64,000 nucleotides of DNA from an uncultured Bacteroides sp. (GTDB lineage Bacteria > Bacteroidota > Bacteroidia > Bacteroidales > Bacteroidaceae), in assembly GCA_949294185.1 (NCBI GenBank), contig CASFGA010000006.1, positions 124,001-188,000 of the forward strand. The letters run 5' to 3'. Of this stretch, positions 1 through 64,000 are shown one piece after another (positions within the stretch are counted from its first letter, which is position 1; each line of letters opens with the position of its first letter). The notes beneath the pieces are model-generated. The model did no database searches. It was not told where the DNA came from and was given only the letters and a program-made list of their open reading frames with translations. A program made the position numbers and the translations under genes.

Positions 1-2
1 AC

Positions 3-275
3 AATGAGCGTCGGGTGGAACTGGCCTTTGAGGAGCACCGTTATTTCGACCTCCGCAGATGGAAACTGGCGATGGAAATCGAAAACCGGCCTATTTACGG
101 CGTGACTATCACCAAGGATACAGGGAATCCGGATGAGAATACAAACAAGGCTTACAAGGACGAACTGTTGCTGGAGCGTGTGTTCAAGCCGGAAATGTAC
201 CTGCTTCCGATTGCTACGGACGAGATCCGGAAAAATGACGGAAAGCTGTTGCAGACTCCGACATGGAGGGAATAG
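3..275 (+). CDS. SusD/RagB-family outer-membrane lipoprotein, C-terminal fragment
   Basis: The reading frame is open from the left edge and ends at a TAG at 273-275, so only about the last 90 residues are present. The segment ERRVELAFEEHRYFDLRRWK is the hallmark C-terminal SusD/RagB region, followed by a short tail with a conserved LLPIP-like stretch (YLLPIATDEI). SusD-like proteins sit on the cell surface over a SusC TonB-dependent transporter and bind glycan. Its partner SusC and its N-terminus should lie to the left of the window. The downstream glycosidases suggest the ligand is an arabinose-containing polysaccharide; that specificity is inferred from context only. Confidence 0.93.
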   Translation, partial: NERRVELAFEEHRYFDLRRWKLAMEIENRPIYGVTITKDTGNPDENTNKAYKDELLLERVFKPEMYLLPIATDEIRKNDGKLLQTPTWRE

Positions 276-356
276 ACCGTTTTCGGCGGCAAGTGGCGGA
301 CTGCTCCGCCGGTTTAGGAGATTTGTAGGTTAATGATACCGGTTTTTGATAGCGAT

Positions 357-400
357 GGCAGGCGTGAGGGGAGTGTGCTCTCCTCACGCTTTGCCTTTTA
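357..400 (+). terminator. Intrinsic terminator after the susD-like gene
   Basis: The arms GGCAGGCGTGAGGGGAG (357-373) and CTCTCCTCACGCTTTGCC (378-395) pair almost fully across a TGTG loop and are followed by a TTTT tract. It should end the susC/susD transcript and separate it from the enzyme genes. The rest of 276-637 shows no gene and no consensus promoter that I can recognise. Confidence 0.75.
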
Positions 401-637
401 AGGCTTTCGGTGGGGCGGGGAGTTTTTGCCTTGTATATGACTTTGCCGGATTTTGTCCGGCTTGAATCGGATTTTTCTTTAGGGGAAAAAGTTTTTTTCT
501 TCCTTTCAAATGCGGATTTGCTTATGGCATCCGGAGTTTGGATTGTTCTGAAGGATAAGATTAGTCCGGCCTTTTAGGGGAAAATGAGCTTCGGATGCGA
601 TTGAAATGGGATGAAGCGTGCTTGAAGCCATGTGGAT

Positions 638-698
638 AATGTTCTTTTAAAGGAGGATTTTTCTTTACGAAAGAATTGTCCTCCTTTAAAAGAACATT
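638..698 (+). repeat. Perfect 20-bp inverted repeat with nested 6-bp stem, upstream of the GH51 gene
   Basis: The arm at 638-657 is the exact reverse complement of the arm at 679-698. The 21-nt loop contains a further TTCTTT/AAAGAA stem (661-666, 670-675). The stem carries AAAGGAGGA on one side and TCCTCCTTT on the other, so a strong ribosome-binding-like sequence is locked in a duplex. No T tract follows, so it is not a textbook terminator. It lies 63 bp before the chosen GH51 start and may be a leader attenuator, an mRNA stabiliser or the remnant of a small mobile repeat. Confidence 0.8.
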
Positions 699-760
699 AT
701 ATGCTTTGGTTTCTCTGTTTCTTGCTACGTTTGTTCCGACGATTAAAATTTGTAATGCCT

Positions 761-2287
761 ATGAAAACATTTTTGACTTTGATGATGACAGCGTTGCCTC
801 TGGCTCTGACGGCGCAGACGGCATCGATAACAGTGAATACTGACCGGGTGATCGGCGAGATCGATCCGAATATCTATGGTGTTTTCATGGAGCCTATCGG
901 CCGTTCCACGGAATTGCCGGTGCGGAATACAGTATACGGGCCTCTGTATGACCCGTCATCTCCTTTGGCGAATGAGGACGGATTCAAGACCGACTATATT
1001 GATGCCATGCGTGAGCTGAAGATAGCGAACATGCGGTGGCCGGGCGGAAACTATGTGGCCGGATATAACTGGCAGGATGGCATCGGCCCGAAGGAAGATC
1101 GTCCGGTGAGAAAGGATTTGGCTTGGGGAGGCTATGACCCGAATCAGGTCGGAACGGACGAATGGGTGAAGCTCAACAGGGCCATCGGCAGTGAAAACGT
1201 GGTCTGCATCAATCTTGGTCTGGGCGATATAAGCAATGCGCGCTACTGGATAGAATATACAAATATAGAGAGTGGCACTTATTTTTCTGATTTGCGTGCC
1301 AAATACGGGAATCCGGAACCTTATAACGTGAAGTATTGGTGCTTGGGAAATGAGGTGGACGGCTCTCCGTGGATTATGGGGCACAAGAGTGCGGAAGATT
1401 ATTGTAAGATTGGCCTGGAGGCGGCCAAGGCGCTGAAGGCCGTTGACAGTTCAATCAAGCTGGTGGCCAACGGCTCATCTTATTATGAAGAGACGGGGAA
1501 ATGGTTGGACTGGAATCGTAAGGTGATAACCGCCTTTACCGGAGTGGCCGATTATCTTTCCGTACACCGTTATTGGCGGGATGCCATCGAAGAAGACATG
1601 CGTGATGATTATTATACATTCATGGGCGTAGGTGCGATGGACTTTGAGGAAAAGATCAAGACACCGAAGGCTCAGGTGGAGATTGTCAGGGCATTGTATC
1701 CGGACAAAAAGCCTTTGTCGCTTTCGGTGGATGAATGGGGAGCCTTCGGAAGTGACATTCAGGCAGTGTTGGCCGATGCGATGTGTCTGAACTCCTTTAT
1801 CCGTCATGCGGATTTTGTGAAGATGGCCAATTTCACCATGATGACAGCCCTGCTGAATACGGATGCCGAAAAAGGCACGTATAAGTCTCCTTTGTTTTAT
1901 GCATTTAAGTTGTTTACGAATAACTGTAGGGGAAAGTCTGTAGATGTGCATGTGCAGTGTGAAACATTTGATGCCGGACGCTTTAAGGATATACCTTATC
2001 TGGATGTGACCAGTGTATGCTCGGAAGACGGAAAGACTGTTTATATAAATGTGATAAACCGTCATCGGGATCAGGCTATATCAACGGTGATTGACAACGT
2101 GGGTGGAGCGGAATTTTCAGGCAGCGCAAAAGTCTGCGTGATAGAAAAAGCTTTGGGAGAAGCCTTCAGTTATGACAAACGGCAGGAATATCTGCCGGAA
2201 GAGTCGGAGATTCGTGTGAAAGATGGCAGACTGACCTGTTCTTTTCCGGCTCATTCGCTGACTCAGATAGCCGTCAGTGTAAAGTGA
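761..2287 (+). CDS. GH51 alpha-L-arabinofuranosidase, exported
   Basis: Retaining arabinofuranosidase that removes terminal arabinose from arabinoxylan or arabinan. The chosen ATG gives a 508-residue protein with a clear signal peptide (MKTFLTLMMTALPLALTAQ). The frame is open further upstream to 632, but that extension is basic, lacks a signal-peptide layout and runs through the 638-698 hairpin; an ATG at 755 is an alternative. The clan GH-A barrel is complete: CLGNE places the likely acid/base at Glu198 and VDEWG the likely nucleophile at Glu325. A C-terminal beta-sandwich typical of GH51 follows. It is the first enzyme gene after the SusD terminator, so it probably has its own promoter, which I could not identify. 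Confidence 0.92.
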   Translation: MKTFLTLMMTALPLALTAQTASITVNTDRVIGEIDPNIYGVFMEPIGRSTELPVRNTVYGPLYDPSSPLANEDGFKTDYIDAMRELKIANMRWPGGNYVAGYNWQDGIGPKEDRPVRKDLAWGGYDPNQVGTDEWVKLNRAIGSENVVCINLGLGDISNARYWIEYTNIESGTYFSDLRAKYGNPEPYNVKYWCLGNEVDGSPWIMGHKSAEDYCKIGLEAAKALKAVDSSIKLVANGSSYYEETGKWLDWNRKVITAFTGVADYLSVHRYWRDAIEEDMRDDYYTFMGVGAMDFEEKIKTPKAQVEIVRALYPDKKPLSLSVDEWGAFGSDIQAVLADAMCLNSFIRHADFVKMANFTMMTALLNTDAEKGTYKSPLFYAFKLFTNNCRGKSVDVHVQCETFDAGRFKDIPYLDVTSVCSEDGKTVYINVINRHRDQAISTVIDNVGGAEFSGSAKVCVIEKALGEAFSYDKRQEYLPEESEIRVKDGRLTCSFPAHSLTQIAVSVK

Positions 2288-2864
2288 AATACTGAAGAAG
2301 GAAATCGTGAGAAATTATAGGCTTAATGTTTGGTTTTTTCGTGGGACTTCCTGGAGGGGCGTTCTGCCTCTCCGGTTGTCAACCGAAGAGAGAGAAGAAG
2401 TGCATCCGTTGGTTGTAAAGTATGCAGAAAGATGATTCACTTGGAAAGGGATACTTCTGGTGGGGTCAGAATCAGTAAAGCCAATAGGACTGGGAGTAGA
2501 GATTTTGTCAATACAGGTGTTGCAATCTTTGTTCTGTCGTATTTGTCCTGATTTGGCAAATCCTGCGTATATTTACCGCAGCTTGAGTTGCTTGTGTGGT
2601 TGCCGTCCGTCCTATAATCTGTCTTTTGTGCCAGATGCAGGGACGTAGCCTGAAACGGATTGCGTATGGAACAGTCGGGCTGATTTTAGTTTCATCTCGG
2701 GAGGAGTTGTGCCGGAAGTGCATGTCTGGCAGCCGGACTTTTCGGAAAAACGGGATGGCTGTCCTTTCCTTGGAAGTGAAAGTAGATATGTGATAGATTT
2801 GGCCATTGATTATGTGGATTTGGTAAATGCAGTGAATAATATGTTAAAGTAAAAAATAAGGTAT
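2288..2864 (+). other. 577-bp intergenic stretch with a possible decayed coding relic
   Basis: No convincing gene is present. Between 2460 and 2852 one frame reads through as protein-like sequence, interrupted by a single TAG at 2646-2648. The downstream part, from about 2649 to TAA at 2850-2852, has 67 sense codons and includes SGGVVPEVHVWQPDF and VIDLAIDYVDLVNAVNNMLK, which look like protein rather than random translation. I do not recognise a family. It could be a decayed gene or chance. The stretch also holds no clear consensus promoter for the following GH43 gene. Confidence 0.3.
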
Positions 2865-3875
2865 ATGAAGAAGTTAGTAATGATTGTTGGTACAGTATTG
2901 TTGCTTGCCAATTGTGCCTCACAGCAAAAAGAGAGTCTTTCTACTTTTCAGAACACAGGTAATCCGTTGATAACAGACAAGTTTACGGCCGATCCTGCGC
3001 CGATGGTTCATGATGGTACGCTCTATCTCTATGTTGGCCATGATGAATATTATGAAGGTCAGGATTCTGCTTCAGGAGGAAAAGAGTTTAACATTACGGA
3101 ATGGCTGTGTTATTCAACGAAAGATATGCAGACCTGGACGGATCACGGCTCTGTACTGAAACCGACTGACTTTACTTGGGCTGTTGGGGAAGCATGGGCT
3201 TCTCAGGTTATAGAGAAAGACGGTAAGTTTTATTATTATACGACAGTCCAAGCGGGCGAACCTTATGTCGGGAAAGCCGTGGGTGTAGCGGTGGGAGATT
3301 CGCCGGTCGGGCCGTTTAAAGATGCCATCGGAAAGCCATTGGTGTGTGATACCATGACTTCGAACGGGCCTCGTGGATGGTGGAATGATATAGACCCGAC
3401 GGCTTTAATTGATGATGAAGGTCAGGCATGGTTATGCTGGGGGAATGGTACATGCTTCTTGGCCAAGTTGAAGCCGAACATGATTGAATTGGATGGTGAG
3501 ATTCAGGTCATAGATTTGCCGAAATATGTTGAGGGGCCGTGGCTGCACAAGCGCGGTGACTTGTATTATCTGACTTATGCCTCTATGGGCAAAGGCAGAG
3601 AGACGATTTCTTATGCTACCGCTCCCTCTGTAGCCGGGCCGTGGACGCCGCAAGGAGAATTGACAGGTATGGCTGAAAACAGTTTTACAATTCACCCGGG
3701 GATTATTGAATTTAAAGGCAAATGGTATTTGTTCTATCATAACGCAGTGCTTACATTGGACGGACATCGTGGAGCTATAGGAAGAAGAAGTGTTTGTGTG
3801 GACGAACTTTTCTATAATCCTGACGGAACGATGAAGTATGTGGAGCAAACCAAGAAAGGTGCAAGTGAAAATTAA
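2865..3875 (+). CDS. GH43 family glycosidase, lipoprotein
   Basis: Five-bladed-propeller inverting glycosidase, 336 residues, probably acting on arabino- or xylo-oligosaccharides. The N-terminus MKKLVMIVGTVLLLANCAS is a lipoprotein signal with Cys17 as the likely lipidated residue. The three GH43 acidic residues are visible: base Asp43 in TADPAP, pKa modulator Asp177 in NDIDPTAL and acid Glu223 in VEGPW. There is no extra carbohydrate-binding domain. It is followed after 5 bp by a second GH43-like lipoprotein, so the two are almost certainly co-transcribed and may divide labour on different linkages. The exact linkage cannot be read from the sequence. Confidence 0.9.
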   Translation: MKKLVMIVGTVLLLANCASQQKESLSTFQNTGNPLITDKFTADPAPMVHDGTLYLYVGHDEYYEGQDSASGGKEFNITEWLCYSTKDMQTWTDHGSVLKPTDFTWAVGEAWASQVIEKDGKFYYYTTVQAGEPYVGKAVGVAVGDSPVGPFKDAIGKPLVCDTMTSNGPRGWWNDIDPTALIDDEGQAWLCWGNGTCFLAKLKPNMIELDGEIQVIDLPKYVEGPWLHKRGDLYYLTYASMGKGRETISYATAPSVAGPWTPQGELTGMAENSFTIHPGIIEFKGKWYLFYHNAVLTLDGHRGAIGRRSVCVDELFYNPDGTMKYVEQTKKGASEN

Positions 3876-3880
3876 AAGAA

Positions 3881-4948
3881 ATGAAGGGTTGGGCTTACAT
3901 AATGATTGTTTGTCTCTTTCTTTGTGCGGCGTGTAGCCAAACAAAGAAAGAGACTTCAATGCAGTCTTATGTATATATCCCTTATGAAGGAGATTCGAGA
4001 ATACGTACATTGCCGTTTGATTCTTTGGTTGCCAGTGATCCGTTTATCTTGGCTGACAAGACGGAACGGTTGTATTATCTGGTATCTTCTGGTGGTGCTA
4101 TGTGGAAGAGCAGAAACCTGGAGCAGTGGACGGGACCGTATGCTTATCTCAAAGTGGATACAACATCATGGATAGGAAGGCATCCGTGGATATGGGCGCC
4201 GCAATTACATCAATATAACGGGAAATATTATTGTTTCGTAACCTTTACAAACCCGGATGTCATTGTTGATACCGTGCCTGATCGTTATAAAGTTCAGCGG
4301 CGGGCTGTCCAGATTCTGGCTTCAGAACGAGCTGAAGGCCCTTATATACCTTTGGATGGCCAGAGTTATTTCCCCACGGAGTGGTCTACACTGGACGGAA
4401 CATTTTGGATGGAAGACGGAATTCCTTATATGGTTTTTGGACATGGATGGATGCAAACGGTTGACGGGAAAATCTGTTGTCTTCAGCTTTCGCCTGATTT
4501 GTCAAGGTCTGTCAGTGAGACACGACTTCTTTTCCGGGCATCCGAAGCTCCGTGGTCGGCAGATATGGCGGATATAGGAGAGCTTACTTTTGGCATGATG
4601 TTGGATGGCCATGCGGCCGACGGGCCTTTCTTGTTCCGTACAAAGACCGGACGATTGGGAATGCTTTGGTCGGGATGGGGAAAGAAGCGTTGTGCTCAAG
4701 GAGTGGCTTATTCTGCTTCGGGAAAGTTGGAGGGGCCTTGGATTCAGTCTGAGCATCCGTTGGTTGCAGACGATTCAGGACACGCGATGCTGTTTCGCAC
4801 TTTCGAGGGTAAGCCGTTGATGCTGCTGCATCATCAGAGCCTGGACGAGGAAAATCCGGGTCCGCGCCGTCCGCTTTTGCTTGAAGTAGATATTTCAGGA
4901 GATGAATTGAAGATTTTGCGAAGATATGTTCCGGCTGATGCCCGGTAA
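3881..4948 (+). CDS. GH43-like glycosidase, lipoprotein, with Asp at the usual acid position
   Basis: The 355-residue protein starts with a lipoprotein signal (FLCAACSQ, lipidated Cys18). Asp53 in ASDPF and Asp172 in STLDGTF match the GH43 base and modulator. The third acid lies in HAADGPFLF, so Asp247 stands where most GH43 enzymes have Glu in an EGP motif. The following TKTGRLGMLWSGW is typical of a GH43 branch that I remember as sharing this DGPF motif, so it may be a natural subfamily variant rather than a mutation. It sits 5 bp after another GH43 gene and 27 bp before the esterase pair. Substrate is inferred to be part of the same arabinose-rich glycan. Confidence 0.85.
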   Translation: MKGWAYIMIVCLFLCAACSQTKKETSMQSYVYIPYEGDSRIRTLPFDSLVASDPFILADKTERLYYLVSSGGAMWKSRNLEQWTGPYAYLKVDTTSWIGRHPWIWAPQLHQYNGKYYCFVTFTNPDVIVDTVPDRYKVQRRAVQILASERAEGPYIPLDGQSYFPTEWSTLDGTFWMEDGIPYMVFGHGWMQTVDGKICCLQLSPDLSRSVSETRLLFRASEAPWSADMADIGELTFGMMLDGHAADGPFLFRTKTGRLGMLWSGWGKKRCAQGVAYSASGKLEGPWIQSEHPLVADDSGHAMLFRTFEGKPLMLLHHQSLDEENPGPRRPLLLEVDISGDELKILRRYVPADAR

Positions 4949-4951
4949 TAA

Positions 4952-7245
<2,294 letters not shown>

Positions 7246-7247
7246 AA

Positions 7248-7298
7248 AACATGAATGCCGTGCGGGCTGTGCAGCCTGCACGGCATTCATGTTTTTTT
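7248..7298 (+). terminator. Strong intrinsic terminator after the esterase pair
   Basis: Perfect 16-bp arms AACATGAATGCCGTGC (7248-7263) and GCACGGCATTCATGTT (7278-7293), with extra pairing inside the loop, end in a run of seven T. It separates the GH51-GH43-GH43-CE1-CE1 unit from the next GH43 gene. Confidence 0.93.
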
Positions 7299-7442
7299 AT
7301 ATCGGTACCAGACCCCGTTTTTTATATGGGAAGAAAAGTTTTTTCCCCGGTGGAAAACACTTTTTATAGGCAGTGGCGGATTTTTGTTTGGGACACCGCT
7401 TGTTTGTCGGGGAGAAAAGGAGATTTTCTCCTGCATTTGTCT

Positions 7443-7450
7443 TATCTTTG
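7443..7450 (+). promoter_or_regulatory. Bacteroidota -7 box TATCTTTG upstream of the GH43-CBM gene
   Basis: TATCTTTG matches TAnnTTTG and places a start site near 7457, 23 bp before the gene. No TTTG element occurs at the normal 19-21-bp distance. Instead a GGAGAAAA/TTTTCTCC inverted repeat lies just upstream (about 7412-7431), a possible activator site. The absence of the -33 box fits a promoter that depends on the locus regulator. Confidence 0.5.
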
Positions 7451-7479
7451 TTCGTAATACTTGAAATTTAATTTAGCGC

Positions 7480-8799
7480 ATGAAAAACAATAAGTTCTTT
7501 TTAATATTGCTCGGCTTGTTGCTCGGTACGGGTATCCAGGCACAGAATCCGATTATCAGCGGACAGTTTACGGCCGACCCTACGGCCAGAGTATTCGAAG
7601 GGAAGCTGTATCTTTACCCTTCACACGATATTCCGAGTCCGATAGAGCGGCTGAAGGAGTGGTTTTGTATGGCCGACTATCATGTTTTCTCCTCCGAAAA
7701 TCTGGTTGACTGGAAAGATCATGGCGTAATCCTTTCTCAGGAAGATGTTCCCTGGGGAGATCCGGAATCTTATTCCATGTGGGCCCCCGACTGTGTATAT
7801 AAGAACGGGAAATATTATTTCTATTTCCCGGCAAGTCCGAAGGGTGGCAAAGGCTTTAATATAGGAGTCGCAACGGCGGACAAGCCATACGGCCCGTTTG
7901 CGCCTTTGGCAGAACCGATAAAAGGCGTGTTCGGCATCGACCCTTGCGTATTGCTTGACAAAGACGGGCAGGCATATCTGTACTGGTCTGGCCGCGGACT
8001 TAATGTGGCCAAGCTGAAGGATAATCTGGTAGAGCTTGACTCGGAGCCGGTTTCGATAGTCGGTCTGCCGGAAGGGTTCAAGGAGGGGCCTTTCGCCTTT
8101 GAACGTAACGGCAAATATTATTTGACTTTTCCGTGGGTGCAGGACAAGACAGAGACTTTGGCCTATGCCATGGGCGACAGTCCGATGGGGCCTTTCGAGT
8201 TTAAAGGCCTGATAATGGAGCAGTCTCCTACGGGATGCTGGACCAATCACCATTCTTTGGTGGAATACAAGGGGCAATGGTATCTGTTCTACCATCATAA
8301 TGATTATAGTCCCGAGTTCGATAAGAACCGTTCGGCACGAATCGACTCGTTGTCCTTTAATCCGGATGGAACTATCAGGCAGGTTATTCCGACTTTGCGC
8401 GGTGTGGGCGTGACGGATGCCCGGAAGGAAATCCAGATAGACCGTTACAGCAGCATCAGCAAGACGGGAGCTTCGATTGATTTCCTGAATCAGGCCGATA
8501 AGTTCGAAGGGTGGAAGCTTGTGCTTGGCGGCACTGATGCATGGGCTGCATACAATACGGTGGATTTTGGAAACGGGAAATTACAGCGGATGACCGCCCG
8601 TGTCTTGTCGGATGGCGGAGGAACACTGCAGGTCACTGCCGGCGGAAAACTGCTGGCCGAAGTCAAGGTGCCGGCATCAACCGTGCAATGGGAGACGCTG
8701 ACAGTTCCGGTAAAGGCATCTCAGTCGGGCATCTGTAATTTGCGGATTGAGCTTGTCGGCGGTAGCGGCGTGCAGGTGGACTGGATTCGCTTTGAATAA
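7480..8799 (+). CDS. GH43 glycosidase with C-terminal CBM6-like domain
   Basis: Exported 439-residue enzyme with signal peptide MKNNKFFLILLGLLLGTGIQAQ. The propeller, residues 25-310, has Asp33 in TADPTAR, Asp154 in GIDPCVL and Glu202 in KEGPFAF, the complete GH43 catalytic set. The segment GCWTNHHSLVEYKGQWYLFYHH is typical of the beta-xylosidase/arabinofuranosidase branch. Residues 325-439 form a beta-sandwich ending VQVDWIRFE, as in CBM6-type carbohydrate-binding modules. It has its own -7 box and is followed after 30 bp by the hybrid regulator without an obvious terminator, so the two may be co-transcribed. No lipobox is visible, so it is probably periplasmic. Confidence 0.9.
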   Translation: MKNNKFFLILLGLLLGTGIQAQNPIISGQFTADPTARVFEGKLYLYPSHDIPSPIERLKEWFCMADYHVFSSENLVDWKDHGVILSQEDVPWGDPESYSMWAPDCVYKNGKYYFYFPASPKGGKGFNIGVATADKPYGPFAPLAEPIKGVFGIDPCVLLDKDGQAYLYWSGRGLNVAKLKDNLVELDSEPVSIVGLPEGFKEGPFAFERNGKYYLTFPWVQDKTETLAYAMGDSPMGPFEFKGLIMEQSPTGCWTNHHSLVEYKGQWYLFYHHNDYSPEFDKNRSARIDSLSFNPDGTIRQVIPTLRGVGVTDARKEIQIDRYSSISKTGASIDFLNQADKFEGWKLVLGGTDAWAAYNTVDFGNGKLQRMTARVLSDGGGTLQVTAGGKLLAEVKVPASTVQWETLTVPVKASQSGICNLRIELVGGSGVQVDWIRFE

Positions 8800-8829
8800 T
8801 CGGATACTTTAAAACGGTTTGTGGACAAG

Positions 8830-11800
8830 ATGCAGTTTCGTAACATTCTGATAGTTGTTTTAGGGTTGTTTTGTGAATTTGCTTTGGGCGTCTTGCATGC
8901 CCAAAGCAATTCCGTTTCCTATAACTATCATTATATAACCATGCGTGGAGGGCTTTGCGACAATACAATACGTGCAATTCACAAAGACCGGAACGGCTTT
9001 ATGTGGATAGGAACATCCAACGGGCTCGACCGTTACGACGGTTATGACTTCAAGCATTATTCCGTATCCCTTAGGTTTCCCGACCGTTTTATCGAGAGCA
9101 GTTACATCAATGACTTGGCCGAAGACACTTCCGGACATTTGTGGGTGGCGACCGAGTCGGGCATAATGCTCATTGACTTGGCTGATGAACATATAGAATC
9201 ATATAAAGATTATTCGGGAAAGTATAAGGAAGTGCTTCATACGCCGGTTCAGACTATTCTGATCGACAGCTTCGACAATCTTTGGATAGGCAAGAACGAC
9301 TGTGTTGCCTATGTCAGGCTGAATGAAGAGCGGGAGATAGAAGACATACAGATATTGAAATCGGATGTGGATATCCGTATGTTTGTCTGTCACGGCAGTG
9401 ATGTATGGGCAGGGGGATACGGCTGTCTTTTCCGTTTTGTCCATTCAGGGCGGCAGCATTATTCGTTGATGCCTCTGCCTTCCGGTTTCGACACTTCAGA
9501 CTTGATATTCACAAGTGCCCATTCCTGCGGTGATTATTTGTGGCTGGGCAGTCAGAACGGTCTGTTTTGCTGCGACACGCGCAATGTCTCTTTTACACGC
9601 TATCGCCATATTCCGGGAGATGCGGAAAGTTTGTCTTCCGATTTTGTGACGGACATTACGCGCAACGCATCGGGGGATTTGGTCATCGGAACGCGCAACG
9701 GCGTGAATGTGTTCCGGCAGGGCAGGCATTTTACGGCTTATACCAAAGGAAACACTTCGCAGTCCTTGAATGATAATCTGATAACGCGGGTATTTGTCGA
9801 TGATTCCAATAATATCTGGGCAGGCTCGGAATTCGGTGGGGTGAACATTATGTCGCCGGTCCGGATATCTTTCTCTTATTCCTTGCGCGGATATGATAAG
9901 GGCACACTCAATATAATCAGTACGGTAATAGAGGATGATGAAGGCAACATATTGGCCGGAATGGTGGACGGCGGTCTGGCTATCCGGCGCAAAGGGAGCG
10001 GTGAGTTCCGGTTTTACCGCCACAATCCCGAGGACATCCGTTCGTTGGCTCATGACAATATTTCCCGTATTGTGCAGGACTTCGATGGCGATTATTGGAT
10101 TGCTACCATCGGCGGAGGCTTGGACAAATTGTGTAAGGAGCATTTGGACGCTCCGGTTTTCGAGCATCATGACACCTCCAACTCGCCTCTTCCCTCGAAT
10201 GATATCTATGACATCGCTCTGGATAGCCTGCGCAATTCTTTATGGATCTGTAGCAATAACTATATTCATACCTTGGCTTTTTCTTCCGGTGCCATTAACC
10301 AATTGCGTTATTATACGCATACGGGAGAGGAAATGCATAATATGAACACCATTTTTGTCGATTCCCGTTCGCGCTTGTGGATAGGGGGAAACGGGGTCGG
10401 GGTTATAGATCTGGAAAATTCTCAAGGCGGATACGAATGTTTTTATTACCGCTATAAGCTGGACAGTCCGGCAAGCAAGATCAGCGAGAAGATAACATGC
10501 ATTTTTGAAACAAGGGACGGCAATGTTTATTTGGGCAGTCTGGGTAACGGTATGTATCTGTTGGAAGGGGAGGAGCGTCTTGACAAGTGCGTCTTTAGGA
10601 ACTATGGCGTGCGTTGCGGACTGTCTGATACGAGCATTTCGAATATATTGGACGATGATAGTGGAAACTTGTGGATTTGTACATTGAAAGGAGTCTATTT
10701 CTTCGACATCACTACACAGCGTGCCTTCAAGTTCGACCAAGAAGACGGTTTGCTGGTTCCTCAATTTTATCGGAGGGCGGGATGGAAGTCAGCCGGTCAT
10801 ACCCTTCTTTTGGGAACAACGGACGGACTGGTGGCTTTCAAGCCGCTGATGAATTTTCCCAAGCCCGGACAGCGTGAGGTGGTGCTGACCGATGTGTCTT
10901 TTGGCGGACAGCCGCTGACTGCTTTCCGCTATCCTGAAAATCTTTCTGCCAGTATCGTGACGGCTGATGAACTTCATCTTTATCCGCCTCAGAACTCTTT
11001 TGAGGTGACATATAGCTGTCTGGAATTTCTGGAGCCCGAGAAGGTATTTTATTCTTACCAGATATTGGAGCTGGATAAAGACAGGAATGTGGGGCTGATG
11101 AACCGGAATGCGAAATATACGAATCTTGCTCCCGGAACGTATACCTTGGAAATACGGTGTACGAACCATGACAATACTTGGTCTTCGGAACGGAAAAAGC
11201 TGAAGATTGTAGTGCATCCCCCTTTTTATCGCACCGGATGGTTTTACGCTTTGATGGCACTGGCCGGAGTCTTGATTCTGGTCGGACTGCTTTATTGGTA
11301 TAATGCCCGGCAGAGATATATACAGCGCTTGCTGAAGCGGAAGATAGACGAACGGACAAAGGAACTGCATGATACGATTACCGAGCTGACTACTTCTCAG
11401 GAAACGATTATTCATCAAAATGAGCAGCTCCATAGCCGGAGTATGGAAATCAGCAGGCAGAAAGACGAAATACTCTTTATGTCCAAGCAGATGGAAGAGA
11501 TAAACCGTGAGAAACTGTCTTATTTTACCAACATGGCACACGAGTTCAAGACTCCGCTGACATTGATACAAGGGCCTGCCCAACAGTTGGAAAAGCAGTT
11601 GGCAGGTAAGGAACAGAAGGAAAGCTTGCAGACAATCATCCGGAATGCACAGTATCTGCTGTCGTTGGTCAACCAACTGATAGATTTACGGAAAATTGAT
11701 ACGAAGAACTTTACCCTGAATTATTCGGACTTTGACTTTCGGCATTTTCTGGATGTGGTGACCGCCGACTTCTCCGGACTGATGAAAGAGCGTAACATAA

Positions 11801-13050
11801 CCTTTGACTGTGTGACTCGTTTGCAGAGCAACTTCATTTCTTCCGATAAGGAGCAGCTGCATAAGGTACTGTTCAATCTGTTTTCGAACGCGGTGAAACA
11901 TACGCCGGACAAGGGGAAAATAATTTTGTATGCCTGCCAATTCAGAAGTGGAAAAGGGCAAATGATGCAGTATCTTTCGGTGGCCAATACGGGAAGCTGC
12001 ATTCCCCCGGAAGAGACAGAGCGGATATTCAACCGTTTCTATCGGATTGAGGCACAGAATCGCTTTTCAGTCCACGGACAGAGCAGCACGGGAATCGGAC
12101 TTCATATTGTAAAGGAAATCGTGAACCTGTTGGGAGGAGTCATTCGGGTCAGGAGTTCTGAAAAAAGCGGAGTGTCGTTTAGACTTTATTTCCCGGTTAC
12201 TTTGGTTGCGGTAGGGGCAAAGGCGGAGCCGGAAATCCACCAGACACTTGTTGGCATGGATGAAAATGCTGAAACATACGTTCCGGTCGATGCTGGCAAG
12301 CCGGTTCTGCTGTTGGTGGAAGATAATCCGGACATGCGCCGCTATATCAAGACCATGTTGCAGGAGCATTACAATGTAGCCGAGGCAGGGAATGGAGAGC
12401 AGGGATATGATGTGGCGAGAAAGCTGGTGCCTGATATAATTGTGTCCGATCTGATGATGCCCGTGTGCGATGGTATGGAACTCTGCAAGAAGATACGGCA
12501 TGACCGCGCGTTGAGTCATGTGCCGTTTGTCCTTCTTACCGTTAATTCGGATATGGAGGCGCAGACAGAAAGCTACGAGAGCGGGGCCGACGGATATTTG
12601 ACCAAGCCCTTTGACGAATCTGTATTGTTGGCATATCTTCAGTCGGTAGTGAAGAACCGGGAGATACAGCGGCATAAGTCGGAGGTTGAATATGGACTTT
12701 CTCCGGAGATGAAGGGAATCGGGCAGCCTGACAAGCTGTTTATGAACGAGGTGCTCGAGACATTGGAGAAGAATTATGCAGACCCGAATTTCGGAGTGAA
12801 GGAGCTGGCCGGAAGCTTGAATATAAGCTACGCTGTGGCTTATAAGAGGCTGGTGGCGCTGACAGGGCTTTCTCCCGTGCGTTTCCTCCAGTCATACCGT
12901 CTTCAGAAAGCGAAGAAACTGTTGGAAAGCAGCAGCAATGTTGTCGTTTCGGAAATAGCTTATCGGGTGGGATTCAATGACCCGAAATATTTTACCCGTG
13001 TGTTTGTGAAGCAATACGGGCAGACACCTACCGATTTCATCAAGTCTTGA
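8830..13050 (+). CDS. Hybrid two-component system regulator (sensor kinase, receiver and AraC domain in one protein)
   Basis: Single-protein sensor and regulator of 1406 residues, the usual controller of a Bacteroides glycan locus. The ATG at 8830 begins the signal peptide; GTG at 8821 would add three residues. The order is a periplasmic two-bladed propeller built from reg_prop repeats (MWIGTSNGLDRYDG and similar) to about residue 700, a Y_Y_Y domain to about 800, one membrane helix near 805-828, a coiled coil, HisKA with His904 in MAHEFKTP, an ATPase domain (NLFSNAVKHT), a receiver with Asp1207 in SDLMMP, and a C-terminal AraC-type DNA-binding domain (residues 1300-1406, ending FTRVFVKQYGQTPTDF). 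It probably senses an arabinose-rich oligosaccharide and activates the neighbouring enzyme genes. Confidence 0.96.
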   Translation: MQFRNILIVVLGLFCEFALGVLHAQSNSVSYNYHYITMRGGLCDNTIRAIHKDRNGFMWIGTSNGLDRYDGYDFKHYSVSLRFPDRFIESSYINDLAEDTSGHLWVATESGIMLIDLADEHIESYKDYSGKYKEVLHTPVQTILIDSFDNLWIGKNDCVAYVRLNEEREIEDIQILKSDVDIRMFVCHGSDVWAGGYGCLFRFVHSGRQHYSLMPLPSGFDTSDLIFTSAHSCGDYLWLGSQNGLFCCDTRNVSFTRYRHIPGDAESLSSDFVTDITRNASGDLVIGTRNGVNVFRQGRHFTAYTKGNTSQSLNDNLITRVFVDDSNNIWAGSEFGGVNIMSPVRISFSYSLRGYDKGTLNIISTVIEDDEGNILAGMVDGGLAIRRKGSGEFRFYRHNPEDIRSLAHDNISRIVQDFDGDYWIATIGGGLDKLCKEHLDAPVFEHHDTSNSPLPSNDIYDIALDSLRNSLWICSNNYIHTLAFSSGAINQLRYYTHTGEEMHNMNTIFVDSRSRLWIGGNGVGVIDLENSQGGYECFYYRYKLDSPASKISEKITCIFETRDGNVYLGSLGNGMYLLEGEERLDKCVFRNYGVRCGLSDTSISNILDDDSGNLWICTLKGVYFFDITTQRAFKFDQEDGLLVPQFYRRAGWKSAGHTLLLGTTDGLVAFKPLMNFPKPGQREVVLTDVSFGGQPLTAFRYPENLSASIVTADELHLYPPQNSFEVTYSCLEFLEPEKVFYSYQILELDKDRNVGLMNRNAKYTNLAPGTYTLEIRCTNHDNTWSSERKKLKIVVHPPFYRTGWFYALMALAGVLILVGLLYWYNARQRYIQRLLKRKIDERTKELHDTITELTTSQETIIHQNEQLHSRSMEISRQKDEILFMSKQMEEINREKLSYFTNMAHEFKTPLTLIQGPAQQLEKQLAGKEQKESLQTIIRNAQYLLSLVNQLIDLRKIDTKNFTLNYSDFDFRHFLDVVTADFSGLMKERNITFDCVTRLQSNFISSDKEQLHKVLFNLFSNAVKHTPDKGKIILYACQFRSGKGQMMQYLSVANTGSCIPPEETERIFNRFYRIEAQNRFSVHGQSSTGIGLHIVKEIVNLLGGVIRVRSSEKSGVSFRLYFPVTLVAVGAKAEPEIHQTLVGMDENAETYVPVDAGKPVLLLVEDNPDMRRYIKTMLQEHYNVAEAGNGEQGYDVARKLVPDIIVSDLMMPVCDGMELCKKIRHDRALSHVPFVLLTVNSDMEAQTESYESGADGYLTKPFDESVLLAYLQSVVKNREIQRHKSEVEYGLSPEMKGIGQPDKLFMNEVLETLEKNYADPNFGVKELAGSLNISYAVAYKRLVALTGLSPVRFLQSYRLQKAKKLLESSSNVVVSEIAYRVGFNDPKYFTRVFVKQYGQTPTDFIKS

Positions 13051-13127
13051 TGAGTGTATTAATTACTTTTATCAGTTGATGGCCTTATTTTAAGAGAATA
13101 GGAATAGCTTGTTTGAATTAAAAGACT

Positions 13128-13135
13128 TAAATTTG
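13128..13135 (+). promoter_or_regulatory. Bacteroidota -7 box TAAATTTG upstream of the second GH51-like gene
   Basis: TAAATTTG fits TAnnTTTG and predicts a start site near 13142, about 41 bp before the ATG at 13183. A TTTG lies only 12 bp upstream instead of 19-21 bp, so the -33 element is effectively absent, as for the GH43 promoter at 7443. Confidence 0.5.
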
Positions 13136-13182
13136 TAACACTTCGATAGTTAACATAGTTGTTTAATGACAAATTTAAGATT

Positions 13183-15393
13183 ATGAAAACATTTAGGAAC
13201 ATCTCTTTAGGGGCGGTGCTGTTGGTTTCTGGCTTAGGCTATGCGCAGGAACCGGTGCAGCTACAGGTGGATGCGGGGCAGCAAATTGCCACTGTGACCA
13301 AGTTGTTTAACGGGACGAACATTGAAGACCTGAACAATCAGACGAACGGAGGTATTTTCAGTCAGCTGCTTCATGGCGAAGCGTTCGAAGAAAACATGGA
13401 TGTGGACTTTCTGAATCTTGATCGGGCCGACTATTCCAAGGTTTATGTCTTTTTAGACGAGCGGAGGATACCGCATCTCATTCAGCAGGCCAATATCTAC
13501 CATCGCATTACCTGGAACAACCGGAGCGAGAAATACGACTGTAATTCAAAAGATGTATATGATTCGCGTCCGATGCGCGATCCGATTGTCATTTCCGGAT
13601 GGAAGTTCTGGGGGCGTTTCCTGCCTTTCGATTCCATTCCGTCCGATATTCAGAAGATTATGTTAGACCGTCTGAACGGGAACGAGCAGATATCCAAGTA
13701 TTGGAGCAAGTCAGTTTCCGGTTCGCCTGAGTATCGTTATGAACTGGTGCGCGACGGGAAGGCGTATATCGGCCGGCAGACCCAGACCATTTCCTTTGTA
13801 AGCGGAACGGGTGAAGTGGGACTGACCAATCATGGCTTGTACCGTATGGGAATCTGCTACCAGAAAGACAAGCCGTATGACGGTGTGTTGCGTGTGAAGT
13901 CGGAGAAACCCGTCACGCTTTATCTTTCTTTGCGGAATGATGCCGGGAAGATAATCGCGGAAAAAGGCTTCGACCTGAAGGGAGACGGCACTTACGAAAA
14001 GGTTTCGTTTGAGCTGGTGCCTGCTGAGGATGCCAAGCAAGGCAGTTTCGGCATTGCCCTGAAGAGTCCGGGCAAGGTAGATCTGGGATTTGCCTTCCTG
14101 CAACCGGGAGAATGGGGCCGGGTAAACGGATTCCCCATCCGCAAGCAGTTTGTCGATGCCTTGAAGCGTCAGGGAATCTCGGCATTCCGCTACAACGGTT
14201 CAATGGTAGATGTGGGAGCCGATACTTACCTTTACCGGTGGAAAAAGATGATCGGCCCGGTAGATGAGAGAAGAGTGACTTTGCGTACGGGCTTCAATCT
14301 GTATGGCACTCACAGTTTCGGATTTATCGAAATGCTTCAGGCTGCCGAGGCGGTGGGAGCCGTGCCTATCATCGGAATGAGCATGGACGAGACGGCGGAA
14401 GACATCCGCGATTTCGTGGAATATGTCAACGGGCCTGTGACAAGCAAGTGGGGGGCTCTTCGTGCAAAACACGGACATCCGGAGCCTTACGGACTTAAAT
14501 ACATCGAGGTGGACAACGAGCGGCATATTTCCCGCGGTTATATAGAGTGTATGAAGAAGTTTGCCAAGGCTGCCTGGGAGGTAGACCCGAACATGTCAAT
14601 CATGGCATCCTTGAATATTGGGCGTAACGGGTACAAACGCGGCACAAAGGAATATGAACTGTCGTCCGAACTGGCGGGATGGTTCATCAGTCAAGGCAAG
14701 GGAAATAATTTTGCCTGGGATCCGCACTACAGCGGAGACCGTCGGTTTGCCGATGATGAAGCTTGGTTTGAAAACGAGATGGGCATCGTGCTCCAGCGCG
14801 AACTGGCCAAAGACTATCCGGGATTCAAGCTGAACCTGCATCCGATGGAGGAAAACGGAAGCCGCTGCGACTGGGACCGCGGTTTGGCTCATGCCAGCAA
14901 CTGGAATACATTACAGCGTTACGGAGATTGTTTCCAGATGTTGGGAACGGCGAATACTTTCCAGCCCCACGGATTGCACTATATGTGGGATCAGGGACGC
15001 ATTCATTACACATCGGATGCCATGTGGTTTGAGCCGTCGGCCTGCATCGACGAGATGATGACAAAGACATGGAAACCGAATGTGGTGCAGACAAGCAGCA
15101 GCGATGATGCGCTCGACATTACGGCGAAGATAGACGATGCCAAGACGGAGATGACTATCTATGTGGCCAACATGAGCGACCAACCGAAGGAGGCTGTGCT
15201 GAATATCGACGGATTCAAGTACCGGACGAATGCGGAGGTACAGACTATCGGCGGTTGCGACCTGACGGAAAGCAATACGTATGAGAACCAGAACAACGTA
15301 GTGTTCCGTCCGTCGAAGGCGAAGATTGCGAAGAAAAACGCCAAGTATACTTTCCCGCGCTATTCTTATACGGTGATAACGCTGAAGAAGTAG
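13183..15393 (+). CDS. Large GH51-like alpha-L-arabinofuranosidase, exported
   Basis: Predicted clan GH-A glycosidase of 736 residues with signal peptide MKTFRNISLGAVLLVSGLGYAQ. An upstream TTG at 13159 would place eight residues before the signal and is unlikely. It begins with the GH51-type segment TKLFNGTNIEDLNNQTNGGIF and carries an inserted carbohydrate-binding-like beta-sandwich (about residues 170-310) before the barrel. Likely acid/base is Glu446 in EVDNE; the nucleophile is probably Glu556 or Glu557 in HPMEENG. It differs strongly from the GH51 enzyme at 761-2287, suggesting a different linkage or a longer substrate. It ends the locus and converges on the outer-membrane protein gene. 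Confidence 0.78.
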   Translation: MKTFRNISLGAVLLVSGLGYAQEPVQLQVDAGQQIATVTKLFNGTNIEDLNNQTNGGIFSQLLHGEAFEENMDVDFLNLDRADYSKVYVFLDERRIPHLIQQANIYHRITWNNRSEKYDCNSKDVYDSRPMRDPIVISGWKFWGRFLPFDSIPSDIQKIMLDRLNGNEQISKYWSKSVSGSPEYRYELVRDGKAYIGRQTQTISFVSGTGEVGLTNHGLYRMGICYQKDKPYDGVLRVKSEKPVTLYLSLRNDAGKIIAEKGFDLKGDGTYEKVSFELVPAEDAKQGSFGIALKSPGKVDLGFAFLQPGEWGRVNGFPIRKQFVDALKRQGISAFRYNGSMVDVGADTYLYRWKKMIGPVDERRVTLRTGFNLYGTHSFGFIEMLQAAEAVGAVPIIGMSMDETAEDIRDFVEYVNGPVTSKWGALRAKHGHPEPYGLKYIEVDNERHISRGYIECMKKFAKAAWEVDPNMSIMASLNIGRNGYKRGTKEYELSSELAGWFISQGKGNNFAWDPHYSGDRRFADDEAWFENEMGIVLQRELAKDYPGFKLNLHPMEENGSRCDWDRGLAHASNWNTLQRYGDCFQMLGTANTFQPHGLHYMWDQGRIHYTSDAMWFEPSACIDEMMTKTWKPNVVQTSSSDDALDITAKIDDAKTEMTIYVANMSDQPKEAVLNIDGFKYRTNAEVQTIGGCDLTESNTYENQNNVVFRPSKAKIAKKNAKYTFPRYSYTVITLKK

Positions 15394-15417
15394 GCCGGCA
15401 GCTTGGCTTATGATAGT

Positions 15418-15497
15418 CCGCGCCTGTTTTCATGCTGATGCAAAACAGATTTCATACTGATAAAGCAGATGTTTCGACGGCATGAAAACAGGCGCGG
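15418..15497. terminator. 18-bp palindrome between convergent genes, candidate bidirectional terminator
   Basis: CCGCGCCTGTTTTCATGC (15418-15435) is exactly complementary to GCATGAAAACAGGCGCGG (15480-15497), with a 44-nt loop. The loop holds alternative pairings: CTGTTTT at 15424-15430 can also pair with AAAACAG about 10 nt further on. It contains three loosely related TTTCAT/CTGAT units. The convergent gene order makes a shared terminator the simplest reading, although the long loop and lack of a clean T tract are unusual. Confidence 0.6.
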
Positions 15498-15514
15498 CTC
15501 TGTATCCGTCCGGT

Positions 15515-17803
15515 TCAGACCCCGAAGCGGGAGGTGTCTACCTCTTTCATTTCTTTCTTCTTATACCCGCCGAACTTGTAGCTGAACGATACGGTCAGCC
15601 CGCGGCGATGGTTCGCCACATCCATATTCAGGTGCTGCGCTCCGTTCCGGACTCTGGTCCTGAGCTGGTTGTTTCCGTTGAAAAGGTCTTCCCCCTCTAT
15701 CTGCACCATCGCCTTGTCGCCGGCAAACGTGTAGCGCAGGGCGGCATCCACGATTCCCACCGGCTGAATCTCATAGCTTCCCTGTATGGCCTTGGTCTGC
15801 CCGAAGGCACTGATTTCCATTTTGATATTGGGCTGCTTGCAGAGTGTAAAGGTGTTCGTCCAGCTTCCTATGCCCGTCCATTGCTTTTTGTCGAACGGCG
15901 CATCGTAATAGCGGCTTGCTTTGGCATGGACGAGCTGAGCGTTCAGCGACAGTTGGCTGTCCCACCATCCGCCCGCCTTGAGGGGAATGACGGCGGTAAA
16001 GACCAGTTGGCTCTGATAGTCCCAGTTCTGGTAATTGAATACGGACTTCAGCCGCCGGGAGTCTAAGTAAACCATCTGCATGAAGTAGTCGGGCTGATAG
16101 TCGTAGCTGATCTGAAAGATGTATTTGCTTTTCAGAATGTAGGCCAGTGCCGTGTTGTAGTCGGCATAAGGCTTCAGCGAGACATTTCCCACCGATTCCT
16201 GATAGCCGTTCAGGTATCCTCGAGAGCCGCTCAGCGTCCAATAATCCGGGTAAGTCTTGTCGGAACTGAAGGAAAGCTGGAGGATATGCGACGGAGAATG
16301 CACATAGCTGAGCTGCATGGTCGGGTAAACCGCCCATTTCTTGTAGTCCGTCATCCGGTAGTATTCTAAAGCGGCCGATGCGCTGAGGCTCCATTGTGGA
16401 CTGAAGCTCTTGTCGAATCCGGCGTATATATTATAGGTATATTCGTCGATGCGGCTGTTCGTGTTCTCTTGGCTCATCTCGGGCAGATTATAGTATTGTG
16501 TATTCCGGTCGTTCACATAGGTAAACGAGATTCCGTAATTGAGCGTCCAGTCTTCCGGCAAGGCATGGCTCTGGTCGGCATACAGCTTCCACCGGTCGAT
16601 GCGCTGTTCGGAGTCGCTGACGAAGGCGGTCTTCTCTCCGTTCCCATCAGTGTCTGCAAAGTCTTGCGTGCTTTTGTCGGAATAGTAGGTATAGTCAGCT
16701 CCGGCTTTCAGCCCGAATCCCGATGCATAGCTTAAGGCCACGTTGTGCATCTGGTTCTTGCTTTGCTGGTCGTTTGTCGAGTTGGAAACGTTTCCTCCTG
16801 CTTGCAGAAGGTTCGTGTCGTCGGGGGTAAAGTCGGTGGTATAGCTGAGGCTGAGCAGGTTTTCACCGTCGAACTTGTAGGTTCCCCCTGTCCGGAGCGT
16901 ATGGCTGACGCTTCTTCCCGCCCCGTCGGTATAGAGGCGGATGTCGTGCACCTCTCCATCTACCGTGTGGAGTGCGGCAAACTCCATCGACTGACGGCTG
17001 TAGCGGTCGTCAATGCTGTACATAAACTCCACATCGAGCTTCGGCGAGGTGAAAGCCAAAGTCAGTCCGCCGTTTGCGCCCGCTTCATCCGTCTGTATGT
17101 AGTTGGCGTTCACTTCGCCTTGCAAGCCTCCTTCGCCCGGTTTGTACCCTTTCAGCACGATATTGACGGCCGCTCCGCGCACATGATACTGGGGAGGCGC
17201 GCTGTACATCACTTCCGCCCGCTCCACGCGCGAGGCCGGCATACTTTTCAGCAGGGCCGCAAGCTGTTCGTAACTCATCGATGATGGTTTCCCGTTCAGG
17301 ATAAGACTCAGTGAGCCTGCTCCGGCCAGTGTCAGCACATCGTTCTGCTCGATGATTCCCGGCAGCTGCCTTACCGCTTCATAGGCGTTTGTCACTAATT
17401 TGTTGGCGGTAAGCTGCGGCATGTCGTAGGTCAGGCGGCCGCTTTCCACCTTCACAAGCGGGCGTTCGCCTTTCACCACCACCTCGCCCAGTGCATAGTC
17501 TTTTTCTTTCATCACCGTTACTCCGGCGTTGCTCCCAGTCCCTTCCTTTTCCACCGTGTCGTAAAGAATGTGCTGAAATACTAGACGGTAGCGCTCGGGC
17601 TGATGGTTTAGGGTGAATACCCCGGTGCTGTCGGTGATGGCTGCGTCAATAAAGGTGGAGTCAGGCATCTGGAGCACCACGGTGGCGCCGTCTACCGGAT
17701 GTTGTGCCGGGTCTGTAACTTTTCCTGATACGGTTTGTGCTGTGACTGTTTCGGACAAAAATCCCGCAGCAAGCAGGATGCCCGTCAAAAAATACTTTTT
17801 CAT
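15515..17803 (-). CDS. TonB-receptor-like outer-membrane beta-barrel protein
   Basis: The 762-residue protein has a signal peptide (MKKYFLTGILLAAGFLSETVTAQ), a carboxypeptidase-regulatory-like domain (VSGKVTDPAQHPVDGATVVLQ, about residues 24-100), a plug-like domain (residues 105-220, LPGIIEQNDVLTLAGAGSLS) and a long beta-barrel rich in aromatic strands ending near SFSYKFGG. This is the short, SusC-unlike family often annotated outer-membrane beta-barrel family protein. No SusD partner is adjacent. It is divergently transcribed from a histidine kinase/response-regulator pair that begins 97 bp away, with shared control elements, so the pair probably regulates it. Its cargo, if any, is unknown. 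Confidence 0.85.
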   Translation of the reverse strand: MKKYFLTGILLAAGFLSETVTAQTVSGKVTDPAQHPVDGATVVLQMPDSTFIDAAITDSTGVFTLNHQPERYRLVFQHILYDTVEKEGTGSNAGVTVMKEKDYALGEVVVKGERPLVKVESGRLTYDMPQLTANKLVTNAYEAVRQLPGIIEQNDVLTLAGAGSLSLILNGKPSSMSYEQLAALLKSMPASRVERAEVMYSAPPQYHVRGAAVNIVLKGYKPGEGGLQGEVNANYIQTDEAGANGGLTLAFTSPKLDVEFMYSIDDRYSRQSMEFAALHTVDGEVHDIRLYTDGAGRSVSHTLRTGGTYKFDGENLLSLSYTTDFTPDDTNLLQAGGNVSNSTNDQQSKNQMHNVALSYASGFGLKAGADYTYYSDKSTQDFADTDGNGEKTAFVSDSEQRIDRWKLYADQSHALPEDWTLNYGISFTYVNDRNTQYYNLPEMSQENTNSRIDEYTYNIYAGFDKSFSPQWSLSASAALEYYRMTDYKKWAVYPTMQLSYVHSPSHILQLSFSSDKTYPDYWTLSGSRGYLNGYQESVGNVSLKPYADYNTALAYILKSKYIFQISYDYQPDYFMQMVYLDSRRLKSVFNYQNWDYQSQLVFTAVIPLKAGGWWDSQLSLNAQLVHAKASRYYDAPFDKKQWTGIGSWTNTFTLCKQPNIKMEISAFGQTKAIQGSYEIQPVGIVDAALRYTFAGDKAMVQIEGEDLFNGNNQLRTRVRNGAQHLNMDVANHRRGLTVSFSYKFGGYKKKEMKEVDTSRFGV

Positions 17804-17827
17804 GTCAATCTGTGTCTTATTATTTCC

Positions 17828-17835
17828 TATCTTTG
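17828..17835 (+). promoter_or_regulatory. -7 box TATCTTTG for the histidine kinase operon
   Basis: TATCTTTG matches TAnnTTTG on the plus strand and predicts a start near 17842, 58 bp before the kinase gene. There is no TTTG 19-21 bp upstream; that position falls in the start of the divergent gene. Confidence 0.5.
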
Positions 17836-17841
17836 ACAGTG

Positions 17842-17849
17842 CAAATGTA
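17842..17849 (-). promoter_or_regulatory. -7 box TACATTTG for the outer-membrane barrel gene
   Basis: Reading the minus strand, TACATTTG matches TAnnTTTG and predicts a start near 17835. No TTTG -33 box is present. The GTTAAT repeats at 17871-17899 occupy roughly -36 to -64 relative to this start, the usual place for an OmpR-family activator. Confidence 0.5.
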
Positions 17850-17870
17850 GAAAGTGTCTTTCGCTTTCTT

Positions 17871-17899
17871 GGTTAATGCAAGGTTAATGTTACGTTAAT
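17871..17899. promoter_or_regulatory. Triple 11-bp-phased direct repeat, candidate OmpR-family operator
   Basis: GGTTAAT at 17871, GGTTAAT at 17882 and CGTTAAT at 17893 are separated by 4-bp spacers, giving exact 11-bp phasing. This is the architecture of a PhoB/OmpR-family binding site. It lies between the divergent barrel gene and the kinase/regulator operon and directly abuts the kinase start codon at 17900, where bound protein would repress or autoregulate the kinase while activating the barrel gene. Confidence 0.6.
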
Positions 17900-19309
17900 A
17901 TGGGAAAGATGAAACATATCCGGTGGATTGCCGTCGTAGGACTGCTGGCTATCGTCGAACTGCAATATGTATGGCTCACCAATACCTACAAGCTGACGGA
18001 GGAAAGTCTGCTGATGAAGAGCGATGATCTTTTTAAGGACGCTGCCTTGCAGGAGGTTTTCTGCCGGATGGAAAAATACAAGCAGATGACTGCTCCGGAT
18101 TCCGCTTTTTCCATGCAGATAGACTTGGACGAAGATTCGGATACCCTCGCTTCGGAAACGATGGGAAACCGCGCCAGCCAGTGGCTGATGTCGAATTTGC
18201 ACATTGCTTTTCAGAAAGCGGTCTTGGAGGAGCTGAAGATGGATGTGAGTCTGCCCGATTTGGATTCCATCTACGCCCATTTGCTTGACTCCATCGGCAT
18301 CCGCGCACAGGTATTCTCGTGTGTTGTCGATTCGGCAGGAAATGTGGTTCGCAGTTCAAGCGGAAAAGATATCAGTGCCCGCGGAATGCTGAAGACCAGT
18401 CCCGTGCCGATAAGGTTCGACGGGACCCGGTTTCTGCAAGGCGTTATCACGAATCCCTATTGGTTGATTGTGCGGCGGATGACGATGCTGCTGATTGCCA
18501 CTGCCTTGATAATGGTGCTTGTGATAGGGTGCATCGTCTGTCAGATACGCATCATCGTGCGGCAAAACAAGGTCGCAAGGTTGCGCGAAGACTTTTCATA
18601 CGCCATGATTCACGACATGAAGACCCCGCTCAGCTCGATTCTGATGGGGACTCAGATACTGGAAACCGGAAGGCTTGACGCGCAGCCGGAGAAGAAGGCC
18701 CGTTACTTCCGCATCCTGCGTGAGGAGAGCGAGCATCTGCTGGCGCTGACAAACAAGGTGCTTACACTGTCGAAACTGGAAAACCACCGCCTGAAACTGG
18801 TGAAGGACAACTGTCCGTTGCGCCCTTTACTGGAGGATCTGGCCGAAAAGTACAAGGCCAAAGCGGGGAAAGAGGTGGAGTTTCTGTGGCGCTTGGAGGC
18901 GGAAACGGTCTATGCCGACCGGGAATTTCTGAAGGAAGCCCTGAGTAACCTGATAGACAACGCGCTGAAGTATTCGGGCAAACGGGTGGAGATAACCTTT
19001 TCTTCGGGAGTGAAAGCAGACGGCATGACCTATATCAGTGTGCGCGACAATGGCTTCGGCATTCCGCTGAAGGATCAGACGAAAATATTCGAGAAGTATG
19101 AACGGGCCTCGGCGGCATCGCGCAGTCGGAGCGGGGGAGCGGCCGGCTTCGGACTCGGACTGAACTATGTGTTCCGCGTGGCGGAAGCCCACGGCGGACA
19201 GGTGCAGGTGGAGAGCATTGAAGGAGAATACAGCGTGTTCACCCTGCTCTTGCCGCCCGAAGAAGTGAAAAAGAAGGAGACAGAACATGATCAGACTATT
19301 GTTGGTTGA
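17900..19309 (+). CDS. Membrane sensor histidine kinase, OmpR-type partner
   Basis: Transmembrane kinase of 469 residues. A first membrane helix lies at about residues 6-24, a sensor segment of about 165 residues with no recognised domain follows, and a second helix lies at about residues 195-216. The HisKA domain has His238 in YAMIHDMKTPLSS; the ATPase domain has NLIDNALKYSG, DNGFGIP and GFGLGLNYV. The 3' end overlaps the response-regulator gene by 23 bp, so the two are translationally coupled. The layout resembles RprX/RprY-type pairs of Bacteroides, but the sensor sequence alone does not establish that identity. The signal sensed is unknown. Confidence 0.93.
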   Translation: MGKMKHIRWIAVVGLLAIVELQYVWLTNTYKLTEESLLMKSDDLFKDAALQEVFCRMEKYKQMTAPDSAFSMQIDLDEDSDTLASETMGNRASQWLMSNLHIAFQKAVLEELKMDVSLPDLDSIYAHLLDSIGIRAQVFSCVVDSAGNVVRSSSGKDISARGMLKTSPVPIRFDGTRFLQGVITNPYWLIVRRMTMLLIATALIMVLVIGCIVCQIRIIVRQNKVARLREDFSYAMIHDMKTPLSSILMGTQILETGRLDAQPEKKARYFRILREESEHLLALTNKVLTLSKLENHRLKLVKDNCPLRPLLEDLAEKYKAKAGKEVEFLWRLEAETVYADREFLKEALSNLIDNALKYSGKRVEITFSSGVKADGMTYISVRDNGFGIPLKDQTKIFEKYERASAASRSRSGGAAGFGLGLNYVFRVAEAHGGQVQVESIEGEYSVFTLLLPPEEVKKKETEHDQTIVG

Positions 19310-19985
19310 AGACGATGCCAACCTTTGCTACATCATCCGCGGAGGTTTGGAGGACATGATCGGCGGTTATGAGGTGAAGACGGCGGCCGACGGCAGGGAG
19401 GGACTGCGCCTGTGGCGGGAATGGAAGCCCGATGTCATCGTGTCCGACATCGAGATGCCCGTGATGAACGGCTACGAGATGGTGCGCCGCATTCGCGAAA
19501 CAGACGGTGCAACGCCGATTTTGTTTACTTCCGGGCGCGTTTCGCCCAAAGATGTGGTGGAAGGGTATGAGCTCGGCGTGAATAATTACATAAAGAAACC
19601 TTTTTTGGCCGAAGAGCTGAATGCCCATATCACCGCCTTGCTGCGCCTGACCGGCGGGGTGAAGGCGCGCGATGCCCGCGGCGTTTATCCCATCGGGCAG
19701 CTGTATACCTTCGATGCCGACCAGGCCCTGCTGCGTCAGCACGGCGAGGCGGACAAGACCTTGACCGAGCGCGAGGCTCGTCTGCTCCGGTTGCTCTGCG
19801 AGAACAAGGGGGCGGTGGTAAGGCGCGAAACCATCCTTTCGCAGCTTTGGAACACGGAAGAAGACTATTTCGCCTCACGAAGTCTGGATGTGTTCGTGTC
19901 GCGCCTGCGCAAACTCTTGGCGGCGGACGATTCGGTACAGATCAAGACCGTGAAAGGGGTGGGACTGATGCTTGTCTGTCCGTAG
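19287..19985 (+). CDS. OmpR/PhoB-family response regulator
   Basis: DNA-binding regulator of 232 residues. The receiver domain, residues 1-120, has the phosphoacceptor Asp54 in VSDIEMP and the conserved Lys in IKKPF. The winged-helix domain, residues 135-232, has LTEREARLLRLLC, a recognition region SLDVFVSRLRKLL and the terminal hairpin IKTVKGVGLML. The start lies inside the kinase gene (23-bp overlap). The obvious candidate site for it is the 11-bp-phased GTTAAT triplet at 17871-17899 upstream of its own operon and the barrel gene. Confidence 0.95.
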   Translation: MIRLLLVEDDANLCYIIRGGLEDMIGGYEVKTAADGREGLRLWREWKPDVIVSDIEMPVMNGYEMVRRIRETDGATPILFTSGRVSPKDVVEGYELGVNNYIKKPFLAEELNAHITALLRLTGGVKARDARGVYPIGQLYTFDADQALLRQHGEADKTLTEREARLLRLLCENKGAVVRRETILSQLWNTEEDYFASRSLDVFVSRLRKLLAADDSVQIKTVKGVGLMLVCP

Positions 19986-20095
19986 TGCCCGTTCGGTCTG
20001 CTCTGGTATTCCGGTGTTTTCTTCAGGATGAAAAATCTTTTTCCCCTTTCCAAAAATCCGTTTTGTCGGGCTTTTTGCAGAATTTGTCGAAAAGA

Positions 20096-20127
20096 TTTAT
20101 CCGTATGGAATGTTTTCCGTAAGTTTG
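20096..20127 (+). promoter_or_regulatory. Promoter for the M64 peptidase gene
   Basis: TTTA at 20096-20099 (one mismatch to TTTG) is followed after 20 bp by TAAGTTTG at 20120-20127, a good Bacteroidota promoter. The start site would be near 20134, 13 bp before the ATG. The stretch 19986-20095 shows no gene. Confidence 0.65.
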
Positions 20128-20146
20128 AAGTATTAAATATAAAATC

Positions 20147-21814
20147 ATGAGACTCTCGTTTTACTTCAGTTTGTGCCTGTGCTTTTTGTTTCTGATGTCG
20201 TGTTCGGACAAGGATGATGACCCGAAAACAGAACCGGAAGAGCCGGAATCTGGCTTTTCGTTTGATATAACGGAGGATATTATACTTACTTCCGAGGAGG
20301 GAGCCCGTGCTTTCGTGCCTTTTTCAAGCGAGCTCGACTGGCAGGCGACGGTGTCGGCCGACTGGCTTGGTATAGCTCCGGAGGCGGGAGAGCCGGGGCG
20401 GAATTTGATTGTAATAACGGCGCTGACGGCAAATGATGCGGATGAAAGCCGCGAGGCGGTACTGACACTGACATCGGGGGATGCCAGTGAAACGATAACC
20501 GTAAGGCAGGAAACATCGGATTATATCCGCTTGGAACAGGATGTTTACCAGGTGGATGCCGAGGGCGGCATACTGGAGATAATCTTTTCTACCTCTATGA
20601 GTACGGACGAATTGCGCATACTCTGTGATGCTCCGTGGCTGAACCAAAATAATCTTTCACGGGCCATGACCGACTATTCGATAGTGCTCAACGTTGAGCC
20701 GAACCCGGATGCGGAAGCCCGTTACGCGAGAATACTGTTCGTGAAAGAGGACGGAACGGAGCAGAAGATACTGGCTTCCGTAATCGTGGTGCAGAGCAAC
20801 GAGTCGACCGACTATTCGGCGGACGGCGAAGTGACGGTGTTGCAGGGTGCCACGAAAGGCAGCGGAATACCGATTGTGCTGATGGGCGACGGCTTTATCG
20901 ATACGGAAATTGCCGACGGCACTTATTTGGAGGTGATGCAGAAGGCATGCGAAAATCTGTTTACCGAAGAGCCCGTCCGTTCTTTGCGGGATTATTTCAG
21001 CGTTTATTCCGTTACGGCGGTCTCGAAGAGCAATGCGTTCGGGTATGGAGAAACGGCAATCGGCTGCAAATTGGAGGGTGGAAACAGTACGGGTATCTCA
21101 GGAGATGAATATGCGGTGCAGAAATACGTGCGTTATGTCAATAGGGGATATGGTATAGATACGGACAATACGTTGGCTGTGGTCATATTAAATACCGACA
21201 GCTATGCGGGAACCACTTATTTTGGCTTTACAAGCATGACGAGTCCAGAGTATACAGAGTTTGCCATTGCCTATTGCCCCGTCATAGAGAATCTGGAAAG
21301 TGAATATTTCCGACAGGTCTTGACGCACGAAGCGATAGGTCACGGCTTCGCCAAATTAGAGGACGAATATTCGTATGAAGAGATGGGGGCAATGCCGGAA
21401 AAGGATAAAGAAGATGTACGCCAACTCCAAGCATTGGGTTGGGCGCAGAATGTGGACTTTACGGACAGTCCGGACGAAGTGCTTTGGAGTAATTTCTTGG
21501 CGGATGAACGGTATGCTGCGGAAGGTTTGGGCATATACGAAGGAGCCTGTACCTACATGAGCGGGGTCTATCGCCCGAGTGAAAACAGCATGATGAACGA
21601 CAATACGGTAGGCTTTAACGCGCCTTCGCGCAGGGCCATCTACAATCGCGTGATGGAAGACGGTACGGGAAAGACTCCTACATACGAGGAATTCGTGGCT
21701 TTCGACCAGTCCGCCAATACGCTTCAGGCAAAGAAAAGCCGCTCTTCAGCGGTGAAGAGCGGCAGACCGTTCGCCCGTCCGCGCTTTATGAACAAGTCAC
21801 TGGCGGCAGACTGA
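20147..21814 (+). CDS. Lipoprotein with BACON domains and M64 metallopeptidase domain
   Basis: Predicted surface or periplasmic lipoprotein peptidase of 555 residues. The N-terminus ends in FLMSCSDKDDD, a Bacteroides lipoprotein export-type signal with acidic residues after Cys19. Two BACON-like beta domains occupy about residues 35-215 (WLGIAPEAGEPGRNLIVITALTAN is partly visible). The catalytic part, about 230-520, begins PIVLMGDGF and has the zinc motif HEAIGH (His394, Glu395, His399) followed by LEDEY, as in IgA-peptidase family M64. The last 27 residues are Lys/Arg-rich and are encoded over a terminator hairpin used by the opposite strand. The target protein is unknown; M64 members often cleave mucin or IgA-like substrates. 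Confidence 0.9.
   Translation: MRLSFYFSLCLCFLFLMSCSDKDDDPKTEPEEPESGFSFDITEDIILTSEEGARAFVPFSSELDWQATVSADWLGIAPEAGEPGRNLIVITALTANDADESREAVLTLTSGDASETITVRQETSDYIRLEQDVYQVDAEGGILEIIFSTSMSTDELRILCDAPWLNQNNLSRAMTDYSIVLNVEPNPDAEARYARILFVKEDGTEQKILASVIVVQSNESTDYSADGEVTVLQGATKGSGIPIVLMGDGFIDTEIADGTYLEVMQKACENLFTEEPVRSLRDYFSVYSVTAVSKSNAFGYGETAIGCKLEGGNSTGISGDEYAVQKYVRYVNRGYGIDTDNTLAVVILNTDSYAGTTYFGFTSMTSPEYTEFAIAYCPVIENLESEYFRQVLTHEAIGHGFAKLEDEYSYEEMGAMPEKDKEDVRQLQALGWAQNVDFTDSPDEVLWSNFLADERYAAEGLGIYEGACTYMSGVYRPSENSMMNDNTVGFNAPSRRAIYNRVMEDGTGKTPTYEEFVAFDQSANTLQAKKSRSSAVKSGRPFARPRFMNKSLAAD
21728..21763 (-). terminator. Minus-strand intrinsic terminator embedded in the M64 gene
   Basis: On the minus strand GCCGCTCTTC, a 6-nt loop and GAAGAGCGGC are followed by TTTTCTTT. 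This is a complete terminator for the carbonic-anhydrase/aminopeptidase transcript. It lies wholly inside the plus-strand M64 coding sequence, because the two genes converge with only 5 bp between stop codons. Confidence 0.8.
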
Positions 21815-21819
21815 CGGGG

Positions 21820-22335
21820 CTATTCCTTAAACCAAGAGGCATACATCAGATAGCCGTGGGCAATCTTCTGGTTCAGCTCCTTGCTTTGCTGCGGGTCGAC
21901 CCGCTTGATAAAACGGGCGGGTACGCCTCCCCAAAGCGTGTGCGGCTCGATAACGGTGTTCGACAAGACTAAAGCTCCGGCGGCGACGATGGCTCCCTCG
22001 CCCACCACGGCGTGGTCGAGCAGGGTTGCCCCCATGCCGATCAGGGCATTGTCTTTCACACAGGCTCCGTGAAGCGTCACATTGTGTCCGATTGAAACAT
22101 CATTCCCGATTTCCACCGTTGATTTCTCGTAAAGAGTGTGCAGGACAGAGCCGTCTTGGATATTGACCCGGTCGCCGATGCGTATGGAATTGACGTCACC
22201 GCGCAACACCGTATTGAACCAGATACTGCAGTCGCGCCCCATTGTGACATCTCCTATAATCGTGGCGTTGTCGGCCAGATAACAGTTCTCTCCTATCTTG
22301 GGGGTGAATCCCCTTACAGATTTAATCAGTGCCAT
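21820..22335 (-). CDS. Gamma-carbonic-anhydrase-like hexapeptide-repeat protein
   Basis: Left-handed beta-helix protein of 171 residues built from hexapeptide repeats (for example VEIGNDVSIGHNVTLHGACV). Two His positions, in VLHTLYE and IGHNVTLHG, match metal ligands of the gamma-carbonic anhydrase/YrdA family. Such proteins form trimers and may hydrate carbon dioxide, although many YrdA-type members have no proven activity. It follows the aminopeptidase gene by 28 bp on the same strand, implying one operon, and its transcript probably ends at the terminator inside the facing M64 gene. Confidence 0.9.
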   Translation of the reverse strand: MALIKSVRGFTPKIGENCYLADNATIIGDVTMGRDCSIWFNTVLRGDVNSIRIGDRVNIQDGSVLHTLYEKSTVEIGNDVSIGHNVTLHGACVKDNALIGMGATLLDHAVVGEGAIVAAGALVLSNTVIEPHTLWGGVPARFIKRVDPQQSKELNQKIAHGYLMYASWFKE

Positions 22336-22363
22336 AAAGTATCATTTTTTTAGAGTTATAATG

Positions 22364-24142
22364 TCAGATGGCAGCCGTTGCTTCCTTCAGCCAACTCCGT
22401 TCTTCCGGATTCAACAGCGGACTGAGCTGCTCATATACCAGGCTGTGGTAATCGTTCAGCCACTGTCTTTCTTCCGGACTCAACTGCTCGGTAAGGATGG
22501 CTTCCTTGTCAATCGGACAGAGCGTCAGCGGCTCAAAGCGGTAGAAGTCGCCGAATTCCGTTTCTTTGCTCCTGACAATAAGCATCGTATTTTCTGTACG
22601 CACGCCGTGATGTCCGGCACGATAAATTCCCGGTTCGTTGGTGACGGTCATGCCCGGAAGCAGCAGCGCAGGCATGTGGTTCATGCGGAACTGGTGCGGT
22701 CCTTCGTGGACATTCAGAAAGTGCCCCACTCCGTGTCCGGTTCCATGCCCGTAATTGATTCCTGCCTTCCACATAAACTGGCGGGCGAGGACATCCAACT
22801 GCGTGCCGCATGTGCCATACGGAAATTCTGCCATGGAAAGTTCGATGAATCCTTTGAGCACGAGGGTATAATCCTGCTTCTGTTCGTCTGTCAGAGCGCC
22901 GAGAACGATGGTGCGCGTGATGTCGGTAGTTCCGTCGAGATATTGCGCGCCGCTGTCCAGCAGCAGCATTCCTTCCGGCCGTAGTGTGGAAGCGGTTTCC
23001 TCTGTCGCTTCATAATGCACGATAGCTCCGTGCTCCTGATATCCGGCAATCGTGTCGAAGCTGATTCCCTTGAAGTCTTTCTGCTCGGCACGCAGTTCAT
23101 AAAGTTTCCGGTCGATGCTGGTCTCCGTTTCCTTGCCGTTCTTTACCGTTTCTTTCAGCCATATCAGAAATCTGACCATAGCCACACCGTCGCGTTTCAT
23201 GGCTTCGCGGAAACCTTTGATTTCGGTCTCGTTCTTGATAGCCTTCATGTAAAGGACAGGAGAATCGGCTCGTATCACTTGGGCATTGGAGGCTGCCGCC
23301 TGGTAAAGCGCATAATTGGTGCTCGCTGACAGTTGGATGCTGCTGCCCGGATAGCTTTTAAGGTCATTTTCTACGGTTTCGTATGGTCGGGTGTCGATTT
23401 CATTCTCTTTTAAATATGAGAGGATTTCAGGCGTTAGCTTATCGGGTAATATATATAATGTGCAATGCTGCCCGGTGATGAGCAGGAAGCTTACGAAGAC
23501 GGGGTTGCAGTGAACATCGCTGCCACGCAGGTTCAAAGTCCAGGCAATCTCGTCAAGTGCAGAAATGAGAATGCCGTCGGCTCCGTTTTCACGGATGCGT
23601 TCGCGGATTTGCTTCAGCTTGTCTTTGCAGGTCATGCCGGCATATTCCAACGGAAGAATGAACGGAGGGTCGGAAGGCAGGGCAGGGCGATCTTTCCATA
23701 AAGACTGAAAAGGATCGGCGGTAGATATAAGTTCCAGACCATAAGATGAAAGTTTGGCATTCAGACTTTCGGCTTCAGCCGTAGTATTCACCCAACCGTC
23801 GATTCCCACCTTGTCTCCCGGCTTCAATACCTTTCCTAACCATTCGGGTATGGAAGGCGTTTCCGGCAGACGGTCTTTGAACAGGTTGATGCCCGTATCG
23901 GCAAGTTGGTCGGCTGCCTGTAGAAAATAGCGCGAGTCAGTCCACAGTCCGGCTTTTTCCGTTGTGATGACCGCCGTTCCTGCCGAACCGGTGAACCCGG
24001 AAATCCATTTGCGGCTTTCCCAATGGTCGGGGACATATTCGCCGGAATGCGGGTCAGTACTCGGAACAATGAAGGCCGATAGGCCGTTGCTTTGCATGAA
24101 AGAACGCAGAGCCGCTATTCTTTCTCTTATCTCTTGTTTCAT
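22364..24142 (-). CDS. Xaa-Pro aminopeptidase (aminopeptidase P family, M24B)
   Basis: Cytoplasmic metallopeptidase of 592 residues that removes the N-terminal residue before proline. Two creatinase-like N-terminal domains precede a pita-bread catalytic domain. The dimetal ligands are visible: Asp in LLLDSGAQYLDGTTDITRT (two positions), His in HGTGHGVGHFLNVHEGP, and Glu in TNEPG and RTENTM. The C-terminal extension (FEPLTLCPIDKEAI) matches the long bacterial/eukaryotic aminopeptidase P form. A start two residues upstream at 24148 is also possible. No export signal is seen. Confidence 0.93.
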   Translation of the reverse strand: MKQEIRERIAALRSFMQSNGLSAFIVPSTDPHSGEYVPDHWESRKWISGFTGSAGTAVITTEKAGLWTDSRYFLQAADQLADTGINLFKDRLPETPSIPEWLGKVLKPGDKVGIDGWVNTTAEAESLNAKLSSYGLELISTADPFQSLWKDRPALPSDPPFILPLEYAGMTCKDKLKQIRERIRENGADGILISALDEIAWTLNLRGSDVHCNPVFVSFLLITGQHCTLYILPDKLTPEILSYLKENEIDTRPYETVENDLKSYPGSSIQLSASTNYALYQAAASNAQVIRADSPVLYMKAIKNETEIKGFREAMKRDGVAMVRFLIWLKETVKNGKETETSIDRKLYELRAEQKDFKGISFDTIAGYQEHGAIVHYEATEETASTLRPEGMLLLDSGAQYLDGTTDITRTIVLGALTDEQKQDYTLVLKGFIELSMAEFPYGTCGTQLDVLARQFMWKAGINYGHGTGHGVGHFLNVHEGPHQFRMNHMPALLLPGMTVTNEPGIYRAGHHGVRTENTMLIVRSKETEFGDFYRFEPLTLCPIDKEAILTEQLSPEERQWLNDYHSLVYEQLSPLLNPEERSWLKEATAAI

Positions 24143-24170
24143 AAGCATAGGTTTATAATGGTAATCGTAG

Positions 24171-24178
24171 CAAAGTTA
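24171..24178 (-). promoter_or_regulatory. -7 box TAACTTTG for the aminopeptidase operon
   Basis: TAACTTTG on the minus strand matches TAnnTTTG, with a start predicted near 24164, just upstream of the start codon. A -33 TTTG is not seen at the expected distance. Confidence 0.45.
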
Positions 24179-24360
24179 CAATTTCTTTGCGATTATCAGT
24201 TAAGTTTGGAGACCGTGTTTCCTTGACTTCAGTATTTTTGACAGGAGAGCAAGCCGGTTTGGTGCAGAGGAAAAATAATTTTTGCCGGCATGGAATGTTT
24301 GGCAGGTGGTGGAAAGAAAAGCAAAAGAATCCGTCTGGTAACAAAAATATGGGGGAATGT

Positions 24361-24391
24361 TTTGTAAATAAAGAAAGTATATGTAATTTTG
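24361..24391 (+). promoter_or_regulatory. Consensus promoter of the rpsU operon
   Basis: TTTG at 24361-24364, exactly 19 bp, then TAATTTTG at 24384-24391: a full match to the primary-sigma promoter of Bacteroidota. The start site near 24398 gives a leader of about 50 nt before rpsU. The stretch 24179-24360 shows no gene. Confidence 0.85.
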
Positions 24392-24447
24392 CGCCACATT
24401 TTGACCGTGAAATAATTAGTAACAACATCTTTAAATAAATTAAAAAC

Positions 24448-24639
24448 ATGATTATTGTACCAGTAAAAGAAGGCGAAAACATTGAGAAAGCGCTGAAGAA
24501 ATTCAAAAGAAAATTTGAAAAGACAGGTGTAGTAAAGGAATTGAGAAGAAGACAACAGTATGACAAACCCTCTGTCTTGAAGAGACTTGAGAAGGAGCAT
24601 TCTGTTTACGTGCAGAAATTGCGCCAGATGGAAGAATAA
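24448..24639 (+). CDS. rpsU: 30S ribosomal protein bS21
   Basis: 63-residue basic protein beginning MIIVPVKEGENIEKALKKFK, the typical bS21 start, with the arginine-rich helix ELRRRQQYDKPS. bS21 sits at the 30S platform near the 16S rRNA 3' end. In Bacteroidota it helps hide the anti-Shine-Dalgarno sequence. No AGGAGG-like site precedes it here. It is the first gene of an operon with a Xer recombinase and hpf, driven by the consensus promoter at 24361-24391. Confidence 0.97.
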   Translation: MIIVPVKEGENIEKALKKFKRKFEKTGVVKELRRRQQYDKPSVLKRLEKEHSVYVQKLRQMEE

Positions 24640-24714
24640 TAATTGCGCAAAACACTTGAATTATTGAATTCTTTTTCATAAATTCGTTGCTGAATATAAA
24701 AGGCAAAGTCTCTT

Positions 24715-25593
24715 ATGCTGAAAGAATCTTTTTTGGAGTATCTCTCTTTAGAGCGAAACTATTCGGACAAGACCGTGATAAGTTATGGTACGGATATCGC
24801 GAAGTTTGAGGAATATTTCAAGGGATTGGATGAAAGTCTTGATTTTACGGCAGTGGATAGTGATGTAGTCCGCAGTTGGGTGTTGAAACTCATGGATGAA
24901 GGCTATGAAGCTGCTTCGGTAAACAGGAAATTGAGTTCGTTGAGGTCTTTTTATCGCTATCTGTTGCGCAAGAAAATGGTTGCGGCAGATCCGACTCAGA
25001 AGGTGGCCGGCCTCAAAAGAAAGAAGCCTCTTCCGGTTTTTGTGAGAGAGGCGGATATGGACAGGCTGCTTGATGCGGCTGATCTTGGTGAGGGGTTTAA
25101 GGCAGTCCGGAATCGCTTGATCGTGGAAATGTTTTATGAAACGGGAATGCGTCTTTCGGAACTGGTGGGGCTGAATGATGGGGATGTGGACTTTTCTGCT
25201 TCGGTGATAAAAGTGACAGGGAAAAGAAACAAGCAGCGCTTGATTCCTTTCGGTGAAGAACTGAGGGAAGATATGCGGGCTTATCTTTCGTTAAGAGATG
25301 ACTATGCGGCGAATGCCGATGCTTTCTTTGTCGGGAAAGACGGAAAGCGTATAGGCAGGAGTACTGTATACCTTTTAGTAAGGCGGTATTTGTCAAAAGT
25401 TGTAACGTTGAAGAAAAAGAGCCCACATGTGTTGAGGCATTCTTTTGCGACTTCGATGCTGAACAATCATGCGGAATTGGAGGCGGTGAAAGAATTGTTA
25501 GGGCATGAGAGCTTGAAAACAACGGAAATTTATACGCATACAACCTTTGAAGAATTGAAAAAAGTTTATGAACAAGCTCATCCGAGAGCGTAA
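24715..25593 (+). CDS. Tyrosine recombinase, XerC/XerD type
   Basis: Site-specific recombinase of 292 residues, the normal length for chromosome-dimer-resolving Xer enzymes. The N-terminal SAM-like DNA-binding domain spans residues 1-90. Catalytic residues are in place: Arg146 (GMRLSEL), Lys170 (TGKRNK), His238 and Arg241 (HVLRHSF), His264 (GHESL) and Tyr273 (EIYTHT). It lies between rpsU and hpf, a conserved Bacteroidales neighbourhood, and not beside any integrase target or mobile element, so housekeeping dimer resolution is likely. I cannot decide between XerC and XerD from the sequence. Confidence 0.93.
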   Translation: MLKESFLEYLSLERNYSDKTVISYGTDIAKFEEYFKGLDESLDFTAVDSDVVRSWVLKLMDEGYEAASVNRKLSSLRSFYRYLLRKKMVAADPTQKVAGLKRKKPLPVFVREADMDRLLDAADLGEGFKAVRNRLIVEMFYETGMRLSELVGLNDGDVDFSASVIKVTGKRNKQRLIPFGEELREDMRAYLSLRDDYAANADAFFVGKDGKRIGRSTVYLLVRRYLSKVVTLKKKSPHVLRHSFATSMLNNHAELEAVKELLGHESLKTTEIYTHTTFEELKKVYEQAHPRA

Positions 25594-25596
25594 AAA

Positions 25597-25603
25597 AAGG
25601 AGG
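25597..25603 (+). promoter_or_regulatory. Strong Shine-Dalgarno site of hpf
   Basis: AAGGAGG lies 5 nt before the hpf ATG. Strong sites like this are rare in Bacteroidota, whose ribosomes mask the anti-Shine-Dalgarno sequence. Confidence 0.75.
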
Positions 25604-25608
25604 TCTTT

Positions 25609-25908
25609 ATGGAAGTAAGAATTCAGTCGATTCATTTTGATGCATCTGAGAGATTGCAGGCTTTTATCCAGAAGAAAGCTGACAAGCTCGAAAAGTTTTG
25701 CGATAATATAAAGAAAGTAGAGGTGTCTTTGAAAGTTGTAAAACCTGAAACGGCAATGAACAAGGAGGCCGGAGTGCGTGTACTGGCATTGAATTCAGAG
25801 TTTTATGCGGAGAAAATAAGCGATACATTTGAGGAATCGATAGATGTGTGCATGGAAGCACTCTCTAAGCAGTTGTTGAAAGCAAAGGAAAAACAACAAG
25901 GCAAATAA
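25609..25908 (+). CDS. hpf: Ribosome hibernation-promoting factor, short form
   Basis: 99-residue HPF/RaiA-type protein (MEVRIQSIHFDASERLQAFIQKK is the family start, with the beta-alpha-beta-beta-beta-alpha layout). It binds the 30S decoding site and stalls ribosomes during starvation. The short length lacks the C-terminal dimerisation domain of long HPF. It is the last gene of the rpsU-xer-hpf operon and is preceded by an unusually strong Shine-Dalgarno site, whereas rpsU is not, which could link its translation to the bS21 state of ribosomes. Confidence 0.92.
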   Translation: MEVRIQSIHFDASERLQAFIQKKADKLEKFCDNIKKVEVSLKVVKPETAMNKEAGVRVLALNSEFYAEKISDTFEESIDVCMEALSKQLLKAKEKQQGK

Positions 25909-25925
25909 AAAAGTATTGAAAAAGT

Positions 25926-25955
25926 TTTGCGATTAAAAAATAATATCTAACTTTG
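25926..25955 (+). promoter_or_regulatory. Promoter of the tRNA-tuf operon
   Basis: TTTG at 25926-25929, 18 bp, then TAACTTTG at 25948-25955. The start site near 25962 falls inside a hairpin-forming sequence at 25956-25992. One base shorter spacing than the usual 19-21 bp. Confidence 0.7.
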
Positions 25956-25992
25956 CAGCCGCTAAGCCGCCTTATGCGGAGGATAGCGGCTG
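25956..25992 (+). repeat. Hairpin overlapping the tRNA operon start site
   Basis: CAGCCGCTA (25956-25964) pairs with TAGCGGCTG (25984-25992), and CCGC (25967-25970) pairs with GCGG (25976-25979) inside it. The dyad starts one base after the -7 box, so it could act as a DNA dyad for a regulator or as a structure at the 5' end of the transcript. Confidence 0.65.
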
Positions 25993-26008
25993 TAAGTTTT
26001 TAAGTGTT

Positions 26009-26082
26009 GCCTCTTTAGCTCAGTTGGCCAGAGCACGTGATTTGTAATCTCGGGGTCGTTGGTTCGAATCCGACAAGAGGCT
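26009..26082 (+). tRNA. tRNA-Thr (anticodon TGT)
   Basis: Full cloverleaf: acceptor arms GCCTCTT and AAGAGGC, D arm AGCTC...GAGC, T loop GGTTCGAATCC. The anticodon loop TTTGTAA reads TGT. The anticodon stem CGTGA/TCTCG contains one T-T mismatch. It is first in the cluster Thr-Tyr-Gly-Thr ahead of tuf. No CCA is encoded. Confidence 0.95.
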
Positions 26083-26125
26083 CGAAGATGAGAAGAAGAT
26101 GCTAATTTCTTAGCCTTTGAGAGTT

Positions 26126-26208
26126 GGGCAAATACCAGAGTGGCCAAATGGGGCAGACTGTAAATCTGCTGGCTTACGCCTTCGGTGGTTCGAATCCATC
26201 TTTGCCCA
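26126..26208 (+). tRNA. tRNA-Tyr (anticodon GTA)
   Basis: Acceptor arms GGGCAAA and TTTGCCC, discriminator A, anticodon loop CTGTAAA with GTA, and a long variable arm (GCTGGCTTACGCC) typical of class II tRNA-Tyr. Length 83 nt. Confidence 0.95.
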
Positions 26209-26217
26209 CTTAGAGTT

Positions 26218-26290
26218 GCGGAAGTAGCTCAGTTGATAGAGCATTAGCCTTCCAAGCTGAGGGTCGCGGGTTTGAGTCCCGTCTTCCGCT
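26218..26290 (+). tRNA. tRNA-Gly (anticodon TCC)
   Basis: Acceptor arms GCGGAAG and CTTCCGC, anticodon loop CTTCCAA reading TCC, T arm GCGGGTTTGAGTCCCGT. Length 73 nt. Confidence 0.95.
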
Positions 26291-26307
26291 CTTCTTTGAA
26301 TTCCTAC

Positions 26308-26379
<72 letters not shown>

Positions 26380-26432
26380 CGCGAACGTAAATTTGTAAAG
26401 CTGATTACTAATCAAAATAAATAAGTAAAGCT

Positions 26433-27617
26433 ATGGCTAAAGAGAAATTTGAACGCACCAAACCGCATGTTAACATTGGTACGATTGGTCACGTTGACCA
26501 CGGTAAAACAACTTTGACCGCTGCCATTACTACTGTATTGGCTAAGAAGGGTCTTTCTGAAATGCGCTCTTTCGACTCTATCGATAACGCTCCTGAAGAA
26601 AAGGAACGTGGTATTACTATTAATACCTCTCACGTAGAGTATGAAACTGCAAACCGTCACTATGCTCACGTAGACTGTCCGGGACACGCTGACTATGTGA
26701 AGAACATGGTAACTGGTGCTGCTCAGATGGACGGTGCAATCATCGTAGTTGCTGCAACTGATGGTCCGATGCCTCAGACTCGCGAACACATCTTGTTGGC
26801 TCGTCAGGTAAACGTTCCTCGTCTGGTTGTATTCTTGAACAAGTGCGATATGGTAGACGATGAGGAAATGTTGGAACTGGTTGAAATGGAAATGCGTGAA
26901 TTGTTGTCATTCTATGATTTTGATGGTGATAACACTCCGATTATCCGTGGTTCTGCATTGGGTGCTTTGAATGGTGTTCCTGAATGGGAAGACAAGGTTA
27001 TGGAGCTGATGGATGCTGTTGACTCTTGGATTCCGCTGCCTCCGCGTGATGTAGATAAACCGTTCTTGATGCCGGTTGAAGATGTGTTCTCAATTACAGG
27101 TCGTGGTACAGTTGCTACGGGTCGTATCGAAGCTGGTGTTGTGAAAGTTGGTGATGAAGTTGAAATCCTCGGTTTGGGTGAAGACAAGAAGACTGTCGTA
27201 ACAGGCGTTGAAATGTTCCGTAAGCTGTTGGATCAGGGTGAAGCTGGTGACAACGTAGGTTTGCTGCTCCGTGGCGTTGATAAGAACGAAATCAAACGTG
27301 GTATGGTTCTTTGTCATCCGGGACAGGTTAAGCCTCATTCTAAATTCAAGGCAGAGGTTTATATCTTGAAGAAAGAAGAAGGTGGTCGTCATACTCCGTT
27401 CCATAATAAATATCGTCCTCAGTTCTATCTGCGTACTATGGACTGTACAGGTGAAATCAGCTTGCCGGAAGGAACAGATATGGTAATGCCGGGTGATAAC
27501 GTAACGATTACTGTAGAGTTGATTTATCCGGTTGCATTGAATGTAGGTTTGCGTTTCGCTATCCGTGAAGGTGGACGTACAGTAGGTGCAGGTCAGATTA
27601 CTGAAATCCTTGACTAA
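26433..27617 (+). CDS. tuf: Elongation factor Tu
   Basis: GTPase of 394 residues that delivers aminoacyl-tRNA to the ribosome. G1 is GHVDHGKTT, the switch II region DCPGHADY and the specificity motif NKCD; domains II and III are complete and the protein ends [10 protein letters not shown]. Codon use is strongly biased. It follows four tRNA genes and precedes tRNA-Trp and secE, the tufB-like context of other bacteria. No second tuf copy lies after fusA in this window, so it may be the only one. Confidence 0.98.
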
Positions 27618-27669
27618 TAATTTTTAATTGATAAGATAGTTCCTGAATTTGTTTTCGGGAACTATTTTT

Positions 27670-27742
27670 ACGGGAATAGCTCAGTTGGTAGAGCATCGGT
27701 CTCCAAAACCGAGTGTCGGGAGTTCGAGCCTCTCTTCCCGTG
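27670..27742 (+). tRNA. tRNA-Trp (anticodon CCA)
   Basis: Acceptor arms ACGGGAA and TTCCCGT, discriminator G, stem TCGGT/ACCGA around loop CTCCAAA reading CCA. It lies between tuf and secE. Its 3' end is only a few bases from any possible secE start. Confidence 0.95.
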
Positions 27743-27746
27743 CTAA

Positions 27747-27941
27747 ATTTTTGAAAAGATAACAGGTTATTGTAAGGAATCTTATAACGAACTGGTTCAT
27801 AAGGTATCATGGCCTACTCGTTCAGAGCTTTCTAGTAGTGCAGTGGTTGTTTTAACAGCTTCCCTTCTCATTGCACTCGTGGTTTTCTTGATGGATTCTG
27901 TTTTTCAGTTTATCATGGAAGATGTTATCTATCCTCACTAA
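27747..27941 (+). CDS. secE: Preprotein translocase subunit SecE, start codon missing or frameshifted
   Basis: The frame reads FEKITGYCKESYNELVHKV, then SWPTRSELSSSAVVVL and a single membrane helix (TASLLIALVVFLMDSVF), an unmistakable SecE. In this frame TAA at 27744-27746 is followed at once by ATT TTT GAA AAG, and there is no ATG, GTG or TTG before the conserved region. A TTG at 27751 is out of frame by one base: adding one A to the run of four A at 27754-27757 would give TTG AAA AAG ATA, that is MKKITGYC, the expected start. A sequencing or assembly error is likely; a true ATT start is the alternative. SecE is essential for SecYEG. Confidence 0.82.
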   Translation: MFEKITGYCKESYNELVHKVSWPTRSELSSSAVVVLTASLLIALVVFLMDSVFQFIMEDVIYPH

Positions 27942-27953
27942 ATCCTATTTGAA

Positions 27954-28493
27954 ATGTCTGAGATTGAAAAGAAATGGTACGTATTACGTGCTGTAAGTGG
28001 AAAAGAAAGCAAGGTGAAAGAATATCTTGATGCTGACATCAAGCATAGTGACCTTGGTGAGTATGTGTCTCAGGTGTTGATTCCTACCGAAAAAGTTTAT
28101 CAGGTTCGCAATGGTAAAAAAATTGTGAAAGAGAGAAGTTATCTCCCTGGATATGTGTTGGTGGAAGCTGCTTTAGTTGGAGAGGTTGCTCATCATTTGA
28201 GGAATACTCCCAATGTAATCGGCTTTTTAGGTGGACTGGATCATCCTGTCCCTTTGCGCCAGTCGGAAGTGAATCGTATCTTAGGTACGGTGGATGAACT
28301 GCAAGAAATAGGTGAGGAAAATATTCCTTATACCATTGGTGAAACCGTGAAAGTAAGCGTTGGACCTTTTAGCGGATTCAGTGGAATCATTGAAGAAGTG
28401 AATGGGGAAAAACGTAAACTGAAAGTGATGGTCAAAATATTCGGGCGTAAGACACCGCTTGAATTAGGCTTTACGGATGTTGAAAAAGAATGA
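27954..28493 (+). CDS. nusG: Transcription termination/antitermination protein NusG
   Basis: 179-residue NusG with the N-terminal NGN domain (KKWYVLRAVSGKESKVKEYL, PGYVLVEA) and a C-terminal KOW domain (VGPFSGFSGIIEEVN). It binds RNA polymerase and couples it to Rho or the ribosome. It follows secE by 12 bp, the classic secE-nusG pair, and leads into the L11-L1 genes. Confidence 0.97.
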   Translation: MSEIEKKWYVLRAVSGKESKVKEYLDADIKHSDLGEYVSQVLIPTEKVYQVRNGKKIVKERSYLPGYVLVEAALVGEVAHHLRNTPNVIGFLGGLDHPVPLRQSEVNRILGTVDELQEIGEENIPYTIGETVKVSVGPFSGFSGIIEEVNGEKRKLKVMVKIFGRKTPLELGFTDVEKE

Positions 28494-28552
28494 TGCATTT
28501 TGTTACGTGTATTTATTCTTCTATTCGTTGAACATTATAAAAATTAAAGAAA

Positions 28553-28996
28553 ATGGCTAAAGAAGTTGCTGGACTGATCAAATTACAGATTAAAGGAGGC
28601 GCTGCGAATCCATCACCTCCCGTTGGACCTGCTTTGGGTTCTAAGGGTATTAATATCATGGAATTCTGCAAGCAATTCAACGCCAGAACCCAGGACAAAG
28701 CAGGAAAGGTTTTGCCTGTCATCATTACCTACTATACGGATAAGTCTTTTGATTTTGTAATCAAGACTCCTCCTGTAGCTATTCAGTTGCTTGAGGCTGC
28801 TAAGATCAAGAGTGGTTCAGCAGAACCTAATCGTAAAAAAGTTGCAGAACTTACATGGGATCAGATTCGTGCTATTGCTCAAGATAAATTAGTTGACTTG
28901 AACTGCTTTACTGTGGAGGCTGCTATGACAATGGTAGCGGGAACAGCTAGAAGTATGGGTATTACTGTAAAAGGTGATTTCCCTGGTAATAATTAA
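28553..28996 (+). CDS. rplK: 50S ribosomal protein uL11
   Basis: 147 residues, complete, with the proline-rich N-terminus ([15 protein letters not shown]) and the rRNA-binding C-terminal domain ending [13 protein letters not shown]. Part of the GTPase-associated centre of the large subunit. It is separated from nusG by 59 bp without an obvious promoter and from rplA by 16 bp. Confidence 0.97.
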
Positions 28997-29012
28997 TTAA
29001 CTTCAACTTGAA

Positions 29013-29711
29013 ATGGGTAAACTGACAAAAAAACAAAAGTTAGCTGCTGAAAAAATTGAAGCAGGGAAGATGTACTCATTGACGGAAGCTTCAAAGTTGG
29101 TAAAGGAAATTACTTATACAAAGTTTGATGCTTCTGTAGATGTTGATGTACGCTTAGGTGTAGACCCTCGTAAAGCTAACCAGATGGTAAGAGGTGTGGT
29201 TTCTCTTCCTCATGGGACAGGTAAGCAGATACGTGTGCTTGTGTTGTGTACACCTGATGTTGAAGCTGCTGCAAAAGAAGCGGGTGCTGACTATGTTGGT
29301 CTTGATGAATATATTGAAAAGATCAAAGGTGGATGGACTGATATTGATGTGATTATCACCATGCCGTCTATTATGGGTAAAATCGGTGCTTTGGGCCGTG
29401 TTTTGGGTCCACGAGGATTAATGCCGAACCCGAAGAGTGGTACGGTAACGATGGATGTAGCTAAGGCTGTGAAAGAGGTTAAACAGGGAAAGATAGACTT
29501 TAAAGTTGACAAGAGTGGTATTGTACACACTTCAATTGGTAAAGTTTCTTTTACTGCTGATCAGATTCGAGATAATGCGAAAGAATTTATTGCTACTATC
29601 ATTAAATTAAAACCGACTGCGGCTAAAGGTACTTATATTAAAAGTATTTATCTTTCAAGTACTATGAGTAAGGGTATTAAAATTGATCCCAAATCAGTAG
29701 ACGAAATCTAA
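29013..29711 (+). CDS. rplA: 50S ribosomal protein uL1
   Basis: 232 residues, complete, with [18 protein letters not shown] and the terminal [16 protein letters not shown] typical of uL1. It forms the mobile L1 stalk at the tRNA exit site. In many bacteria L1 represses the rplK-rplA messenger; I do not see a proven mimic of its rRNA site here. Confidence 0.97.
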
Positions 29712-29725
29712 AATTAGGAGGAATC

Positions 29726-30241
29726 ATGAGAAAGGAAGATAAAGGTTTAATAATAAATCAATTGGCTGAAACGGTAAAACAGTATGGCCATTTCTACTTG
29801 GTTGATACTACTGCGATGAATGCAGCTAAGACCAGTGAGTTGCGTGCAAAATGTTTTAAGGCCGGTATTAAGTTGGTTGTAGTGAAGAATTCTTTGCTTC
29901 ACAAGGCTTTGATGAGTTTGGATGTTGATTACTCACCATTGTTTGATTCTCTGAAAGGTACGACTTCGGTTATGTTTAGTGAGGTGGCGAATGCTCCTGC
30001 TAAATTGTTGAAAGAATACAAAGACGAAGTTCCGACTTTGAAAGCTGCTTATGCAGAGGAGGGTTTTTATGTAGGTGCAGATCAACTGGAAGCTCTTGCT
30101 ACAATTAAGAGTAAGAATGAAGTTATCGCGGAAATCGTTGCATTGTTGCAGTCTCCTGCGAAGAATGTTATTTCTGCTCTTCAGTCAGGTGGTAACACCA
30201 TTCATGGAGTTCTCAAAACTTTGGGTGAACGCGGAGAATAA
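29726..30241 (+). CDS. rplJ: 50S ribosomal protein uL10
   Basis: 171 residues, beginning MRKEDKGLIINQLAETVKQYG and ending QSGGNTIHGVLKTLGERGE. It anchors the bL12 dimers to the ribosome stalk. The ATG is preceded by AGGAGGA (29716-29722), one of the few strong Shine-Dalgarno sites in the window, perhaps serving the L10-L12 feedback typical of this operon. Confidence 0.96.
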   Translation: MRKEDKGLIINQLAETVKQYGHFYLVDTTAMNAAKTSELRAKCFKAGIKLVVVKNSLLHKALMSLDVDYSPLFDSLKGTTSVMFSEVANAPAKLLKEYKDEVPTLKAAYAEEGFYVGADQLEALATIKSKNEVIAEIVALLQSPAKNVISALQSGGNTIHGVLKTLGERGE

Positions 30242-30327
30242 AAGAGAATTGGTAGCGGTACTCCAAAGATTAAAGTAAATCCAAAATATTAATTAATTTA
30301 GTAACAAACAATTAAATTCATACAAAA

Positions 30328-30638
30328 ATGGCAGATTTGAAAGCTTTTGCAGAACAATTAGTTAACTTGACAGTAAAAGAAGTTAATGAACTTCGGCTGC
30401 AGGTGGTGCAGCTGTTGCTGAAGAGAAAACTTCATTCGATGTAGTATTGAAGAGTGCAGGTGCTGCAAAATTGCAGGTTGTTAAAGCAGTGAAAGAAGCA
30501 TGCGGTCTTGGCTTGAAAGAAGCAAAAGACTTGGTTGATGGAGCTCCTAGCACATTGAAAGAAGGCTTGGCTAAAGATGAAGCTGAATCTTTGAAGAAAA
30601 CTTTGGAAGAAGCTGGAGCAGAAGTTGAGCTTAAGTAA
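30328..30638 (+). pseudogene. rplL: 50S ribosomal protein bL12, internal deletion and frameshift
   Basis: The gene starts normally ([22 protein letters not shown], 30328-30393), then jumps phase. From 30396 the sequence continues in another frame as [20 protein letters not shown] through to the normal end GAEVELK at 30638. About 20-22 residues are missing, corresponding to the rest of the N-terminal dimerisation domain and the Ala-rich hinge start (roughly 60-70 nt, of the 3n+1 class). Read literally, translation from the ATG ends at a TAG after 38 codons. bL12 is essential, and the lost part is low in complexity, so a collapsed or mis-assembled stretch is the likely cause. Confidence 0.9.
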
Positions 30639-30662
30639 GACTTCCTGTAAATCAGGATATTC

Positions 30663-30701
30663 GGTTAAGAATCCTCTTGTAGGAGGGTTCTTAACCTTTT
30701 T
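30663..30701 (+). terminator. Hairpin and T tract between rplL and rpoB, probable attenuator
   Basis: GGTTAAGAATCCTC (30663-30676) pairs with GGAGGGTTCTTAACC (30682-30696) and TTTTT follows. In other bacteria a partial terminator between rplL and rpoB lowers polymerase-subunit output relative to ribosomal proteins; the same role is inferred here because no consensus promoter is evident in 30702-30776. Confidence 0.8.
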
Positions 30702-30776
30702 GCGTCTATTATATTATGTTGATAAATAGAGATACTTAATTATCAATTGTCATTTTTAATCTTCAATTTTAAATAG

Positions 30777-33700
30777 ATGTCTTTAAACAATCAAAACCAA
30801 CGAATTAATTTTGCTTCCATTAAGAATCCGATGCCATATCCGGATTTCTTGGAAGTGCAATTGAAGTCATTCCAAGATTTTTTGCAGTTGGATACCCCAC
30901 CTGAAAAACGAAAGAATGATGGTTTGTTCAAGGTATTTGCAGAGAATTTTCCTATTGCTGATACGCGTAATAACTTTGTGCTCGAGTTCCTTGATTACTA
31001 TATTGATCCGCCTCATTATACTATTGACGATTGTTTGGAGCGTGGATTGACTTATAGTGTCCCTTTGAAAGCAAAACTGAAGCTTTATTGTACAGACCCC
31101 GATCATGAAGATTTTGACACTGTCATTCAGGATGTTTATTTAGGGCCTATTCCTTATATGACTCCGAAAGGTACCTTTGTGATTAATGGTGCAGAGCGTG
31201 TTGTCGTTTCTCAGTTGCACCGTTCTCCTGGTGTATTTTTCGGTCAGAGCATTCATGCTAATGGTACGAAATTGTATTCTGCCCGTATCATTCCTTTTAA
31301 AGGCTCGTGGATTGAGTTTGCTACAGACATTAATAATGTAATGTATGCATACATTGACCGTAAGAAGAAGTTGCCGGTTACGACTCTTTTGCGTGCTGTT
31401 GGCTTTGAAAACGACAAGGACATCTTAGAGATTTTTAACCTTGCAGAAGATGTAAAGGTTACCAAGACGAATCTCAAGAAGATTGTTGGACGTAAATTGG
31501 CTGCTCGTGTCTTGAAGACATGGACAGAAGATTTTGTTGATGAAGATACAGGTGAAGTTGTTTCTATTGAGCGTAATGAGGTCATAATAGACCGTGAAAC
31601 TGTGATTGAACCTGAGCATATTGATATGATTCTGGAATCAGGGGTTCAGAATATTCTGGTTCATAAAGAAGAAGCTAACTCTTCTGATTATTCTATCATA
31701 TTCAATACTTTGCAGAAAGATCCCAGTAACTCGGAAAAGGAAGCTGTTTTATATATATATCGTCAGTTACGTAATGCTGACCCTGCTGATGATGCGAGTG
31801 CGCGTGAGGTGATCAATAATCTGTTTTTCTCCGAGAAACGTTATGATTTGGGGGATGTCGGCCGTTACCGCATCAACAAGAAATTGAATCTGGATACTCC
31901 AATGGAGGTCAGAGTTCTGACAAAACAAGATATAATCGAAATCATCAAGTATTTGATTGAACTGATTAATTCGAAGGCGGATGTCGATGATATTGACCAT
32001 TTGAGTAACCGTCGTGTTCGTACGGTAGGCGAGCAGCTTTCCAACCAGTTTGCCATTGGCTTGGCTCGTATGTCTCGTACTATTCGTGAGCGTATGAATG
32101 TGCGTGACAATGAAGTGTTCACTCCGGTTGATTTGATTAATGCCAAGACTATTTCATCGGTTATTAATTCATTCTTTGGAACGAATGCTTTGTCGCAATT
32201 TATGGATCAGACCAATCCCTTGGCGGAGATTACGCACAAGCGTCGTCTGTCGGCATTAGGCCCTGGAGGTTTGTCGCGTGACCGTGCGGGCTTTGAGGTT
32301 CGTGATGTTCACTATACTCATTATGGTCGCTTGTGTCCGATTGAAACTCCTGAAGGCCCGAATATTGGTTTGATTTCTTCTTTGTGCGTATATGCCAAGA
32401 TTAATGATTTGGGCTTTATTGTCACTCCATACCGTAAGGTAAAGGACAGTACAGTGGATTTGTCTCCTGAAGGTATTGAATATTTGTCTGCTGAAGAGGA
32501 GGAAGACAAGATTATAGCACAGGGGAATGCTCCATTGAATGATGACGGAACTTTTATTCGTGAAAAAGTAAAGGCACGTCGGGATGCTGATTATCCGGTC
32601 GTTACTCCCGATCAGGTAGAACTGATGGATGTTTCACCTCAGCAGATTGCTTCTATCGCGGCGTCTTTGATTCCGTTCTTGGAGCATGACGATGCTAACC
32701 GAGCTTTGATGGGATCAAACATGATGCGTCAGGCTGTGCCTTTGTTGAGGACGGAGGCGCCGATTGTTGGTACTGGCATTGAGAAGCAGTTGTGTGAGGA
32801 TTCTCGTACTCAGATTACGGCGGAAGGTGATGGCGTTATCGATTTCGTAGATGCTACTACAATCCGTATTCTGTATGACCGGACGGAGGATGAGGAGTTT
32901 GTAAGCTTTGAACCTGCATTGAAAGAATACCGCATTCCTAAGTTCCGTAAAACTAACCAGAGTATGACGATTGACCTTCGTCCTATTTGTGAGAAAGGTC
33001 AACGTGTGAAGAAAGGCGACATATTGACAGAAGGTTATTCCACTGCAAACGGTGAGCTTGCTTTAGGCAAGAATCTTTTGGTCGCTTACATGCCGTGGAA
33101 GGGTTATAATTACGAGGATGCCATTGTGCTGAACGAGCGTGTGGTTCGTGAAGACTTGTTGACTTCCGTGCATGTTGATGAATATATTTTAGAGGTACGC
33201 GAGACTAAGCGAGGAATGGAAGAACTGACTTCTGATATTCCGAATGTGAGCGAAGAAGCTACCAAAGATTTGGATGAAAATGGTATTGTCCGTATTGGAG
33301 CACGTATTGAGCCGGGTGATATCTTGATAGGCAAGATTACTCCGAAAGGTGAGTCTGATCCTTCTCCGGAAGAGAAGCTGTTGCGTGCTATCTTTGGTGA
33401 CAAGGCCGGTGATGTAAAAGATGCCTCGTTGAAGGCTTCTCCTTCATTGCGTGGCGTTGTTATTGACAAGAAGCTGTATTCTCGCGTGATAAAGACTCGC
33501 AGTGAAAAGAATGCTGATAAGGCAATACTTCCGAAACTGAATGAAGAGTTTGAAGAAAAAGCTGCGGCGCTGAAAGATATCCTGATTGAAAAGTTGTTGG
33601 TCTTGACCAATGATAAGGTTTCACAGGGTGTAAAGGATTATCTGGGTACAGATGTAATTCCGAAGGGCGCTAAGTTTGTGAAGCGTGACTTGGAAGGTTT

Positions 33701-34589
33701 GGACTATACGATTATCCAGTTGAGCAAATGGACTGCGGATGCCCACAAGAATGAGATGATCCGCGATCTGGTGATGAATTATCTGAAGAAGTTTAAAGAG
33801 CTGGAGGCTGAACTGAAGCGTAAGAAGTTTGCACTGACAATCGGTGACGAACTGCCGTCAGGCATTATCCAAATGGCTAAAGTCTATATTGCTAAAAAGC
33901 GCAAGATTGGTGTTGGTGACAAGATGGCTGGTCGTCATGGAAATAAGGGTATTGTTTCACGCGTCGTTCGTCAAGAAGACATGCCGTTCTTGGCCGATGG
34001 TACTCCTGTTGATATCGTATTGAATCCGTTGGGTGTGCCTTCTCGTATGAACATCGGTCAGATATTTGAAGCTGTATTGGGCCGTGCCGGCAAAGAGCTG
34101 GGCGTGAAATTTGCGACTCCTATCTTTGACGGTGCAACGTTGGAGGATTTGGATAAATGGACAGATAAGGCAGGTTTGCCGCGCTATTGTAAGACATATC
34201 TTTATGATGGTGGAACAGGCGAGCAGTTTGACCAACCGGCAACTGTGGGTGTGACTTACATGTTGAAACTTGGTCACATGGTTGAAGACAAGATGCATGC
34301 ACGTTCTATCGGTCCGTACTCGTTGATTACTCAGCAGCCTCTGGGCGGTAAGGCTCAGTTTGGTGGCCAACGTTTCGGAGAAATGGAGGTTTGGGCAATC
34401 GAAGCCTTTGGTGCAGCTCATGTCCTTCAGGAGATTCTGACAATCAAGTCGGATGATGTTGTAGGACGTTCCAAAGCTTATGAAGCTATCGTGAAAGGTG
34501 AGCCGATGCCTACTCCGGGCATTCCGGAATCCTTGAATGTCTTGCTTCACGAGTTGAGAGGCCTTTGCTTGAGCATTACATTGGAATAA
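30777..34589 (+). CDS. rpoB: DNA-directed RNA polymerase subunit beta
   Basis: Complete subunit of 1270 residues. Recognisable segments include the rifampicin-pocket region ([33 protein letters not shown]) shown in part, the catalytic-side region [13 protein letters not shown]-like, [23 protein letters not shown] partly visible, and the end [21 protein letters not shown]. The length is in the normal range for Bacteroidota, with a lineage insertion near residues 900-1000. It follows the attenuator after rplL and precedes rpoC by 113 bp. Confidence 0.98.
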
Positions 34590-34599
34590 ACCTTTTTAA

Positions 34600-34670
34600 T
34601 GAAGAATGAAAGCAGGTAACAGAAGAAGACGGTTTATCTTGCCTTGATGAAAAAAAACTTTCATTCTTCA
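34600..34670 (+). repeat. 13-bp inverted repeat between rpoB and rpoC
   Basis: TGAAGAATGAAAG (34600-34612) and CTTTCATTCTTCA (34658-34670) are exact complements around a 45-nt loop that contains a run of eight A. The loop is too long and the flanks too T-poor for a simple terminator; it may be an RNA-processing or stability structure between the two subunit messages. Confidence 0.6.
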
Positions 34671-34702
34671 CTTTTAATTCTTCATCATATAAAAAATAAA
34701 GT

Positions 34703-37700
34703 ATGGCTTTTAGAAAAGATACTAAGATAAAGAGTAATTTTTCGAAGATTACTATCGGATTGGCTTCGCCTGAGGAAATTCTGGAAAATTCTTACGGTGA
34801 AGTGCTGAAGCCCGAAACCATCAATTACCGTACTTACAAGCCAGAGCGTGATGGCCTGTTTTGTGAACGTATCTTCGGACCGGTGAAAGACTACGAATGC
34901 CATTGTGGTAAATACAAGCGTATTCGTTATAAAGGTATTGTTTGCGACCGATGCGGTGTGGAGGTTACTGAGAAGAAAGTGCGCCGTGAGCGTAGCGGAC
35001 ACATTCAGTTGGTGGTTCCGGTAGCGCATATCTGGTATTTCCGTTCCTTGCCGAATAAGATCGGTTATTTGTTGGGGCTGCCTACCAAGAAACTGGATGC
35101 TATCATTTATTATGAACGTTATGTAGTCATCCAGCCGGGAGTGAAGGCCGAGGATGGAGTCAATAAATATGACCTGCTGTCAGAAGAAGAATATCTTGAT
35201 ATATTGGACACACTGCCGAAAGAAAATCAGTTCCTGGAGGATAGTGACCCCAATAAGTTTATTGCCAAGATGGGAGCGGAGGCTATTTATGATTTGTTGG
35301 TGGCTCTTGATCTTGATGCACTTTCTTACGAACTTCGTCATAAGGCGAACAATGATTCTTCGCAGCAGCGCAAGAATGAAGCATTGAAGCGTTTGCAGGT
35401 TGTAGAATCTTTCCGTGCATCGCGTGGACGCAACAAACCAGAGTGGATGATTGTACGTATAGTGCCGGTAATCCCGCCTGAACTGCGTCCGTTGGTGCCG
35501 TTGGATGGAGGACGTTTCGCAACTTCAGACCTGAATGATTTGTATCGTCGCGTAATCATCCGTAACAATCGTTTGAAGCGACTGATTGAAATCAAGGCTC
35601 CGGAAGTGATTCTGCGTAATGAAAAACGTATGTTGCAAGAGGCTGTCGACTCTTTGTTCGACAACTCTCGTAAGTCGAGCGCTGTGAAAACAGATGCAAA
35701 TCGTCCGCTGAAGTCCTTGTCTGACAGCTTGAAAGGTAAGCAAGGACGTTTCCGTCAGAATCTGTTGGGTAAGCGTGTCGATTATTCAGCTCGTTCGGTA
35801 ATCGTTGTGGGTCCTGAGTTGAAGATGGGTGAGTGCGGTATTCCGAAGCTGATGGCTGCGGAACTGTATAAGCCGTTTATTATCCGCAAGCTGATTGAAC
35901 GCGGTATTGTGAAAACTGTCAAGTCGGCAAAGAAGATTGTAGACCGTAAGGAACCGGTTATCTGGGATATCCTTGAGCATGTAATGAAGGGACATCCGGT
36001 ATTGCTGAACCGTGCCCCGACGCTTCACCGTCTGGGTATTCAGGCATTCCAGCCGAAGATGATTGAAGGTAAGGCTATTCAGCTGCATCCGTTGGCATGT
36101 ACTGCATTTAATGCGGACTTTGATGGTGACCAGATGGCCGTACACTTGCCTTTGAGTAACGAAGCTGTACTTGAGGCACAGATGTTGATGCTTCAGTCGC
36201 ATAATATATTGAACCCTGCTAATGGCGCGCCTATTACAGTTCCGGCGCAGGATATGGTGCTCGGACTGTATTATATCACCAAGTTGCGTAAGGGAGCGAA
36301 AGGTGAAGGTCTGATTTTTTACGGGCCGGAAGAGGCTTTGATTGCTTACAATGAAGGGAAGGTAGACATTCACGCTATTGTGAGCGTTTTGACAAACGAC
36401 TTGGATGAGGAAGGCAATGTCGTTAAGAAGATGATTAAGGAAACTTCTGTGGGTCGTGTTATTGTAAACGAACTGGTTCCGGACGAATGCGGCTACTTGA
36501 ATACTATCATTTCGAAAAAATCTTTGCGCGATATCATTAGCGATGTAATCAAGAAAGTTGGTGTTGCTCGTGCATGTGAGTTCTTGGACGGTATCAAGAA
36601 CCTCGGTTACAAGATGGCATTTGAAGGAGGTCTGTCATTCAACTTGGGCGATATCATTATCCCGAAGGAGAAGGAAGAGTTGGTGAAACGCGGTAACGAA
36701 GAGGTTGAACAGATTATGATGAACTATAACATGGGTTTCATTACCGATAATGAGCGTTACAATCAGGTCATTGACACATGGACTCATGTAAACAGTGATT
36801 TGTCTGATATTCTGTATAAGACTATCAAGAACGACGACCAGGGATTCAACTCTGTATTTATGATGTTGGACTCTGGAGCCCGTGGTTCTAAAGAGCAGAT
36901 CCGTCAGTTGTCTGGTATGCGTGGTTTGATGGCCAAGCCTCAGAAGGCGGGAGCTGAAGGTGCACAGATTATTGAAAATCCGATTCTTTCAAACTTTAAG
37001 GAAGGATTGTCAGTGCTGGAATACTTTATTTCTACTCACGGTGCCCGTAAAGGTCTTGCCGATACTGCATTGAAGACAGCCGATGCCGGATATTTGACCC
37101 GTCGTCTGGTGGATGTATCCCATGATGTCATTATCAATGAAGAGGATTGCGGTACGCTGCGCGGTCTGGTTTGTACGGCATTGAAGAACAATGATGAAGT
37201 TATCGCTACTTTGTATGAGCGCATTTTGGGACGCGTCTCTGTTCATGATGTGATTCATCCGACGACAGGAAAACTGTTGGTTGCAGCCGGGGAAGAGATT
37301 ACAGAGGATATAGCGGAAGAGATAGAGAAGTCACCGATTGAAAGCGTTGAGATTCGTTCGGTATTGACTTGTGAATCGAAGAAGGGAGTTTGCGCGAAGT
37401 GTTACGGACGCAACTTGGCTACAAGCCGAATGGTTCAGAAGGGTGAGGCTGTAGGTGTAATCGCGGCCCAGTCTATTGGAGAACCGGGTACTCAGCTTAC
37501 ATTGCGTACATTCCATGCCGGTGGTATTGCCGGAAACATGGCCGCAAATGCAAGTATTGTGGCTAAGAACGACTCTCGTCTGGAGTTTGAGGAGCTTCGT
37601 ACAGTAGATGCAGTGGAAGAGACTGGCGAACCGGTCAAGATTGTTGTAGGGCGTCTGGCGGAAGTACGTTTCGTAGATGTGAATACAGGCATTATCCTGT

Positions 37701-38989
37701 CTACCCACAATGTTCCTTACGGTTCTAAGCTTTATGCTTCAGAAGGGGAAGTGGTAGAAAAAGGCAAGCTGATAGCCAAATGGGATCCGTTTAATGCCGT
37801 AATCGTGACCGAAGCTGCCGGTAAGATTGATTTTGAGTCTGTGATAGAAAATGTAACCTATAAAGTGGAATCGGATGAAGCTACCGGATTGCGTGAAATC
37901 ATCATTACCGAATCAAAGGACAAGACGAAAGTTCCTTCACTTCATATCAATGACGAGAATGGGAATGTAATCCGTACGTATAACTTGCCTGTGGGAGGAC
38001 ACGTGGTGGTTGAAGACAAGCAGACGGTTAAGGCCGGTGATATTTTGGTTAAGATACCGCGTGCCGTAGGTAAGGCCGGTGATATTACCGGTGGTCTTCC
38101 GCGTGTTACCGAGCTGTTTGAAGCACGTAATCCGTCTAATCCTGCTGTCGTTTCTGAAATTGACGGTGAGGTTACGATGGGCAAGATCAAGCGTGGAAAC
38201 CGTGAGATTATTGTCACATCCAAGGCTGGTGATGTCCGTAAGTATCTGGTGGCATTGTCAAAACAGATTCTGGTGCAGGAGAACGACTATGTTCGTGCCG
38301 GAACTCCGTTGTCTGACGGTGCGATTACTCCGGCCGACATATTGGCCATCAAGGGTCCCACAGCCGTGCAAGAGTATATTGTAAACGAGATACAGGATGT
38401 TTATCGCTTGCAAGGTGTGAAGATTAACGACAAGCACTTTGAGATTATCGTGCGTCAGATGATGCGTAAGGTTCAGATTGATGAGCCGGGAGATACTCGT
38501 TTCTTGGAACAGCAGGTCGTTGACCGTATCGAATTCAATGAGGAGAATGACCGTATATGGGGCAAGAAAGTAGTGGTTGATGCAGGCGATTCCCAGAATC
38601 TGCAGCCGGGACAGATTGTTACGGCACGTAAGTTGCGTGATGAAAACAGTATGTTGAAACGCCGTGACCTGAAGCCGGTCGAAGTTCGCGACGCTGTACC
38701 CGCTACTTCTACGCAGATTTTGCAGGGTATTACCCGTGCTGCTTTGCAGACCTCAAGCTTCATGTCGGCTGCATCATTCCAGGAAACCACCAAAGTGCTG
38801 AATGAAGCCGCCATCAACGGTAAGGTCGACAAACTGGAAGGTATGAAGGAAAATGTAATTTGCGGACATCTGATTCCGGCCGGAACAGGTCAGCGCGAGT
38901 TTGACAAGATTGTGGTAGGCTCGAAAGAAGAATACGAACGTATCATGGCAAACAAGAAAAACGTGCTTGACTATAGCGAAGTGGAATAA
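34703..38989 (+). CDS. rpoC: DNA-directed RNA polymerase subunit beta prime
   Basis: Complete subunit of 1428 residues. The active-site motif [12 protein letters not shown] carries the three magnesium-binding Asp residues. Two zinc sites are visible: [20 protein letters not shown] near residues 68-90 and [13 protein letters not shown] near residue 890. Bridge-helix and trigger-loop regions ([36 protein letters not shown]) are intact. Its transcript ends at the strong terminator at 39011-39054. Confidence 0.98.
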
Positions 38990-39010
38990 GAACCGTAGTT
39001 CTTGAATATT

Positions 39011-39054
39011 AAGAGGAGGCTGTCCTTGCAGAGAGGGCAGCCTCCTCTTGTTTT
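39011..39054 (+). terminator. Strong intrinsic terminator after rpoC
   Basis: AAGAGGAGGCTG (39011-39022) pairs exactly with CAGCCTCCTCTT (39038-39049), followed by GTTTT. Confidence 0.88.
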
Positions 39055-39159
39055 AAAGCTCCGGATGTTGGAGATATTTGCGGACAAAATCCGTTTGGAA
39101 AGGATAAAATGTGACGCGGGCCGTAATGAAATGAAAGTGGAGATAAAAGTCCGTTAAAA

Positions 39160-39191
39160 TTTGGATGCACCGATAATTTGTCTCACCTTTG
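39160..39191 (+). promoter_or_regulatory. Near-consensus promoter of the MATE gene
   Basis: TTTG at 39160-39163, 20 bp, then CACCTTTG at 39184-39191 (C in place of the first T of TAnnTTTG). The start site near 39198 gives a leader of more than 100 nt that contains the hairpin at 39243-39291. Confidence 0.55.
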
Positions 39192-39242
39192 CAGTGACAT
39201 GACGGGAAGATGCGTTTTGTAATCCTCATCGGAGGCAAAATA

Positions 39243-39291
39243 CAATGCCGGATAAGATGACTGGGTAAAACCAATCACTTGTCCGGCATTG
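39243..39291 (+). promoter_or_regulatory. Long leader hairpin of the MATE gene
   Basis: CAATGCCGGATAAG (39243-39256) pairs with CTTGTCCGGCATTG (39278-39291) with one G-T wobble, and TGACTGG/CCAATCA extends the stem with one mismatch, leaving the loop GTAAAA. The total is about 21 base pairs. There is no T tract after it and it ends 12 bp before the ATG, so it more likely controls translation or RNA stability than termination. It matches no riboswitch class I know. Confidence 0.6.
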
Positions 39292-39303
39292 TGTGTTGTG
39301 TAA

Positions 39304-40683
39304 ATGAAGAAAGACTGGTATATTATGAAAAGAGAGTTAGATTTGACGCAAGGCAGTGTGCCCAAAGTGCTGCTTCAGTTTGCAGTCCCCTATCTGTTGG
39401 CCAATGTGTTGCAGGCTCTTTATGGAGGGGCCGATCTTTTTGTCGTCGGGCGGTTCGATGATGCGGCGAGTGTGGCCGGCGTTGCGATAGGAAGTCAGGT
39501 GATGCAGACCGTTACGGGCATCATATTGGGCTTGACGACCGGAATCACCGTGCTTATCGGAATTGCGACAGGAGCGCGTAATGACAAGGAGTTGGCTGCC
39601 ATTATCGGCTCGTCTGTATGGCTGTTTGCCATTGTCGGGGCTGTGCTTACACTGACGATGGCAGTGCTTCACGAGCCGATAGCTCTTGTCATGCATACGC
39701 CGGCCGAGGCTATGGCCGATACTCTGCATTATTTGTTGATTTGTTCGCTCGGTATTCCCTTTATTATAGGCTATAATGTGGTGTGCGGTATTTTGCGTGG
39801 ACTGGGTGATTCGCGTACGCCACTTTATTTTGTGGCTTTGGCATGTGTCATCAATATCGTGCTGGACTTTGTTCTGGTGGGAGGGTTTCACATGCGGGCG
39901 GCAGGAGCCGCCGTGGCTACTATAGCTTCCCAAGGCATCAGCTTTGTCACGGCATTGTGGTTTCTGCACCGGCGCGGCTTTCATTTCAGGCTTACCCGTC
40001 ACGATATCCGTCTGAGCGGGTATTTTTCACGCCGTATAATGGTTTTGGGAGCACCTATTGCCTTGCAGGACGCACTGGTGAACATCTCGTTTCTGATTAT
40101 TACGGTCATAGTGAACCAGATGGGGGTTGTGGCTTCTGCTGCGCTCGGAGTGGTGGAAAAGATAATTGTCTTCGCCATGCTTCCCCCGATGGCCATTTCT
40201 TCGGCAGTAGCCGCCATGACTGCCCAGAACTATGGTGCCGGGTTGACCGGGCGGATGAACCGCTGTCTGCGTTCGGGCATCGGAATGGCATTGGCCTTCG
40301 GTGTTTCTGTATGTGTATATTCGCAGTTCCTGCCGGATACCCTGACCGGTATCTTCACCAATGACGCTTTGGTCATCGGGATGGCTTCTGAATACCTGCA
40401 TGGCTACAGTGTCGACTGCATCATGGTGAGCTTTGTGTTCTGCATCAACTCCTATTTCAGCGGGCAGGGAAACTCCTGGTTCCCGATGATTCACAGCCTG
40501 ATTGCGACATTCCTGTTTCGTATCCCTTTGTCGTGGGCCTTCAGCCATATTGATCCGACTTCTCTCTTCTGGATGGGGTTTGCTCCTCCGCTTTCAACGA
40601 TGGTTTCGCTGGCTATCTGTATCTGGTATCTGCGGCGGTGCGGGAGGAGGCAGGTGCGGCTTTCCCCGTCGGGGCAGGGATGA
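39304..40683 (+). CDS. MATE-family multidrug/sodium antiporter
   Basis: Inner-membrane transporter of 459 residues with about 12 membrane helices. The start of the family is seen at ELDLTQGSVPKVLLQFAVPYLLANVLQALYGGADLFVVGRF (in part), with the typical repeat AAQNYGAGL-like AMTAQNYGAG in the second half. Such pumps export cationic drugs or other organic compounds using sodium or protons. An ATG at 39325 (MKRELDLTQG) is equally plausible as the start. It stands alone between rpoC and a DUF3467 gene, has its own promoter and a long leader hairpin. Confidence 0.93.
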   Translation: MKKDWYIMKRELDLTQGSVPKVLLQFAVPYLLANVLQALYGGADLFVVGRFDDAASVAGVAIGSQVMQTVTGIILGLTTGITVLIGIATGARNDKELAAIIGSSVWLFAIVGAVLTLTMAVLHEPIALVMHTPAEAMADTLHYLLICSLGIPFIIGYNVVCGILRGLGDSRTPLYFVALACVINIVLDFVLVGGFHMRAAGAAVATIASQGISFVTALWFLHRRGFHFRLTRHDIRLSGYFSRRIMVLGAPIALQDALVNISFLIITVIVNQMGVVASAALGVVEKIIVFAMLPPMAISSAVAAMTAQNYGAGLTGRMNRCLRSGIGMALAFGVSVCVYSQFLPDTLTGIFTNDALVIGMASEYLHGYSVDCIMVSFVFCINSYFSGQGNSWFPMIHSLIATFLFRIPLSWAFSHIDPTSLFWMGFAPPLSTMVSLAICIWYLRRCGRRQVRLSPSGQG

Positions 40684-40730
40684 TGCATTATTTTTCCGCC
40701 GTTTGATGGCGGACATTTCAACTTTTTCTT

Positions 40731-40738
40731 TACATTTG
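40731..40738 (+). promoter_or_regulatory. -7 box TACATTTG upstream of the DUF3467 gene
   Basis: TACATTTG matches TAnnTTTG; the start site would be near 40745, 30 bp before the ATG. The nearest TTTG upstream (40702-40705) is 25 bp away, longer than usual. Confidence 0.5.
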
Positions 40739-40774
40739 CTTCCGCAATAAATAATCATTAAAACGAATTGTATC

Positions 40775-41101
40775 ATGGAAAACGGAAACAAGAATAACCA
40801 GCTTCAGATAGAGCTGAAAGAAGAAGTGGCTCAAGGAACCTATGCCAATCTTGCCATCATCACTCATTCCACATCGGAATTTGTGCTTGATTTTGTACGC
40901 ATCATGCCGGGGCTTCCGAAAGCGAATGTTCAGTCGCGCATCGTAATGACTCCCGAACATGCCAAGAGGCTGATGTATGCGCTGCAAGACAATGTAAACA
41001 AGTATGAAAAGAATTTCGGCCCTATCCGTATGCCGGAAGAGCAGCAGCAGGGAGGGAAGACATTCGTTCCGCCTTTGAGCGACTTTAAGGGTGAAGCATA
41101 A
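40775..41101 (+). CDS. DUF3467 family protein
   Basis: Small 108-residue protein with the family pattern of an N-terminal Gln-rich start, LKEEVAQGTYANLAIITHSTSEFVLDFVRIMPG, and VMTPEHAKRLMYALQDNVNKYE. Members are common as single genes in Bacteroidota; no biochemical role is established as far as I know. The fold is probably a small beta-alpha protein. It has its own -7 box and ends in the terminator at 41129-41164. Confidence 0.9.
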   Translation: MENGNKNNQLQIELKEEVAQGTYANLAIITHSTSEFVLDFVRIMPGLPKANVQSRIVMTPEHAKRLMYALQDNVNKYEKNFGPIRMPEEQQQGGKTFVPPLSDFKGEA

Positions 41102-41128
41102 GGCGAGTGGGGTGAACGCTCGTTTTTG

Positions 41129-41164
41129 AAATGTCATGTCTGGCGAAAGGCATGACATTTTTTG
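41129..41164 (+). terminator. Intrinsic terminator after the DUF3467 gene
   Basis: AAATGTCATG (41129-41138) pairs with CATGACATTT (41151-41160) and a T tract follows. It also lies just past the stop of the convergent DUF6377 gene (41166), and its symmetric A/T flanks could serve both directions. Confidence 0.85.
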
Positions 41165-41165
41165 T

Positions 41166-42815
41166 CTAACCCTCTGAGTTGCCTATCTGCTGCACTTTGT
41201 CTTCGAATTCGTGACGCGGGCAGTTGGCCTTGTTCCTTAGTTTGGTCCGGCAGTTGTAGATGGTGCTGATTGAACATCGCAGGAAACTGGCAATCTTCGC
41301 ACTGTCGTTGATGCCCAGACGGAGCAGAGCATAAATGCGCAGTTCCTTGTTCATAAGGGTTCCCGGCTTGAGAATGATTTGTTCATCCTCTTTCAGCAGT
41401 GAGTTGAAGTCGGTAACGAAAGTGGGATACAGACTGAGGAAGATGCTGTCGAAATGCTCGTATAGAGAATTCAGTTCCTTGTCAATGACAGCCGTCGACT
41501 TGGTACGTTTTATCAGTGTGTCATAATGTCGGTTGATGGCAAGCTTGTAGATTTCATTTTGGTATTTGCTCATTTTGTCGACATAATTTGAGCAGAGATC
41601 AAAAAACTGGGCGATATACCGTTCTTTTATGGTGCTGACCTCCTGAAGCTGTCGGTTCCTTCCGTTCAGCTCCTCGTTGATCTTGCTCAGAGACAGACTT
41701 AAATCTTTCAGCTTCTCGTTGCTTTGAGCCAGTTTCTCTTTGATGCGCAGGGTCTTTTTCATCTGTTTGTAAATTAGGCCGACCAATATGGCAAGGGCGG
41801 CAGCCAACAGGCATACCACTGTAAGATAAGAAGTAAGTTTCCCCTGCACTTTGGTCTGCTCGGTCTTATAGGCCGAGTTGATGATGGAATAAAACGGGTG
41901 CATCTGGAGTGCTCGGAAGTGAATGCCCGATGCCGCTGCGTCTTCGATGGCAGACTGACTGAACCGGAAAGCTTGGTCGAGGTTGTTTTCCCGATAGGCA
42001 ATCATGGCAAGTTCTTGGAGCGATACGGTTTCACGCGTGGCGTTTTTGAGGTCTGCTATGGCCGACAGCATGAAATACTTTTTCTCTTCCCTTTTGTTGT
42101 CCATCTTTTTGTAGGCATAGGCTATGGCACATGTCACCATCGCATATTCCGGAGTTCCGGTTGTTTGTGTGGCGAGCAGGTTTAACAATGCTTTTTCTGC
42201 CTTGTGCGGGTCGGTTTCCATCATCAGGAAACCTTGTTCCATCTTGGCGGTAAGTGATGCGGGAGGCAGTGTGGCCAGCATCGAATCCCGGTATACGCGA
42301 CATTGCTGGCGGGAGTAGGGCGAATTTCCTGTAGAGATGGCATAGTATTCCCAAAAACGATAATAAGTATTATAGTATGTGGCTTCCAGATCCGCAGGAA
42401 GGTTGATTCCCTGAAGCCGTTTCAGAATTTCTTCCGCTTCCTTGTACCTCCCGCACATGGAATATAACTTTGAAAGTTTCAGAGAAGAGTCGTATTCTTC
42501 ATAATCCAGACCTAATGCCACGGCTATCTCTATGTTCCGGCTGATGTATCGCGATGCCGAATCGGTGTTGAACTTTTGATATTTTTCGTATAAGGCAGCA
42601 TTCGTTTCATACTCCTGCCTAATCGAGAGGTGTGGGTCATTCAGAGCCTGCTTGATTTTCTTTATCTGTTCCTTTTTGAGGGAGACAAAATACTGTTTCT
42701 GCTCAAGCGTAGCGTTGAGCGAATCGGAAAGAACCTTCAGAGTCTCTTGTGCGGCTGCCAGAATTGGAAGCCCCAAAAACATCAGTGCTATATATAGTCT
42801 TATGGTATGTCTCAT
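41166..42815 (-). CDS. Membrane-anchored DUF6377 regulator with TPR domain
   Basis: Predicted 549-residue regulator. A signal peptide (MRHTIRLYIALMFLGLPILAAAQ) leads a helical periplasmic TPR-like region to about residue 330, then one membrane helix (YLTVVCLLAAALAILVGLIY), a coiled coil and a cytoplasmic C-terminal helix-turn-helix-like region (LRIYALLRLGINDSAKIASFL and RCSISTIYNCRTKLRNKA). I use the ATG at 42815 because the promoter -7 box at 42838-42845 predicts transcription starting near 42831, downstream of the alternative start at 42839. It is divergent from tatA and the oxidoreductase genes, which suggests control of that module. The module order resembles the regulator-plus-BT2159-2156 set that I remember from B. 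thetaiotaomicron. Confidence 0.87.
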   Translation of the reverse strand: MRHTIRLYIALMFLGLPILAAAQETLKVLSDSLNATLEQKQYFVSLKKEQIKKIKQALNDPHLSIRQEYETNAALYEKYQKFNTDSASRYISRNIEIAVALGLDYEEYDSSLKLSKLYSMCGRYKEAEEILKRLQGINLPADLEATYYNTYYRFWEYYAISTGNSPYSRQQCRVYRDSMLATLPPASLTAKMEQGFLMMETDPHKAEKALLNLLATQTTGTPEYAMVTCAIAYAYKKMDNKREEKKYFMLSAIADLKNATRETVSLQELAMIAYRENNLDQAFRFSQSAIEDAAASGIHFRALQMHPFYSIINSAYKTEQTKVQGKLTSYLTVVCLLAAALAILVGLIYKQMKKTLRIKEKLAQSNEKLKDLSLSLSKINEELNGRNRQLQEVSTIKERYIAQFFDLCSNYVDKMSKYQNEIYKLAINRHYDTLIKRTKSTAVIDKELNSLYEHFDSIFLSLYPTFVTDFNSLLKEDEQIILKPGTLMNKELRIYALLRLGINDSAKIASFLRCSISTIYNCRTKLRNKANCPRHEFEDKVQQIGNSEG

Positions 42816-42837
42816 ATAAAGAATGAAGATGTCAGCC

Positions 42838-42868
42838 AAAAGTACAAATTATTTTTGTTTGTGTAAAA
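42838..42868 (-). promoter_or_regulatory. Promoter of the DUF6377 regulator
   Basis: On the minus strand TTTA (42868-42865), 19 bp, then TACTTTTG (42845-42838). The start site would be near 42831. Confidence 0.6.
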
Positions 42869-42877
42869 GAAAGTCTG

Positions 42878-42910
42878 GAAATAATTTCCGACGAATGGAA
42901 TTTATTCCAA
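42878..42910. promoter_or_regulatory. Two adjacent palindromes, candidate operator
   Basis: GGAAATAATTTCC (42878-42890) and TGGAATTTATTCCA (42897-42910) are both perfect dyads sharing a GGAA half-site, with centres about 20 bp (two helical turns) apart. They lie upstream of the regulator promoter and between the regulator and tatA, fitting binding by a dimeric or tetrameric regulator. Confidence 0.55.
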
Positions 42911-43024
42911 TCTGTCTACTCTTTTTCCTGATTTATTCCTTTTAATACGTTAGTTATCAGTTAATAATTGTTGTAATGAATCTACTAATTCACTTTTATT
43001 ATAAGGAGTACCCTTTAGTTTTCC

Positions 43025-43032
43025 TATTTTTG
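43025..43032 (+). promoter_or_regulatory. -7 box TATTTTTG upstream of tatA
   Basis: TATTTTTG matches TAnnTTTG, with a start near 43039, about 41 bp before tatA. No TTTG is found at the normal -33 spacing, so the promoter may need an activator such as the divergent DUF6377 protein. The intervening bases 42911-43024 show no gene. Confidence 0.5.
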
Positions 43033-43079
43033 CATAAGAAGTTTTCGGACATGAAACGTTTTACTTAAAAGATACTATT

Positions 43080-43310
43080 ATGAATACACTGCTTTTTTTA
43101 GGTTCCATCGGAACATCAGAAATTCTTTTGATTGTCTTTGTCGTGCTGTTGTTGTTTGGCGGAAAGAAAATTCCGGAACTGATGCGCGGGATAGGAAAAG
43201 GTGTGAGAAGTTTTAAGGAAGGTGTAAACGGCATAGAAAAAGACATCAATAAAGATATAGATTCCGTTGGAACGCGGGAAACCATGTCTGACGGAATAGA
43301 GAAGAAGTGA
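43080..43310 (+). CDS. tatA: Twin-arginine translocase subunit TatA/TatE
   Basis: 76-residue protein with one N-terminal membrane helix (EILLIVFVVLLLFGGKKIPEL, partly) followed by the amphipathic helix and FKEGVNGIEKD, the TatA pattern with the conserved F-G hinge (LFGGKKIPEL). It forms the transport pore for folded proteins carrying RR signals. It is 16 bp upstream of tatC. No tatB gene is seen, as is common in the minimal TatAC systems. Confidence 0.95.
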   Translation: MNTLLFLGSIGTSEILLIVFVVLLLFGGKKIPELMRGIGKGVRSFKEGVNGIEKDINKDIDSVGTRETMSDGIEKK

Positions 43311-43326
43311 GGATTCGGGAGGGGAT

Positions 43327-44133
43327 ATGGCGACACAATCGGAAATGTCTTTTTGGGACCATCTGGAGGCACTGAGATGGATGCTGGTAAGGATATTCAT
43401 CGCGTTGGGGGTATTTATGCTGCTCGGCTTCATGTTTATCCCTTATCTGTTCGATCACGTGGTGATGGCACCTTCGCGAGGGGACTTTTTCCTTTACCGT
43501 TGGATTGCAGAGGCAGGTCAGTCTCTGTCGTTTGTGCCCGACTTCATGGGAAAGCCTTTCCGGGTGGATGTAATCAACATTAAGCTGGCTTCTCAGTTTT
43601 TTATCCACATGTCCCTGTCTTTTTGGTTGGCTTTGCTGATAACATTCCCATACCTTATATATGAAGTGTGGAAGTTTGTCTGTCCGGCGTTGTATGACAA
43701 TGAAAAGAAAGGGGTGAAATGGGCGTTCGTCTTTGGAACGGTCATGTTCTTTATGGGGTGTATTGTGGGATATTCTGTTGTGTTCCCTCTGACACTCCGT
43801 TTCCTTTATACTTATGAGTTAAGCCCTAACATATCCAATCAGTTGGCTTTGGATTCTTACATGAGCTACTTCTTGATGCTGATTTTTATGATGGGCATCA
43901 TGTTCGAACTTCCTTTGTTGGCCATGTTGCTTTCCAAGTTGGGTGTGATAAATCGGGGCTTTTTCCGGAAATACCGGCGGCATGCGATTACGGTTTTGCT
44001 GATTGTGGCGGCAGTCATTACTCCGTCGTCTGATCCGTTTACGCTGATGGCGGTATTTATACCTATATATATATTGTGGGAGATAAGTGCGTTTTTGGTA
44101 AAGCGAGAGGTCAAGACAGACTGTAGTGAATAA
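43327..44133 (+). CDS. tatC: Twin-arginine translocase subunit TatC
   Basis: 268-residue, six-helix membrane protein. Family marks include MSFWDHLEALRWMLVR near the N-terminus (the F-DHLEELR motif), FVFGTVMFFMGCIVGYSVVFPLTLRFL and AVITPSSDPFTLMAVFIP. TatC reads the twin-arginine signal. It is followed after only 22 bp by an oxidoreductase gene, and a twin-arginine substrate is the next gene but one, so export machinery and cargo appear to be one transcription unit. Confidence 0.96.
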   Translation: MATQSEMSFWDHLEALRWMLVRIFIALGVFMLLGFMFIPYLFDHVVMAPSRGDFFLYRWIAEAGQSLSFVPDFMGKPFRVDVINIKLASQFFIHMSLSFWLALLITFPYLIYEVWKFVCPALYDNEKKGVKWAFVFGTVMFFMGCIVGYSVVFPLTLRFLYTYELSPNISNQLALDSYMSYFLMLIFMMGIMFELPLLAMLLSKLGVINRGFFRKYRRHAITVLLIVAAVITPSSDPFTLMAVFIPIYILWEISAFLVKREVKTDCSE

Positions 44134-44155
44134 TCGGTAAACTTTCTATGGATTT

Positions 44156-45235
44156 ATGAAAAATACGAGAATTAGGGTAGGACTTATAGGTTTCGGCCGG
44201 ATGGGACGCTTTTATCTGGATGAGATGAAGAAAAGCGACAGATGGGATATCGCATATATCTGTGATATAAATCCTCAAGCACGTGAGGCTGCCAAAAGTT
44301 TGTCGCCGGAGTCCAATGTGGTGGATGATGAAAATATCGTTTTTGAAGATGAAAGTGTAGAGGCGGTAGGCTTGTTTACATTGGCCAACTACCGGAAAGA
44401 GCAGATAGAGAAGGCTCTTCGTCATGGGAAGCATATACTGTCTGAGAAGCCGATAGCCGATACAATCGAGCGGGAGTGGGATGTGGTCGGAATGACGGAA
44501 AAGTCTGACCGGATTTCTACCGTCAATCTGTATCTCCGGAATGCATGGTATCATCATCAGTTGAAGGAGTTTATCGATGCCGGGGAGCTGGGAGAACTGG
44601 CTATTGTCCGGATTTGTCACATGACGCCCGGTCTGGCTCCCGGTGAAGGGCATGAATACGAGGGGCCGGCTTTTCACGACTGTGGAATGCATTATGTTGA
44701 TATTGCACGATGGTATGCGGGATGTGACTATCAGACTTGGCATGCTCAGGGGCTCAACATGTGGAGCTATAAGGAACCTTGGTGGTTGCAGTGCCACGGT
44801 ACTTTTCAAAACGGGATAGTTTTTGATATTACACAAGGCTTTGTATACGGTCAGCTTTCAAAGGATCAGACGCACAATTCTTATGTTGACTTAATCGGAA
44901 CGAAGGGAATAGCGCGGATGACGCATGACTTTAAGACTGCGGTTGTTGATCTGCACGGTGTATATCGGACTGAACGGATAGAAAGGCCGTTTGGTGGCAA
45001 GAATATTGATGTGTTGTGCAATGAATTTGCAGACAGCATCTTGGCAGGCGAGCCATCTTCTTCACTCCCGAAGATGCGGGATTCGGCGGTTGCTTCCGAG
45101 TATGCATGGAGATTCCTGGAAGATGCCAAGTCGCACGAGCTGCCGGCCATTGGAAGTCTGGAAACATTGGAAGAAATCCGTCAGCGTAGGAAAAACATGA
45201 AAAATGGATATGGATTATTGAGGAACAATAAGTAA
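44156..45235 (+). CDS. Gfo/Idh/MocA oxidoreductase, cytoplasmic
   Basis: NAD(P)-dependent sugar oxidoreductase of 359 residues. The Rossmann fold begins at VGLIGFGRMGRFYLDEM; the family motif appears as LSEKPIAD, in which Lys is the likely catalytic residue. The C-terminal domain contains HDCGMHYVDIARWY, with the His/Asp catalytic pair. It lacks a signal peptide, in contrast to the next gene. A reversible role is likely: reducing a 3-keto sugar returned to the cytoplasm, or oxidising a sugar before uptake. It lies 22 bp after tatC and 18 bp before the second oxidoreductase. Confidence 0.88.
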   Translation: MKNTRIRVGLIGFGRMGRFYLDEMKKSDRWDIAYICDINPQAREAAKSLSPESNVVDDENIVFEDESVEAVGLFTLANYRKEQIEKALRHGKHILSEKPIADTIEREWDVVGMTEKSDRISTVNLYLRNAWYHHQLKEFIDAGELGELAIVRICHMTPGLAPGEGHEYEGPAFHDCGMHYVDIARWYAGCDYQTWHAQGLNMWSYKEPWWLQCHGTFQNGIVFDITQGFVYGQLSKDQTHNSYVDLIGTKGIARMTHDFKTAVVDLHGVYRTERIERPFGGKNIDVLCNEFADSILAGEPSSSLPKMRDSAVASEYAWRFLEDAKSHELPAIGSLETLEEIRQRRKNMKNGYGLLRNNK

Positions 45236-45253
45236 CACTTTAAATTTAACATT

Positions 45254-46741
45254 ATGTCAAACGTTTCGAGAAGAGATTTTCTGAAAGCGGGAGCTGCGGC
45301 CTTGGCCGGAATAACAATAGCTCCAAGTTCAATTTTAGGTAAGAGTTTCGGACATATCGCTCCCTCTGACAAACTGAATATTGCAGTTGTCGGTATCGGC
45401 GGTATGGGACATGCCAACATCAATCATGTGAAGGCGACGGAAAACATTGTCGCTCTTTGTGATGTGGACTGGAAGTATGCAAAAGCTGTGTTCGATGAAT
45501 TCCCAAACGCGAAGAGGTATTGGGATTATCGGAAGATGTATGATGAAATGGGCAAGTCGATAGATGCCGTGATTATTGCGACCGCAGATCACACGCATGC
45601 CATTATCACTGCCGATGCTATGACTATGGGTAAACACGTTTATTGCCAGAAGCCTTTGACACATTCTGTTTACGAATCGCGTTTGTTGACTAAGCTGGCG
45701 GCTTCTACCGGCGTGGCTACGCAGATGGGAAACCAAGGGGCTTCAGACGAAGGAACAGACTTGGTCTGCGAATGGATATGGAATGGTGAAATCGGGGAAG
45801 TGACAAAAGTGGAGTGTGCTACCGACCGTCCGATTTGGCCGCAGGGGTTGAATGTTCCTGAAAAAGAAGAACGCATACCCAAGACCTTGGACTGGGACTT
45901 GTTTACAGGGCCTGCCAAGCTGAATCCTTATAATTCTATTTATACACCGTGGAACTGGCGTGGATGGTGGGACTATGGAACCGGAGCCTTGGGCGATATG
46001 GCATGCCATATCTTGCATCAGCCTTTTAGAGCTTTGAAGTTGAAATATCCGACCAAGGTTGAAGCGTCTTCTACGTTGTTGCTGAACGCTTGTGCTCCTC
46101 AGGCGCAGCATGTGAAAATGATATTCCCGGCTCGTGACAATATGCCGAAGGTTGCGATGCCTGAAGTGGAGGTGCATTGGTATGACGGAGGAATGCTGCC
46201 TGACCGTCCGAAAGGTTTCCCGAAAAATATGCAGTTGATGCAGAGTGGCGGAGGCTTGACTATTTTCCACGGTACTAAAGATACATTGGTTTGTGGTTGC
46301 TATGGAGAACATCCTTTCTTGTTGTCTGGCCGTGTGCCGAATGCCCCGAAAGTTTGCCGTCGGGTTCCGAATGCCATGTCTGGCGGGCATGAAATGGATT
46401 GGGTACGTGCATGCAAGGAAAATCCGGAGTCGCGCGTAAAACCGAAATCAGACTTTTCAGAAGCAGGCCCGATGAACGAAATGGTTGTTATGGGAGTTTT
46501 GGCGGTTCGTTTGCAGGCTTTGAACCGGACATTGGAATGGGATGGCGAAAATATGCGCTTTACCAATATCGGACCGGATGAGACAATAAAGACTTGTGTC
46601 AAGGATGGATTCACGATTCATGACGGACATCCTTCATTTGACAAGACCTGGACGGAGCCAGTAAACGCTCAGGCTTTTGCTGAAGAGCTGATCAAGCATC
46701 ATTATCGGGCAGGATGGAGTTTGCCTGATATGCCGAGATGA
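45254..46741 (+). CDS. Gfo/Idh/MocA oxidoreductase with twin-arginine signal
   Basis: 495-residue oxidoreductase. The N-terminus SRRDFLKAGAAALAGITIAPSS is a textbook Tat signal (first residues shown in part), so the folded protein with bound nicotinamide cofactor should be exported. The Rossmann motif VGIGGMGHANI and the catalytic YCQKPLTH follow; the C-terminal domain includes DMACHILHQPF. Proteins of this type carry out 3-oxidation of glycosides and keep the cofactor bound. It sits in the same operon as tatA and tatC, upstream of a DUF1080 lipoprotein, which I take as strong support for an envelope reaction. Confidence 0.9.
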   Translation: MSNVSRRDFLKAGAAALAGITIAPSSILGKSFGHIAPSDKLNIAVVGIGGMGHANINHVKATENIVALCDVDWKYAKAVFDEFPNAKRYWDYRKMYDEMGKSIDAVIIATADHTHAIITADAMTMGKHVYCQKPLTHSVYESRLLTKLAASTGVATQMGNQGASDEGTDLVCEWIWNGEIGEVTKVECATDRPIWPQGLNVPEKEERIPKTLDWDLFTGPAKLNPYNSIYTPWNWRGWWDYGTGALGDMACHILHQPFRALKLKYPTKVEASSTLLLNACAPQAQHVKMIFPARDNMPKVAMPEVEVHWYDGGMLPDRPKGFPKNMQLMQSGGGLTIFHGTKDTLVCGCYGEHPFLLSGRVPNAPKVCRRVPNAMSGGHEMDWVRACKENPESRVKPKSDFSEAGPMNEMVVMGVLAVRLQALNRTLEWDGENMRFTNIGPDETIKTCVKDGFTIHDGHPSFDKTWTEPVNAQAFAEELIKHHYRAGWSLPDMPR

Positions 46742-46782
46742 AATAGGTTTATTGAGTAAACATTTTAATAGATAAAAGTATT

Positions 46783-47652
46783 ATGAAAAAAGCGATTTAC
46801 ACACTGACATGCCTGGCTATTACAGGTGCGTTGACCGCATGTGGCGGTGGTAACAAGAAGACTGCTGAAACAGCAGAGGCTCCTGCAACTCAAATGTTGT
46901 CGTATTCAAAATCAATGAAGGCTGCTGAAACCGACAGTCTGGCTTTGCCGGTAGACAAAGATGGATACATAACGATCTTTGACGGAAAAACCTTTAACGG
47001 ATGGCGAGGCTATGGTAAGGAGAATGTTCCGTCTCGGTGGACTATCGAAGATGGATGTATCAAGTTTAATGGAAGCGGCGGTGGCGAAGCTCAGACTGCT
47101 GAAGGCGGTGACCTGATCTTTGCTCATAAATTCAAGAACTTTGAGCTGGAGTTGGAATGGAAAATTTCAAAAGGCGGTAACTCCGGTATCCTTTATTTGG
47201 CTCAAGAGGTGACTTCGACCGACAAAGACGGTAACGAAGTGTTGGAGCCTATTTATATTTCCGCTCCGGAATATCAGGTGTTGGACAATGCCAATCATCC
47301 GGATGCTAAATTGGGAAAGGACAACAACCGCCAGTCTGCTTCTCTTTACGATATGATTCCGGCTGTACCTCAGAATGCCAAGCCTTTTGGTGAATGGAAT
47401 ACGGCCAAGATTATGGTATATAAAGGTACTGTCGTTCATGGACAGAACGGGGAAAATGTTTTGGAATATCATTTGTGGACTCCCCAATGGACCAAAATGC
47501 TGGAAGAAAGCAAGTTCAGCAAGGAAAAATGGCCTTTGGCGTTTGATTTGCTGAATAACTGCGGCGGTGAAAACCATGAAGGCTTTATCGGATTGCAGGA
47601 TCATGGCGATGATGTTTGGTATCGTAACATCCGTGTTAAAATATTGGACTAA
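46783..47652 (+). CDS. DUF1080 (3-keto-disaccharide hydrolase domain) lipoprotein
   Basis: 289-residue lipoprotein (signal MKKAIYTLTCLAITGALTAC, lipidated Cys20). The domain is a jelly-roll concanavalin-like fold with the family pattern IFDGKTFNGWRGYG, ELEWKISKGGNSGILYL and GFIGLQDHGDDVWYRNIRVK. DUF1080 is now often linked to hydrolysis or elimination of 3-keto-glycosides, acting after an oxidoreductase. It lies 41 bp after the Tat-exported oxidoreductase and 9 bp before the isomerase-like gene. The precise substrate is unknown. Confidence 0.9.
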   Translation: MKKAIYTLTCLAITGALTACGGGNKKTAETAEAPATQMLSYSKSMKAAETDSLALPVDKDGYITIFDGKTFNGWRGYGKENVPSRWTIEDGCIKFNGSGGGEAQTAEGGDLIFAHKFKNFELELEWKISKGGNSGILYLAQEVTSTDKDGNEVLEPIYISAPEYQVLDNANHPDAKLGKDNNRQSASLYDMIPAVPQNAKPFGEWNTAKIMVYKGTVVHGQNGENVLEYHLWTPQWTKMLEESKFSKEKWPLAFDLLNNCGGENHEGFIGLQDHGDDVWYRNIRVKILD

Positions 47653-47661
47653 AAGTTGGGT

Positions 47662-48588
47662 ATGAAACGAAGTTTCTTTTTCCTGTGTGCTGCTGTGGTC
47701 TTGGGGCTTTCCCTGCTGCAGTGCACACAGGTAGAGCAGAGTCAGAAGCCGGAGAAAAAAGAGGTTGCCATTCAGCTTTATTCTGTCAGAAGTCTGTTGG
47801 ATGGAGTGAATAAGGACGGACAACCTTCTTCTGACTATATAGATGTGTTGCACAGATTGGCGCAGATGGGATATACCAGTGTGGAGGCAGCCAATTATGC
47901 TGATGGAAAATTTTATGGCAGGACACCTGAAGATTTCCGAAAGGATGTGGAAGGTGTGGGGATGAAAGTGCTGTCTTCGCATTGCAGCCGTATGCTGACG
48001 GAAGAAGAGTTGGCATCGGGTGAACTGACCGAGGCTTTGAACTGGTGGGATCAGTGTATCGCTGATCATAAGGCAGCAGGGATGAAATATATTGTATTCC
48101 CGTGGCTTGGCGTGCCGGAAACTGTGAATGACCTGGCTCTTTACTGCCGCTATTTTGATGAAATCGGGAAACGTTGCAAGGCACAGGGCATACTTTTCGG
48201 ATACCATAATCATGCTCATGAGTTCCAGAAAGTAGAAGGAAAGGAAGTGATGTATGATTATATGCTTCAGCACACGAATCCGGAATATGTATTCTTCCAG
48301 ATGGATGTATATTGGGTGGTTCGCGGACAGAACAGTCCGGTGGACTATTTCAACAAGTATCCGGGACGTTTCCGAATGTTGCATATCAAAGATCACAGAG
48401 AGATAGGTCAGAGTGGAATGGTAGGCTATGATGCAATCTTCAAGAATATAGAGACGGCCGGTGCTGAGGATATTGTGGCTGAAATAGAGAACTATAGCAC
48501 ACCGGATGTGCTGAATAGCGTGGAGACAAGCTTGAACTATCTGCTTGATGCTGCATTTGTGAAAACTTCTTATCAGAAACAGTTTTGA
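47662..48588 (+). CDS. Exported sugar phosphate isomerase/epimerase-like TIM barrel
   Basis: 308-residue protein of the xylose-isomerase-like (AP endonuclease 2) superfamily. The ATG at 47662 begins a signal-like N-terminus (MKRSFFFLCAAVVLGLSLLQC); a TTG at 47656 is an alternative. Cys21 could be lipidated, although Gln at -1 is not the usual residue. The barrel has VAIQLYSVR, FGYHNHAHEF and FFQMDVYWVV, which carry the metal-binding His/Glu/Asp set. Members near Gfo/Idh/MocA genes are proposed to act on keto-sugars as lyases or isomerases. It closes the operon, before the terminator at 48764-48802. Confidence 0.85.
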   Translation: MKRSFFFLCAAVVLGLSLLQCTQVEQSQKPEKKEVAIQLYSVRSLLDGVNKDGQPSSDYIDVLHRLAQMGYTSVEAANYADGKFYGRTPEDFRKDVEGVGMKVLSSHCSRMLTEEELASGELTEALNWWDQCIADHKAAGMKYIVFPWLGVPETVNDLALYCRYFDEIGKRCKAQGILFGYHNHAHEFQKVEGKEVMYDYMLQHTNPEYVFFQMDVYWVVRGQNSPVDYFNKYPGRFRMLHIKDHREIGQSGMVGYDAIFKNIETAGAEDIVAEIENYSTPDVLNSVETSLNYLLDAAFVKTSYQKQF

Positions 48589-48763
48589 GAAGTGAAGTCT
48601 GGTTTGCTTCCGGCTTGTCTTCATTGGATTTTTGAATGGCTGAAAAGTTTTTGTCTTGCTGAAAACAAGATTTCCGACGCTATGAAATCATGCTTTTGGT
48701 AAGGTGATATTTGTGGCAGCCATTTCAGGGAAACTTCCAAGTCTGAGGGAAAGAATGAAAAAG

Positions 48764-48802
48764 AAGTCCGTTACTCCGTTTTTTCGGAGAACGGACTTTT
48801 TT
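48764..48802 (+). terminator. Intrinsic terminator after the oxidoreductase operon
   Basis: AAGTCCGTTACTCCG (48764-48778) pairs with CGGAGAACGGACTT (48785-48798) with one bulged A, and six T follow. The bases 48589-48763 show no gene. Confidence 0.92.
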
Positions 48803-48815
48803 ATTTGGAAAACTG

Positions 48816-48846
48816 TTTGTCAATTAAAAAGTTATTTGTAATTTTG
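48816..48846 (+). promoter_or_regulatory. Consensus promoter of the ribosomal superoperon
   Basis: TTTG at 48816-48819, 19 bp, then TAATTTTG at 48839-48846. The start site near 48853 gives a 70-nt leader before rpsL. It is the same sequence form as the rpsU promoter. Confidence 0.87.
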
Positions 48847-48922
48847 CAGCCCGAAATGTATAGTTTCGACAAAGACTGGAAAAAACAATAAACAATATAA
48901 TAATAATTAAAAATCAAACAAA

Positions 48923-49327
48923 ATGCCTACTATTCAACAGTTAGTAAGAAAGGGAAGAAAGGTTTTGGTTGAGAAGAGTAAATCTCCGGCACTGGATTCA
49001 TGTCCGCAAAGACGTGGCGTGTGCGTGCGTGTTTACACTACAACTCCGAAGAAACCGAACTCGGCAATGCGTAAGGTTGCCCGTGTGCGTCTGACAAACT
49101 CTAAGGAAGTGAACTCTTACATTCCGGGAGAAGGTCATAATTTGCAGGAACACTCAATCGTGTTGGTACGTGGCGGTCGTGTGAAAGACCTTCCGGGTGT
49201 ACGCTATCACATCGTTCGTGGTACATTGGATACCGCTGGTGTTGCAGGCCGTACACAAAGACGCTCTAAATACGGTGCCAAGCGCCCGAAACCGGGACAG
49301 GCTCCTGCCGGAAAAGGCAAGAAATAA
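48923..49327 (+). CDS. rpsL: 30S ribosomal protein uS12
   Basis: 134-residue uS12 with the decoding-centre loop [19 protein letters not shown] (Lys at the usual streptomycin site) and the second loop [17 protein letters not shown]. The C-terminal tail is rich in Lys and Pro. First gene of the superoperon. Confidence 0.97.
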
Positions 49328-49465
49328 CCTGTAGACAGGGATAGTTATTTAATTCATTAATCCGTTTTGGTTTGTAGGAAAAGCTTTAAGGTTGAGTAAA
49401 CGATTCGGTGGAATCGTTGAAGCAGACGAAATGCAGCCCCAAACTGAACATTATTATCAAACAAA

Positions 49466-49942
49466 ATGAGAAAAGCAAAACCAAAAAAACGTGTGATCCT
49501 GCCGGATCCGGTGTTCAATGACCAGAGGGTTTCAAAGTTCGTGAATCATCTGATGTACGACGGCAAGAAGAATATTGCTTACGAAATCTTTTATGATGCG
49601 TTGAAGAATGTTGAAACTAAGCTTCCGGGTGAAGAAAAATCAGCTTTGGAAGTGTGGAGAAAGGCTTTGGAAAATGTTACTCCGCAGTTGGAAGTTAAGT
49701 CTCGCCGTATCGGTGGCGCTACTTTCCAGGTACCGACTGAAATCCGTCCGGAGCGTAAGGAGTCCATTTCCATGAAAAACTTGATAGCGTTTGCCCGTAA
49801 GCGTGGTGGAAAGTCAATGGCCGACAAGCTGTGCGCTGAAATCCTTGATGCGTATAATGAGCAGGGCGGTGCTTTCAAGCGTAAGGAAGATATGCACCGT
49901 ATGGCCGAAGCTAACCGTGCGTTCGCTCACTTTAGATTCTAA
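49466..49942 (+). CDS. rpsG: 30S ribosomal protein uS7
   Basis: 158-residue uS7, ending [15 protein letters not shown], with the rRNA-binding segment [20 protein letters not shown]. It nucleates 30S head assembly. The 138-bp gap from rpsL (49328-49465) contains no gene; in other bacteria S7 represses translation from the rpsL-rpsG interval, and a role here is possible but not shown. Confidence 0.97.
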
Positions 49943-49976
49943 TCAATCAGGTTCAATTAATTAAAGAGGAAATAAA

Positions 49977-52094
49977 ATGGCTAAACATGATTTGCATTTG
50001 ACCCGTAATATCGGTATCATGGCTCACATCGACGCCGGTAAGACTACGACTTCAGAGCGTATTCTTTTTTATACCGGTTTGACTCATAAGATTGGTGAAG
50101 TTCATGATGGCGCTGCTACAATGGACTGGATGGAGCAGGAGCAGGAACGTGGTATCACTATCACTTCTGCTGCGACAACCACATATTGGAATTATGCGGG
50201 TAACAAGTATAAGATAAACTTGATTGATACTCCGGGACACGTTGACTTTACTGCGGAGGTAGAACGTTCACTGCGTGTGCTTGACGGTGCGGTGGCTACT
50301 TATTGTGCGGTAGGTGGAGTGGAGCCGCAGTCTGAAACCGTATGGCGTCAGGCTGATAAGTATAATGTGCCGCGTATCGGTTATGTGAATAAAATGGACC
50401 GTTCGGGAGCTGACTTCTTTGAAGTTGTTCGCCAGATGAAGGATGTATTGGGAGCTAATCCTTGTCCGGTTGTTATTCCTATCGGTGCTGAAGAAAACTT
50501 CAAGGGTGTAGTTGACCTGATAAAGATGAAGGCTATCTTGTGGCATGATGAAACGATGGGAGCAGACTATGATGTGGAGGAAATCCCTGCAAATCTGTTG
50601 GCTGAAGCAGAAGAATGGAGAGGAAAGATGTTGGAGAAGGTCGCAGAGTTCGATGATGCCTTGATGGAGAAATACTTCGACGATCCCTCTACTATAACAG
50701 AAGAAGAGGTTTTGCGCGCATTGCGTGCCGGAACTCTGAAGATGGATATTGTGCCGATGTTGTGTGGTTCTTCATTCAAGAACAAAGGAGTTCAGACATT
50801 GTTGGATTATGTTTGTGCTTTCTTGCCTTCACCGGTAGATACTCCGAACATTGTTGGAACAAATCCGACGACTGGTGCTGAAGAAGACCGTAAGCCGGAC
50901 GAGAATGAGAAGACTGCTGCTTTGGCCTTTAAGATTGCTACAGACCCGTATGTTGGCCGTTTGACATTCTTCCGTGTGTATTCAGGTAAGGTTGAAGCCG
51001 GTTCATACATCTATAACTCTCGTTCGGGCAAGAAAGAACGTGTGTCTCGTCTTTTCCAGATGCACTCAAACAAACAGAACCCTGTGGATGTGATTAGCGC
51101 CGGTGATATTGGTGCAGGTGTTGGATTTAAAGATATCCGTACGGGTGATACGCTGTGTGATGAAACTGCTCCTATTGTACTTGAATCAATGGACTTCCCC
51201 GAACCTGTGATTGGTATTGCAGTTGAACCCAAGACTCAGAAAGACCTTGACAAGCTGTCAAATGGTCTGGCTAAGTTGGCCGAGGAAGACCCGACATTCA
51301 CGGTACGTACGGATGAGCAGTCAGGACAGACTGTAATTTCTGGTATGGGTGAACTTCACTTGGATATCATCATTGACCGTCTGAAACGTGAATTTAAGGT
51401 GGAATGTAACCAAGGCCGTCCGCAAGTTAACTATAAGGAGGCTATTACAAAGACCGTAGAGCTGCGTGAGGTATACAAGAAGCAGTCTGGTGGTCGTGGT
51501 AAGTTTGCTGATATTATCGTGACTGTAGGGCCTGTTGATGAAGACTGGAAGCAGGGCGGTTTGCAGTTTATTGATGAAGTGAAAGGTGGTAATGTTCCTA
51601 AGGAATTTATACCTTCAGTTCAGAAAGGTTTCCAGACTGCAATGAAGAATGGTGTTTTGGCAGGATTCCCGCTTGATTCATTGAAGGTCGTTCTGAAAGA
51701 TGGTTCATTCCATCCGGTGGACTCTGACCAGTTGTCTTTCGAAATCTGTGCCATCCAGGCTTATAAGAATGCTTGTGTGAAGGCTGGTCCTGTATTGATG
51801 GAGCCCATTATGAAACTGGAGGTTGTTACTCCGGAAGAAAACATGGGTGATGTTATCGGTGACTTGAACAAACGTCGTGGTCAGGTAGAAGGCATGGAGA
51901 CGAGCCGTTCAGGAGCACGTATCGTTAAGGCTATGGTTCCGTTGGCTGAAATGTTCGGCTACGTAACTGCCTTGCGTACCATTACTTCAGGTCGTGCTAC
52001 TTCTTCAATGACTTATGATCATCATGCTCAGGTTTCAAGCTCAATCGCTAAGACTGTTTTGGAAGAAGTGAAAGGTCGTGTAGATCTGGTATAA
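49977..52094 (+). CDS. fusA: Elongation factor G
   Basis: 705-residue translocase GTPase with G1 [23 protein letters not shown] and NKMD, followed by domains II-V ([20 protein letters not shown]). The length is normal for EF-G1. It follows rpsG by 34 bp. Unlike the classical str operon no tuf follows; rpsJ comes next after the hairpin at 52115-52146. Confidence 0.98.
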
Positions 52095-52114
52095 ATTAAA
52101 GTATTTTGAAGCTG

Positions 52115-52146
52115 ATGAGGGTTAGCGAATGACTCTTAACCCTCAT
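52115..52146 (+). terminator. Hairpin between fusA and rpsJ
   Basis: ATGAGGGTTA (52115-52124) pairs exactly with TAACCCTCAT (52137-52146). Only a weak T-rich stretch follows (CTTCATTTTATCTG), so it may be a partial terminator setting the ratio of str to S10 genes. Confidence 0.65.
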
Positions 52147-52188
52147 GCTTCATTTTATCTGTTTTGCGAATATTAATTTAATAAAAGT

Positions 52189-52494
52189 ATGAGTCAGAAA
52201 ATTAGAATTAAACTGAAATCTTACGATCACAACTTGGTAGACAAGTCTGCTGAAAAGATTGTAAGAACTGTGAAGGCTACAGGCGCTATTGTAAGTGGCC
52301 CTATTCCATTGCCTACACATAAGCGTATCTTTACGGTAAACCGTTCGACTTTCGTTAATAAGAAGTCACGTGAACAGTTTGAACTGTCTTCTTATAAGCG
52401 GTTGATAGACATCTACAGCTCGACTGCAAAAACAGTAGATGCTTTGATGAAGTTGGAGTTGCCAAGTGGAGTAGAAGTAGAAATTAAAGTTTAA
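52189..52494 (+). CDS. rpsJ: 30S ribosomal protein uS10
   Basis: 101 residues, beginning [25 protein letters not shown] with the loop [18 protein letters not shown]. Besides its place in the 30S head, it is the NusE partner in antitermination. First gene of the S10 block, directly after fusA. Confidence 0.97.
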
Positions 52495-52514
52495 TGATTT
52501 AAAATTTAATTGAA

Positions 52515-53132
52515 ATGCCAGGATTATTAGGAAAGAAAATCGGAATGACATCCGTTTTCAGTGCTGATGGCAAGAATGTGCCATGCACTGTTATCGAAGC
52601 TGGTCCCTGTGTTGTTACTCAAATCAAGACTGTTGAAAAGGATGGTTATGCTGCCATTCAGCTTGGCTTCCAGGACAAGAAGGAAAAGCATACCACAAAA
52701 CCCTTGATGGGCCATTTTAAAAAGGCCGGAGTAACTCCGAAGAGACACTTGGCTGAGTTCAAAGATTTCTCAGAAGAATTGAATTTGGGAGACACGATTA
52801 CCGTAGAGTTGTTTAATGATTCAACTTATGTTGATATCGTTGGTACTTCTAAGGGTAAAGGTTTCCAGGGTGTGGTAAAACGCCACGGATTTGGAGGTGT
52901 TGGTCAGTCTACTCATGGTCAGCACAATCGTGCTCGTAAGCCGGGTTCTATTGGTGCCTGTTCATATCCGGCCAAGGTATTTAAAGGAATGCGTATGGCT
53001 GGACAAATGGGTGGTGACAGAGTTACAACTCACAATTTGCAGGTATTAAAAGTGATTCCTGAACACAACTTGCTGTTGATTAAAGGTTCTGTTCCGGGTT
53101 ATAAAGGTTCAATCTTAATAATTGAGAAATAA
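52515..53132 (+). CDS. rplC: 50S ribosomal protein uL3
   Basis: 205 residues, beginning [20 protein letters not shown] and containing [26 protein letters not shown] (in part), the extension that reaches the peptidyl transferase centre. Stop and next start overlap (TAATG). Confidence 0.97.
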
Positions 53133-53764
53133 TGGAAGTTAATGTTTTAAATATCAAAGGTGAAGATACCGGTAGAAAAGTAGCTTTGAACGAGGCTATT
53201 TTTGGAATCACTCCGAATGATCATGCAATCTATTTGGCTGTGAAGCAATATATGGCTAATCGCCGTCAGGGCACTCACAAGTCTAAAGAGAGAAGCGAAA
53301 TCAGTGGATCAACCCGTAAGTTGGGTCGCCAGAAAGGTGGCGGGGGTGCACGTCGTGGTGATATCAATTCTCCCGTATTGGTAGGCGGTGCTCGTGTTTT
53401 CGGTCCGAAGCCGCGTGACTACAGTTTCAAGCTGAACAAGAAGGTGAAGACTTTGGCTCGTATGTCTGCTTTGTCATATAAGGCTCAGGCTAATGGCATT
53501 GTGGTGGTTGAAGACTTTACTTTTGAGGCTCCAAAGACTAAAGAATTTATAAATGTTGTAAATAATCTTAAGGTGAACGGCAAAAAGCTGCTTATGGTTT
53601 TGCCTGAAGCTGATAAAAATGTATATTTGTCGGTTCGTAATTTGGAGCGTACTAATTTGGCTATAGCTTCTGCACTTAATACATATATTGTATTGGATGC
53701 GGAAACTCTTGTTATTACAGAACGCGCTTTGAAAGCTATTGAGGAAACCTTAATAACTAAGTAA
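53132..53764 (+). CDS. rplD: 50S ribosomal protein uL4
   Basis: 210 residues. The central loop [22 protein letters not shown] lines the exit tunnel near uL22 (sequence shown shortened: [10 protein letters not shown]). Overlaps rplC by one base. In gamma-proteobacteria L4 attenuates the S10 operon; the sequence here does not show that leader structure. Confidence 0.97.
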
Positions 53765-53779
53765 GGAAATTGAAGTAAT

Positions 53780-54070
53780 ATGGGAATGATTATTAAACCG
53801 TTGGTAACGGAAAAAATGACAAAGATTACCGATAAATTCAATCGTTTTGGATTTATCGTTCGTCCTGACGCTAATAAGTTAGAGATTAAGCGTGAAATCG
53901 AAGCTTTGTATAATGTGAGCGTTGTCGATGTGAATACAATGCGCTATGCGGGTAAAAACAAGAGCCGTTATACAAAGGCCGGATTGATTAAAGGGCGTAC
54001 AAATGCTTATAAGAAAGCAATTGTTACGTTGAAGGAAGGTGATACTATTGATTTTTATAGCAATATTTAA
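53780..54070 (+). CDS. rplW: 50S ribosomal protein uL23
   Basis: 96 residues, beginning MGMIIKPLVTEKMTKITDK, with the extended loop YAGKNKSRYTKAGLIKGR. It sits at the tunnel exit and docks SRP and trigger factor. Confidence 0.97.
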   Translation: MGMIIKPLVTEKMTKITDKFNRFGFIVRPDANKLEIKREIEALYNVSVVDVNTMRYAGKNKSRYTKAGLIKGRTNAYKKAIVTLKEGDTIDFYSNI

Positions 54071-54077
54071 ATAGAAG

Positions 54078-54877
54078 ATGGCAGTACGTAAATTTAAGCC
54101 CACAACACCGGGGCAGAGACACAAAATTATTGGTACTTTCCAGAGAAATCTCTTGTATATGGAAAGCGTTCTACGGGTGGTCGTAATAACGTTGGAAAAA
54201 TGACTATGCGCTATATCGGCGGTGGTCACAAGAGAAAATATCGTATTATCGATTTTAAAAGAAACAAAGACGGTGTTCCAGCTGTGGTAAAAACAATAGA
54301 ATATGATCCGAATCGTTCGGCTCGTATTGCTTTGTTGTTTTATGCTGATGGCGAAAAGCGATATATTATTGCTCCTAATGGATTGCAGGTTGGAAGTACA
54401 TTGATGTCTGGTGCTGATGCTTTGCCTGAAATCGGAAATGCTCTTCCTTTGGAGAATATTCCTATAGGAACTGTGATTCACAATATTGAATTGCGTCCGG
54501 GGCAAGGTGCTGTATTGGTAAGATCGGCTGGTAATTTCGCTCAATTGACTTCTCGTGAGGGTAAGTATTGTGTGATTAAGCTTCCTTCTGGTGAAGTAAG
54601 AAAGATTTTGAGTTCTTGCAAGGCTACAGTTGGCAGTGTAGGAAATTCGGATCATGCATTGGAGGCTTCTGGTAAGGCCGGACGTTCTCGTTGGTTGGGC
54701 CGTCGTCCGCATAACCGTGGTGTTGTTATGAATCCGGTTGATCACCCGATGGGTGGTGGTGAAGGACGTGCTTCCGGAGGACATCCGAGATCTCGTAAGG
54801 GATTGTATGCAAAGGGCCTGAAGACAAGGTCGCCTAAGAAGCAATCTTCTAAATATATTATAGAAAGAAGGAAGTAA
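54078..54877 (+). pseudogene. rplB: 50S ribosomal protein uL2, internal deletion and frameshift
   Basis: The start is normal ([21 protein letters not shown], 54078-54140), then the phase changes: from 54140 the sequence continues in another frame as [21 protein letters not shown] and runs to the normal end at 54877. About 22 nt, coding for roughly seven residues (usually like EEITASV), are missing; the frame is otherwise intact and would give about 273 residues. Read literally, the ATG frame stops at TGA near 54204. uL2 is essential, so an error in the sequence is much more likely than a real loss. The flanks TTC/TTC could have promoted a slip. Confidence 0.9.
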
Positions 54878-54899
54878 TAACTGATTAAGTGAGTAGATT

Positions 54900-55169
54900 A
54901 TGAGTCGTTCATTAAAAAAAGGTCCATATATTAATGTAAAATTGGAAAGTAAAGTATTGGCTATGAATGAAAGTGGCAAGAAATCAGTTGTTAAAACTTG
55001 GGCTCGTGCTTCAATGATTTCCCCTGATTTTGTAGGACATACTATTGCAGTTCATAATGGAAACAAATTTATTCCTGTTTATGTTACTGAAAATATGGTA
55101 GGGCATAAGTTGGGCGAATTTGCTCCAACTCGTACGTTCCGAGGCCATGCCGGTAATAAGAAAAAATAA
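54900..55169 (+). CDS. rpsS: 30S ribosomal protein uS19
   Basis: 89 residues, beginning [19 protein letters not shown], with [29 protein letters not shown] (in part) as the conserved core. Located in the 30S head. Confidence 0.97.
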
Positions 55170-55207
55170 AACGGAATATTTTATTTGAATAAAATGTAAT
55201 AAATATA

Positions 55208-55615
55208 ATGGGAGCAAGAAAAAAAATATCGGCAGAAAAGAGAAAAGAAGCCCTTAAAACTATGTATTTCGCAAAGTTGCGGAATGTGCCTACTTCTCCT
55301 CGCAAAATGCGTCTTGTGGTTGATATGATTCGTGGAATGGAGGTAAACCGTGCACTTGGAGTTTTGAAGTTTTCTTCAAAAGAGGCTTCTGCAAGAGTAG
55401 AAAAATTGTTGCGCTCTGCTATTGCTAATTGGGAACAGAAAAACGAACGTAAAGCTGAAGAAGGAGAACTGTTTGTTTCTAAAATTTATGTAGATGAAGG
55501 AGTTACTCTGAAAAGAATGAGACCGGCTCCGCAGGGAAGAGGATATAGAATTCGTAAACGTTCGAATCATGTGACTTTGTTCGTTGATTCTAAAAATACT
55601 AATGATAAAAATTGA
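55208..55615 (+). CDS. rplV: 50S ribosomal protein uL22
   Basis: 135 residues with the tunnel-lining hairpin near [20 protein letters not shown]. The position near 55516-55560 is the macrolide-relevant loop. Seven bases separate it from rpsC. Confidence 0.96.
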
Positions 55616-55621
55616 GAGTAG

Positions 55622-56356
55622 ATGGGACAAAAAGTTAATCCGATAAGTAACCGTCTAGGAATTATCAGAGGATGGGATTCTAATTGGTACGGTGGCAAGA
55701 GTTATGGTGACGCTTTGGTGGAAGATAGCAAGATTCGCAAATATCTGAATGCACGACTTGCAAAAGCTAGCGTTTCAAGAATTGTTATTGAACGTACACT
55801 GAAATTGGTGACAATTACTGTTTGTACTGCTCGTCCGGGAATTATCATTGGTAAAGGTGGTCAAGAGGTTGATAAGTTGAAGGAAGAACTGAAGAAGATT
55901 ACCGATAAAGATATACAGATTAATATATTTGAGGTGAAAAGACCGGAACTTGATGCTGTGATTGTTGCAAACAATATTGCTCGTCAAGTAGAAGGGAAGA
56001 TTGCGTATCGTCGTGCTATTAAGATGGCTATTGCCAATACGATGCGTATGGGAGCTGAAGGTATTAAGGTGTTGATTTCTGGTCGTTTGAATGGAGCTGA
56101 AATGGCTCGCTCAGAAATGTATAAGGAAGGACGTACTCCATTGCATACATTCCGTGCAGATATTGATTATTGCCATGCTGAAGCATTGACAAAGGTTGGT
56201 TTGTTAGGAATTAAAGTGTGGATTTGTCGTGGTGAAGTTTATGGAAAGCGTGAGTTGGCTCCGAATTTTACTCAAACGAAAGAAAACAGTCGTGGAGGAA
56301 ATGGCTCTAACAATGGAGGCAAGGCTTTCCGTAGAAAGAAAAATAACAATCGCTAA
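55622..56356 (+). CDS. rpsC: 30S ribosomal protein uS3
   Basis: 244 residues with KH domain ([18 protein letters not shown]) and a basic, Asn/Gly-rich tail ([14 protein letters not shown]). It forms part of the mRNA entry site and helicase. Confidence 0.97.
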
Positions 56357-56378
56357 CGAATTTGATTTTTAGGATATT

Positions 56379-56810
56379 ATGTTACAACCAAAAAAGACAA
56401 AATTCAGAAGACAGCAAAAAGGTAGTGCTAAAGGAAATGCACAGAGAGGGCATCAGTTGGCTTTCGGTTCGTTTGGCATTAAGTCATTGCAGACTCGATG
56501 GATTACGGGACGCCAGATTGAAGCTGCTCGTATTGCTGTGACTAGATATATGCAGCGTCAGGGACAAATTTGGATTCGCATTTTCCCGGATAAACCTATT
56601 ACACGCAAGCCTGCGGATGTTCGTATGGGTAAAGGAAAAGGTAATCCGGAGGGTTTTGTAGCTCCTGTAACTCCTGGTCGTATCTTGATAGAGGTAGAGG
56701 GTGTTCCTTTTGATGTGGCAAAAGAAGCTTTGCGTCTTGCTGCTCAAAAATTGCCTGTTACTACTAAATTTGTTGTTAGACGTGATTACGACGCAAGTCA
56801 AAATGCTTAA
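56379..56810 (+). CDS. rplP: 50S ribosomal protein uL16
   Basis: 143 residues, beginning [19 protein letters not shown] and containing [24 protein letters not shown] (in part). It contacts tRNA in the A and P sites. The rpmC start lies 5 bp after its stop. Confidence 0.97.
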
Positions 56811-56815
56811 TGTTT

Positions 56816-57010
56816 ATGAAGATTGCAGAAATTAGAGAAATAGCTACCAATGAATTGGCTGAAAGAATTCAGACTGAAGTTGCCAATTATAATCAGATGG
56901 TTTTAAATCATGCGATCTCTCCGTTGGAAAATCCTGCTCAGATTAAGAGTTTGCGTAGGACTATTGCGCGTATGAAAGGTGAGTTGCGTCGGAGAGAACT
57001 TAATAAATAA
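56816..57010 (+). CDS. rpmC: 50S ribosomal protein uL29
   Basis: 64 residues, MKIAEIREIATNELAERIQTEV, two long helices. The ATG at 56816 fits family starts; an ATG at 56810, overlapping the rplP stop, would add Met-Phe. Confidence 0.95.
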   Translation: MKIAEIREIATNELAERIQTEVANYNQMVLNHAISPLENPAQIKSLRRTIARMKGELRRRELNK

Positions 57011-57022
57011 TATTTTGTCCTC

Positions 57023-57280
57023 ATGGAAGCTAGAAATTTAAGAAAAGAAAGAACCGGTGTTGTGGTTAGCAATAAGATGGATAAAACTATCACTGTTGCT
57101 TCCAAGTTTAAGGAGAAACACCCTATTTATGGAAAGTTCGTTTCTAAAACGAAAAAATATTATGCTCATGATGAGAAGAATGAATGTCAGATAGGAGATA
57201 CGGTTCGTATCATGGAAACTCGTCCTTTGAGCAAAATTAAGAGATGGAGATTGATTGAAATTATCGAAAGAGCTAAGTAA
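57023..57280 (+). CDS. rpsQ: 30S ribosomal protein uS17
   Basis: 85 residues with [29 protein letters not shown] (in part) and [20 protein letters not shown], an OB-fold rRNA binder that helps assemble the 30S body. Confidence 0.97.
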
Positions 57281-57282
57281 TT

Positions 57283-57648
57283 ATGATACAAGCAGAATCC
57301 AGACTTACAGTATGTGATAACAGTGGTGCTAAAGAGGCTCTTTGTATTCGTGTTTTAGGCGGAACAAGAAGACGTTATGCTTCTGTCGGCGATGTTATTG
57401 TTGTTGCAGTGAAGAGTGTTATTCCTTCGAGTGATATTAAAAAAGGTGCAGTATCTAAGGCGTTAATTGTGCGGACAAAGAAAGAGATTCGTCGTGCTGA
57501 CGGTTCTTATATTCGTTTTGATGATAATGCTTGTGTTTTGTTGAATAATGCAGGTGAAATTAGAGGAAGTCGTATCTTTGGTCCGGTAGCAAGAGAATTG
57601 CGTGCAGTTAATATGAAAGTTGTTTCACTTGCACCCGAAGTACTTTAA
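57283..57648 (+). CDS. rplN: 50S ribosomal protein uL14
   Basis: 121 residues, [24 protein letters not shown], with [13 protein letters not shown] near the end. It bridges to the 30S subunit. Two bases separate it from rpsQ. Confidence 0.97.
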
Positions 57649-57668
57649 TTTTGTAAACGATTTTAGTA

Positions 57669-57992
57669 ATGAGTAAGTTACATATTAAAAAGGGCGATAC
57701 AGTTTACGTAAACTCTGGTGAAGATAAGGGTAAGACTGGTCGTGTGTTGAAGGTCCTCGTTAAAGAAAAGCGTGCATTGGTTGAAGGCATTAATATGGTA
57801 TCGAAAAGTACTAAACCTAATGCTAAGAATCCTCAAGGCGGAATTGTGAAGCAGGAAGCTCCTATTCATATTTCCAACTTGAATCCGATTGATCCGAAAA
57901 CGGGTAAGCCGACGCGTGTAGGTAGAAGAGAGAGTTCAGACGGAAGAACTTTTGTTCGTTATGCAAAGAAATCAGGGGAGGAGATAAAATAA
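57669..57992 (+). CDS. rplX: 50S ribosomal protein uL24
   Basis: 107 residues with a KOW motif ([23 protein letters not shown], in part) and a C-terminal [13 protein letters not shown]. It starts 50S assembly. Its last base is the first of the rplE start (TAATG). Confidence 0.96.
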
Positions 57993-58546
57993 TGAGTAAT
58001 ACAGCAAGCCTTAAGAAAGAATATGCAGAGCGTATTGCTCCTGCATTGAAAAATCAGTTTCAGTACTCTTCGTCTATGCAGATTCCTGTTCTTAAAAAGA
58101 TTGTGATAAATCAGGGATTGGGTATGGCTGTAGCTGATAAGAAAATTATTGATGTTGCGATAAACGAGCTGACTGCCATAACAGGTCAGAAGGCGGTTGC
58201 TACAATTTCACGTAAGGATATCGCAAACTTTAAGTTGCGTAAGAAGATGCCTATTGGCGTAATGGTTACTTTGCGTCGTGAGAGAATGTATGAGTTCTTG
58301 GAAAAGCTTATCCGTGTGGCCTTGCCGCGTATTCGTGATTTTAAGGGCATTGAAAGTAAGTTTGACGGAAGAGGGAACTATACTTTAGGTATTCAGGAGC
58401 AAATTATCTTCCCGGAAATTAATATTGATAGCATTACAAAAATTCTGGGAATGAATATTACTTTTGTAACTTCTGCGCAGACTGACGAAGAAGGATATGC
58501 TCTGTTGAAAGAGTTCGGTTTACCTTTTAAAAATGCTAAAAACTAA
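57992..58546 (+). CDS. rplE: 50S ribosomal protein uL5
   Basis: 184 residues, with [24 protein letters not shown] (in part) and [20 protein letters not shown]; binds 5S rRNA and contacts the P-site tRNA. It overlaps rplX by one base. Confidence 0.97.
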
Positions 58547-58552
58547 GGAACT

Positions 58553-58852
58553 ATGGCAAAAGAATCAATGAAGGCTCGTGAAGTAAAAAGAGCAAAATTG
58601 GTAGCCAAATATGCGGAAAAACGTGCGGCTTTGAAAAAAATAGTGAAGACAGGAGATCCTGTAGAAGCTTTTGAAGCAGCTCAGAAATTGCAGTCTATTC
58701 CGAAGAATGCTAATCCGATCCGCTTGCATAATCGCTGTAAGTTGACCGGTCGTCCGAAAGGATATATGCGTCAGTTCGGAATTTCTCGTATCCAATTCCG
58801 TGAAATGGCTTCCAATGGCTTGATCCCGGGCGTGAAGAAGGCTAGTTGGTAA
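58553..58852 (+). CDS. rpsN: 30S ribosomal protein uS14, zinc-free form
   Basis: 99 residues, [20 protein letters not shown] and the end [27 protein letters not shown] (in part). Only one Cys of the zinc ribbon remains, so this is the long, zinc-independent form. Confidence 0.96.
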
Positions 58853-58910
58853 TACTTTCTATTATTAAATATTGTCAGGGTAGTCCTGATTAATTTAACA
58901 ATTAAATTAT

Positions 58911-59306
58911 ATGACAGATCCTATCGCAGATTATCTCACAAGATTGAGAAATGCAATTAGTGCTAAGCACAGAGTTGTGGAGATTCCTGCTTCAAATTTG
59001 AAGAAGGAAATAACCAAAATCCTTTTTGATAAAGGATATATTTTGAATTACAAGTTCATAGAAGATGGGCCTCAAGGTTCCATTAAGGTGGCTTTAAAGT
59101 ATGATGCCGTTAATAAGGTGAATGCTATCAAAAAGCTTGAAAGGGTATCTACTCCGGGTATGCGTAAGTATACAGGATATAAAGATATGCCGAGTGTAAT
59201 TAATGGATTAGGTATTGCTATTATATCTACTTCCAAAGGTGTGATGACTGACAAAGAGGCTTCTGCTTTGAAGATTGGTGGAGAAGTCCTTTGCTATGTA
59301 TATTAA
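58911..59306 (+). CDS. rpsH: 30S ribosomal protein uS8
   Basis: 131 residues, MTDPIADYLTRLRNAISAKHR, ending KEASALKIGGEVLCYVY. In E. coli S8 represses the spc operon; no leader match was sought here. Confidence 0.97.
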   Translation: MTDPIADYLTRLRNAISAKHRVVEIPASNLKKEITKILFDKGYILNYKFIEDGPQGSIKVALKYDAVNKVNAIKKLERVSTPGMRKYTGYKDMPSVINGLGIAIISTSKGVMTDKEASALKIGGEVLCYVY

Positions 59307-59312
59307 TGAATG

Positions 59313-59319
59313 AGGAGGA
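59313..59319 (+). promoter_or_regulatory. Strong Shine-Dalgarno site of rplF
   Basis: AGGAGGA ends 6 nt before the rplF ATG, an exception to the weak leaders of neighbouring genes. Confidence 0.65.
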
Positions 59320-59325
59320 TTAGCA

Positions 59326-59895
59326 ATGTCAAGAATTGGTAAGTTGCCCATTAATATCCCTTCAGGAGTAACAGTTACTCTTAAGGATAACGTAGTAAAC
59401 GTTAAAGGACCGAAAGGTGAGTTGAGTCAGTATGTAAATCCTGCGATTCAGGTAGAAGTCGGAGATGGACATGTGGTGTTGAAGGAAGATGAGAATGCGA
59501 TGCTTGATAACACGAAGCAACGTCATGCATATCATGGATTGTACCGTGCTTTGATCCATAACATGGTTGTAGGCGTTTCTGAAGGTTACAGAAAAGAACT
59601 GGAGCTGGTCGGTGTTGGTTATCGTGCTTCAAATACTGGAAATGTAATAGACTTCGCATTGGGTTATACACATAATATTTTTATGCAGTTGCCGCCTGAA
59701 GTTAAGGTTGAAACAAAATCAGAAAGAAATAAAAATCCGCTTGTTATATTGGAGTCTTGTGACAAACAATTGTTAGGTCAAGTTTGCGCAAAAATACGTT
59801 CTTTCCGTAAGCCTGAACCTTATAAGGGAAAAGGTATTAAATTTGTTGGTGAAGAGATTCGTAGAAAGTCTGGAAAATCAGCCGGTGCTAAGTAA
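59326..59895 (+). CDS. rplF: 50S ribosomal protein uL6
   Basis: 189 residues with two L6 repeats, MSRIGKLPINIPSGVTVTL and PYKGKGIKFVGEEIRRKSGKSA (in part). It binds the sarcin-ricin loop region. Confidence 0.97.
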   Translation: MSRIGKLPINIPSGVTVTLKDNVVNVKGPKGELSQYVNPAIQVEVGDGHVVLKEDENAMLDNTKQRHAYHGLYRALIHNMVVGVSEGYRKELELVGVGYRASNTGNVIDFALGYTHNIFMQLPPEVKVETKSERNKNPLVILESCDKQLLGQVCAKIRSFRKPEPYKGKGIKFVGEEIRRKSGKSAGAK

Positions 59896-59916
59896 TTTAC
59901 GTAAAATTGGATAGTT

Positions 59917-60258
59917 ATGACAACAAAAATAGAAAGACGAATCAAAATCAAATACAGAGTACGCAATAAAATATCTGGGACAGCGGAACGTCCACGTATG
60001 AGTGTATTTAGAAGTAATAAGCAGATTTATGTTCAGATAATTGATGATTTGAGCGGGAGAACTTTAGTGGCTGCCTCTTCATTGGGAATGGATGTTATGC
60101 CTAAGAAAGAGCAAGCTGCAAAGGTGGGAGAACTGATTGCAAAAAAAGCTCAGGAAGTTGGTATTACGACTGTCGTATTCGACCGTAATGGTTATTTGTA
60201 CCATGGGAGAGTGAAAGAAGTAGCAGATGCAGCTCGTAACGGAGGACTTAAATTTTAA
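59917..60258 (+). CDS. rplR: 50S ribosomal protein uL18
   Basis: 113 residues, with [20 protein letters not shown] and the end [17 protein letters not shown]; binds 5S rRNA. Stop codon overlaps an ATG (TAATG). Confidence 0.97.
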
Positions 60259-60263
60259 TGATT

Positions 60264-60779
60264 ATGGCAGTTTATAATAAAGTTAAGATTACTAACGATA
60301 TAGAATTGAAGGACAGATTGGTTGCTATCAATCGTGTTACTAAGGTTACCAAAGGTGGTAGAACATTTAGCTTTTCTGCAATAGTAGTTGTTGGTAATGA
60401 AGATGGAATAATTGGATGGGGACTCGGTAAAGCGGGTGAAGTAACTGCTGCTATCGCTAAAGGGGTAGAGGCGGCAAAGAAAAATCTGACTCGGGTTCCG
60501 GTTTTGAAAGGAACTGTTCCTCATGAACAGAGTGCTAAGTTTGGTGGTGCAAAGGTATTCATCAAGCCTGCATCTACAGGTACTGGTGTTGTGGCAGGTG
60601 GTGCTATGCGTGCTGTATTGGAAAGTGTTGGTATTACGGATGTCTTGGCTAAGTCTAAAGGTTCGTCAAATCCGCACAATCTGGTGAAGGCTACTATCTT
60701 GGCTCTGAGTGAAATGAGAGACGCTCGTATGATTGCCCAAAATAGAGGTGTAAGTTTGGAAAAAGTATTTAGAGGATAA
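60264..60779 (+). CDS. rpsE: 30S ribosomal protein uS5
   Basis: 171 residues, with [25 protein letters not shown] (in part) and [17 protein letters not shown]. The ATG at 60264 (MAVYNKVK) fits family starts; an ATG at 60258 overlapping the rplR stop would add Met-Ile. It is central to decoding fidelity. Confidence 0.96.
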
Positions 60780-60790
60780 GGAGGAAAAAC

Positions 60791-60967
60791 ATGTCGACTA
60801 TTAAGATAAAGCAGATTAAGAGTAGAATTGGTGCTCCGAAAGATCAGAAAAGAACATTGGACGCATTAGGACTTCGTAAGATAAATCATGTGGTTGAGCA
60901 CGAAGATTCTCCTTCAATTTTGGGAATGATTGAGAAGGTGAGACACTTGGTTGTTGTCATTAAGTAA
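60791..60967 (+). CDS. rpmD: 50S ribosomal protein uL30
   Basis: 58 residues, MSTIKIKQIKSRIGAPKDQK and ending IEKVRHLVVVIK, the complete short bacterial form. AAGGAGG at 60778-60784 lies 6 nt before the ATG, another strong Shine-Dalgarno site. Confidence 0.95.
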   Translation: MSTIKIKQIKSRIGAPKDQKRTLDALGLRKINHVVEHEDSPSILGMIEKVRHLVVVIK

Positions 60968-60998
60968 TAGAATTGTTGATAAATAAGAATTTTGTAAT

Positions 60999-61445
60999 AT
61001 GAATTTAAGTAGTTTACATCCTGCTGAAGGCTCAGTCAAAACTAGAAAAAGAATTGGTCGTGGTCCGGGTTCTGGGTTAGGTGGTACTTCTACGAGAGGA
61101 CACAAAGGGGCTAAGTCACGGTCTGGTTATTCTAAGAAGATAGGTTTTGAAGGAGGTCAGATGCCTCTTCAACGTCGTGTTCCAAAATTTGGCTTTAAGA
61201 ATATCAATCGTGTAGAATACAAAGCTGTTAATCTTGATGCCATTCAGAAATTAGCGGATGCTAATAATCTGTCAAAGATTGGGATTAACGATTTTGTTCA
61301 AGCCGGCTTGGCTTCTTCAGGACAATTAGTGAAGGTTCTTGGTAACGGTAGTTTAACTACTAAACTTGAAGTGGAGGCAAATGCTTTTTCTAAGAGTGCG
61401 GTAGCTGCAATCGAAGCCGTAGGTGGTAATGCAGTAAAACTCTGA
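60999..61445 (+). CDS. rplO: 50S ribosomal protein uL15
   Basis: 148 residues, with the Gly-rich N-terminal tail RIGRGPGSGLGGTSTRGHKG and GFEGGQMPLQRRVPKFGF. It precedes secY by 4 bp. Confidence 0.97.
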   Translation: MNLSSLHPAEGSVKTRKRIGRGPGSGLGGTSTRGHKGAKSRSGYSKKIGFEGGQMPLQRRVPKFGFKNINRVEYKAVNLDAIQKLADANNLSKIGINDFVQAGLASSGQLVKVLGNGSLTTKLEVEANAFSKSAVAAIEAVGGNAVKL

Positions 61446-61449
61446 TTCA

Positions 61450-62793
61450 ATGAGAAAATCTATTGAAACATTAAGAAATATATGGAAAATTGAGGATCTG
61501 AGAAAACGGATCCTCATAACTATATTGTTTATCGCAATTTATAGATTTGGATCTTATGTGGTTTTGCCAGGTATTGATCCGAATATGTTGACAAGGTTGC
61601 ATGAGCAAACGAGTGAAGGGCTTCTTGCGTTGCTGAATATGTTTTCCGGTGGCGCTTTTTCTAACGCTTCTATTTTTGCATTGGGAATTATGCCTTATAT
61701 CTCTGCGTCTATTGTGATTCAGCTGTTGGCGATTGCTGTTCCTTATTTTCAGAAACTTCAACGGGAGGGGGAAAGTGGACGTCGTAAGATTAATCAATAT
61801 ACACGTATTCTGACGATTATTATTTTGATATTCCAAGCCCCGTCTTATTTGATAAATTTGAAAATGCAAGCAGGTCCGGCTCTTAATGCTTCATTAGATT
61901 GGACGTTCTTTATTATAACTTCTACTATTATTTTGGCAGCAGGTAGTATGTTTATCTTGTGGCTTGGAGAGCGTATTACAGATAAAGGTGTCGGTAACGG
62001 AATTTCATTGATTATCATGGTTGGAATTATTGCTCGATTGCCGCAATCTTTTTCTGGGGAATTCGTTTCTCGTCTTGCTTCGCCAGGCGCAGGTGGTATT
62101 ATCATGTTCTTGATAGAACTGGTATGCTTGTTGGCTGTGATAGCAGCTGCTATAATGTTGGTTCAGGGCGTCCGTAAAGTTCCAGTACAGTATGCCAAGA
62201 AGATTGTAGGTAACAAACAGTATGGAGGTGCTCGTCAGTATATACCATTAAAGGTTAATGCAGCCAATGTGATGCCTATTATTTTTGCGCAAGCCATTAT
62301 GTTTATCCCTATAACAATAGTGGGATTTTCTAATACGGATAGTGCGACAGGTATTGCGCGTGCTTTGATTGATCATACAAGTTTCTGGTATAATCTGATC
62401 TTTGCAGCATTGATTATTGTATTTACTTATTTTTATACTGCTATAACCATTAATCCTAACCAAATGGCTGAGGATATGAAAAGAAATAATGGATTTATAC
62501 CAGGTATAAAACCAGGTAAGAACACGGCGGAATATATAGATTCTGTGATGTCTCGTATAACTTTGCCGGGCTCTATCTTTTTGGCTATTATTGCTATTTT
62601 GCCTGCTTTTGCCGGTCTTTTTGATGTTCAGGCTGAATTTGCTCAATTTTTTGGTGGTACATCTTTGTTGATTCTTGTTGGGGTAGTCCTTGATACTTTG
62701 CAACAAGTCGAAAGTCACCTTCTGATGCGTCACTATGATGGGCTTTTGAGCTCTGGAAGAATAAGGGGGCGTTCAGGTGTAGGTGCATATTAA
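61450..62793 (+). CDS. secY: Preprotein translocase subunit SecY
   Basis: 447-residue channel subunit with ten membrane helices. Family segments include MFSGGAFSNASIFALGIMPYISASIVIQLL (in part), GNGISLIIMVGI, and FTYFYTAITINPNQMAEDMKRNNGFIPGI (in part), the cytoplasmic loop that meets the ribosome. Partner of SecE from 27747-27941. Confidence 0.98.
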   Translation: MRKSIETLRNIWKIEDLRKRILITILFIAIYRFGSYVVLPGIDPNMLTRLHEQTSEGLLALLNMFSGGAFSNASIFALGIMPYISASIVIQLLAIAVPYFQKLQREGESGRRKINQYTRILTIIILIFQAPSYLINLKMQAGPALNASLDWTFFIITSTIILAAGSMFILWLGERITDKGVGNGISLIIMVGIIARLPQSFSGEFVSRLASPGAGGIIMFLIELVCLLAVIAAAIMLVQGVRKVPVQYAKKIVGNKQYGGARQYIPLKVNAANVMPIIFAQAIMFIPITIVGFSNTDSATGIARALIDHTSFWYNLIFAALIIVFTYFYTAITINPNQMAEDMKRNNGFIPGIKPGKNTAEYIDSVMSRITLPGSIFLAIIAILPAFAGLFDVQAEFAQFFGGTSLLILVGVVLDTLQQVESHLLMRHYDGLLSSGRIRGRSGVGAY

Positions 62794-62806
62794 AGGATAG
62801 TCTCAA

Positions 62807-63604
62807 ATGATATTTCTTAAAACAGATGATGAAATAGAATTGCTCCGTCAAAGTAATCTTTTAGTGGGGAGAACCTTGGCGGAGATTGCTAAACTGATAA
62901 AGCCTGGAGTGACGACGAGGCAGCTTGATAAAGTTGCAGAAGAATTTATCCGTGATCATGGGGCGATTCCAACATTTAAAGGATTTCCGAATCCTTATGG
63001 CGCTCCTTTTCCAGGTTCTATTTGTGCTTCTGTTAATGAGCAAGTAGTCCATGGGATTCCTAATGATGTGGAGTTGCAAGAGGGGGATATTGTTTCGGTT
63101 GATTGTGGCACTTATATGAACGGTTTTTGCGGGGATTCTGCTTATACATTTTGTGTGGGTGAAGTCGCTCCGGAAATACGGGCTTTGCTGAAAACAACAA
63201 AGGAGGCTCTTTATAAGGGCATTGAAAATGCAGTTCACGGGAAGCGTTTGGGAGATATCGGTTATGCGATTCAACAGCATTGCGAAACTCGTTCTTATGG
63301 TGTGGTTCGTGAATTTGTGGGGCATGGAATAGGAAAGGAGATGCATGAAGATCCTCAAGTGCCGAATTATGGGAAAAGAGGTACTGGTAAAATGTTGAAG
63401 AAGGGTATGTGTATTGCAATTGAACCGATGATTACCCAAGGAGATCGTCAGATTGTAATGGAGAATGATAAATGGACAATACGTACACGTGACCGCCGAT
63501 GGGCTGCTCATTTTGAACATACCGTAGCTGTTGGAGTCGGTAAAGCCGACATATTATCATCATTTGAATTTATAGAACAAGTTTTAGGAGATAAAGCAAT
63601 TTAA
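62807..63604 (+). CDS. map: Methionine aminopeptidase type I
   Basis: 265 residues, M24A family: metal ligands in [47 protein letters not shown] and HFEHTV. It removes initiator Met from new proteins. Its place between secY and infA is usual in this group. Confidence 0.97.
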
Positions 63605-63605
63605 T

Positions 63606-63824
63606 ATGGCAAAGCAATCTGCAATAGAACAAGATGGAGTGATTGTTGAAGCATTGTCGAATGCAATGTTTCGCGTTGAATTGGAGAATGGGCATGAGAT
63701 TACAGCTCATATTTCTGGTAAAATGAGAATGCATTACATTAAGATATTGCCAGGAGATAAGGTTAGGGTAGAGATGTCGCCCTATGATTTGTCTAAAGGA
63801 CGGATAGTTTTTAGATATAAATAA
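63606..63824 (+). CDS. infA: Translation initiation factor IF-1
   Basis: 72-residue OB-fold protein, [21 protein letters not shown] and ending [12 protein letters not shown], with [23 protein letters not shown] (in part). It occupies the 30S A site during initiation. Confidence 0.97.
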
Positions 63825-63837
63825 AAAGAAAAAGATA

Positions 63838-63954
63838 TGAAAGTAAGAGCATCATTAAAAAAACGTACACCGGAGTGTAAAATCGTTAGACGTAATGGCC
63901 GTTTGTATGTTATTAACAAGAAAAATCCTAAGTATAAACAACGTCAAGGATAAT
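63838..63954 (+). CDS. rpmJ: 50S ribosomal protein bL36, zinc-poor form
   Basis: 38 residues, [20 protein letters not shown] and ending [10 protein letters not shown]. The zinc ligands of the classical form are mostly replaced: Thr, Asn and Tyr stand at three of the four positions and only one Cys remains. Together with the zinc-free uS14 this suggests ribosomes tuned to low zinc. Confidence 0.95.
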
Positions 63955-63958
63955 TTAT

Positions 63959-63992
63959 TATTTTTGCAAAAAAAATATTTTTGCAAAAAAAA
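63959..63992 (+). repeat. Tandem 17-bp repeat at the right edge, with -7-like boxes
   Basis: TATTTTTGCAAAAAAAA occurs twice back to back (63959-63975 and 63976-63992). Each copy is nearly self-complementary and starts with TATTTTTG, which fits TAnnTTTG. It may include a promoter for the next gene (expected rpsM), or be an assembly-prone slippage region near the window edge. Confidence 0.6.
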
Positions 63993-64000
63993 TAATTTAG

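Follow-up and report, generated by a model that had tools for sequence, protein, structure and literature searches.

Response regulators of the OmpR/PhoB family bind 11-bp direct repeats next to the -35 element, as in Escherichia coli PhoB and Mycobacterium tuberculosis PhoP; the direct repeats bound by the latter lie about 11 bp apart, and such tandem sites are a well-known general type. The same broad regulator family is represented in the Bacteroidales by RprX/RprY of Bacteroides and Porphyromonas. For gut Bacteroidales, there seems to be little description of the DNA targets of non-hybrid response regulators, and no code of the kind presented below was present in the searched literature. 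The published Bacteroides promoter consists of TAnnTTTG at -7 and TTTG at about -33 (PMC7366714). Additionally, the searched passages of PMC10352776 describe Bacteroidales peptide clusters that comprise a PCAT, a fusion protein, an outer-membrane protein, and sometimes a kinase/regulator pair.

Here, a triplet of short repeats was analysed in a window of 64,000 nucleotides (the whole stretch of DNA examined) and in related genomes. Comparison of sequences indicates that the triplet is very probably the binding site of the neighbouring OmpR-type response regulator (19287-19985), which would activate the adjacent barrel gene.

The divergent intergenic region

The triplet is located between a barrel gene on the - strand and a kinase/regulator operon on the + strand, which are divergently oriented. 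Direct reading agreed with the initial annotation, in which the heptamers GGTTAAT, GGTTAAT, and CGTTAAT were placed at 17871, 17882, and 17893. The GTTAAT 6-mers start at 17872, 17883, and 17894, and this exact 11-bp period bears out the layout of OmpR/PhoB-type tandem boxes that had been proposed. The putative regulator-box triplet (17872-17899, - strand), assigned from direct reading, core conservation, and co-occurrence with a regulator clade, reads ATTAAC-N5-ATTAAC-N5-ATTAAC on the barrel strand and GTTAAT on the + strand. The third repeat ends at 17899 and is directly abutted by the kinase start codon at 17900.

When GTTAAT-N5-GTTAAT-N5-GTTAAT was sought with up to three mismatches, 0.07 matches were expected in the window and one was found, with no mismatches. 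The exact GTTAAT triplet occurs only once in this 2.8-Mb genome, and for a GTTAAY triplet with zero or one mismatch the window site is the sole match in the 2,796,401-bp genome. Similarly, the composite of triplet, 22-bp gap, and TAnnTTTG is unique in this genome; two further composite matches, with three mismatches each, are no more than the number given by the control (two). A chance repeat was ruled out by conservation and by controls. Separately, G176 and G317 contain minisatellite-like 11-bp tandem repeats with GTTAAY that are unrelated to the promoter arrangement described here.

Two -7 boxes face one another across a 6-bp gap in the same region. That of the barrel promoter, TACATTTG (TAnnTTTG; 17842-17849, - strand), was assigned from its constant gap in orthologues and the published consensus, and lies 22 bp from the nearest repeat. 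That of the kinase/regulator promoter, TATCTTTG (17828-17835, + strand), is kept where the kinase is adjacent: a TAnnTTTG kinase box with the 6-bp gap is present in 15/15 loci with an adjacent kinase, and the box is absent in all four loci where the kinase has moved. Both boxes are as first annotated, and direct reading likewise found no -33 TTTG at either promoter; a sigma-70 scan was uninformative for this phylum. A palindromic operator (TAnnTTTG-N6-CAAAnnTA), considered as a perfect inverted repeat, was rejected, as the loci that have lost its left arm are exactly those with a non-adjacent kinase.

Given this geometry, the RNA polymerase footprints of the barrel and kinase promoters must overlap. 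Counting from the inferred kinase start site, the triplet lies approximately 30-57 bp downstream, inside the kinase leader. Because the kinase promoter is upstream of the repeats and runs head-on into the barrel promoter, any self-control of the kinase operon is probably negative, and the earlier suggestion that the regulator controls its own operon was not supported in the sense of activation. Repression of the kinase operon, by exclusion or roadblock, would be the natural prediction.

The flanking genes

The barrel gene (15515-17803, - strand), the proposed target, encodes a 762-aa protein in which Pfam recognizes a carboxypeptidase-regulatory-like domain, a plug, and a PF14905 barrel, in that order. 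In agreement with this order, its AlphaFold model (mean pLDDT 85) has the plug inside a large beta-barrel, as in TonB-dependent transporters, and the best Foldseek matches of the model are the TonB-dependent transporters Cir, PfeA, and PhuR. The modelled fold is TonB-dependent-transporter-like, and uptake of a substrate is a prediction from it. As a query against genome contigs, the barrel recovered four close relatives only, with P. faecium and P. plebeius among those named; the genome of the window is that of a Phocaeicola, of 2.8 Mb.

On the other side is a 469-aa sensor histidine kinase (17900-19309, + strand) with HisKA and HATPase_c domains, assigned from Pfam, alignment, and a structure model of modest quality (pLDDT 74), from which the identity of the sensor was not obtained. 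The region between its two predicted N-terminal hydrophobic helices is presumably the sensor. The kinase gene overlaps by 23 bp with that of the OmpR-type response regulator (19287-19985, + strand; 232 aa), the proposed binder of the triplet, which has Response_reg and Trans_reg_C domains (Pfam) and was further characterized by helix comparison and by its position in a tree. Its recognition helix is YFASRSLDVFVSRLRK. Elsewhere in the window, positions 8821-15393 contain a hybrid two-component regulator (Reg_prop, HisKA, receiver, and AraC-type helix-turn-helix) followed by an alpha-L-arabinofuranosidase-like gene, and are an ordinary sugar-use locus.

Conservation across Phocaeicola

Orthologous loci were fetched from the genus, and the 18 with an alignable triplet were compared. 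The GTTAA cores are 100% identical in 18/18 Phocaeicola barrel loci. The stretch of 22 bp that separates the triplet from the barrel -7 box has a mean identity of 46% and never changes in length, and the sequence downstream has a mean identity of 33%. Conservation of the triplet and its spacing upstream of homologous barrel genes, which had been put forward as a check, is therefore evident in these relatives. The nineteenth locus, L182, is arranged alike except that 1 bp has been inserted between boxes one and two. Among the orthologous loci, the triplet lies at a variable distance from the kinase start codon but at a constant one from the barrel -7 box. Additionally, four loci (L049, L050, L132, and L139) have the kinase operon at a remove of 1-3 kb, separated by other sequence, yet keep the triplet at the barrel promoter, which assigns the site to the barrel gene.

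Two loci carry disrupted genes. In L053 (G016), at approximately 5774-5778 in the fetched orientation, both the barrel and the kinase lack their N-terminal halves, and the divergent promoter is gone; the C-terminal remnants of the two lie 4 bp apart beside an intact regulator gene. In L129 (G061; 6436-8465), the triplet is present and the regulator gene is in two pieces approximately 1.3 kb apart (residues 1-103 and 100-232), which suggests that it was split by an insertion.

The position of the triplet relative to the barrel -7 box is thus invariant, as expected of an activator that stands in for a missing -33 element, and in keeping with the initial view that the repeats lie at the right distance to activate this promoter. 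We infer activation of the barrel gene, rather than its repression, from position only. It is also conceivable that the adjacent regulator, when bound to the triplet, turns the barrel gene down, or that its binding there chiefly lets the kinase operon repress itself, since in this genome the repeats are in the kinase leader directly before the start codon, where a bound protein would block elongation. However, this is improbable in view of the invariant distance to the barrel -7 box and the retention of the triplet with the barrel when the kinase operon is elsewhere; moreover, the same arrangement in sister systems fronts many genes that do not adjoin a kinase. Activation of the barrel gene by the adjacent regulator is the favoured reading.

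The promoter rule across the Bacteroidaceae

On the target strand, the rule reads TAAC-N7-TAAC-N7-TAAC-N22-TAnnTTTG. About 98 exact matches were found in 35/399 Bacteroidaceae genomes, compared to one for a reversed-pattern control. When the gap was left free at 10-34 bp in 61 Phocaeicola genomes, 86 of 88 matches had exactly 22 bp, as counted from the matches listed, and the control gave none. The same arrangement precedes other divergent genes at paralogous kinase/regulator loci.

The site is present in 33 of the 43 genomes with a regulator of the window regulator's clade, versus 2/356 without one (Fisher P=5e-37, a value that overstates independence because the genomes are related). The exact composite site is missing from 10/43 regulator-bearing genomes, and some of those examined have degenerate sites, namely the 1-bp insertion of L182, a changed -7 box in L131, and a weak third box in L188 and L198.

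Regulator clade and recognition word

Regulators encoded beside such sites have the recognition-helix motif SRSLDVF in common, apart from a few variants (e.g. SRSLDTY), and form one clade with 100/100 support. No triplets were found in the scanned loci of the neighbouring clade with an RSLHVF helix, many of which also have a kinase and a barrel. Three groups are contained in the SRSLDVF clade: that of the window, with a barrel target; a peptide-linked group, which does not form a single branch; and another barrel-linked group (L038, L039, L063, L189, and L190) with GTTAT boxes at the same distance. The barrel sites of the window's group all have TTAAC at repeats 2 and 3, whereas other sites mostly have ATAAC, and this split holds inside six genomes that have both regulator subclades. 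The split fits paralogues with separate specificity, and the association of the sites with the clade of the encoded regulator is strong.

The window's genome encodes 17 proteins that match this regulator family, and so a different member, such as the conserved RprY-like protein or one whose gene lies elsewhere, might bind the triplet; we consider this very unlikely, as the sites track the SRSLDVF clade. The RprY-like protein is 36% identical to the window regulator, is found in many genomes that lack the site, and has a different recognition helix (RSMDVYITKLRK); RprY was ruled out as the triplet binder by this distribution and helix. Weakest of all, and close to negligible, is the proposal that the repeat arose by chance or mutation, or acts in the kinase leader as an RNA or translation-initiation element. 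The triplet does abut the kinase start codon in the window's genome, and some other genera have GTTAAY in unrelated tandem repeats of 11 bp. However, the triplet is kept at the barrel promoter in the four loci without an adjacent kinase, and its distance is variable to the start codon and constant to the barrel -7 box, with the 22-bp spacing fixed genus-wide. A leader or ribosome-site element was rejected on the ground that relocation of the operon leaves the triplet with the barrel gene, although a leader role keeps a small residual probability in the window's genome.

Other predicted targets

The fetched loci contain 78 distinct sites, and the reading frames downstream of these were sorted by a simple classification. 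This gave 14 barrels, 11 short GG-motif peptides, 9 DUF3836-like proteins, 6 HlyD-type fusion proteins, 4 TolC-type proteins, 3 M16 peptidases, and 2 TraB/GumN-like proteins, with 29 without a class. Pfam confirmed examples of the HlyD, OEP, M16, and DUF3836 targets, as well as a C39-peptidase ABC exporter and one TraB/GumN example. On the strength of these classified and Pfam-confirmed targets, the sister systems look like controllers of double-glycine peptide export, and their regulators appear to drive double-glycine peptides and export genes. The window's genome has the barrel site only.

In L244, L246, L249, and L250, short double-glycine peptides with triplet promoters lie beside HlyD and TolC genes; L244 also has the Pfam-confirmed C39-peptidase ABC exporter gene, and similar reading frames are present in L249 and L250. 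A TraB/PrgY/GumN-family gene is directly behind a triplet promoter in L144, and a similar reading frame occurs approximately 390 bp further on in L143 (L143-L144 = G225, G362).

Taken together, and tentatively, one Bacteroidaceae regulator clade may govern envelope traffic through one strict code (three TAAC boxes, 22 bp, and TAnnTTTG), with one branch directed to an outer-membrane transporter that has a possible role in peptide uptake or sensing, and with sister branches directed to double-glycine peptides and their exporter, proteases, and DUF3836/TraB-like proteins. If this joint reading is true, gut Bacteroidales would have peptide circuits for signalling or competition, in which the words are specific to each paralogue. 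The code, derived from sequence only, picks out about 100 promoters among related gut bacteria, many of which serve genes for secreted peptides and exporters; it predicts which paralogous regulator reads TTAAC or ATAAC, and points to short, easily overlooked double-glycine peptides and exporters as one regulon.

Proposed mechanism

The kinase (17900-19309) would phosphorylate the OmpR-type regulator (19287-19985), molecules of which would sit on the three TTAAC boxes, one DNA turn apart and on a single DNA face. The bound boxes would correspond to about -34 to -61 of the barrel promoter, where the regulator would keep RNA polymerase in place at a promoter with a -7 box and no -33 box, thereby turning on the barrel gene; the fixed distance of 22 bp would reflect contact between regulator and polymerase. 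With the kinase promoter head-on into the barrel promoter, polymerase would occupy only one of the two at once, and therefore induction of the barrel should lower transcription of the kinase and regulator, as a predicted negative feedback.

Comparison with known systems

Neither the word, the rule, nor the regulon was found in the searchable literature, which excludes most subscription journals, and no description of the site was found in the literature searched on DUF3836, on double-glycine peptides and two-component systems, or on PF14905 and histidine kinases. The promoter code was also not found in the searched passages of PMC10352776. The BcpT/bacteroidetocin response was considered as a candidate, and the passages searched name a sigma/anti-sigma pair rather than this system.

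The features of a tandem-box activator promoter are recognizable, namely direct repeats of approximately 11 bp (in the window and 18 loci), a site beside the -33/-35 position at a constant distance (a gap of 22 bp in 86/88 matches), and a linked, cognate winged-helix response regulator (from Pfam domains and co-occurrence). Similar to the pho boxes of E. coli PhoB and to other tandem sites of the OmpR/PhoB family, the site has 7-bp words with 4-bp spacers, a winged-helix regulator, and a position next to or over -35. However, it differs from these in its word (TTAAC), in having three boxes as a rule, in its strictly fixed 22-bp gap, and in its promoter, which is of the Bacteroidota type with TAnnTTTG at -7 and no -33 box. 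M. tuberculosis PhoP (structures 3r0j, 5ed4, and 9ji3) is a sequence relative of the window regulator, although the similarity is at the family level only, and the target word and organism are different. The best NCBIfam match of the window regulator is RprY (NF051850), with a score of 178.7 that falls short of the cut-off of 370; unlike RprY, the window regulator is in a separate clade and has a different recognition helix. Lastly, sister regulators and triplet promoters sit in peptide clusters like those in the searched passages of PMC10352776, whereas the window's genome differs from such clusters in having the barrel site alone.
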